NCBI GenBank assembly: GCA_031264395.1
Contig: JAISEB010000232.1
Location: forward strand, 1 to 34,329
Length of the DNA stretch: 34,329 nt
Direction of reading: 5' to 3'
Source: Treponema sp.
GTDB lineage: Bacteria; Spirochaetota; Spirochaetia; Treponematales; Breznakiellaceae
Under the pieces are notes generated by a model. That model did no database searches. It was not told the origin of the DNA and saw only the letters and a program-made list of their open reading frames with translations. Of this stretch, positions 1 through 34,329 are shown one piece after another (the stretch's first letter is position 1; the number at the start of each line of letters is the position of its first letter). The translations under genes and the position numbers were made by a program.

Positions 1-250
1 CCGGTTCGCCAACATCAGGCGGCGCTTCGGCGGACGGCGCGGAAAGAGGGGGAACCTCGGAAACAATGGGAGCCGTGGGCGCGGAAACAGCGGGAGCCTC
101 AGGCGGCAGTGTACCGGGAACGTCCTGTTCGCCAACATCCGGCAGCGCTTCAACGGACGGCGCGGTAAGAGGGGGAGCCTCGGCAACAGTGGGAGCCGTG
201 GGCGTGGAAACAGCGGGAGCCTCGGGCGCGGAAACAGCGGGAACCGGAGG
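1..250 (-). repeat. 41-residue (123-bp) tandem repeat coding for a Pro/Ala/Val-rich tail
   Basis: The block beginning TTCGCCAACATC at position 5 recurs at 128, a period of 123 bp, with few differences. Translated on the minus strand, each unit reads like PEAPAVSxPTAPxV...PPDVGEx. At least one full and one partial copy are visible, and the array continues past the left edge. The period is a multiple of three, so the reading frame is preserved. Confidence 0.85.
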
Positions 251-2638
251 AGGCGAACCGGAACCGGCGGCTTCCGGGGGTTCTTCGGGGTCGTCGTCAC
301 GGCGGCCTGAAACCGCGGGGGGGACAAGGGCGGCAAGCGCCGGAACTTCGGGAACCGGATCGGGGGCGGCGTCTTCCTCCAGAACCGGGGAAGGCACGAT
401 TATAACCGGAAGATCCACAAGCGGCGCAAAGGCTTCCCCGGGGCTTTCGCCGTCAGATTCGGCGGGCGCGGAGGGGACTACGATGGATACATAAAGGCCC
501 TGCACATCCGCGTCCGCAGCGGGCTCGCTCACGGGAGAAGGGTCCCTGCCGGGAAAACTCCACAGCGTCGTGTCCAGGCGATCCGCCAGAGAATAGGCCC
601 GCCCGCGGGTTTCAAAAAAAGAGGCCAGGTAACCGTATTCACGGGCCAAACCCGGATCACGGCGGCGGAGTTCGGCGTACCAGGAATCGGAAGAGGCAAA
701 ATCATTCAGTTCATAACAGGAACGGGCCATCCCCAAAATGGCGATGCTGTTATCGGGGGCCTGTTCCAGCGCCCGCCCGAAATACCCGAGGCTCTCGGGA
801 AAACGCCGTTCCAGAAAGGCCACATTGCCCAGATTGACCCAGCCATGCAGGTAATCACGCCGGGCGGCGGCAATAAACTGCTCCCGCGCCCTGGCCGTCA
901 TGCCGTACCGTCCGTAGAGTATCCCCAGGCTGTTGCGTACTTCCGGGTCTTCCCCGAGGGCAAGCCGGTTTTCAAGAGAACGGACCTGCGGACGGATCTC
1001 GTATTCAATCCAGGCGTTCATCGAAGAGTCAAAAGCCAGGGACGCCGCGTCCTCACCGGGAAGAACAAAGCGCGACGCCGCGCCGGGAACACTGACGGGG
1101 GGGTAGATCTTCCAGGATTGAGACATGGGATAAAGCCTCGCCTGACCCCGGGCCGCCGAATCGCGCCATTCCTTGGCGCCTATACGCCAGGCCCGGAAAA
1201 ATCCCTCACGGGGAATGGTAATCTCAAGCGGAACCCAGGCTTTCCCCTCATGGTAGACCAGTTCGTCCGGGGCGTAAAAATCCCGCCGGGCTTCTTCTTC
1301 GGTCAAACCCGAATCAAAGGCCATGTAGATATGGCCGGGAATGGTGATAAAGGCGGTCTCTACACCGGCGGCCTCAAGCAGGGAACAAAAAAGTATGGAC
1401 AGATCGTCGCAGTCGCCCCCGCGGTACATCAGGGTCTGGAAAGGATAGTTAAGGCTGTCAAGGCTGGTCGAAGCCGCGGAAAGTTCCACATAGGATGACG
1501 AAGGATCGACGACATAATTGATGCCGTAGACGGCGAGGGTTTCAAAGAGGCCAAGCGCGTACTGAATATTCCGGTTGATGCCCGGCCGCAGGCGGCCCTG
1601 TACCAGCGAAGACACATAGCGGGAAAACCACTGAACCGAGGGGTCCCGGGCCGACACAAAGGAAGCGGCCCGCCTGTCGTCATCCCAGGACATGGCGTTC
1701 CTGTGGTAGACGGGAATATCCATGGGAATTTCCACCCGTTTCGCGGAACCCAGGCTCCGGTATTCGACAATTATTTTCGCGTTTGCGGTAATGTTCTCGA
1801 TAAGCTGAAGCACCGAATCGTTAAAAAAGGCGGTCACCGGTATGTCGGCGGATTCTCCCTTTTTCAAGAGGCGGACGGACCCGCAGAGTTTGGGCTGGTT
1901 CATGTACTGCTCAAGATAGAAGGAGACGTTCACCATGGTAATGTCGGTGGGTTCGTTGTTGGTAACCCGCACCGACGCGAAGGGATTCTCGTTGTACCAG
2001 GCGTATGAAACGGGAAAAACCATTTTTTGATCCGACTTTTCAGCCTTGATCCGGGTTTTCCCCGCTATCATTTCCGAAAGATTCAGGGAAACGCCCACCC
2101 CCACGGTTACATTGTTGAGAAAGGGTGAAGGATTATACGCGTACTGTTTCCAGGCCCCGAAGGCCATAAGCGCCACGGAAGGGACAAGATGCCAGGCGGC
2201 GCTTAACCTTCCGCCGAAGGAAATCCCGGAAATGGAATTCTCGTTCCAGCTTGCCGAATAAAGCCCGCCTGTTACATCCAGCTTCAGGCTGAAACGATCC
2301 ACGGGCCTGTAGGCAAACACCGGGCCGGCGGAGGCGTCAAGAAGCATGACGGATGATCCTGTCCCCCGTACCGGCGCGCTGACCAGTTCCCCGCCAATAG
2401 ACGCGCCGAAAAACGGAAAGAAGCGCCAGTCCAGGGCCGCCGATATGTCGGGCCCCGGGGTAAAATTCCCGTTCTTGAGGGGAATATAGGCGCCCGGATA
2501 CAGGCGGAATTTGATCTCCTGCTCGGAGAACGACTTTGAGGGAAGGGCCAGGGCAAGAAAAGCGGCAAGAAATACCGGGGAAAGGATAGAAGGCCTGAAA
2601 CCCCGGCGGGCCCCCTTCTTCCGTTTCCTTGCAATCAC
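1..2638 (-). CDS. Exported barrel/transglutaminase-like/TPR protein with Pro-Ala-rich repeat tail (C-terminus beyond window)
   Basis: The reading frame stays open for 879 codons from a GTG at 2638 to the left edge. GGAG lies 6-7 nt upstream, inside the end of the preceding gene, and the gap to that gene is 3 bp. In order I see a signal-peptide-like N-terminus (Arg/Lys-rich, then a hydrophobic run to about residue 38), a region rich in alternating aromatic/Gly strands to about residue 200, a beta-rich middle, and a transglutaminase-like core. The core has a GGDCDD motif (Cys410) followed by PGHIYMAFD (His436, Asp442). TPR-like helices follow at roughly residues 560-665, then a long Pro/Ala/Glu tail. 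The protein is a paralogue of the gene just upstream. It probably acts in the periplasm or at the outer membrane; its substrate (cross-linking, or peptidase activity) cannot be told from sequence. Family assignment is from motifs only. Confidence 0.85.
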   Translation of the reverse strand, partial: MIARKRKKGARRGFRPSILSPVFLAAFLALALPSKSFSEQEIKFRLYPGAYIPLKNGNFTPGPDISAALDWRFFPFFGASIGGELVSAPVRGTGSSVMLLDASAGPVFAYRPVDRFSLKLDVTGGLYSASWNENSISGISFGGRLSAAWHLVPSVALMAFGAWKQYAYNPSPFLNNVTVGVGVSLNLSEMIAGKTRIKAEKSDQKMVFPVSYAWYNENPFASVRVTNNEPTDITMVNVSFYLEQYMNQPKLCGSVRLLKKGESADIPVTAFFNDSVLQLIENITANAKIIVEYRSLGSAKRVEIPMDIPVYHRNAMSWDDDRRAASFVSARDPSVQWFSRYVSSLVQGRLRPGINRNIQYALGLFETLAVYGINYVVDPSSSYVELSAASTSLDSLNYPFQTLMYRGGDCDDLSILFCSLLEAAGVETAFITIPGHIYMAFDSGLTEEEARRDFYAPDELVYHEGKAWVPLEITIPREGFFRAWRIGAKEWRDSAARGQARLYPMSQSWKIYPPVSVPGAASRFVLPGEDAASLAFDSSMNAWIEYEIRPQVRSLENRLALGEDPEVRNSLGILYGRYGMTARAREQFIAAARRDYLHGWVNLGNVAFLERRFPESLGYFGRALEQAPDNSIAILGMARSCYELNDFASSDSWYAELRRRDPGLAREYGYLASFFETRGRAYSLADRLDTTLWSFPGRDPSPVSEPAADADVQGLYVSIVVPSAPAESDGESPGEAFAPLVDLPVIIVPSPVLEEDAAPDPVPEVPALAALVPPAVSGRRDDDPEEPPEAAGSGSPPPVPAVSAPEAPAVSTPTAPTVAEAPPLTAPSVEALPDVGEQDVPGTLPPEAPAVSAPTAPIVSEVPPLSAPSAEAPPDVGEP

Positions 2639-2641
2639 CGC

Positions 2642-4588
2642 CTACTCCGGCCGGTTAAGGGCTATCCGGTTAAGCCCGCTCACGGCGATCCTGTTACCGG
2701 GATCGGCCGTCAGCGCCATGCCGAACCAGTTTTCGGCGGCGGTAAAATCGTTTTCCATCACGGCAAGATTCCCCAGATTCGCCATCGCCGCGACCGAACC
2801 CATTGCCGCGGATCGCCGGTATTCGGCCTTCGCCTCGCCGTACATGCCGGAGCGGACATAAAGAAGACCCAGCCGGTTATACCGGTCCACCGAACCGCCG
2901 TAAACGCGAATATCATCAAGGGCGGCCTGGATCTTCGGTCCCATTTCAGAGGCGATGTACCGCACCATGCTTGTCTCGGCAAGGCTCACCACATTGGCTT
3001 CAAGCGGCTTGTCAATCTGGGCCTCCTGGGTATTCAGGACCGCCGGAGGATACCTCTGCCATGCGTCGGCGAGAACAACCAGATTCAGATTGGAACCGGC
3101 CGCAAGCACGGCGTTTATTTCCCGCGCCGCCGTATACCAGTTGTTGAAAAAACCGTCCCGGAAGGCGCTGAACGCCACGGGCATCCAGACTTCCCCGTCC
3201 TTGACAAGGAGGTTCTCCATTCCCCCAAAGAAATTTTGGGCCGTCTCTTCGTCAATATCAAGGGAAAACGCCACGGCAAAATCGCCTTCAAGGGGGATAA
3301 GCGCGGTCTTGATCCCCGCCGCTTCAAGGCAGGCGGCATAGAGGAGCCCCACGTCGTCCACATCGCCCGAGCGGTAGGCCAGGGTTTGAAAGGGAAACTG
3401 GATATAATCTATACGTGAAGGGGAAAGGTACACTTCCGAGAAGGGAGTGCCGGCGTCGGGGGCGCAGATGATATTCCCCGCCCGCAGCCCCTCATAGAGG
3501 AACACGGCAAACTGCATGTTCCGGTTAAGGGCGGTCCTCAGGTGATTACGGGAAAATCCGACGATATACTTTGAAAAATCCAGCACCTCAGGCGCGGTTG
3601 GGGATACGAAAACGGCCAGCGCCGAAGGATCGCTCCAGCGGAAACTGTTCCGGTTATAGACCTCCACAAGGGCGGCGCTGTTCACCGTCCGCGTCGATCC
3701 CAACAGTTCGTACTGTATGATCACTTCCCCCGGAATCCTGCCGTCCTCGGAAAAGTTGAGAATTGACCGTGAAAAATCGGCGTACAGGGGAACCTCCGCC
3801 GTCCGGTGTTTTCCAAGGCGGGAGACGGTTCCGCATAACATTCCCGAGGAAGTGTAGTTTCCGGCCCTGAAACTGACGGTAATATTGCGTATTTCCGCCG
3901 ACTCGTCGTTGGTTATATGCAGCACGCCTATCTGGTTCTGCCGGTAAAGCCCCGAAAATACGGGAAACACCGGTTCGCTTTGCCGCAGGGCAACCTGTAA
4001 CCCGTTCCCCTTGCTCCCGGTTTCAAAGGATATTTGAACCGTAAGCCCCACATAAATGCCTTCGTAGACAGGCTCGCCCGGTTTGTAGGCGTACTGCCTG
4101 AATCCTCCCCCGGCCGAAAGGGTAAACAGGGGGGAAAAACGGAACCCCGCCTCGCCGCCGGCGCGCCAATAGGCGTTCGAATAAGTTACACGGCCGCCCT
4201 GCCCGTCAAAAGCGGCCTGATAAAAGCCGAAACTCCCGCCGGCGCGCAGATTGAGCTGGGACAAAGGATAATAGAACAGGCTGAGCCCTATACCCCCCGA
4301 CAAAAAATTCGGGCTTCCTTCCGCCTTGTTGAGGGAACTGATGCCGAAACCAAATTCCGGGCCGACCGAATAGCCGAGATCCAGAGGATTGCGGAGGATG
4401 CTGGATATATCCACGTCAAAAACGGCGTCCGCGCCGCCCCCAATACCAAAAAGCTCCGTGCTTTTTGACGAAGGGAAACTCATATACGGCTTGGCCCTGA
4501 CGCTGAAATCAACGGCAAAAAGACAGAAAGCGCCTTTTACAAGCAAGAAAATTACTGGAAAAACCCTGCTATAGAGCGGCGCCCTCAT
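2642..4588 (-). CDS. Exported barrel/TPR protein with a degenerate transglutaminase-like core
   Basis: This 648-residue product is a paralogue of the gene that follows it. It has a hydrophobic signal segment (about residues 8-25), a porin-like strand-rich region to about residue 215 ending in a QYAYKPGEP-type segment shared with the paralogue, a central beta-rich stretch, a transglutaminase-like core and C-terminal TPRs (about residues 590-648). The position equivalent to the catalytic Cys410 of the paralogue is Val410 (GDVDD), and the His436 equivalent is Asp436, so it should be catalytically dead. The numbering of the two proteins is identical across the core, which supports the start at 4588. 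A TTG at 4594 with AAGGG 7 nt upstream is a reasonable alternative start. A further upstream start at 4666 is rejected because it lies inside tRNA-Phe. The two genes are 3 bp apart and probably co-transcribed. Confidence 0.85.
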   Translation of the reverse strand: MRAPLYSRVFPVIFLLVKGAFCLFAVDFSVRAKPYMSFPSSKSTELFGIGGGADAVFDVDISSILRNPLDLGYSVGPEFGFGISSLNKAEGSPNFLSGGIGLSLFYYPLSQLNLRAGGSFGFYQAAFDGQGGRVTYSNAYWRAGGEAGFRFSPLFTLSAGGGFRQYAYKPGEPVYEGIYVGLTVQISFETGSKGNGLQVALRQSEPVFPVFSGLYRQNQIGVLHITNDESAEIRNITVSFRAGNYTSSGMLCGTVSRLGKHRTAEVPLYADFSRSILNFSEDGRIPGEVIIQYELLGSTRTVNSAALVEVYNRNSFRWSDPSALAVFVSPTAPEVLDFSKYIVGFSRNHLRTALNRNMQFAVFLYEGLRAGNIICAPDAGTPFSEVYLSPSRIDYIQFPFQTLAYRSGDVDDVGLLYAACLEAAGIKTALIPLEGDFAVAFSLDIDEETAQNFFGGMENLLVKDGEVWMPVAFSAFRDGFFNNWYTAAREINAVLAAGSNLNLVVLADAWQRYPPAVLNTQEAQIDKPLEANVVSLAETSMVRYIASEMGPKIQAALDDIRVYGGSVDRYNRLGLLYVRSGMYGEAKAEYRRSAAMGSVAAMANLGNLAVMENDFTAAENWFGMALTADPGNRIAVSGLNRIALNRPE

Positions 4589-4608
4589 TATCAAGTTTTT
4601 ACCCTTTT

Positions 4609-4681
4609 TGCCGCCAAAGAGAATCGAACTCTTGACACAAGGATTTTCAGTCCTTTGCTCTACCAACTGAGCTACAGCGGC
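4609..4681 (-). tRNA. tRNA-Phe (GAA)
   Basis: A 73-nt cloverleaf can be folded by eye. The acceptor stem is GCCGCTG/TGGCGGC with two G-U pairs and discriminator A. The D arm reads GCTCAGTTGGTAGAGC, the anticodon stem is AAGGA/TCCTT with loop CTGAAAA (anticodon GAA at 4646-4648), the variable loop is GTGTC, and the T arm is AAGAG/CTCTT with loop TTCGATT. The 3' CCA is not encoded. A coding sequence starts 20 bp beyond the 3' end with no terminator between them. Confidence 0.97.
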
Positions 4682-4731
4682 AAACTTTCCGCATAACGCA
4701 CAGACGCGTAACGCGGCGTGAAACCACTATA

Positions 4732-4761
4732 AAAATACTGTATTCGGCAGAAGATTGTCAA
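4732..4761 (-). promoter_or_regulatory. Sigma-70-type promoter for tRNA-Phe and probably the downstream gene pair
   Basis: On the minus strand a perfect -35 TTGACA (4756-4761) is followed after 18 nt by TATTTT (4732-4737). Transcription would start near 4725, about 45 nt before the mature tRNA 5' end. Confidence 0.7.
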
Positions 4762-4766
4762 TCCTC

Positions 4767-4785
4767 CCCAAAAGATGTTTTTGGG
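4767..4785 (-). terminator. Possible weak terminator hairpin at the end of the flagellar cluster
   Basis: CCCAAAA-ACATC-TTTTGGG forms a 7-bp stem 30 nt after the last flagellar-cluster stop codon. It lacks a downstream T-run, so intrinsic termination is uncertain. It sits immediately before the tRNA promoter. Confidence 0.35.
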
Positions 4786-4815
4786 AAAAGATCCCGCATG
4801 AGGCGGTTCCGTGTT

Positions 4816-5436
4816 TTACGCGTCAAACCCGTTGCCCCCGGCGGTACGGTAAACGGTGATGGCAAGATCGACTTCCGAGACGCTGACGCCAAGGCGCGCG
4901 GCGATGAGTTCGGAGGAAAATCCCGCCCCGGCAAGTTCAGCGGCCTTTTTTCCTATTGACGGGCCTGAGGAAGGCTGTTCCGGCGCGGGGGCCGGGGAGA
5001 CGGCTTCAGGGGCCTTTGGAAGGGCGCTTTCCGACCGGACGGCGGCCTCCGGGGCGTCTTGGGCTTCCGGGCGGGCGGCGGGAACCGCGGGGGACAGGGA
5101 AGCCGCGGGGGCGGGCGTTTTTCCAAGGGCGGTGTACAGGGGGGCGGGGCGCGATGACGGATGCGTGCGGTCCAGTTCGCGGACAAAGACGGCAACGCGG
5201 CGGTCGGCGGTATCAAGAACTTCCCGCAGGGTTTTGAGCCTGTTTTCTATGAGGGTAAGATCCCGTTCCGTGGCGGCGTCTATGTCGGCAATGAGCTTCT
5301 TTGTTTCCTCAACTTCATCGCGGTATTCGCCGCTTCCCCCGCGGCCCGTCCGCCGCGCGAGGTATCCCCTGAAATAGATAAAGAAAAAGCCGCAGAGGAT
5401 AAGGCTGGCGGCGGAAAAAACAAGCGGCAGCGTCAT
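4816..5436 (-). CDS. Membrane-anchored coiled-coil protein with C-terminal HTH-like motif (DUF6115/DUF2802-like)
   Basis: A 206-residue protein at the end of the flagellar cluster, 3 bp after the preceding gene. It has one N-terminal transmembrane segment (about residues 4-24), a charged coiled-coil stretch (about residues 40-90), a long Ala/Pro-rich linker and a C-terminal helix-turn-helix-like segment around residues 163-196 (KKAAELAGAGFSSE, then ARLGVSVSEVDLA). Small proteins with this architecture are common near flagellar operons in several phyla, including SwrB-like proteins of Bacillus, which promote flagellar assembly. That resemblance is from memory of the family layout, so the function here is inference. 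Confidence 0.75.
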   Translation of the reverse strand: MTLPLVFSAASLILCGFFFIYFRGYLARRTGRGGSGEYRDEVEETKKLIADIDAATERDLTLIENRLKTLREVLDTADRRVAVFVRELDRTHPSSRPAPLYTALGKTPAPAASLSPAVPAARPEAQDAPEAAVRSESALPKAPEAVSPAPAPEQPSSGPSIGKKAAELAGAGFSSELIAARLGVSVSEVDLAITVYRTAGGNGFDA

Positions 5437-5439
5437 GAA

Positions 5440-5769
5440 TTATCCGGAAATGTCCACGTTTCTGCCCAGCGCCGGATCGCGGATCACCTGGCGATCCTCT
5501 TCCGTTCCGGCTTCCTCCCCGTCTTTGCCGCGTTCTTCCTTCCCCTCCTCCCCGTTTTTCTTCCGCCTGCTCCTGTCGTTTACGCGCTCCGCTTCCCCCT
5601 CGTTCTGCGCCTCGTTGACTTCCTGTATGTGCTCTTCGGTTTTTTTCTGAATCTCCGCTCCCTGAATGGCCTGCTGAATGGCAAGTCCTTCCCTCTGGGC
5701 GGCCTGGTTCTTCGCCACCTTGTCAAGCTGGGTAAAAAGAGTTTGAAGATCAATTGGCTGTATAGCCAT
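5440..5769 (-). CDS. Small charged coiled-coil protein of the flagellar cluster, function unknown
   Basis: This 109-residue, very hydrophilic protein has no signal peptide or membrane segment. The N-terminal half is Gln-rich and amphipathic helical (IQPIDLQTLFTQLDKVAKNQ). The middle is dominated by Glu/Lys/Arg, and it ends in DPALGRNVDISG, which looks like a conserved terminal motif. Its ATG lies 20 bp inside the end of the preceding fapA-like gene, so translation is probably coupled. I recognise the type as a conserved spirochaete hypothetical in this position but cannot assign a function. Confidence 0.8.
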   Translation of the reverse strand: MAIQPIDLQTLFTQLDKVAKNQAAQREGLAIQQAIQGAEIQKKTEEHIQEVNEAQNEGEAERVNDRSRRKKNGEEGKEERGKDGEEAGTEEDRQVIRDPALGRNVDISG

Positions 5770-7711
5770 CGGGACCCTTCTTTATGCTTTCGTCGGGCTC
5801 CTCATACTTGGTCACCCTTATCAGCCCGTTTTCAAGAATAAAGGTAACCGCGCGGTATTCGGTACGCACGTCGTCCCTGGCGTCGCGGATAAGGATCTTT
5901 ACGCCGGGATACACCTTGGACGAGGCGGAGACCTTTCCCCTGGTCTTAAGGGTGTTAAGGAATTCCTGCACCTTCTGTATGCCCTCGCCGGCCTTTTTTA
6001 TGTCGCCCATAAGGAACTGCCGCTTGTCCATGAGTTCCTTCATGTAGGCTTCCTTGTCCTCCGGCAGGGACTTCCGCTGTTTCTTGATGTTGATGAGGGT
6101 CTGCAGGTTAAGCTGCGTTTCTTCAAGCTGTTTTTCCGCCGTTTCCTTTGCCGCGGTGAGCTTTTCAAGCTCCTCTTTGCTTTTGGGATCAAAGCCTACC
6201 TCAAAGATCGTTTCGGTGCCGCTCGTGGCGCTGCCGAGAACCTTCGCGTTGATCTCCTCGGAGGCGCGCAGGCGTCCGCCGACTATGTGGGCCTTTTTAC
6301 CCTGGCAGATGATCCGTTTGAAGGCGTCAACCTGGGAATTGATGATGCCGTCCGAGACCACAACCATGTTCCCCGCCTCAACGACGGCATTCTCGATAAA
6401 GCGCGCCCAGATGGACCTTCCCGCGCGGACAAGGCCCCCGCTCTTTCCGGTGATCCCCTGATGAACGATGATGTCCCCTTCGGCGTCAAGCACGGCCTTT
6501 TCCACGGTACCGTTCACTTCGATGTTACCGGCGGCCTTGACCGAAAAACCGTCTTCCACGTTCCCGGTAATGATGACCGTGCCAAGAAATATGATGTTTC
6601 CCGTTTTCAGGTTTACGTCCCCCTGAACGGTGTACACGGGTTCGACGTTTATCTTGCCGCCCACCACCACAACCTGGCCGTTAATGTCCGCGATGATGGT
6701 GACCCCGTCTTCGCCGACATGCACGTTCTTCCCCACAGGCAGGTTCGTTTCCTTTCCGTTTTTGGCCGGAATAACCTTGCCGGTAACGGTCCGGCCAACC
6801 GTTCCGTTTTCGGCGGGTATCTTCTTTGCCAGCGGCTGGTTTTCCACCACGTTCTGAATGATGTTAAGTTCCTTGAAATCCACCCGGCCGTTGCTTCCTT
6901 CCCGGAGCCGGACCTTGGTCTGATCGGTTTCAAAGTTGTACTGAATGTAAGCATCCCTCCCGTCGACAGGACGGCTTCCTTCGGCGACAAGAACGGGTTC
7001 CCGGTAGACGGGCTTGTCGGCAAAATCACGGAGAAATTCCTCATTGACGCCGTACATGACCCTGTTGTTTCTAAGGAACGAAAGATAGGTTTCCACCGAA
7101 AGATCGCAGCCGCCCGTGCCGGGGGGCGTTACCCGCACGAACGCCTTCATTTCCCCTTCGGGTATCTCGACGCTTACGATGCTGTCGTTTACCGGACGAT
7201 GCTGAAAATCACCGGCCCTGAAGTACGTCCCCGCCGCTTCCCGGACCATTCTGGCAACCTGCGCCGTGTCTATGTTTTCAACGCCCCGGTCCTGCAGAGC
7301 CTGTACCGCGGCGGTGTCCGTTACCCGCCTGCCCCGGCCTTTGGGGGAAACCACCTTGAGGAAGGCGCCGTCGGCGCTGAGGTGAACAAAGGCATCCCCG
7401 TCCCTGTCCTCGATAACCGGAGCGCTTTCTTCCGCGCCGTCCCCGGACAGATCGCCCCCGCCCTTTTTTTTCCCTGTGTACAGGCGTTCGTAGGCCCGTA
7501 TTGCCCAGTCTTTTTTTCCCGTTCCCAGAAAGCCCGCGGCCCCCCGTTCGGAAATCTCGTATTCAAGCCGCCTCACGGGAACGTCAAGAAGGGTGGACGC
7601 TTCGGCGACGGCCTGTTCCAGCGTGGGCCCTCTGGCCTCGACGATGCGTACGGCGCGGTCATGATCCAACTGTTCCTTGACGATATGCTGCAGCCGGACA
7701 AAGTCTACCAT
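5750..7711 (-). CDS. fapA: Jag_N-FapA (DUF342) family protein
   Basis: A 653-residue cytoplasmic protein. About residues 20-75 resemble a Jag_N domain (VEARGPTLEQAVAEAS, then an ERGAAGFLGTGKK segment, close to the Jag GFLG motif). The centre is the DUF342/FapA region with a long beta-helix-like run of Gly/Val/Ile turns (about residues 250-480), followed by a coiled coil (about residues 500-580) and a small C-terminal beta domain. FapA homologues are linked to flagellar placement or polar assembly in Vibrio vulnificus. The gene sits 3 bp after whiG in the flagellar cluster. Assignment to the family is firm; the exact role in a spirochaete is inferred. Confidence 0.9.
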   Translation of the reverse strand: MVDFVRLQHIVKEQLDHDRAVRIVEARGPTLEQAVAEASTLLDVPVRRLEYEISERGAAGFLGTGKKDWAIRAYERLYTGKKKGGGDLSGDGAEESAPVIEDRDGDAFVHLSADGAFLKVVSPKGRGRRVTDTAAVQALQDRGVENIDTAQVARMVREAAGTYFRAGDFQHRPVNDSIVSVEIPEGEMKAFVRVTPPGTGGCDLSVETYLSFLRNNRVMYGVNEEFLRDFADKPVYREPVLVAEGSRPVDGRDAYIQYNFETDQTKVRLREGSNGRVDFKELNIIQNVVENQPLAKKIPAENGTVGRTVTGKVIPAKNGKETNLPVGKNVHVGEDGVTIIADINGQVVVVGGKINVEPVYTVQGDVNLKTGNIIFLGTVIITGNVEDGFSVKAAGNIEVNGTVEKAVLDAEGDIIVHQGITGKSGGLVRAGRSIWARFIENAVVEAGNMVVVSDGIINSQVDAFKRIICQGKKAHIVGGRLRASEEINAKVLGSATSGTETIFEVGFDPKSKEELEKLTAAKETAEKQLEETQLNLQTLINIKKQRKSLPEDKEAYMKELMDKRQFLMGDIKKAGEGIQKVQEFLNTLKTRGKVSASSKVYPGVKILIRDARDDVRTEYRAVTFILENGLIRVTKYEEPDESIKKGPDGYTAN

Positions 7712-7714
7712 GGC

Positions 7715-8497
7715 CTATACAATGCCTTTTCGTATATTGGTCAGTTTTGACCGGAGCCGGAGTATGGCCTTGGTGTGCAGCTGGGACACCCGCGACTCGG
7801 TTACTTCCAGCACCTGGCCTATCTCCTTGAGGGTAAGATCCTCGTAATAGTAGAGCACGAGGATCTTCTTTTCCTTGTCGGGCAGTTCGTTGATGGCGTC
7901 GATAATTACCCGCTTGATCTCGCCCTTTTCCACCATGACGTCGGGATTGAGGCTGGAAGGGGATTCGATGCTGTCAATGATGGACACCTTGTCGTTTTCG
8001 TCCCCGGAATACCACACGTCGTCAATGGAGATGATCGACGTTACGGAGATTTTCTGGATGGTCTTGATGTACTCTTCCTCGTTCATGCCAAGGGAACCGG
8101 CTATTTCCTGATCGGTCGCCGTTCTTCCAAGCTGGGCTTCAAGCGATCCTATGGCGTCCTCAACTTCACGGGTTTTCTGGCGCACGGAACGGGGAACCCA
8201 GTCTATGGAGCGCAGTTCGTCAAAAATCGCCCCCCGTATACGGGTAACCGCGTATGTTTTGAATTTTACCTGTTTTTCGGGATCGAATTTGTCAATGGCG
8301 TCGATAAGGCCGAACACGCCGAAGCCTACAAGATCGTCGAATTCCACATTATGGGGCATGCCCATGGCGACCTTGCCGGCCACATATTTTACAAGCGGGG
8401 CGTATTGTTTAATAAAGGCTTCCCGAATCGCCGGATCTCCCGTTCTACGGTACTCCAGCCAAAGTTCCTCTTCTGTTCTTTGCTCAGGAAGCGGCAT
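7715..8497 (-). CDS. whiG: RNA polymerase sigma factor for flagellar genes (FliA/WhiG type, sigma-28)
   Basis: A 260-residue sigma-70 family factor without region 1. Region 2 contains [20 protein letters not shown] and [20 protein letters not shown], the typical sigma-28 core and -10 recognition signatures. Region 3 has DWVPRSVRQ, and region 4 ends with the helix-turn-helix [19 protein letters not shown]. It should direct transcription of late flagellar genes. It is the third gene after flhF/flhG, as in other treponemes. An anti-sigma factor is not visible nearby. Confidence 0.95.
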
Positions 8498-8506
8498 AAC
8501 GATCCT

Positions 8507-9250
8507 TTAATCCTTTGATAATAGAGTCCTCATGGCCGAGGCCAAATCTTTGGGGTTAAAATCCCCTCCCATGCTCTGTCCCTTACCGCTTGTTCTCCGC
8601 CTTTCCGGCAGCGCTTCGTCCGCGCCGGACGGGGAATCGCCGTCCAGGCCAGCGGCATTCCAGGATTCGGCGGCGTTTTCAGGGCCCTCCCCGTCCGCCT
8701 TCTGGCCGGATAAAAAAGACCCCGTCATGGACTCCAGATCGGGAAGAACCTCCCCGGAAGGGGGCCCGCCGGAATACACGGGGAGGTCTTCCATTGCGGC
8801 CCCGGCCTCCCGCGCCGCGCCCCTCCCCTTTTCAGTATAGCCGCCTTCATCATTCTGATCCAGACCCGGAGAATTTCCCCCGCCGCCTTTTTCAGATGAA
8901 ACACTTCCCGCGCCCGGAGGCGGCCTTACGGAACTTGCGAGCTTCGCTATATCGTCCACGTCCTCGTTCGAACCGGCGGCGGGAAGCGCCCCGGACACCT
9001 GGTCGCCGACCGAGATGTCCACGCGGGAACCGGGGGCGTTCTCCTCCGGATCTTCGCCGGGGAGCAGGAGATCGGGAACAAAACGGTTGACAAGCAGCCA
9101 GATCCCCCCCCCGAGAACGAAAAAAGCCGCCCCGAAAACAAGCGGGCGGACAAGCAGGGCGGGAAAACCCGCGCCGCTTATGAGCGCCACCAGAAAGGAA
9201 AGGAGAAATCCCCCGCCTCCCGGGACCGCGCACCACTTCAGGTTAAACAC
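8507..9250 (-). CDS. Membrane-anchored hypothetical protein between flhG and whiG
   Basis: I chose the GTG at 9250 because AGGAGG stands 4 nt upstream, overlapping the flhG stop. The longer frame to 9370 would bury 120 bp in flhG. The 247-residue product has two hydrophobic segments near the N-terminus (about residues 14-32 and 36-55), then a long Gly/Pro/Ser/Glu-rich, low-complexity stretch. It closes with a compact motif, GGDFNPKDLASAMRTLLSKD, that looks like the only constrained part. No enzymatic motif is visible. Its position inside the flagellar cluster suggests a flagellar or placement-related role, but this is inference. Confidence 0.8.
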   Translation of the reverse strand: MFNLKWCAVPGGGGFLLSFLVALISGAGFPALLVRPLVFGAAFFVLGGGIWLLVNRFVPDLLLPGEDPEENAPGSRVDISVGDQVSGALPAAGSNEDVDDIAKLASSVRPPPGAGSVSSEKGGGGNSPGLDQNDEGGYTEKGRGAAREAGAAMEDLPVYSGGPPSGEVLPDLESMTGSFLSGQKADGEGPENAAESWNAAGLDGDSPSGADEALPERRRTSGKGQSMGGDFNPKDLASAMRTLLSKD

Positions 9251-9258
9251 GCCCCCTC

Positions 9259-10206
9259 CTACTGCCCGCCGAAGATGCGCTTTATCATGCTGCCGAAACC
9301 GCCCGTTTCGCGAAGTTCGCTCTTTTCCATACGGTTCACGATATGCTGAACGCAGATGCTCGCCTTGCACCGCGGATCGATAACCGTAAAGGGCTTCTGC
9401 CTGAGCACCGCCTGGGAGACGACAGGATCGTCAAAGATAAAGCCCAGGTAATCTACCTTTAGGTTGAGAAACTGTCCGGCGATGTTGATCATGCGGTCGG
9501 CGACTTTCTTTGCCTCCGCCGCGCTCTTTACCCGGTTAACCACCAGCTTGAGCCCCATATTAAAGTTTTCGTATTCGGTGGCGATGATCTTGATGATCCC
9601 GTAGGCGTCGGTGATGGCGGTGGGCTCCGGCGTGGCGATGATCACGGCGTCGTCCGCGGCGGCGATAAAATCAAGCACGTTGCTGGACACCCCGGCGCTG
9701 GTATCTATGATGATGATGTCGGCGTTGGAAAGGGAATCAAGCTCGTTGATGAAATTCTGCCTTTCTTCCTCGGTAAGGTTGGCGATCTTGGAAAAGCCCG
9801 ACGCGCCCGCGACGATGGAAATGCCGTAGACGGTGTCTACCATGATTTCCTTCATCGTTTTCTGCTTGCGGATCACGTGGTACAGGTTGTATTTGGGAAT
9901 CACGTTGAGGATCACGTTAACATTGGCAAGCCCGAGATCCGCGTCCATGACCACCACCTTTTTTCCAAGGCGGGCATAGGCCAGGGCCATGTTCACCGAA
10001 AGATTGGTTTTTCCCACTCCGCCCTTCCCCGAAGTAACGGTAATGAGCCTTGTCTTTGTCCCGTCGCGCCTCTGTCCCTGAAGCTGCGAAGGGACGGAAG
10101 TTTCTCCCGTAGCGCCCGGCGATTGAGACGGGATCGTCCCCGGGGAAAAGGGAACGTTTTTCTTCCGCCGCACAATCTCCCTGAGTTTTTCAGCCTGATC
10201 TTCCAT
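9259..10206 (-). CDS. flhG: FlhG/FleN (YlxH) MinD-like ATPase, flagellar number/placement regulator
   Basis: A ParA/MinD-type P-loop ATPase of 315 residues from the ATG at 10206. The deviant Walker A is SGKGGVGKT (about residues 59-67), the second loop is MDADLGLANVN and Walker B ends in DTSAGVS. The N-terminus MEDQAEKLRE matches the DQAxxLR activator motif by which FlhG stimulates the FlhF GTPase in Bacillus. I prefer 10206 over the ATG at 10218 because GGAG lies 6 nt upstream of it, while 10218 has poor spacing. The gene overlaps the end of flhF, as expected for a coupled partner. It should act on the cytoplasmic membrane face with FlhF to set flagellar number and position. Confidence 0.95.
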   Translation of the reverse strand: MEDQAEKLREIVRRKKNVPFSPGTIPSQSPGATGETSVPSQLQGQRRDGTKTRLITVTSGKGGVGKTNLSVNMALAYARLGKKVVVMDADLGLANVNVILNVIPKYNLYHVIRKQKTMKEIMVDTVYGISIVAGASGFSKIANLTEEERQNFINELDSLSNADIIIIDTSAGVSSNVLDFIAAADDAVIIATPEPTAITDAYGIIKIIATEYENFNMGLKLVVNRVKSAAEAKKVADRMINIAGQFLNLKVDYLGFIFDDPVVSQAVLRQKPFTVIDPRCKASICVQHIVNRMEKSELRETGGFGSMIKRIFGGQ

Positions 10207-11545
10207 TTGTGTCTCCATTGTCCTTGAAACGTTCTTCTATCCTGTTCCGGTTTACCCGGAATCCTTCAAGATTGACAAGAAAACGGACCGCGCCCGCCCG
10301 GTGGATGTGCTTTTCAACGGACTGGCCGTCGGTAATATACGAGACGGGCTTGTCCATTTCCGCGAGGGCGCTTAAAACATTGCCCGCCCGCGTGGTTTCG
10401 TCAAGTTTGGTCACGATAACGGACCTGTAATTAAAGGGGGCGAAACGCCTCATAATGTCCTTCATGTCGCTGTACTTTGTCGCGGCGGCAAGTACAAGGT
10501 GCGCTTCCCCCCTGGAAAGGCAGGCCGAAAGGGACTCCATCATTTCCCCCAGCTTCACCGCGTCACGGGGGCTCTTTCCTATGGTGTCGACAAGAATAAG
10601 ATCCGCTTCGGCCTCAAAAAGGGAGAGCGCCTTTCGCAGTTCGCCGGGTTCCGCCGCGTAGGCGACAGGAACGCCCATGATGGCCCCGTATTTTTCTATC
10701 TGCTCCCTGGCGGCGATGCGGTAACCGTCCACGGTGATCATCCTTACCCGCAGAGGATCGCCGTTCCAGCCGTTAATGCCGTAGGCCGCGGCAAGTTTCG
10801 CCACGGTTGTGGTCTTGCCTACCCCTGTGGGACCGACAAGAACAAGGACACGCGGGCGGCCGGGAGGACTTTCCGCATTCCGGTACAGCTTTACCCCTTC
10901 GCCTATCCATTCCAGCACCTGTCCCTCAAGATCGTCGAAATTGTCAAGGGTATCAAGGGGGCATTCCTTTCGTATCCGTTCAAAGATGCCCCGCGAATAG
11001 GAAGGGGAAAAATCGTTCTGTTCAAGCAGCTCCCTAAGGCGCGCGAAGGACGGATGTTCTTCTTCCTTCTCTTCCCTGTTTTCCCCCGCGTCTATCTTTT
11101 CCTTTATTGAACGCACCTCGCGGAGAACCATCTGCAGGGTGGGATCTTTCCCCGCCGCGGCGATAACCTTTTCCTTTTGTTTCTGAAATTCAAGAGGATC
11201 GGATTTCGCCTGATTCCAGGGATCAGGTTTCGCCTGGCCCGCCTCCGGTCTCACCTGATTCCAGGATTCCGGTTTCGCCTGGGTCCAGGTTTCCGGCCCG
11301 GCCTCCGCCTGGGAAGCGGCCTTGAAACGCGGTTCCCCGGCGCGGGAAGAAGGCCGGGAAAAAGTCCCCGAAAAATACGACGGGATGTAGAATTCCACCT
11401 CGACGCCTTCACGGGCGCCTATACCGAAAATGCCCCCTATGCGGATCTTGCGCTGGCGCACGGGCACAACCCGTTCCCCGTATTTTGCCAGTATTTTATT
11501 CATGCAGTCGCGGTAGTCTTCGCCCTGTTCCACAAAACATTCCAT
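10190..11545 (-). CDS. flhF: FlhF, SRP-type GTPase for flagellar placement
   Basis: A 451-residue SRP-family GTPase. It has an N-terminal basic region, then a Gln/Pro/Trp-rich linker made of degenerate repeats (W-N/T-Q-A-K-P-x) around residues 90-125. The N domain is at about 130-220, followed by the G domain with VGPTGVGKTTT (Lys244 in the P-loop), TVDGYRIAAREQ and TKLDET. The G3 segment reads DTIGKSP, where SRP GTPases normally have DTAGR. FlhF recruits the first flagellar components to the pole. The gene follows flhA by 22 bp and overlaps flhG, its regulator. Confidence 0.96.
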   Translation of the reverse strand: MECFVEQGEDYRDCMNKILAKYGERVVPVRQRKIRIGGIFGIGAREGVEVEFYIPSYFSGTFSRPSSRAGEPRFKAASQAEAGPETWTQAKPESWNQVRPEAGQAKPDPWNQAKSDPLEFQKQKEKVIAAAGKDPTLQMVLREVRSIKEKIDAGENREEKEEEHPSFARLRELLEQNDFSPSYSRGIFERIRKECPLDTLDNFDDLEGQVLEWIGEGVKLYRNAESPPGRPRVLVLVGPTGVGKTTTVAKLAAAYGINGWNGDPLRVRMITVDGYRIAAREQIEKYGAIMGVPVAYAAEPGELRKALSLFEAEADLILVDTIGKSPRDAVKLGEMMESLSACLSRGEAHLVLAAATKYSDMKDIMRRFAPFNYRSVIVTKLDETTRAGNVLSALAEMDKPVSYITDGQSVEKHIHRAGAVRFLVNLEGFRVNRNRIEERFKDNGDTNGRSG

Positions 11546-11567
11546 CTTTTCCCCCGTACTTTTTGTT

Positions 11568-13685
11568 TTACGCGGCCGGCTTGATGACGCCCACGGATTC
11601 CACCGTTACATCCTGAACGATCTCGGGAACCGAAAGCACCACCAGTTCGGGAATTTCCCGTTCGGTGGAATTTTTGACAAGGTAGCGGGCCGCCTCCGAA
11701 CAGAGTACGACGGGAATCCAGCCCTGCTCCCGCACCGCGCCCACCGCCCGCTGCAGCGACTTGATCCACGCGGTGTGGATCTGCGGCTCCAGCGCGGAAA
11801 CCACCCCCGACGCCGTTTCGTACCTGCTCGCGATGATCTTTTCCTCGAACCCCTGATCGATGGTCAGAACATGAAGGCGCCTGTCGTCGTCCGCGTACTG
11901 GTGGCAGATCTGGCTGCCCAGGGCCTGCCGGGCCTTCTCGGTAAGGAGCCGGGGGCTTTTGGACACCGGGGCGAAATCGGCAATGGCCTCGAGAATGGAA
12001 ACCATGTTCCGTATGGATACCCGTTCCCTGAGCAGGAACTGCAGCACCTTCTGAATTTCGCCCAGCGAAAGACCCCGTCCTTCCCTGAGAACCTCCTCTA
12101 TCACGGCGGGATAGGTCTTTTTAAGCTCGTCGAGTATGGCCTGGGTATCCTGCCGTCCCAGTATGTCGGCGGCGTGCCGCCTGATAATTTCGGTAAGATG
12201 CGTGGCGATTATCGAGGGAGGATCGACCACCGTATAGCCCGCCCGCTCGGCTTCTTCGCGCCTGTCTTCGCCCACCCACAGGGCGGGAAGCCCGAACGCC
12301 GGATCGCGGGTTTTTTCGCCGGGCAGCTCGGAGGTAACGGTCCCGGGGTCGATGCAGAGGTAATAGCCCATCCGTATTTTTCCCCGGCCCACGTCGACGC
12401 CCTTGATCTTGAAACAGTACTCCGAAGGCTCAAGCACCATGTTGTCCAGAATCCTTACCTTGGGGATAACCAGCCCCAGATCCAGGGCGGACTGCCTGCG
12501 CACCCCCTGTATCCGGTCAAGCAGTTCCGCGCCTTTTTCCTTGTCCACAAGGGGGATAAGGCCGTAGCCCAGTTCCAGGGAAAGGGCGTCAAGCAGAACC
12601 AGCGGGGGTATTTCGCCCGCCTCTTCCCTGGCCCGCTTCTCCCGGCTTTCGGCCTTTGCCATGGCGCCGCTAAGGCCCAGCTCCCTGCGTTTTTTCCGCG
12701 CAAGAAGGAACCCGTAGAACCCCAGAAGCAGCGCCATGGGAATAAGCACATACCAGGGGAAGCCGGGCAGAAAGGCGAGGACGGCAAGCACAAGGGCGGA
12801 AATAAGGTAAATTTTGGAAACCCTTGTGAACTGATCGGACACCTGCTGTCCCAGATCCCCAGTGGCGGCGGCCCTGGTAACAACAATACCCATGGCGGTG
12901 GACACAAGGAGGGCGGGAAACTGTGAAAGAAGGCCGTCTCCTATGGAAAAGGATATGTAATTCCCCACCGCCTGTGAAAGGGGTTCGCCGTGTATGGCCG
13001 CGCCTATGATGATGCCCCCAAGCACGTTGACGGCGGTGATGAGGATTCCCACCTTGACGTTGCCCGAAATGAATTTACTGGCCCCGTCCATAGCCCCGTA
13101 AAAATCGGATTCAAGCTGAATCTCCCGCTTGCGGGTCTGGGCTTCCTCCTCGCCTATGGAGCCTGAATTGAGCTCGGCTTCCACCGTCATGATCTTGACC
13201 TGCATGGCGTCCAGGGTAAAGCGGGCGGCCACTTCGGCAACCCTGGTGGCGCCCTTGGTAATGACGACAACCTGAACGGCGATGATCACGATGAAGATCA
13301 CGAACCCGACCACGAGCCCTTCGCTTCCGCCCGAACCGACGACAAAACTGGAAAAGGCCCTGATCATGCGGCCGTCAAAGCTCCCGCCCTTGGTAAGTAT
13401 GAGCCGGGTCGAGGAAACGTTGAGGGCCAGGCCGAACACGGTGGCGACAAGCAGCACCGTTGGGAAAAGGTTAAAATCCGTCGGCTTTCTGATGTAGAGA
13501 ACGGTAAGGAGGATCATGAGAGAGAAGATAAGATTGAAGGCCATGAGGACATCAAGGAGGACTGTGGGAAGCGGGATGATAAGCATCGCCACCACCATCA
13601 CCACGCCTACCGCTATGAACACATCCCTGTTTCTATTCAGGAGGCCCATCGTTCCTCCCGCCGTTACCTGAACCGCGTCTGCCAT
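11568..13685 (-). CDS. flhA: FlhA, flagellar type III export gate protein
   Basis: A 705-residue protein, the normal length for the family. About eight transmembrane segments fill residues 20-330, with the FHIPEP region after the fourth (RVAEVAARFTLDAM, then GAMDGASKFISGN). The C-terminal half is the cytoplasmic domain that docks chaperone-substrate complexes. AGGAG lies 5 nt before the ATG. The usual PGKQM and DADLNAG segments in the FHIPEP loop read QVKIM and EAELNSG here. It forms the nonameric export ring and works with FlhB, FliP, FliQ and FliR encoded just upstream. Confidence 0.97.
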   Translation of the reverse strand: MADAVQVTAGGTMGLLNRNRDVFIAVGVVMVVAMLIIPLPTVLLDVLMAFNLIFSLMILLTVLYIRKPTDFNLFPTVLLVATVFGLALNVSSTRLILTKGGSFDGRMIRAFSSFVVGSGGSEGLVVGFVIFIVIIAVQVVVITKGATRVAEVAARFTLDAMQVKIMTVEAELNSGSIGEEEAQTRKREIQLESDFYGAMDGASKFISGNVKVGILITAVNVLGGIIIGAAIHGEPLSQAVGNYISFSIGDGLLSQFPALLVSTAMGIVVTRAAATGDLGQQVSDQFTRVSKIYLISALVLAVLAFLPGFPWYVLIPMALLLGFYGFLLARKKRRELGLSGAMAKAESREKRAREEAGEIPPLVLLDALSLELGYGLIPLVDKEKGAELLDRIQGVRRQSALDLGLVIPKVRILDNMVLEPSEYCFKIKGVDVGRGKIRMGYYLCIDPGTVTSELPGEKTRDPAFGLPALWVGEDRREEAERAGYTVVDPPSIIATHLTEIIRRHAADILGRQDTQAILDELKKTYPAVIEEVLREGRGLSLGEIQKVLQFLLRERVSIRNMVSILEAIADFAPVSKSPRLLTEKARQALGSQICHQYADDDRRLHVLTIDQGFEEKIIASRYETASGVVSALEPQIHTAWIKSLQRAVGAVREQGWIPVVLCSEAARYLVKNSTEREIPELVVLSVPEIVQDVTVESVGVIKPAA

Positions 13686-13706
13686 GTGTACTCCTGCGGC
13701 GCGCGC

Positions 13707-14990
13707 CTACGCGCCCGCTTCTTCAATTTCCCGGCGCCTGCGCCGCGCGTTGTGATCCTTCAGGGCGTCAAGATCGGCCAGACGGTTGATTTCCATCACC
13801 TTCCGGTAAACCGTGGCGACCAACTCAATGTATATGTCGGGGACCAGTTCCCCTACGTCAATGTTGGCGTACAGGACCCGCGCCAGAGGCACGTTTTCGA
13901 CAATGGGAACATCCCACTGCCGCGCCACGCGCCTGATGCGGAACGCCACTTCATCCTCGCCCTTGGCGGTAACCATGGGCGCGTCCATGTTTTCGGCGTG
14001 GTATTCAAGACAGACGGAAAAGTGCGTCGGGTTAGTGATCACCACGTCGGCCTTTGGAACCTGCACGTAAATGTTCTGCGTTAAAAGCTGCCTCATGCGG
14101 CCGCGTATGCGGGACTGCACCGCCGGGTCCGCCTCGTACATCCTCCGCTCTTCCTTTATTTCCTGCCGGGTCATGCGAAGCGACTTCCGGTAGCGCCAGC
14201 GCTGGAACATGTAATCGGGAATGGAGAGCAGCAGCAAAAGCAGGGCCGAAATTATCATCATGCGCGCGGCAAGACCCGCCACAAGGGTAATCCCCTGCCA
14301 GAGATCCGCCGTCTGAAGCCTCATGAGTTTTTCTATTTCCCCCCGTATGGTGAGGTAGGCCACAGTCCCTATGATCGCCATTTTGATAATGGATTTGAAA
14401 AAATTAAAAAGCCCGTCCACCGAAAAGAGGGTGCGCCGCAGATAACTGCCGAAATGGGGAACAATGCGGGAAAAATCCGGGACTATAGGCTTGACGGTAA
14501 AAAGAAAACCTACCTGCACCAAATTCGAAAAGATGGCGGCGGCCACGGCCACAAGAACGACAGGAAGGGCAAGCCGGACAAAATACGAAAAGAACGCCTG
14601 TACGATGATCGCGTCCCTGGCCGGATCAAGTTCCACCGACCGCTCCAGAAAGAAACGTATCATCTCCGTACAGGTCCTTAACATGGAAGGCGCCAGAAAA
14701 AAGAGCGCGAGCGCGGGAAGAAGGAGCCCCAATGCGCCGACCAGTTCCTGGCTTTTGGCGACGCGGCCTTCTTCGCGGGCCTTTTCCAGCTTGTAATCGG
14801 TAGGTTCCTCGGTACGGGTCTCGTCGTCCTCGGCGCCGTCGGCAAACCACTGCAGATCGATGTCCGCGGGGGAAAGCGGAAAGGGAAATATTTTCCGCCC
14901 GGGATCTTCCACCGCGCAAACAAGGCGCCCGGCGCGTAAACCGTACGGCCCGGACACGGGCATGCCCGCCGCTCCCGCCGTATCCGTCAC
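13707..14990 (-). CDS. flhB: FlhB, export-gate substrate-specificity switch
   Basis: A 427-residue protein with four transmembrane segments and a cytoplasmic domain containing the autocleavage motif NPTH (Asn320-His323). The signature IDLQWF and the segment DYKLEKAREEGRVAKS mark where most homologues begin; here about 47 residues precede it. The start is GTG at 14990, which overlaps the fliR stop as GTGA. That overlap supports the long form through coupled translation. FlhB switches the exporter from rod/hook to filament substrates in response to FliK, whose gene lies upstream in the same cluster. Confidence 0.96.
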   Translation of the reverse strand: MTDTAGAAGMPVSGPYGLRAGRLVCAVEDPGRKIFPFPLSPADIDLQWFADGAEDDETRTEEPTDYKLEKAREEGRVAKSQELVGALGLLLPALALFFLAPSMLRTCTEMIRFFLERSVELDPARDAIIVQAFFSYFVRLALPVVLVAVAAAIFSNLVQVGFLFTVKPIVPDFSRIVPHFGSYLRRTLFSVDGLFNFFKSIIKMAIIGTVAYLTIRGEIEKLMRLQTADLWQGITLVAGLAARMMIISALLLLLLSIPDYMFQRWRYRKSLRMTRQEIKEERRMYEADPAVQSRIRGRMRQLLTQNIYVQVPKADVVITNPTHFSVCLEYHAENMDAPMVTAKGEDEVAFRIRRVARQWDVPIVENVPLARVLYANIDVGELVPDIYIELVATVYRKVMEINRLADLDALKDHNARRRRREIEEAGA

Positions 14991-15814
14991 CGGAGCCCCC
15001 CCGCTTCCGCGCCTATGCGCGCGCCTATCCGCACGTAAAGGGACTCGACGCCCTGATAACCGGCGTCGATTACCCTGCTGAACGCCTCTGTCATGAACGG
15101 CAGGGACGCGAAGATGAGGAGAAAGGCCACCGTTATGGAAATGGGGAAGCCTTCCGAAAGTATGTTGATCTGGGGGGCCGCTTTGGAGATAAGCCCCGTG
15201 GCAAGGGAGGTAAGAAACAGCGTGCCCAGAATGGGCATGGAGATGATAATCGCGTCCAGAAAAAGGCGGGACAGCCCGGAAAGGAGCATGCCCACAACCT
15301 GCTCCCTGCCTTCCACAAGGGACACGATGTTGATTGACTCGATGGAACGCCAGAAACCGCCAAGGAAGAGTTTATAGAAGCCCCCCGCCGAAAGAAACAC
15401 CAGCATGGCGACAAGGTTAAGGTACTGGCCCAAAAGGGGATTTTCTATCTGCGAAAGGGGATCAAAAGTTTCGGACGCCCCGAAGCCCATCTGCAGCGAA
15501 AAAAACTGGCCGGCGGTGGAAAAAACGGAGAAAATAATCGTAAGGAAAAAACCCGTAATGATCCCGATGATCGCCTCCCCCGCCGCGAGGAGCACAAAAC
15601 TCAGGCCGTAGGGCTCCAGTTCCCAGCCGCGGGCAAGCGCGCCGGGAAAGGCGGCGTAGGCGGCAAAACCCGCCAGGGCCACTTTGGCGATCTGGGGCAC
15701 CGCGTCGATGGAAAGGAGCGGGGCGGTTTCTATCATCCCAAGGGCGCGGACGGCGACAAGCAGGAAGGCCGGCCCCCACAGGAGAATGTCGTTTAATACC
15801 GCGTTCTCTATCAC
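14987..15814 (-). CDS. fliR: FliR, flagellar export gate protein
   Basis: A 275-residue, very hydrophobic protein with about six transmembrane stretches and the family segments VALAGFAAYAAFP, GEAIIGIITGFF and a C-terminal FASLPFM. The start is GTG at 15814 with a GGAAAGGAAA ribosome-binding region just upstream. Its end overlaps flhB by 4 bp. FliR completes the FliP5-FliQ4-FliR1 export pore. Confidence 0.96.
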   Translation of the reverse strand: MIENAVLNDILLWGPAFLLVAVRALGMIETAPLLSIDAVPQIAKVALAGFAAYAAFPGALARGWELEPYGLSFVLLAAGEAIIGIITGFFLTIIFSVFSTAGQFFSLQMGFGASETFDPLSQIENPLLGQYLNLVAMLVFLSAGGFYKLFLGGFWRSIESINIVSLVEGREQVVGMLLSGLSRLFLDAIIISMPILGTLFLTSLATGLISKAAPQINILSEGFPISITVAFLLIFASLPFMTEAFSRVIDAGYQGVESLYVRIGARIGAEAGGLR

Positions 15815-15832
15815 CTTTCCTTTCCTCTTTTT

Positions 15833-16102
15833 CTAGTTGGCCATGTCCGGAATGCGCCGGAAAAGATCCCTGGTGTATTCCCCCAGGGAAGAAAACATCC
15901 ATCCCCCAAGAAAGGCCAGAACCAGAAGAATCGCGATTACTTTGGGCACAAAGGTAAGAGTCTGCTCCTGTATCTGGGTAGTCGCCTGGAGTACGGCCAC
16001 CACAAGACCCACGACAAGGGCGGTAAAGAGCAGGGGCGCCGCCAGAAACAGCACTTCCAGAACGCCTCCCCGCAACAGGGCGGTAATTTCACCTATACTC
16101 AT
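15833..16102 (-). CDS. fliQ: FliQ, flagellar export gate protein
   Basis: An 89-residue protein with two hydrophobic hairpin segments, the expected size. It contains the family pattern LxxAPLLFTALVVGLVVAVLQA, followed by TQIQEQTLTFVPK. GGAGGAG lies 6 nt before the ATG, and it starts 16 bp after fliP. Part of the FliPQR pore. Confidence 0.97.
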   Translation of the reverse strand: MSIGEITALLRGGVLEVLFLAAPLLFTALVVGLVVAVLQATTQIQEQTLTFVPKVIAILLVLAFLGGWMFSSLGEYTRDLFRRIPDMAN

Positions 16103-16118
16103 CCGTTACTCCTCCGGC

Positions 16119-16958
16119 CTATAAAAACGAGCGGACCAGCTGGTCCGTCAGGAGACTCCACCCGTCGACAAGAATAAAAAGGATCAGCTTGAAGGGCATG
16201 GATATCATGACAGGGGGCAGCATGATCATGCCCATGGACATGAGGGCGCTCGCGACCACCATGTCGATAACAATAAAGGGAATAAAAAGCATTATCCCTA
16301 TCCTGAACGCCACGGTTAATTCATTAAGAATGAAGGCGGGAACAAGCACATAGGTAGGAACGTCGGCAAGGGTGCCCGGCCTTTCAAGGCCGCGCATCGC
16401 CATGAAGAGCCTTATGTTTTCCGGATGGTTCCGCATCTGGCTGTACATGAAGATACGGAACGGGGCTTCCGCCTCGCGGTAGGCCTCTTCCACCGAAAGT
16501 TCCCCCCGCGAAAGCGGCGCGATGGCGCCGGTGTACACCGTGTTCAAAGTAGGCCACATGATAAAAACCGTCATGAAGAGGGCTATTCCCATGAGGACCT
16601 GGTTGGGCGGAACCTGCTGCAGCGAAAGGGCCCGTTTGACAAAGTCCAGCACTATGGAAATGCGGAGAAAACTGGTCATAAGAATGACGATGCTTGGGGC
16701 AAGGGAAAGTACGGTGAGGAGCAGAAGCAGCTGGAGGGAAAAGGCCACTTCCTGCCCCGTCGCAGGGTTCCGCACGGAAAGATCTATAAAAGGAACGACA
16801 GGCGCTCCCGGCGCGGGCGGCAGCGCGGTGGTCCCCTCCGCCGCCTGTCCTGGAAAAGGAATATCCGGTACGCCGGGAAAGGGGGCGTTCTGCGCCCGCG
16901 CCCCGGGGACAATAAACAGAAAAAACACCGCGAAAAAAAGGGGGAACGCGTTTTTCAT
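16119..16958 (-). CDS. fliP: FliP, flagellar export gate protein
   Basis: A 279-residue protein with a cleavable-looking signal peptide (to about residue 22), a Pro-rich periplasmic stretch and four hydrophobic segments. Family signatures include MTSFLRISIVLDFVKRAL, LQQVPPNQVLMGIALF and the C-terminal MGMIMLPPVMISMPFKLI. It starts 1 bp after the fliO stop, indicating coupled translation. Confidence 0.97.
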   Translation of the reverse strand: MKNAFPLFFAVFFLFIVPGARAQNAPFPGVPDIPFPGQAAEGTTALPPAPGAPVVPFIDLSVRNPATGQEVAFSLQLLLLLTVLSLAPSIVILMTSFLRISIVLDFVKRALSLQQVPPNQVLMGIALFMTVFIMWPTLNTVYTGAIAPLSRGELSVEEAYREAEAPFRIFMYSQMRNHPENIRLFMAMRGLERPGTLADVPTYVLVPAFILNELTVAFRIGIMLFIPFIVIDMVVASALMSMGMIMLPPVMISMPFKLILFILVDGWSLLTDQLVRSFL

Positions 16959-16959
16959 G

Positions 16960-17589
16960 CTACAGCCCCCTCAGCCGCTCCCGGCGCTTGCGGACATTAT
17001 CCGCCCCGGGAGGCCGCGGCCCCTGTATGCCCATGCGGAGCAGAAGGGCTTTGAAATCAAGGCGGCCGGCGCCTTCGGCGTTCCTGCGGCCCTGTTCCAG
17101 CATCATGGCGCTTATGGTGTTCTGATCGGTTATCTCGGCGATAAGATTCACGCCGGCATCCGCCGAACCGACAAGCCAGGCTTTTTCACCGGCCGATATG
17201 ACATGAACAAAACGGCCGGCTCCAAGGCTTGCCGTAGACAAAATTTTCAGGTTGGGATCGGTCTGCGGGGAAGGCCTCGACACTTTTTTCATGAAGAAGA
17301 CCACGCCGTAGACGGCAAGCGCGACAACGGCAAGGACGAGGATCATTCTGATGATAAGGCCGGCCGAAGCGGCCCGGCCGGGCGCTTCGGCGGGAGGGGG
17401 ATCTCCCAGAACAATGGCCCGTTCGGCCTCTTCCCGCGCCGAGACGGCGGCTTCGGCGGCCGGACGGATCTCTTCGTCCTGGGTAAACGCGAAAGGCGCG
17501 CTTAAAAAGAATATAAGGAATACATACACCGCCGCCCCAATGCGGACGGCGTTACGGCAGGTATACAGTTTTTCCCCTCCCAAGTACAA
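16960..17589 (-). CDS. fliO: FliO/FliZ-type flagellar assembly protein
   Basis: A 209-residue frame at the conserved fliO position (fliZ in Borrelia). It has a signal-like hydrophobic segment, an Ala/Glu-rich region, one transmembrane helix (about residues 79-97) and a cytoplasmic domain with the FliO-like pattern VKILSTASLGAGRFVHVI-type (here NLKILSTASLGAGRFVHVI). The first allowed codon is TTG at 17589. A strong GGGAGGGG sits downstream of that, at 17574-17581, pointing to a start 7 nt further on, where the codon is CTG (17568). The true start is therefore open. FliO stabilises FliP during pore assembly. Confidence 0.88.
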   Translation of the reverse strand: MYLGGEKLYTCRNAVRIGAAVYVFLIFFLSAPFAFTQDEEIRPAAEAAVSAREEAERAIVLGDPPPAEAPGRAASAGLIIRMILVLAVVALAVYGVVFFMKKVSRPSPQTDPNLKILSTASLGAGRFVHVISAGEKAWLVGSADAGVNLIAEITDQNTISAMMLEQGRRNAEGAGRLDFKALLLRMGIQGPRPPGADNVRKRRERLRGL

Positions 17590-17604
17590 ACTGATTACTA
17601 CATA

Positions 17605-17633
17605 ATTATATATTCATTCGCAATTAATATCAA
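17605..17633 (-). promoter_or_regulatory. Near-consensus internal promoter upstream of fliO
   Basis: TTGATA (17628-17633, overlapping the fliY stop codon), a 17-nt AT-rich spacer and a perfect TATAAT (17605-17610), read on the minus strand. Transcription would begin near 17598, only about 9 nt before the TTG start of fliO and about 20 nt before its GGGAGGGG. It would give the export-gate, flhF/flhG and whiG genes their own transcription. Confidence 0.75.
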
Positions 17634-18781
17634 CCCATTTCGTTCATCCGCTCCATCGGAGAAACAATTTCCGTTACGCGGACGCCGAAATTTTCATCGA
17701 TAACCACAACTTCGCCCTTGGCTATGAGTTTATGGTTAACCAGTATATCCACAGGCTCGCCGGCAAGTTTGTCCAGCTCTATGATGGTCCCTTCTCCCAT
17801 CCCCAGAATTTCCTTGATGAGCTTGCGGGTGCGGCCCAGCTCCACGGTCATCTCCATGAAGACGTCCATGATAAGGCCTATGTTGCCGGCTTCCTGTGAA
17901 GAAGCCCTGGGCACCAGGTTGGGGAACTGGACGGACTGCACGCTGGCCGGCTGGCCCATCATGCCGCCTCCCATGCCCATATTCGGCATGGCGCCCATGC
18001 CCTGCATCGCGCCCATATCCATGCCCATTCCCATGTTCGGCATAGCGCCCATACCCTGCATGCCGCCCATGTTAGGCATGCCCATGCCCTGCATGGCGCC
18101 CGCGCCGGGCGAAGCCTGGCCGTTAAGGGCGCGCGCTATATCGCCGGCAACCGAAGCGCCGAAGACTTCCCAGATCTGATGGACATTTCCGTCTCCCAGA
18201 TCAAGCTGATACACGGCGCAGGGAAATTCCCCCGCCGGCAGGGCCGCGGCGGCCTTGGGCACGTTCGCCGCCTCGGGCGAAACCGACGCGATGGATTTAT
18301 TGCCTGTCTTGTCGGTAAGGCTCGTGATCTGTGTTCCCACCAGCTGCGAAACAACTTCGCCCAGCACCGACATGGCCATTTCATCCAGCGCGATGTTCTC
18401 TTCCTTGTTCATGAGGCTGGCAATAGCTTTGGCGGTGACTTCGGGAATGATGAAGGAATGTTCCCCCGGAAAACCGGAGCTGAAATCGGCCTTGACCGCC
18501 GTTACCGTATCGGGAAGGGACGAAAGAAACGCGTCCCTGCTTGAAAACGACACCTGCGGGCCCTTAATGGTAACCGCCGCGCCCGTCATCATGGAAAGGT
18601 TGGAAGACTGCGCCTCAACCGTGGACGCCAAAAAATTCTGCAGCGCCTGCCTGTCGCCCTCCGAAGAGCCGGCCGTCATCGTGGCGGACGGAGCCGCCTG
18701 GGGGGCCGCCCCCATGCCGGAAGAATCCACACCGGCCAGTAACGCGTCTATTTCATCCTGAGAAAGTGCGCCGTCGCTCAT
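17630..18781 (-). CDS. fliY: FliY (FliN-type) flagellar switch protein
   Basis: A 383-residue switch protein. The N-terminus LSQDEIDALLAGV is the CheY-binding-type EIDALL motif shared with FliM. A CheC-like domain follows (about residues 50-215), then a Met/Gly/Asn-rich repetitive linker (226-276) and the C-terminal FliN/SpoA domain (about 290-383, with VELGRTRKLIKEIL and GEPVDILVNHKLIAKGEVVV). The CheC-type phosphatase pattern S-x3-E-x2-N reads Ser138-Glu142-Ser145, so the Asn is replaced. The ATG overlaps the fliM stop as ATGA. It forms the lower C-ring with FliM. Confidence 0.96.
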   Translation of the reverse strand: MSDGALSQDEIDALLAGVDSSGMGAAPQAAPSATMTAGSSEGDRQALQNFLASTVEAQSSNLSMMTGAAVTIKGPQVSFSSRDAFLSSLPDTVTAVKADFSSGFPGEHSFIIPEVTAKAIASLMNKEENIALDEMAMSVLGEVVSQLVGTQITSLTDKTGNKSIASVSPEAANVPKAAAALPAGEFPCAVYQLDLGDGNVHQIWEVFGASVAGDIARALNGQASPGAGAMQGMGMPNMGGMQGMGAMPNMGMGMDMGAMQGMGAMPNMGMGGGMMGQPASVQSVQFPNLVPRASSQEAGNIGLIMDVFMEMTVELGRTRKLIKEILGMGEGTIIELDKLAGEPVDILVNHKLIAKGEVVVIDENFGVRVTEIVSPMERMNEMG

Positions 18782-19809
18782 GTCATCTCCTCCCCTTCGG
18801 ACGCGAGCTCTTCAAATTCTTCCTGTTCAAGCTCCGCGATCTTTTTGGTAATCTGCACCGCCATTTTCTTCCCGATTACGCCGGGGCGGCACAGAAATTT
18901 CCGCTTGCTGCCTATGTTAAGCGAATAGGGGTCGCCGATGCGGGTATTGTACAGCCTGACAACATCCCCTATCTGCAGGGAAAGCACGTCCCGCACGGGG
19001 ACGTTTATCTTTCCTATTTCGGCTACTACATTAACATCGACAGTTGAGAGCTTGTCCTTTAGCACGCTGAGGTTTTCCGTGGTTGCCCCCCGGCGCACCG
19101 AGGAGTACCAGAACTGGGCGGAAAGTTTTCCGATAATGGGCTCTATGGTTATGTAGGGGATGCAGAAGTTCATCATTCCTTCCACCTCGCCAACCTTTGT
19201 TTCAAGGGTAACAAGGACCACCATTTCCGTGGGGGGAACGATCTGGGCGAACTGCGGGTTCGTGTCTATCTGCCCAAGGCGGGGCCTCAGATCGATGACC
19301 GTGGTCCAGGCCTCGCGCATGTTTCCCAGAATGCGGACAATAATTCCTTCCATGACGGACGTTTCGATGTCGGTCAATTCATGCTGCGCCTTGGTTCCTT
19401 CTCCCGTGCCCCCGAAGAGGCGGTCTATGATGGAAAAGGTAACGGCGGGATCAATTTCAAGGATCGCGTTTCCCTTGAGGGGGTCCATGTTGATGATGGC
19501 AAGAGTCGTCGGCGTGGGAATCGAACGGATGAATTCCTCGTAGGTAAGCTGATCGACGGAGGCCACATGGACGTGAACCATGGAACGGAGCTGGGCGGAA
19601 AGGCTTGTGGTGGTAAGGCGCGCGAAGGTCTCGTGCATAATGGAGACCGTGCGTATCTGTTCCTTGGAGAATTTGTCGGGCCTTTTGAAATCGTAGATCT
19701 TGATCTTGCGGGTATCGGCCGCGGGCCTGAAATCCTCAGGCTCCGTGTCGCCGGCGTTTATGGCGGTGAGAAGCTGATCAATTTCCTCCTGGGACAAAAC
19801 TTCGGTCAA
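18778..19809 (-). CDS. fliM: FliM, flagellar motor switch protein
   Basis: A 343-residue protein starting with TTG at 19809, with AAGGA 7 nt upstream. The N-terminal LSQEEIDQLLTAINAG is the CheY-P binding peptide. The middle CheC-like domain includes LRSMVHVHVASVDQLTYEEF and the GGTG motif (LFGGTGEG). The C-terminal SpoA domain carries RDVLSLQIGDVVRL. It binds phosphorylated CheY and transmits direction switching to FliG. The 91-bp gap before it is the largest between flagellar genes here. Confidence 0.97.
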   Translation of the reverse strand: MTEVLSQEEIDQLLTAINAGDTEPEDFRPAADTRKIKIYDFKRPDKFSKEQIRTVSIMHETFARLTTTSLSAQLRSMVHVHVASVDQLTYEEFIRSIPTPTTLAIINMDPLKGNAILEIDPAVTFSIIDRLFGGTGEGTKAQHELTDIETSVMEGIIVRILGNMREAWTTVIDLRPRLGQIDTNPQFAQIVPPTEMVVLVTLETKVGEVEGMMNFCIPYITIEPIIGKLSAQFWYSSVRRGATTENLSVLKDKLSTVDVNVVAEIGKINVPVRDVLSLQIGDVVRLYNTRIGDPYSLNIGSKRKFLCRPGVIGKKMAVQITKKIAELEQEEFEELASEGEEMT

Positions 19810-19868
19810 AACGGCATCCTTTACACCCTATGGTATCAATTTTTATCCCCTCATGCAACACCGCGCTT

Positions 19869-19885
19869 CTTTTCGCGGCGAAAAG
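19869..19885 (-). other. Small hairpin in the fliL-fliM gap
   Basis: CTTTTCG-CCG-CGAAAAG makes a 7-bp stem in the 91-bp gap. There is no T-run after it, so an RNA-processing or stabilising role is as likely as attenuation. The rest of the gap holds only the ribosome-binding site of fliM and a poor promoter-like match. Confidence 0.35.
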
Positions 19886-19900
19886 CCGGACGCCTTTTGC

Positions 19901-20458
19901 CTAATACATTTCCATAACGTCGAGCTTGTTGAAAAGAATATTCCTTACCTTGGCGGCGTCGAGATAACGGGTGTTGAGCTGATCCCGTATTTCCCGCTTC
20001 AGCGCCGTCTCGTTTTCCGGGACAAGCTCCGTGACGTCTTTCTGGCTGAAGTAGTTCCGTACAAAATCCCGCAGTTCATACTGGCGGCTTGTCAGTTCCG
20101 TCTGGGCCGCGTTGTCGTTCAGATCGTACTGGATGATCATGTCGACGGTGACGGAGAAGCCCGGGCCTTTTGTCCTTGTTGTTACCGGCCCTATGAGGGT
20201 AAACGCCGCGTATTCGGGGCGTTTACCCAGGTACGGATCGGTGGGATCGGTTACAGCGGTCCTTGATTTTCCCCCGCCCGTTACTATTCTTACGGTAAAA
20301 AACGACACGGTAACGATAATAAAGACCGCCCCAAGCCCTATGGCGGCGAATTTGAGAATTGTCGGAAGTATCGCGCCCAGTCCGGATGTTTTTTTCGGAG
20401 AACTGCCCAGAGACGCGGCGTCGCCGTCGCCAAGTTCCAGTTCATCACTGTCTGACAT
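19901..20458 (-). CDS. fliL: FliL, flagellar basal-body/stator-associated protein
   Basis: A 185-residue protein with an acidic cytoplasmic N-terminus, one transmembrane helix (about residues 34-57) and a periplasmic domain with YAAFTLIGPVTTRT and the C-terminal RNILFNKLDVMEMY. GGGGAG precedes the ATG by 5 nt. In spirochaetes FliL rings surround stators and influence the orientation of periplasmic flagella. It lies between motB and fliM, as in Borrelia. Confidence 0.95.
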   Translation of the reverse strand: MSDSDELELGDGDAASLGSSPKKTSGLGAILPTILKFAAIGLGAVFIIVTVSFFTVRIVTGGGKSRTAVTDPTDPYLGKRPEYAAFTLIGPVTTRTKGPGFSVTVDMIIQYDLNDNAAQTELTSRQYELRDFVRNYFSQKDVTELVPENETALKREIRDQLNTRYLDAAKVRNILFNKLDVMEMY

Positions 20459-20506
20459 ACATTCTCCCCTTATTTGATCCTAACACACAAGGAACATCGT
20501 TTCAAA

Positions 20507-21250
20507 TTACAGGTGCCCTTCGTCAAGAACGATGACGTCCACCCGCCGGTTGGCGGCCCTGCCTTCGGGGGTATCGTTCCGCGCGAGGGGAACCGTGTCG
20601 GCAAAGCCCGCGGCCTGAAATCTCCGCTCGTCTACTCCTATATCGGCAAGATAGTGGAGTATATTAATGGACCTGGCCGCCGAAAGCTCCCAGTTCGATT
20701 CCCAGGGGCCGGCCGGGTCAACCGCCTCGTTGTCGGTGTGGCCCTCGAGGCGTATCTTCCGCGGCCGCCCGTCGCTGTCCACAAGATCGGGGGAAGCAAG
20801 GAAGGTCGCAAGCCGTAACAGTATGTCCCGCGTCGCGTCTATATTGATCTGGGCGCTCGCCGGCCTGAAAAAGGTGTCGGAAACAAGGGTTATTACAAGG
20901 CCCCGCTCGTCGTGGGTAATGCGGACTTTGCTGGAATTGATCTCCGGGGTAAAAAGGCTCACCGCCCTGCGCAGCGCGGTGCCCAGGGAGCGTCCCCGTT
21001 CCATGGACGGCAGGGACATGATGGTGTTTCCAAGGTCCGCGCTGCGGCCCGCCGAAAGGGTGCGGCCCCCGGCAAGGGCCCCAAGGCCCCCCGTCCGCAT
21101 GGACGCGGCGATCTCCTGCATCTGGGCGGAACTGGATTCGTCGGGGTTGAACATGATCGCGAAGAAACAGAGCATAAGGGTGACCATGTCGGAATAGGTT
21201 GTAAGCCATTCCTGCGTCGCCGCCCGTATCTCTTTCTTTTTTCTCGCCAT
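20507..21250 (-). CDS. motB: MotB, stator protein
   Basis: A 247-residue protein with a basic N-terminus, a single transmembrane helix carrying the proton-binding Asp21 (TTYSDMVTLMLCFFAIMF), a plug/linker, and an OmpA-like peptidoglycan-binding domain (about residues 125-240; LEGHTDNEAV, then NWELSAARSINIL, then NRRVDVIV). It starts 2 bp after motA and pairs with MotA to drive rotation. Confidence 0.97.
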   Translation of the reverse strand: MARKKKEIRAATQEWLTTYSDMVTLMLCFFAIMFNPDESSSAQMQEIAASMRTGGLGALAGGRTLSAGRSADLGNTIMSLPSMERGRSLGTALRRAVSLFTPEINSSKVRITHDERGLVITLVSDTFFRPASAQINIDATRDILLRLATFLASPDLVDSDGRPRKIRLEGHTDNEAVDPAGPWESNWELSAARSINILHYLADIGVDERRFQAAGFADTVPLARNDTPEGRAANRRVDVIVLDEGHL

Positions 21251-21252
21251 AC

Positions 21253-22038
21253 TTAATTGTCCTTGAGGAGTTCCTGTTCCAGAGTTCTCCTGTCCGAGGG
21301 ATTAAGATAGGCAAGCAGTTTCATGACGAGGATGCGGGTATTGTCGCCCGCCTGAATGGAAAGAACCCCTTCAATTATCATTTCCTTTACCATGGATTCC
21401 TTCGCGTCCTGCGCTCTCAGCTTTGAGGCGAAGGGGGTCATGAAGAGGTTTGCCAATACGGAACCATAAAAGGTGGTAACGAGGGCCAGGGCCATGTTGG
21501 GGCCTATGGACGCCTTGTCTTCCAGGTTTTTGAGCATGGCGATAAGGCCGACGACGGTACCCAGCATCCCAAGGCCGGGGCCCAGTGTCGCCCACATGTT
21601 CACCGTGCCTATCTTGTCCGCGTGGCGGCCCTGCATCTGCGAAAGTTCCAGTTCCAGGAGGTTGCGTATCACCTCCTGATCGGTGCCGTCAACCACAAGG
21701 CGGAGCCCCTTCTTCATGTATTCGTCGTCAAGATCCTCAAGCTCGTCCTCAAGGGCCAAAAGCCCTTCGCGCCTGGCCTTTTCGGAAAAGGCCACCATCT
21801 TCTGTATGATCCCCTTTTCGTTAAAAACCGGTATGCGGAAGGTGCGGCCAAGGAGGCTCCAGATGCCCAGGGCTTCGGACAGGGAGGTGGCAAGCATGAG
21901 GGCGAAGTAGGACCCGATAACGACCATAAGAAAGGACGGCAGGTCGACGACGGTCCCTATGGAACCGCCCGAAGAGTAAATGGACATGACAACCATACCG
22001 ATAGCGCCGAAAACACCTATTAAACTCGATATGTCCAT
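21253..22038 (-). CDS. motA: MotA, stator ion-channel protein
   Basis: A 261-residue protein with four transmembrane helices in two pairs around a cytoplasmic domain. The conserved GPGLGMLGTVVGLIAML segment carries the channel Pro and Gly residues. The cytoplasmic loop contains the charged residues that meet FliG. Located between flbD and motB. Confidence 0.97.
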   Translation of the reverse strand: MDISSLIGVFGAIGMVVMSIYSSGGSIGTVVDLPSFLMVVIGSYFALMLATSLSEALGIWSLLGRTFRIPVFNEKGIIQKMVAFSEKARREGLLALEDELEDLDDEYMKKGLRLVVDGTDQEVIRNLLELELSQMQGRHADKIGTVNMWATLGPGLGMLGTVVGLIAMLKNLEDKASIGPNMALALVTTFYGSVLANLFMTPFASKLRAQDAKESMVKEMIIEGVLSIQAGDNTRILVMKLLAYLNPSDRRTLEQELLKDN

Positions 22039-22044
22039 AAACCA

Positions 22045-22242
22045 CTACTCCCCGTCTTTAAATGGGCTTAACCGCCCGCGGTACTCTTCGATTTTTCGTA
22101 AAACATCCTTCACTTCTTCCCGTACGATAAGGTGCTTGCCCGACAGCATAACCAGAGTGGTGTCGGGGTTGATCTCTATCGCCTCAATTTGATGAGGATT
22201 GACATAATATTCAATGCCGTCAAGCCTTGTTACCTTAATCAT
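22045..22242 (-). CDS. flbD: FlbD family protein
   Basis: A 65-residue cytoplasmic protein that fits the small FlbD family (not the Caulobacter regulator of that name): MIKVTRLDGIEYYVNPHQIE, then IEINPDTTLVMLSGKHLIV. It always sits between flgE and motA in spirochaetes and many Firmicutes. The molecular role is not established. Confidence 0.92.
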   Translation of the reverse strand: MIKVTRLDGIEYYVNPHQIEAIEINPDTTLVMLSGKHLIVREEVKDVLRKIEEYRGRLSPFKDGE

Positions 22243-22254
22243 ACAGGATTTTCA

Positions 22255-23655
22255 TTACCGTTTCAGCGTCAAAAGTTCCTGCAGAAGCTGATCGGCAGTT
22301 TGTATGGTCCGGGAATTGGCCTGGAAGCCCCTCTGGGTGATGATCATGTCGGTGAACTGCTCGGCCATGTCCACGTTGGACATTTCAAGAAAGCCCGCCA
22401 CTATTTTGCCCTTGCCGGCTATGCCCGAAGGGCCTATGTTGGCGGCCCCGGAGTTGTTGGATACAACGTAGTTGTTGTCCCCGGCCTTTTCAAGGCCTCC
22501 CTGGTTGGGGAAACTCGCCATGGCAACCTGGCCCAGAACACGCACCGTTCCGTTGTCGTAGGTTCCCGTGATAACGCCGCTTTGATCGATTTTGAAGTTT
22601 TCAAGATAGCCCATGGAATGGCCGTCCTGCTCCACAGGCTTCGTGGACGCGGCGTCCGAAAACTGGGTAATGGAATTGACCACGCCCCCGACCGTTCCCA
22701 GGCGGAGGGCAAATTCCTGCCTGACAGGAGTGCCGTCCTCATTGGGAGTTGCGGCAAGGATATCGAAGGCCACGTTCATCAGCACTTCGCCGTCCGGGCC
22801 CGACACGTTCCCGGCCCCGTCTTCGGCGGAAAGGAGCGTGCCGTTGTTGTTGAAGTTGACCGTGAAATTCACGGGCCCCCCCGCGGCGGGAGCCTCCGCG
22901 CCCAGCCCTATCGAGGCGTTGTTGACATCTTCCGTTTCGGGGTCCACCGAAAGCTGGGCGTTCCAGCTGTTGCTGGTCCCCGGCACGCGGCTGAATTCCA
23001 CCTGCAGCGTATGTGTCGCGCCAAAGGAATCGTATATTTTAATGGCCGTTGCCCAGGTTCCCTCGCGGGTCTGCAGCTCCGTGGGATTTTCGGGAATTTC
23101 GGGGATGTTCTTGTTGAGATTACAGGCGTAGTTGACAAAGGTCGTGGCCCGCGCGGGGTCTTTGGAACCCACCGGGATGACAATATCCTCAATCTGCCGG
23201 GAAACGTCAATGAACTGCTGGCCCATAACCTCCCGCGCCATCCAGCCCTGTACCCTCATGCCGTTGGCGGGGTTCACCATGGTACCGGCCTCGTCTATGC
23301 TGAAGGCCCCGTTCCTGGTGTACAGTTCCCTGTCTCCTTCGTGGAGGACAAAGAACCCCGTCCCCTGAACGGCAAGATCCGTCCCTATCCCGGTGCTTTG
23401 AAGGCTCCCCTGGATGTGTATGGTGTCTATGGAGGCGACGGACATTCCAAGGCCCACTTCCTTTGGATTAACGCCCCCCAGTTCTTCGGTGGGACGGGTC
23501 GCGCCCTGAAGCTGCTGGTACAGGATGTCCTGAAAGTTCACCCGGTTGCGCTTGAAACCCGTCGTGTTGATGTTGGCGATGTTATTACCGATAACATCCA
23601 TTCTTGTCTGATGGTTCTGCAGTCCGGATACGCCGGAAAATAACGATCGCATCAT
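22255..23655 (-). CDS. flgE: FlgE, flagellar hook protein with lysinoalanine cross-link residues
   Basis: A 466-residue hook protein. The N-terminal rod-type motif is [20 protein letters not shown] and [14 protein letters not shown], and the C-terminal motif is [21 protein letters not shown], with D1/D2 domains between. Lys165 (codon 23161-23163), Cys178 (23122-23124) and Asn179 (23119-23121) sit at the same residue numbers reported for the self-catalysed Lys-Cys lysinoalanine cross-link of the Treponema denticola hook. It starts 6 bp after flgD. Confidence 0.97.
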
Positions 23656-23661
23656 ATCGCA

Positions 23662-24105
23662 TCACTCCTCATAGATCCTTGCCACCTGTTCCCAGGCGTA
23701 TGTAACACCGTTTACCATAACGGCGGGAACCTCCCCCCTTTCCACCGCCATTACCGCGCCTTCCACTACCTTTTCGCCGTCCACAATTCGCACCTGGCGC
23801 CCCAAAGCGGAGGACGCCCCGGCCACATCGAGCATGCGGGTCAATTTGGCAAAATCGGCCGCCATACCGGTCATCTGCTCCAGCGTGGAAAACTGGGCCA
23901 TCTGCGCGATGAACTCCTTGTCTTCCATGGGGGCGGTCGGGTCCTGATAGGAAAGCTGGGTGATAAGGATCTTGAGAAAATCATCCTTCCCCAGATTCCG
24001 CCCGGAAATTTTCCCGTCGTTAAGGGTTTTGTTAAAATCGGCGGCTATTTTGTCGTTTTCCGCTTTTTCCCGCGGGCTCAAGACCGATTCTATCGCTGCT
24101 GCCAT
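23662..24105 (-). CDS. flgD: FlgD, hook-capping protein
   Basis: A 147-residue short-form FlgD. The hallmark LGKDDFLKILITQLSYQDPT and the following MEDKEFIAQMAQFSTLEQM are intact, followed by a small beta domain. It caps the growing hook so that FlgE can polymerise. It lies 9 bp after fliK. Confidence 0.96.
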   Translation of the reverse strand: MAAAIESVLSPREKAENDKIAADFNKTLNDGKISGRNLGKDDFLKILITQLSYQDPTAPMEDKEFIAQMAQFSTLEQMTGMAADFAKLTRMLDVAGASSALGRQVRIVDGEKVVEGAVMAVERGEVPAVMVNGVTYAWEQVARIYEE

Positions 24106-24114
24106 GTATGTCTC

Positions 24115-25581
24115 CTATATCAGCATATTGACCTGCGTCCGCCCGTTCAGGCGGAAAACGCCGCCGGCAAGAAATTCCGAATCTTCCTGCCCCAGGGGCT
24201 CATAACGGAACGCGTCTTCTGGGGACGGCGCCTCTCTTTTCCATTCACCGAAAAAAAGATCCTCCCGCCGTTCGTTTCCCCCCTGTCCTCCCTGGGCCAG
24301 GGAAAAATCAAGCTCCGCGCCGTCAAAACCGGAATCCAGGAACGCCTGTTCCAGGGAATGTGTTTCCCGTTCAAAGGCGCGCAGGGCCTCTTCGCTTTCG
24401 ACAACGACATGCCCTGTTATCTTGTTTTCGGCCATTTCAAGGCGTATCTTTACATTTCCCAGGGATTCCGGTTTAAGGGAAAGCCTTATGGTCCCTTCCC
24501 CGCCGTCCCGGAGCACAAGGCGGGCTTCGCGGACTATGCCGTCCGAAAGGCCCTGCTGAAGCTCCCTGGCCAGAAAATGCTCAAACGGGCCGGTGTTTCC
24601 GGCCGGGGGGCCTTTCCAGTCTCCAGAAGGGGCCTTTTGCCCGCGAAGTTCGACGATCATCTCCGCCTCATGGGAAAACGCCGCCGCGTGGGGGGCGTCC
24701 CTGACCGTTTCCGGGGGAAGGCCCGCCTCACGGCCCATGTTCCCGGCGGCGCGGAGATCTTCCACAACTACGGCCTTCTCCCGTTTCTTCCCCCGTGTCC
24801 CCTCCCCCCGGCTTTCACGCGGGGGAAAAGCGGCCTTTTCGGCGGACTGTCCGTCCGCGGCGGGAAAAACCGCGGCGGAAAAATCAACGAGAGTATCTTC
24901 GGCGGTTTCCACGGGCACGGGCGCGGCCGCGGCGCGGAGGGCGGGGGACGATTCGGGGAATACGGCGGGAGATCCGGGCGCGGGAATTTCCGGGACAAAG
25001 GCCCCGGCAGGGCCGGCGCGGCTCTTTTCCGCCTCCGTTCCGCCGGAAACGAACGCCTCCGCTCCGGTTTCGGCGCTTTTGAGGCCGGGGGAATCTTTAC
25101 CCTCGTCCCCGCCCGCCTGTACCGCCCGAGATTTCCGGCCAAAAAGCCGCGCGGGAAAAACCGGCTCCGGCTCTTCTTCCCCGCGCCTCACGGCGTCCGG
25201 GATTACGGGCGTCAGGAAGGCCGCGTTCCCGGCGGCCGCGGCCGCAAGGGCCCCGGTTTCCCCGGCGGTTTTGGGGTGATCTTTTTCCCCGGCGTTTTTT
25301 CCGCGCCGGAGGCCCCGCAAAAGGCCTTCCGCCGGACCGTGTTCCCCGTCTTCGGGCGGCCCGGCGGGCGGAAGGGTCCTGGCGTCTTCCGCGCCCCCTT
25401 CCCGGCCGTTCGCGGCGGTTTTTACGGAAAGGCCGGCAAGTATTTTGGCAAAGACGCCGAGGGCGGAAGCGCCGGAATTTTCGCGGGCGCCTGACGCCTC
25501 TTTTTTTCCGGCGTTTACGGGAACCCGCTCGTCCGCGCCGTTTACACGGGGATCTTCAGTGTAGGGGGATATTTCAATCAC
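24115..25581 (-). CDS. fliK: FliK, hook-length control protein
   Basis: A 488-residue protein with a long, low-complexity Ala/Gly/Pro/Glu-rich N-terminal part (to about residue 330) and a conserved C-terminal hook-length domain (about 345-440) containing TIRLSLKPESLGNVKIRLEM. The start is GTG at 25581 with AAGGAG upstream. The N-terminal half is the molecular ruler; the C-terminal domain contacts FlhB. The extreme GC of the N-terminal half creates long antisense open frames. Confidence 0.92.
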   Translation of the reverse strand: MIEISPYTEDPRVNGADERVPVNAGKKEASGARENSGASALGVFAKILAGLSVKTAANGREGGAEDARTLPPAGPPEDGEHGPAEGLLRGLRRGKNAGEKDHPKTAGETGALAAAAAGNAAFLTPVIPDAVRRGEEEPEPVFPARLFGRKSRAVQAGGDEGKDSPGLKSAETGAEAFVSGGTEAEKSRAGPAGAFVPEIPAPGSPAVFPESSPALRAAAAPVPVETAEDTLVDFSAAVFPAADGQSAEKAAFPPRESRGEGTRGKKREKAVVVEDLRAAGNMGREAGLPPETVRDAPHAAAFSHEAEMIVELRGQKAPSGDWKGPPAGNTGPFEHFLARELQQGLSDGIVREARLVLRDGGEGTIRLSLKPESLGNVKIRLEMAENKITGHVVVESEEALRAFERETHSLEQAFLDSGFDGAELDFSLAQGGQGGNERREDLFFGEWKREAPSPEDAFRYEPLGQEDSEFLAGGVFRLNGRTQVNMLI

Positions 25582-25621
25582 CGCCTGACTCCTTGCAGCA
25601 AACGTTCCGGAAGCCGGCGGA

Positions 25622-25637
25622 AAGGCCCGGGGGCCTT
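25622..25637 (-). other. Hairpin at the flbB stop codon
   Basis: AAGGCC-CCCG-GGCCTT lies on the flbB TAA stop, in the 54-bp gap before fliK. There is no T-run. It may modulate transcript stability between the two genes. Confidence 0.3.
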
Positions 25638-26262
25638 AATTCAGGCCGGGGGGCATCCCGGCCATTTTCCGCTGCAGTTCGGCCGCCCGGCCGGGCTCCA
25701 TGAGCGAAAGCCAATAGGACACAATGGACTGGCTCCCTTCCGCCTGGGCGATTTCTTCGGTCTTCCGGAAAACATTGATAACGTCCAGATCGTCCATGGC
25801 GGCCATGATTCCCACGGCCCGCTCCGGCGGCATGCCGGTTAACAGCCTGGCGTTTGTTTCAATGTTTCTCTCTCTAATGTCGGCCTGATCGGCCGCGGCA
25901 TTGAAGGATTTTTCCCTGTCGTCCTGGGCTTTCTGCTGTTCGGCAAGCGTCTGGGCCATTTGTTCTATTTCACCGTACCTGTTTTCCAGTTCCTGTTCCC
26001 GGCCGTCAAGTTCCCTTTCCTGCAGATCCAGGGCTTCAAGGCGCACCGCGAGCCTTTCGGCGTCGATGTTGAGCGTTTCGCCGGGGGGCGTTTCGGGCTG
26101 GGTGCGGCCTTCCCTTCCGGCAAAACGGTACAGGGGGGCCAGAACGGATTTGGCGTCTATGATATTGAGATAATCAAACCAGAGCAGGCTGCCCCCCGCC
26201 ATGACCAGAATGAGGAGCAAAAGGACGATTACCCTGCCTAAAATACGAGCGCCGCCGGCCAT
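25636..26262 (-). CDS. flbB: FlbB, periplasmic-flagellum collar protein (MotE-like)
   Basis: A 208-residue protein with a single N-terminal membrane anchor (about residues 9-30), a long coiled coil (about 70-135) and a C-terminal MgtE_N/MotE-like helical domain (LLTGMPPERAVGIMAAMDD). In Borrelia FlbB is the base of the collar that surrounds the periplasmic motor and recruits stators. GGGAGG precedes the ATG by 5-6 nt. This is the first flagellar gene in the window; the flgB-fliJ group that usually precedes it is not here. Confidence 0.9.
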   Translation of the reverse strand: MAGGARILGRVIVLLLLILVMAGGSLLWFDYLNIIDAKSVLAPLYRFAGREGRTQPETPPGETLNIDAERLAVRLEALDLQERELDGREQELENRYGEIEQMAQTLAEQQKAQDDREKSFNAAADQADIRERNIETNARLLTGMPPERAVGIMAAMDDLDVINVFRKTEEIAQAEGSQSIVSYWLSLMEPGRAAELQRKMAGMPPGLN

Positions 26263-26336
26263 TATACCCTCCCGTTAACGACATAACACCGGGCCGGTTC
26301 GCAGTCCGGCCGGCCGTAAGAAATTATTGAACAATT

Positions 26337-26478
26337 GAGGCTGTTCCAAAACTTCAGTTTTTGGAACAGCTTCTTACCCCGGAGAAAATTGCACAAGAGG
26401 CAAATACCTGCCCTACAAGGAATTAGCAATTTTCTCCAAGAGCTTGTTTCAAAACCAACCGGGTTTTGGAACAAGCTC
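26337..26478. repeat. Array of three inverted repeats, REP/MITE-like intergenic element
   Basis: Three adjacent palindromes fill most of the gap between flbB and the phosphoesterase gene. The first has arms GCTGTTCCAAAA/TTTTGGAACAGC (26340-26370, extendable to 26337-26373). The second is a perfect 12-bp pair GGAGAAAATTGC/GCAATTTTCTCC (26381-26392 and 26426-26437). The third has 17-nt arms, GAGCTTGTTTCAAAACC (26440-26456) and its near-complement (26462-26478). The outer palindromes share the core TGTTCCAAAAC in four alternating copies, so the whole has terminal inverted repeats. No T-run follows any arm. Confidence 0.65.
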
Positions 26479-26507
26479 AATTCTATTACAGTATCGGTCA
26501 AAAGGAA

Positions 26508-27608
26508 TCAACGGTTCACCCCCCGGGAATTATCTCCCCTCTTTCCCAAAAGTTCTATCCGCGCCGCGACATAGTCCAGCCTGTCCTGATTCAGCACGGC
26601 CCGGCGGTGCGGCCCCATGCTTTCCACAGGGTAGCCCCCGCGGCTGATAAAGTGTTTTCCGTTCCCCCCGGTAAACCAGTAGACCAGGGAAATTGAATCC
26701 CTGTCCAGTTCTATGGCGTTGATCCCCTTTTTTCCTATAGCGCAGCCGGCGTTGAAGAGGCAGGGAACGGGAAGCGTGTCCCCGTAAAGGCTCTGGCGGA
26801 GAACGTCCCGCCTTTCCTTTCTGCGGAGTTTGCCGAGATCGGCCGAAAGGGCGGTGACTTCCCCGGAGATTTTTTCCTTTTCGGCCGGCGTGGCGGCAGG
26901 ATAATCGCGGCAGAGCCGTTCTATTTCGAATTTGATGTAATCGAAACGTCCCAGAGACTCAAAGAGGGGCCTGTGGGTGTGGCCTATGACGGAGATACAG
27001 TTGTTCTCCAGGGAAAATCCGTAGGCCTTTCTTTCGACATAGAAACGCCGCCGGGAACTGCGGGCGGTGGATATGTTCCGTATTCCGAAGGGCTTGAGAA
27101 AATAGCGTATGCTGGCCCCTACGAGGTTGTTGTATTCGGTGTACACCCTGGAAGACTGGTGTCCGTGGTACACATACACCGGTATAATCCCCGTCTCTAT
27201 GCGGACCGCGCTGTGCAGGGCGTAAGGATAGGACTTGTGGAAAAGCAGATCCTCGTCGTGATTTCCTATGAGTTTGTAAAGGCGCTCCGCCCCGGCAAAA
27301 CGGTCAAAGACACGGTACAGGCGGGGCCACTGTTTCTGCACGGCTTCAAGGGAATAGCGCATCATCTCCTCAATGTCCCCGTTGAGAACAAGATGCCAGC
27401 CGCGCTCAAAATAATAACCGGACAAAAGAGCCGTAAGAAGCTCGCCGTTACCGGCAAGATCGTCCCGCCGGCCCGAGCCCATGTGAAAATCGCCTGTTAT
27501 AAGGACTTTTTTGCCGTCCCGTATATCCAGCACCGCGTCGGGATTAAAGCGCGGGCCCACCATATCGTTGAAAAAACTGCTTTCGGCTTTTTCCGTCCGG
27601 TACAACAT
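26508..27608 (-). CDS. Calcineurin-like metallophosphoesterase
   Basis: A 366-residue cytoplasmic protein with the complete metallophosphoesterase motif series: GDFHMG (Asp40, His42), NGD (Asp78), GNHDE (Asn116, His117), YHGHQ (His148, His150) and GHTH near residue 207. The overall shape recalls the LpxH/UDP-diacylglucosamine hydrolase group, but treponemes make no lipid A, so that substrate is unlikely. The C-terminal third is a helical region followed by a small beta segment. It follows the CBM9-like gene by 65 bp, in which an 8-bp hairpin lies. Substrate unknown. Confidence 0.88.
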   Translation of the reverse strand: MLYRTEKAESSFFNDMVGPRFNPDAVLDIRDGKKVLITGDFHMGSGRRDDLAGNGELLTALLSGYYFERGWHLVLNGDIEEMMRYSLEAVQKQWPRLYRVFDRFAGAERLYKLIGNHDEDLLFHKSYPYALHSAVRIETGIIPVYVYHGHQSSRVYTEYNNLVGASIRYFLKPFGIRNISTARSSRRRFYVERKAYGFSLENNCISVIGHTHRPLFESLGRFDYIKFEIERLCRDYPAATPAEKEKISGEVTALSADLGKLRRKERRDVLRQSLYGDTLPVPCLFNAGCAIGKKGINAIELDRDSISLVYWFTGGNGKHFISRGGYPVESMGPHRRAVLNQDRLDYVAARIELLGKRGDNSRGVNR

Positions 27609-27621
27609 TGAACAACTTCTA

Positions 27622-27643
27622 CGGTAAAGATACCTCTTTACCG
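27622..27643 (-). other. Hairpin in the leader of the phosphoesterase gene
   Basis: CGGTAAAG-AGGTAT-CTTTACCG gives an 8-bp stem ending 13 nt before the ATG at 27608. No T-run follows. The ribosome-binding site of that gene is weak. Confidence 0.35.
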
Positions 27644-27673
27644 CCCGGAGGGCAACGGCCCCGTAATCCGCCC

Positions 27674-28483
27674 TTATTCCACAAAACGCAGCCGGGCAAA
27701 ACGCTCGGGGATGTGGGAATCGTAGGCCCCGTGCCCGTTCAGGGCCCAGCCCGCGCCCGCCAGTTCCCTGCCGTTGGCCCGGAGGTTTTCAAAGCGGAAA
27801 AACTGGCAGCGGATGCTGTCCCCGGCCTTTGGGGGAAAATTCCCCGAAGGATTCAAAATCCTGAAACCTTCCCAGGGAAAGGCAATCTCAACGGTCCAGC
27901 CCCTGTCGGTGCAGGAAGGATCGTTGATCTTCCCGTCCACCCAAACGGCGCTCTTCATGCCCGGAAAATCAAAATCCATAAAGGCCCAGCGCCGGCCCCG
28001 GGGGTGCTTCCTGAAGCGGGCGGCATCCTGAAAACCGGAGAGCACATCCACGTCCCGGCTGTAAAGGTCAAATCCCCCCTGTTCAAACCGGCTTCCCTTT
28101 ACAAGGGCATCCTGATAAACAAAAAATACCTCATACACCGTATTAAAGGCGTTGATCTCGCATTCGTAGTAGCAGTCTTCACCGTCAATAAAAAACTCCA
28201 CGTCGTTGTCGTACCAGACAAGCGAATCACGTTCGGTAAACGACGCCCGCACATCAGGCTCCTCCATCCAGAAGGCAACGTACAGGGCCTTCTCGTCCCA
28301 GAGGGCGGCGGCGCGGGTATCAAGGAGCGCGGGGCCGCCCGTCAGAAGATCCACAAAACGGCCGGATTTCCGGGCCTCCTTCCATACGGGCTTGTCCAGG
28401 CGGCCGTCTATGGGGAAAAAACCCCGCGTCCTCCGGCAGTCATATTGGGCGGGACAGTCCCGGCCTTCGGCATGTTCGTCCAT
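27674..28483 (-). CDS. CBM9-like (carbohydrate-binding family 9-like) domain protein
   Basis: A 269-residue protein consisting almost entirely of one beta-sandwich domain of the CBM9-like type. Recognisable elements are FFPIDGRLDKPVWKEA at the start, ALWDEKALYVAFWMEEPDV, the acidic VWYDNDVEFFIDGEDCYYE strand pair, and GWTVEIAFPWEGFRI. There is no signal peptide or catalytic domain, so unlike most CBM9 modules it should be cytoplasmic. GGGGGG stands 5 nt before the ATG. Proteins of this stand-alone kind are known as hypotheticals; ligand and role are unknown. Confidence 0.82.
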   Translation of the reverse strand: MDEHAEGRDCPAQYDCRRTRGFFPIDGRLDKPVWKEARKSGRFVDLLTGGPALLDTRAAALWDEKALYVAFWMEEPDVRASFTERDSLVWYDNDVEFFIDGEDCYYECEINAFNTVYEVFFVYQDALVKGSRFEQGGFDLYSRDVDVLSGFQDAARFRKHPRGRRWAFMDFDFPGMKSAVWVDGKINDPSCTDRGWTVEIAFPWEGFRILNPSGNFPPKAGDSIRCQFFRFENLRANGRELAGAGWALNGHGAYDSHIPERFARLRFVE

Positions 28484-28543
28484 ACGTACCCCCCTTTAAG
28501 CATAACGCTGTTTCAGGAAGAATGCACGCGGACGAAAGCGGGC

Positions 28544-29236
28544 CTATATCTCCATCGCCTCGCCCAAATAATTGATAAACCATCCGTTTTCAGGGGGAAC
28601 GGTTTTTTCGCCGGTGATGATCCTGTACATGTTTTCAACCGACACCAGAGGCTCTATCTGGGCGTCGTTCCGCCCCATGACGGTGTTCATGCGGCCGGGA
28701 TGAACGGCGTAAATTTTATAGTCGGAAACTGTTTTGGCAAACACGGCGACAAGTTTATTCTCGGCGGATTTGGAGACCGAATAGGCCGGATACCTCGTCC
28801 CCACATTGGTCATGGAACCGCCTTCGGAGGTAATCGTTATGAAAATACCGCCCGGCTTTACGGCGTTGTGAAAATGTTTGATAACAATCGCGGCCCCGGT
28901 TACATTGACATCGAGGGCCAGGCGGAGATCGGCAACGTTGACTTCGGTTATGGGAAGTTCGCGGTCGCTGTCGGCGAGAATTCCCGCCACCGAAACAACC
29001 GCGTCAAGTTTTCCCCCGTCGTTCAGAATTGTTTTTGCCGCCCCGGCGATATCCTCTTCCCTGGTAACATCCGCGGGGAAGACCTTTAAACCGGAAAATT
29101 TCGCCGCCGCGTTTGTGGTTTCTTCATGGGGAAGGGAAGGATGATAACACGCGTACACCCTGTGCCCTTTTTCCGCCATGTAGAGCGAGAGGAGCAGTGC
29201 AAAGCCCCGGTTGGCCCCCGTAATAAATACCCGCAT
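28544..29236 (-). CDS. Short-chain dehydrogenase/reductase family protein
   Basis: A 230-residue Rossmann-fold protein. The nucleotide motif reads TGANRGFA (Gly7, Gly11, Ala13), where classical SDRs have TGxxxGxG. The usual NNAG is SVAG (82-85). The catalytic set is present: Asn111, Ser137 or Ser141, Tyr152 and Lys156 (YSVSK). The substrate is unknown. AAGGAGG precedes the ATG. It heads a three-gene minus-strand group with the CBM9-like and phosphoesterase genes (60- and 65-bp gaps), driven by a strong promoter. Confidence 0.88.
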   Translation of the reverse strand: MRVFITGANRGFALLLSLYMAEKGHRVYACYHPSLPHEETTNAAAKFSGLKVFPADVTREEDIAGAAKTILNDGGKLDAVVSVAGILADSDRELPITEVNVADLRLALDVNVTGAAIVIKHFHNAVKPGGIFITITSEGGSMTNVGTRYPAYSVSKSAENKLVAVFAKTVSDYKIYAVHPGRMNTVMGRNDAQIEPLVSVENMYRIITGEKTVPPENGWFINYLGEAMEI

Positions 29237-29257
29237 GATTCCCTCCTTTACCGGGGA

Positions 29258-29286
29258 ATTTTACACCGTGTCCCCCGGCGCGTCAA
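29258..29286 (-). promoter_or_regulatory. Strong sigma-70-type promoter for the SDR-CBM9-phosphoesterase group
   Basis: Minus strand: TTGACG (29281-29286), 17 nt, TAAAAT (29258-29263), each one mismatch from consensus. Transcription would start near 29251, leaving a 15-nt leader with AAGGAGG before the SDR ATG. Confidence 0.75.
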
Positions 29287-29298
29287 CGCACGGCGGGA

Positions 29299-29313
29299 CG
29301 AAGCGTGGCTTCG
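29299..29313. other. Short palindrome in the divergent intergenic region
   Basis: CGAAGC-GTG-GCTTCG, a 6-bp stem just upstream of the SDR promoter. It could be an operator half-site pair or chance. Confidence 0.25.
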
Positions 29314-29376
29314 CCTTCAACGCGGTGAGCCTCGTCATTGAACAACTCCGCTACGGACTTTCACATACATTCGTAG

Positions 29377-29382
29377 TATACT
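29377..29382 (+). promoter_or_regulatory. -10 box of the AMMECR1-family gene, leaderless arrangement
   Basis: TATACT ends 6 nt before the ATG at 29389, so transcription should begin at or within 1-2 nt of the ATG. No good -35 is visible at 16-18 nt, and there is no Shine-Dalgarno sequence. Confidence 0.55.
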
Positions 29383-29388
29383 AAGAGC

Positions 29389-29952
29389 ATGGATTTTACC
29401 ATAAGTGATGAGGAACAAAGGCTCCTCCTTGCCGAAGCAAGGGAAGCCATAACCGCGAAACTCGAAGGCCGCGCGCCCCGTTACAAACGGGCCGGAGAGG
29501 CGGGCGGCGGGGCCCTTGACCAGCCGTGCGGCGCTTTCGTCACCCTCCGCAAGGGGAAAAATCTCCGGGGCTGTATAGGCAGGATGAGCGCGTCCCTTCC
29601 CTTAAGGGAAACGGTGCGGGCCATGGCCGTTGAGGCGGCATTCGGAGATCCCCGCTTCCCTCCCCTCAGTCCCGGCGAGGCCGGACAATGCCGCATTGAA
29701 ATATCCGCCCTTTCCCCCATGATCCCCTGCGCCGATCCCCGGCGGGTAACGGTTGGAGTGCACGGCCTCTACCTTGCCTCTGGCGGCCGTTCCGGCGTAC
29801 TGCTTCCCCAGGTCCCGGTGGAGCAGGGCTGGGATCTTGACGAGTACCTTGACTACATTTGCGTCAAGGCGGGCCTTCCCGCCCGTTCATACGAGGCCCC
29901 CGGCGCGAAGCTCTGCACATTTACCGCGGCCGTTTTCGGGGAACCGGACTGA
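29389..29952 (+). CDS. amrA: AMMECR1-domain protein (AmmeMemoRadiSam system protein A)
   Basis: A 187-residue single-domain protein with the family hallmark LRGCIG (59-64), the preceding GAFVTLRKG strand, the helix AVEAAFGDPRFPPLSP, and the C-terminal GVLLPQVPVEQGWDLDEYLDYICVKAGLP. In many bacteria the gene stands beside Memo and radical-SAM genes; here neither is in the window. The biochemical function of the family is not established. It is transcribed divergently from the SDR gene. Confidence 0.92.
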   Translation: MDFTISDEEQRLLLAEAREAITAKLEGRAPRYKRAGEAGGGALDQPCGAFVTLRKGKNLRGCIGRMSASLPLRETVRAMAVEAAFGDPRFPPLSPGEAGQCRIEISALSPMIPCADPRRVTVGVHGLYLASGGRSGVLLPQVPVEQGWDLDEYLDYICVKAGLPARSYEAPGAKLCTFTAAVFGEPD

Positions 29953-29987
29953 CGCGCCGTTACCGGTTCACCGGCTAAACAAAGAAC

Positions 29988-30053
29988 AAAAACCCGCGTT
30001 TTGCCGGAATTTCCGCCGCCGGCAACTGTGTTTTCCGTCTTTTTCGGGTTTTT
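29988..30053 (+). terminator. Nested stem-loop with T-tract, probable terminator of the AMMECR1-family gene
   Basis: The outer arms are AAAAACCCG (29988-29996) and CGGGTTTTT (30045-30053), enclosing an inner stem TTGCCGG/CCGGCAA (30001-30007 and 30019-30025). The right outer arm ends in five T residues, followed by T-rich DNA. It lies 36 nt after the stop codon. Confidence 0.5.
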
Positions 30054-30073
30054 CATTCCTTGTTTTCAAGAGC

Positions 30074-30102
30074 TTGCACATTATTGAAGGGCCGTATAGA
30101 CT
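30074..30102 (+). promoter_or_regulatory. carAB promoter, leaderless arrangement
   Basis: TTGCAC (30074-30079), 17 nt, TAGACT (30097-30102). The -10 ends 6 nt before the carA ATG, and no Shine-Dalgarno sequence lies in the usual window. An alternative -10, TATAGA at 30095-30100, has a 15-nt spacer. Confidence 0.5.
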
Positions 30103-30108
30103 GGTCCC

Positions 30109-31293
30109 ATGAAAAAGCGGGTTACGGAGGCGCGGCAGACAAAGGCGGCAAGACAGGCGACGCTTGTCCTTGAGGACGGTTCCGAATTTTCAGGCTGGTC
30201 CTTCGGCAGGGCCCGTTCGCAGGCGGGGGAAGTGGTCTTTACCACCGGCATGACAGGGTATCCACAGTCCCTTACGGACCCCAGTTTCCGGGGGCAGATC
30301 CTCGTGTCTACATGGCCGCTTGCCGGGAACTACGGCGTTCCTGTAAAACCCGGAACAGGGGAACCGTACCTGGACGAACAGGGCATTCCCCTTCATTTTG
30401 AATCGCCTTCCGTACAGGTTTCGGGTTTTGTGGTTTCCGAAGCATGCGCGGAGCCAAGCCATTTTTCTTCGGGGGCTACCCTTTCGGCCTGGCTTGAAAA
30501 AAACAACGTTCCCGGCGTGTACGGCGTCGATACGCGCGCGCTCGCGAAACGGCTGAGGGAACACGGGGTCATGCCGGGGAAGATCCTTGTCGAGGGAAGC
30601 AGGGACATCACCATTGATTCGGGGCTCATCGCGCATCCTGTGGCGGACGTTTCCCCGCCCGAAGTACGGCGCTACACGCCCGGCGGGCAGGGCGGGGAAA
30701 AAGGCGGCCGTGAAGGCCGCGCTCCCCGCGTTGTCCTTGTGGACTGCGGCGCAAAGGCAAACATCATACGCTGCCTTCTTGCACGCGGAACCGAAGTGAT
30801 ACGGGTCCCCTGGGATCACGATCTGCGCGGCATTGAATACGACGGCCTTTTTTTGTCCAACGGCCCCGGAGATCCCAAGTCCTGCGGCAAAACCATCGCC
30901 ATGGTTCGGAAGGCGTTTCACGCGGAAAAGCCCATCTTCGGCATCTGCCTGGGCAACCAGATCATGGCGCTTGCCGCGGGCGGGGACACCTACAAGCTCC
31001 CCTACGGCCACCGCGGCCAGAACCAGCCCTGCGTCGAAACAAACAGCCGGCGCTGTTATATCACAAGCCAGAACCACGGCTACGCGGTGCGGGGAGAAAC
31101 GCTTCCCAGAGGATGGGAGCCCTGGTTTGTCAACGCCAACGACGGCACCATAGAAGGAATACGCTCGAAGAAGGGCCCCTTCTCCGCCGTGCAGTTTCAC
31201 CCCGAAGGCTGCCCCGGCCCGCGCGATACGGAATTCCTCATCGACCTTTTCATTAAACAGGTGAAGGAAGGAACAAACAAAAACCATGAGTAA
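30109..31293 (+). CDS. carA: Carbamoyl-phosphate synthase, glutamine-hydrolysing small subunit
   Basis: A 394-residue glutamine amidotransferase subunit. The N-terminal CPSase domain has LVLEDGSEFSGWSFG and GEVVFTTGMTGYPQSLTDPS. The class I amidotransferase domain has the nucleophile elbow GICLGNQ (Cys280) and HPE (His364, Glu366), with the same spacing as E. coli Cys269/His353/Glu355. It releases ammonia from glutamine for CarB. Segments such as KANIIRCLL and VPWDHDL resemble the Bacteroidetes-type subunit more than the E. coli type. It overlaps carB by 8 bp. Confidence 0.97.
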   Translation: MKKRVTEARQTKAARQATLVLEDGSEFSGWSFGRARSQAGEVVFTTGMTGYPQSLTDPSFRGQILVSTWPLAGNYGVPVKPGTGEPYLDEQGIPLHFESPSVQVSGFVVSEACAEPSHFSSGATLSAWLEKNNVPGVYGVDTRALAKRLREHGVMPGKILVEGSRDITIDSGLIAHPVADVSPPEVRRYTPGGQGGEKGGREGRAPRVVLVDCGAKANIIRCLLARGTEVIRVPWDHDLRGIEYDGLFLSNGPGDPKSCGKTIAMVRKAFHAEKPIFGICLGNQIMALAAGGDTYKLPYGHRGQNQPCVETNSRRCYITSQNHGYAVRGETLPRGWEPWFVNANDGTIEGIRSKKGPFSAVQFHPEGCPGPRDTEFLIDLFIKQVKEGTNKNHE

Positions 31294-34200
31294 CAGGGAA
31301 AAAGTAAAAAAGGTAATCGTCCTCGGTTCGGGCGGCCTTAAAATAGGACAGGCCGGCGAATTCGACTATTCGGGATCACAGGCGCTCAAGGCGCTGCGGG
31401 AAGAAGGGATCAAAACCGTACTGGTAAACCCCAACATCGCCACCATACAGACAAGTGAAGGCATGGCCGACGCAACCTACTTTCTCCCTGTAACTCCTGA
31501 ATATGTAAAGCAGGTAATCGAAAAGGAAAGGCCCGACGGGATCTTCCTTTCCTTCGGCGGGCAGACCGCCCTTAACTGCGGGGTCGCGCTGGAACGGGAC
31601 GGGACCCTCTACAAGTACGGCGTGCGGGTTTTGGGAACCCAGGTCAGGGCCATTGAAGACACGGAGGACAGGGAACGCTTTGTAAAACGCCTTGGGGAAA
31701 TCGGGGCGCTTGTTCCCCGCAGTACGGCTGTGGGGGGAAAGGACGGCGCCGAAGCGGCCGTAAAAACGGCGGTGGAAGCGGCGGAGCGCATCGGGTACCC
31801 TGTAATGATACGGGCCGCCTACGCGCTGGGCGGTTCGGGATCGGGGATATGCCGCAATGAAAAGGAACTTGTCCGCCGCTGTGACCGCATCTTCGCGCGT
31901 TCAAGCGAAACGGGAGAATCGCCACAGGTTTTAATTGAGGAATGGCTCGGGGGCTGGAAGGAAATCGAATACGAAGTAGTCCGGGACTCCGACGACAACT
32001 GCATCACCGTCTGCAACATGGAGAACTTCGATCCGCTGGGCATACACACGGGCGAAAGCATCGTGGTAGCCCCTTCCCAAACCCTCACCGATTCGGAATA
32101 CCACAAACTGCGCCGCATTGCCATAGAGGTAATACGGCATCTGGGCATCGTGGGTGAATGCAACATACAGTACGCGCTGGACCCCGCGTCGGAAGACTAC
32201 CGCATCATCGAGGTGAACGCCCGGCTTTCGCGCAGTTCCGCCCTTGCCTCCAAGGCGACAGGGTACCCGCTGGCCTTTGTCGCGGCGAAACTCGCGCTGG
32301 GTTATTCGCTTGCCGGCATAGAGAACCGCATTACACGGGCGACAAAATCCTGTTTTGAACCGGCCCTTGATTACATCGTGGTCAAGGTTCCCCGCTGGGA
32401 TCTTTCCAAATTCAAAAACGTGGATCTCAGGATAGGCTCCGAAATGAAATCGGTCGGGGAAGTAATGTCCATAGGCCGCGGTTTCGAGGAAGCGCTGCAG
32501 AAGGCGCTTCGCATGACAGGCACAGGCGCGCCGGGACTTGCCGGAGGCGATTCCCTCTGCGGCGCGGGAAGCGGCCGCGGTTTCGGCGGAAAGGAAGGGG
32601 CGGCAAACATACGCGACGCGCTTGCGCGGCCGACCGACAGGCGCGTCTTTGTGATATACCGGGCCCTTGCCGAGGGGTGGACCGTTGACCGCATACACAG
32701 GCTTACGGGCATAGACAAATGGTTCCTCCATAAAATGGCAAACGTCCTTTCGTGCGAACAGGATCTCGTCGCGGCAAAGGAAAAGCCTGTCCTGGACAGG
32801 GAACTTCTTGCGCGCGCAAAGCGCCTGGGATTTTCCGACGGGCGCATAGGGGAACTGGCCGGGGCGGACGAGGCCGGGATACGTTCCCTCCGCGAAGAGT
32901 ACCGCATACGGCCCAGCGTCAAACAGATAGACACGCTGGCGGCGGAGTACCCGGCAAAAACAAACTACCTTTACATGACCTACGGGACAGGCGGCGCGGT
33001 AAACGACGACGTTGCCCCGGCGGCGCGGGGGGTCATGGTGCTCGGATCGGGGGCGTACCGCATAGGAAGCAGCGTGGAATTCGACTGGTGCTGCGTAAAC
33101 GCCGCGGAAACGGCGCACGCGCTGGGCCGCTATTCCATCATGGTGAACTGCAATCCCGAAACGGTCTCCACCGATTACGACATGTGCGACAGGCTTTACT
33201 TTGAGGAACTAACGCTGGAACGCATACTCGACATATGGGAAAGGGAAAGGCCCGGCGGGATCATCCTTTCCATGGGCGGGCAGATCCCCAACAACCTGGC
33301 GACAAAACTCTACGCGGCGGGAACGGTGATCTACGGCACCAGCCCCGAATCCATAGACATGGCGGAAGACCGCAACAAATTTTCAGGCCTCCTTGACAGC
33401 CTGGGGATAGAGCAGCCCGAATGGAAGGAACTGACCGATCTTGCCTCGGCAAAACAGTTCGCCGCCCGCGCGGGTTACCCGGTGCTGATACGGCCGAGCT
33501 ATGTCCTTTCGGGCGCCGCGATGAACATTGCCTGGGACGACGCGAGCCTTGAAAAATCCTTAAGCCTCGCGGCGGACGTTTCCCCCGAACATCCGGTGGT
33601 CATTTCCAAGTTCATTGAAAATTCCAAAGAGATAGAAATAGACGCGGTGGCAAAACGCGGCGACATCATCTTTCACGCAATCACCGAGCACATAGAAAAC
33701 GCCGGCGTCCATTCGGGCGACGCGACGGTGGTGCTTCCCGCGCAGCGGCTCTACATAGAAACGGTCCGGAAAATACGGCGCCTGAGCGAACGGATAGCCC
33801 GCGCGCTTGACATCACAGGACCCTTCAACATACAGTTCCTTGCCCAGCGCAACCGGGTGCGCGTCATCGAATGCAATCTCCGCGCGTCAAGGAGTTTTCC
33901 CTTCTGCTCAAAGATAAGCCGCGTAAACATGATAGATCTCGCGGTGCGGGCCATGCTGGACGAAAAGGTTGAAAAGCCCCCCGTGTCCGCCCTTGACCTC
34001 GAGTGGGTGGGAGTAAAGGCGGCGCAGTTCAGCTTTTCGCGGCTTCACGGCGCGGACCCCGTAAGCGGCGTCGAGATGGCGTCAACAGGAGAAGTGGGCT
34101 GCATAGGATCGGAACTTTCCGACGCCTTTCTTAAATCGCTCCTTTCGGTAGGCTACAGGCTTCCCAAAAAATCCATACTTCTTTCCACAGGCCCCATGGA

Positions 34201-34329
34201 AGACAAACTTGACTTTCTTGACTCCGCCCGCAGTCTCGTGGAAATGGGATACGAACTGTGCGGATCGCGCGGAACGGCGAAGTTCCTTTCGGCCAACGGC
34301 GTGCCTGTCCGCGTCCTCAACTGGCCGCT
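31286..34329 (+). CDS. carB: Carbamoyl-phosphate synthase large subunit (3' end beyond window)
   Basis: An open frame of 1014 codons from ATG 31286 to the right edge. The two ATP-grasp halves are both present: N-terminal [20 protein letters not shown], with [14 protein letters not shown] and [20 protein letters not shown]; C-terminal [18 protein letters not shown], with [13 protein letters not shown] and [12 protein letters not shown]. The regulatory MGS-like domain begins near residue 960 and is cut. The sequence is of the eukaryote/Bacteroidetes type ([16 protein letters not shown] instead of the E. coli QACEFDYSGAQACKAL). It makes carbamoyl phosphate for pyrimidines and arginine. Confidence 0.96.
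   Translation, partial: [1014 protein letters not shown]

Follow-up and report, generated by a model that had tools for sequence, protein, structure and literature searches.

A putative hairpin-ended MITE family of Treponema and its relatives with the terminal repeats of two IS5-like insertion sequence families

Introduction

MITEs are usually regarded as deletion relics bound to one parent insertion sequence (IS). Bacterial MITEs derived from the IS5 family are short, lack a transposase gene, bear the terminal inverted repeats of a DDE IS, leave a target duplication of fixed length, reach many copies and move in trans (reviewed in PMC10969869). Here we describe an element that shares these properties and would likewise be expected to move in trans. 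It departs from IS5-derived MITEs in that its terminal repeats are doubled into hairpins, that a single core is combined with repeats from two distinct helper families, and that neither core nor loops are related to the sequence just inside the helpers' ends.

The element also resembles REP/BIME and REPIN repeats, which occur with RAYT (PMC3116915, PMC3733652), in that these are small dispersed palindromes of alternating orientation with single- and multi-hairpin forms; unlike them, it leaves 4-bp duplications, has the ends of DDE IS and is not associated with those RAYT genes that occur in these genomes. The multi-stem repeats ERIC and NEMIS of enterobacteria and neisseriae (mentioned in PMC1590033) are palindromic, dispersed, ~100-150 bp long and foldable as RNA, as is the present element. 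They differ from it in sequence and host, and for the present element helper ends and empty sites were identified.

A 2024 review of MITEs makes no mention of Treponema, spirochetes, hairpins or cruciforms (PMC10969869). Our search of the open-licence literature turned up no comparable Treponema MITE or hairpin-ended element, and prior description elsewhere is possible; as far as that literature shows, this abundant family is undescribed. It puts mobile hairpins beside genes such as flbB and supplies markers by which recent insertions can be recognised; in these spirochaetes it may also mislead assembly, the annotation of gene ends and the prediction of small RNAs.

Results

Three hairpins bounded by a 4-bp duplication lie beside flbB

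The window, that is, the whole stretch of 34,329 nucleotides that was analysed, contains a 142-bp unit at 26337-26478 in which three hairpins (A, M and B) can be seen in the sequence. The unit and its neighbours are laid out as follows.

25636-26262, minus strand: flbB, periplasmic flagellar collar protein (NF047368, E 1.9e-73); start codon 74 bp from the element
26333-26336, no strand: target site duplication AATT, left copy, matching 26479-26482
26337-26352, plus strand: left terminal inverted repeat GAGGCTGTTCCAAAAC, the outer arm of hairpin A; 16/16 identical to an IS5-like element end in G089 (L293)
26337-26373, plus strand: hairpin A, apical loop TTCA; stem 26337-26351/26359-26373, 15 pairs, 93% complementary
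26373-26380, plus strand: unpaired conserved spacer CTTACCCC; CTTACCC near-invariant over 31 copies
26381-26437, plus strand: central hairpin M, GGAGAAAATTGC...GCAATTTTCTCC; stem 26381-26392/26426-26437, 12 pairs, 100%
26440-26478, plus strand: hairpin B, apical loop AACCG; stem 26440-26456/26462-26478, 17 pairs, 94%
26463-26478, minus strand: right terminal inverted repeat GAGCTTGTTCCAAAAC (read inward), the outer arm of hairpin B; compare the IS ends GAGCCTGTTCCAAAAC
26479-26482, no strand: target site duplication AATT, right copy, matching the left copy
26508-27608, minus strand: calcineurin-like phosphoesterase gene (PF00149, E 3.4e-4, at the cut-off); stop 29 bp from the element

This layout bears out the three palindromes with shared arms that a first-pass annotation had read at this site, since TGTTCCAAAAC is common to the arms of A and B. 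Four alternating core copies had been claimed; they are present in alternating orientation, and one of them is mismatched (TTTTGAAACA at 26445-26454). The separate perfect 12-bp inverted pair is stem M, which is sequence-invariant in the window copy's subfamily, with 10 of its 12 pairs never varying. Terminal inverted repeats on the unit were also recovered, the outer arms being complementary at 90% over 20 nt (26333-26352/26463-26482). The first description is corrected in that the AATT duplication bounds the exact unit on both sides. Each end of the element forms a hairpin because the terminal repeat is followed by its own reverse complement; the loop at its apex is conserved (TTCA for A, AACCG for B). 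The tip of the inner arm of A reads GAAG instead of GAGG and is thus not a proper repeat tip.

The open reading frame list places no gene inside the 142-bp unit, hence no transposase gene. The GC content of the element is ~42%, compared to 55-65% in the flanking windows, so that it is AT-richer than its surroundings, moderately rather than "much more" so as had been stated. Its location between the phosphoesterase gene and flbB agrees with that first reading.

We also observed a near-fixed G.T wobble between the outer and inner arms of hairpin A (alignment A1 columns 2-3 with 36-37; 26338-26339 with 26371-26372). The wobble leaves the hairpin paired and spoils the inner repeat tip, perhaps sparing the interior of the element from the transposase.

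The element is dispersed through its host genome and family

The host genome is a MAG of 2.9 Mb in 354 contigs and is 85% complete. It holds 78 local DNA matches to the element, five of them near-full at ≥93% (query included). A covariance model built from 31 copies gave 9 matches above 140 bits in this genome, equivalent to ~9 full copies, plus many remnants. Within the family, the same model at E ≤ 0.01 matched 171 of 200 genomes, in 50 of 57 genera, and looser resemblance reaches other families of the same order; among the matches listed, none lies outside the order. The proposal of a dispersed repeat is thus confirmed by whole-genome search, and the opposite outcome, a single copy without relatives, clearly failed.

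A pattern of the conserved core found at least dozens of copies in Treponema and Spirochaetaceae MAGs. The core-pattern matches listed outside Treponema are single 18-base matches without flanking hairpins that look like chance, as does the match in viral_contigs. The pattern TGTTCCAAAAC-N10-TTTTGGAACA has zero matches in the element's own genome because the actual loops are shorter than N10. We distinguished a second subfamily, which has GGGAACCTCTAAAAAC arms but the same loops, spacer and M stem as the first.

Target duplications and empty sites indicate movement

An exact 4-mer duplication stands at the predicted boundary in 20 of the 58 full copies with definable ends, whereas permuted flanks gave a mean of 0.93 and a maximum of 7 in 20,000 trials. 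Exact duplications are therefore found in about a third of copies only; the remaining copies are mutated or recombined, or their ends were set imprecisely. To search for empty sites, the flanks of copies from the element's own genome were joined with one target copy retained and compared with three congeners. Precise empty sites were found in the congener G074 for two full copies (L024 vs L350, L027 vs L356). In the two congeners with an flbB gene, G074 and G075, the locus lacks the window copy, and its spacer is too diverged for a base-exact empty site. At this GC content spurious long frames abound, which blurs any comparison of insertions with open frames. The many copies, the 4-bp target duplications and the precise empty sites show that the element is mobile.

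The outer arms equal the ends of two IS5-like insertion sequence families

The first-pass annotation had suggested looking for a transposase with matching ends, and two IS5-like families in related genomes provide them. They were identified via searches for PF01609 and then for both transposases; a de novo search of ~1 Mb of loci had returned no transposase with matching ends. The outer arms of the element equal the helper terminal inverted repeats at 16/16 positions, with GGGAACCTCTAAAAAC / GGGAACCTCTGGAAAC in one subfamily and GAGSCTGTTCCAAAAC / GAGSCTTTCCCAAAAC in the other. The ends of both helper families are plain, without hairpins.

Helper 1 is a 1246-bp IS present in three copies in the one-contig genome G141. 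Its transposase, of 343 aa, belongs to the IS5 family (NF033581, 293 bits vs a cut-off of 140), its ends are GGGAACCTCTAAAAAC / GGGCATCTCTAAAAAC, and its copies in G141 are flanked by the 4-bp duplications TAAA, ATAT and ATAT. Transposases related to that of helper 1 are present in G074, a genome of the host's own genus, where the gene-5' end reads GGGAACCTCTGGAAAC and the gene-3' end GGGAACCTCTAAAAAC; the two ends lie on different contigs, and G074 holds IS fragments at contig ends only. The outer arms of B and A in the second subfamily have exactly these sequences, so that even the difference between the two IS ends is mirrored.

Helper 2, a 369-aa IS5-like family (P0002), occurs in 36 of 200 genomes and leaves the duplications TCTA and TTAA in G141. 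Against the NCBIfam models for IS5 and IS1182, P0002 falls short of the curated cut-offs, so that "IS5-like" is a loose label for it. Its ends read GAGGCTGTTCCAAAAC (L293), GAGCCTGTTCCAAAAC (L297, L298, L304, L311), GAGCCTTTCCCAAAAC (L290, L300) or GAGCCTGTTGCAAAAC (L289). These account for the main variants of the arms seen in the first subfamily, including those of the window copy. No intact helper of either family was found in the host MAG (85% complete, 354 contigs).

In another genome, G066, hairpins of the A and B type bracket a degraded gene for a helper-1-like transposase (L276:1230-2024); the orientation is right, but a duplication is missing. This is possibly a gene-bearing form or two separate insertions, and we did not treat it as an autonomous parent.

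The ends favor a MITE over a RAYT-moved repeat

The first-pass annotation had left the choice between a REP/BIME and a non-autonomous MITE. Being short (142 bp), without a transposase gene and dispersed in copies with terminal inverted repeats, the element is by its sequence features a MITE, and not a REP/BIME, because two IS5-like IS have terminal inverted repeats identical to its outer arms. The target duplication is of fixed length (4 bp) and common to the element and the helper IS of G141. The many copies, the 4-bp duplications, the empty sites and the identity of the ends with IS5-like IS all agree with a non-autonomous MITE.

Movement of a REP/BIME-type repeat would depend on a RAYT, a tyrosine transposase of the Y1 HUH type, whose substrate is the single-stranded hairpin. 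Hairpins that alternate in orientation, the occurrence of single-hairpin copies and the presence of RAYT-like Y1 genes in several of these genomes would fit such a repeat. The HUH mechanism of REP/BIME with RAYT leaves no target site duplication, so the 4-bp duplications strongly contradict it, as do the exact ends of DDE insertion sequences. Furthermore, these hairpins were found at 0 of 9 RAYT-type Y1 loci scanned outside G024, and G014 and G199 bear the element without a Y1 match. We consider movement by RAYT very improbable, and RAYT (PF01797) was rejected as a helper.

The genome G024 has 28 matches to Y1 (RAYT/IS200-like) transposases (L249, L256, L260, L263, L265-L267) and no match to the present element, which suggests a separate, expanded Y1 family.

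One core carries the arms of two helper families

Copies with one and the same core have arms belonging to either of two helper families. A tree of the core alone, resting on 57 columns only, needs 3 arm-type changes (bootstrap range 3-3) compared to a shuffled mean of 26.7, and at least two of these are forced by well-supported branches. One change leads to 40 type 1 copies and a separate change to L037 and L117. Given these 3 changes, helper switching appears to proceed through the rewriting of all four arms of an element.

The main alternative is core exchange, in which the two arm types represent two independent MITEs whose cores were later exchanged by recombination, with no rewriting of arms within a lineage. 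Recombinants do occur: in L103 the two arms of hairpin B are of different types and a duplication is missing, and L039 combines TTTCCC and TGTTCC arms. However, both hairpins switch together, each with two arms that are still complementary, and exchange would require two crossovers inside short sequences. The TTCA and AACCG loops are, moreover, constant in both types and in related elements with other centres. We therefore regard core exchange as somewhat unlikely, though worth serious consideration.

Arm rewriting belongs to a model that we think very probable overall: a non-autonomous hairpin-ended transposon (MITE) that moves in trans through IS5-like transposases, has its arms rewritten by inverted-repeat copying and decays to single hairpins. 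An IS5-like DDE transposase acting in trans would bind the two outer arms (outer A on the left, outer B on the right), excise the element and reinsert it with a 4-bp stagger into AT-rich target sites. With the repeat doubled, template switching or inverted-repeat conversion could carry a change from one arm over to its partner. Such copying could give the element the repeat of another insertion sequence while the core is retained.

Extended further, a single hairpin-ended lineage across Treponema's order may have changed helper repeatedly by palindrome copying of all four arms, with its apical loops and core persisting. We put this forward tentatively, at a little less than an even chance. If true, palindrome copying of arms would let a parasitic element outlive any one helper. 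With a conserved core joined to the ends of two IS5-like helpers, and with relatives that have further ends, helper switching by small parasitic elements becomes open to direct test; the pattern also suggests that hairpin ends may make such switching easier.

Pairing of the arms and the possibility of an RNA role

The first-pass annotation had raised a multi-stem RNA in the gap. On the plus strand the RNA fold has an energy of −68.9 kcal/mol, compared to −31.5 for shuffled sequences (z −10.8, 0 of 200 shuffles); on the minus strand z is −6.8. In the alignment of 31 copies, pairing holds in 98.4% of pair cells; changes on both sides affect 21 pairs (197 cells vs 62 in shuffles), every one of them in A or B, and M is nearly invariant in sequence. 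Were the region transcribed, an RNA of this form could exist, but pairing as such is no clear evidence of RNA function.

These data would also be expected of a structured RNA or cis-regulatory element (an attenuator, RNA-stability element or small RNA) kept by selection on transcripts, its mobility being incidental. A strong fold and many compensatory changes favor it, and wobble pairs show a strand asymmetry, too weak to separate RNA selection from DNA-level palindrome copying: G.U cells exceed A.C cells on the plus strand, e.g. 27 vs 15 in stem B with terminal and shared-descent columns removed. This excess is small and mostly inherited, however, and stem M lacks any covariation. Loops are inverted in some copies (TTCA to TGAA in L042, L055 and L123; AACCG to CGGTT in L096), copies sit at unrelated sites and are missing at orthologous ones, and the Rfam search gave no meaningful match to the element, the window yielding a tRNA only. 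Selection for an RNA is in our view an improbable explanation.

The earlier remark that the element is not a terminator fits the missing U-tract. An intrinsic terminator was rejected on this ground, despite one weak call on the plus strand (AATTCTATTA tail), with none on the minus strand, which carries both flanking genes.

Inversion of an apical loop leaves the arms intact (TGAA for TTCA or CGGTT for AACCG; L042, L055, L096, L123), pointing to recombination between hairpin arms.

Full copies can decay to single hairpins

A loose scan for single hairpins includes many unrelated palindromes, and only strictly classified ones were counted. When both arms were classified (n = 21), the largest class (9) joined an outer A to an outer B arm, as deletion between arm repeats predicts. 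At one site this step is visible directly: where the host genome has the full copy L005, the orthologous site in G074 holds a single hairpin with the outer B arm and the same private base (GTTCCGAAAC). More generally, deletion between the repeated arms would remove the middle of a full copy and leave a single hairpin with both outer ends.

In solo-LTR formation, a full element collapses via deletion between internal repeats. By analogy, the remnant here would likewise retain both outer ends and the duplication after a deletion between repeats; unlike in solo-LTRs, the repeats are hairpin arms of 10-16 bp in a DNA element, and no retroelement is involved.

Some single hairpins have duplications of their own (e.g. 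ACAT at L013, TATT at L011), which could mean that each terminal hairpin itself moves as a minimal repeat-loop-repeat element and that the 142-bp unit is a composite of two. The commonest classified hairpins (9 of 21) are nevertheless the outer A plus outer B type predicted by internal deletion, one single hairpin arose through deletion at an orthologous site, and the tip of the inner A arm is GAAG or GAAAA, not a proper repeat tip. We give independently moving hairpins little credence and prefer decay of the full element.

Related elements occur across the order

Related elements in other genera keep the A loop and an AACC-kind B loop, and differ in centres and arms; one example has GGGGCTGTCCAAAAAC arms and the centre GTTTAAAATTAAGTC...GACTTAATTTTAAAC. 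Three-hairpin relatives with other centres and other arms (GGGGCTGTCCAAAAAC; GGGCACCTCTAAAAAC) were seen order-wide (L364-L382, in G555, G201, G204, G354, G553, G545, G206, G489, G544, G432, G388, G320 and G013). Some of these have 4-bp duplications (TATA at L367, AATA at L372, TATA at L373, ATAT at L375); the GGGGCTGTCC group showed none. The element's own and related genomes also contain a third set of arms, GGAGTTGTTCRATAAC / GGACTTGTTCGATAAC, which goes with the spacer AACTTCCGCTTA (L181:1501-1631; L073:4863-4971; L203, L211), and no insertion sequence with GGAGTTGTTCRATAAC / GGACTTGTTCGATAAC ends was identified.

Finally, small hairpins such as CGAACCGCAGGTTCG and GCGCCTTATGGCGT lie inside the apical loops of A or B, sometimes in tandem (L041, L046, L052, L055, L102, L104, L108, L130), as if these loops were preferred sites for the insertion or expansion of small hairpins.
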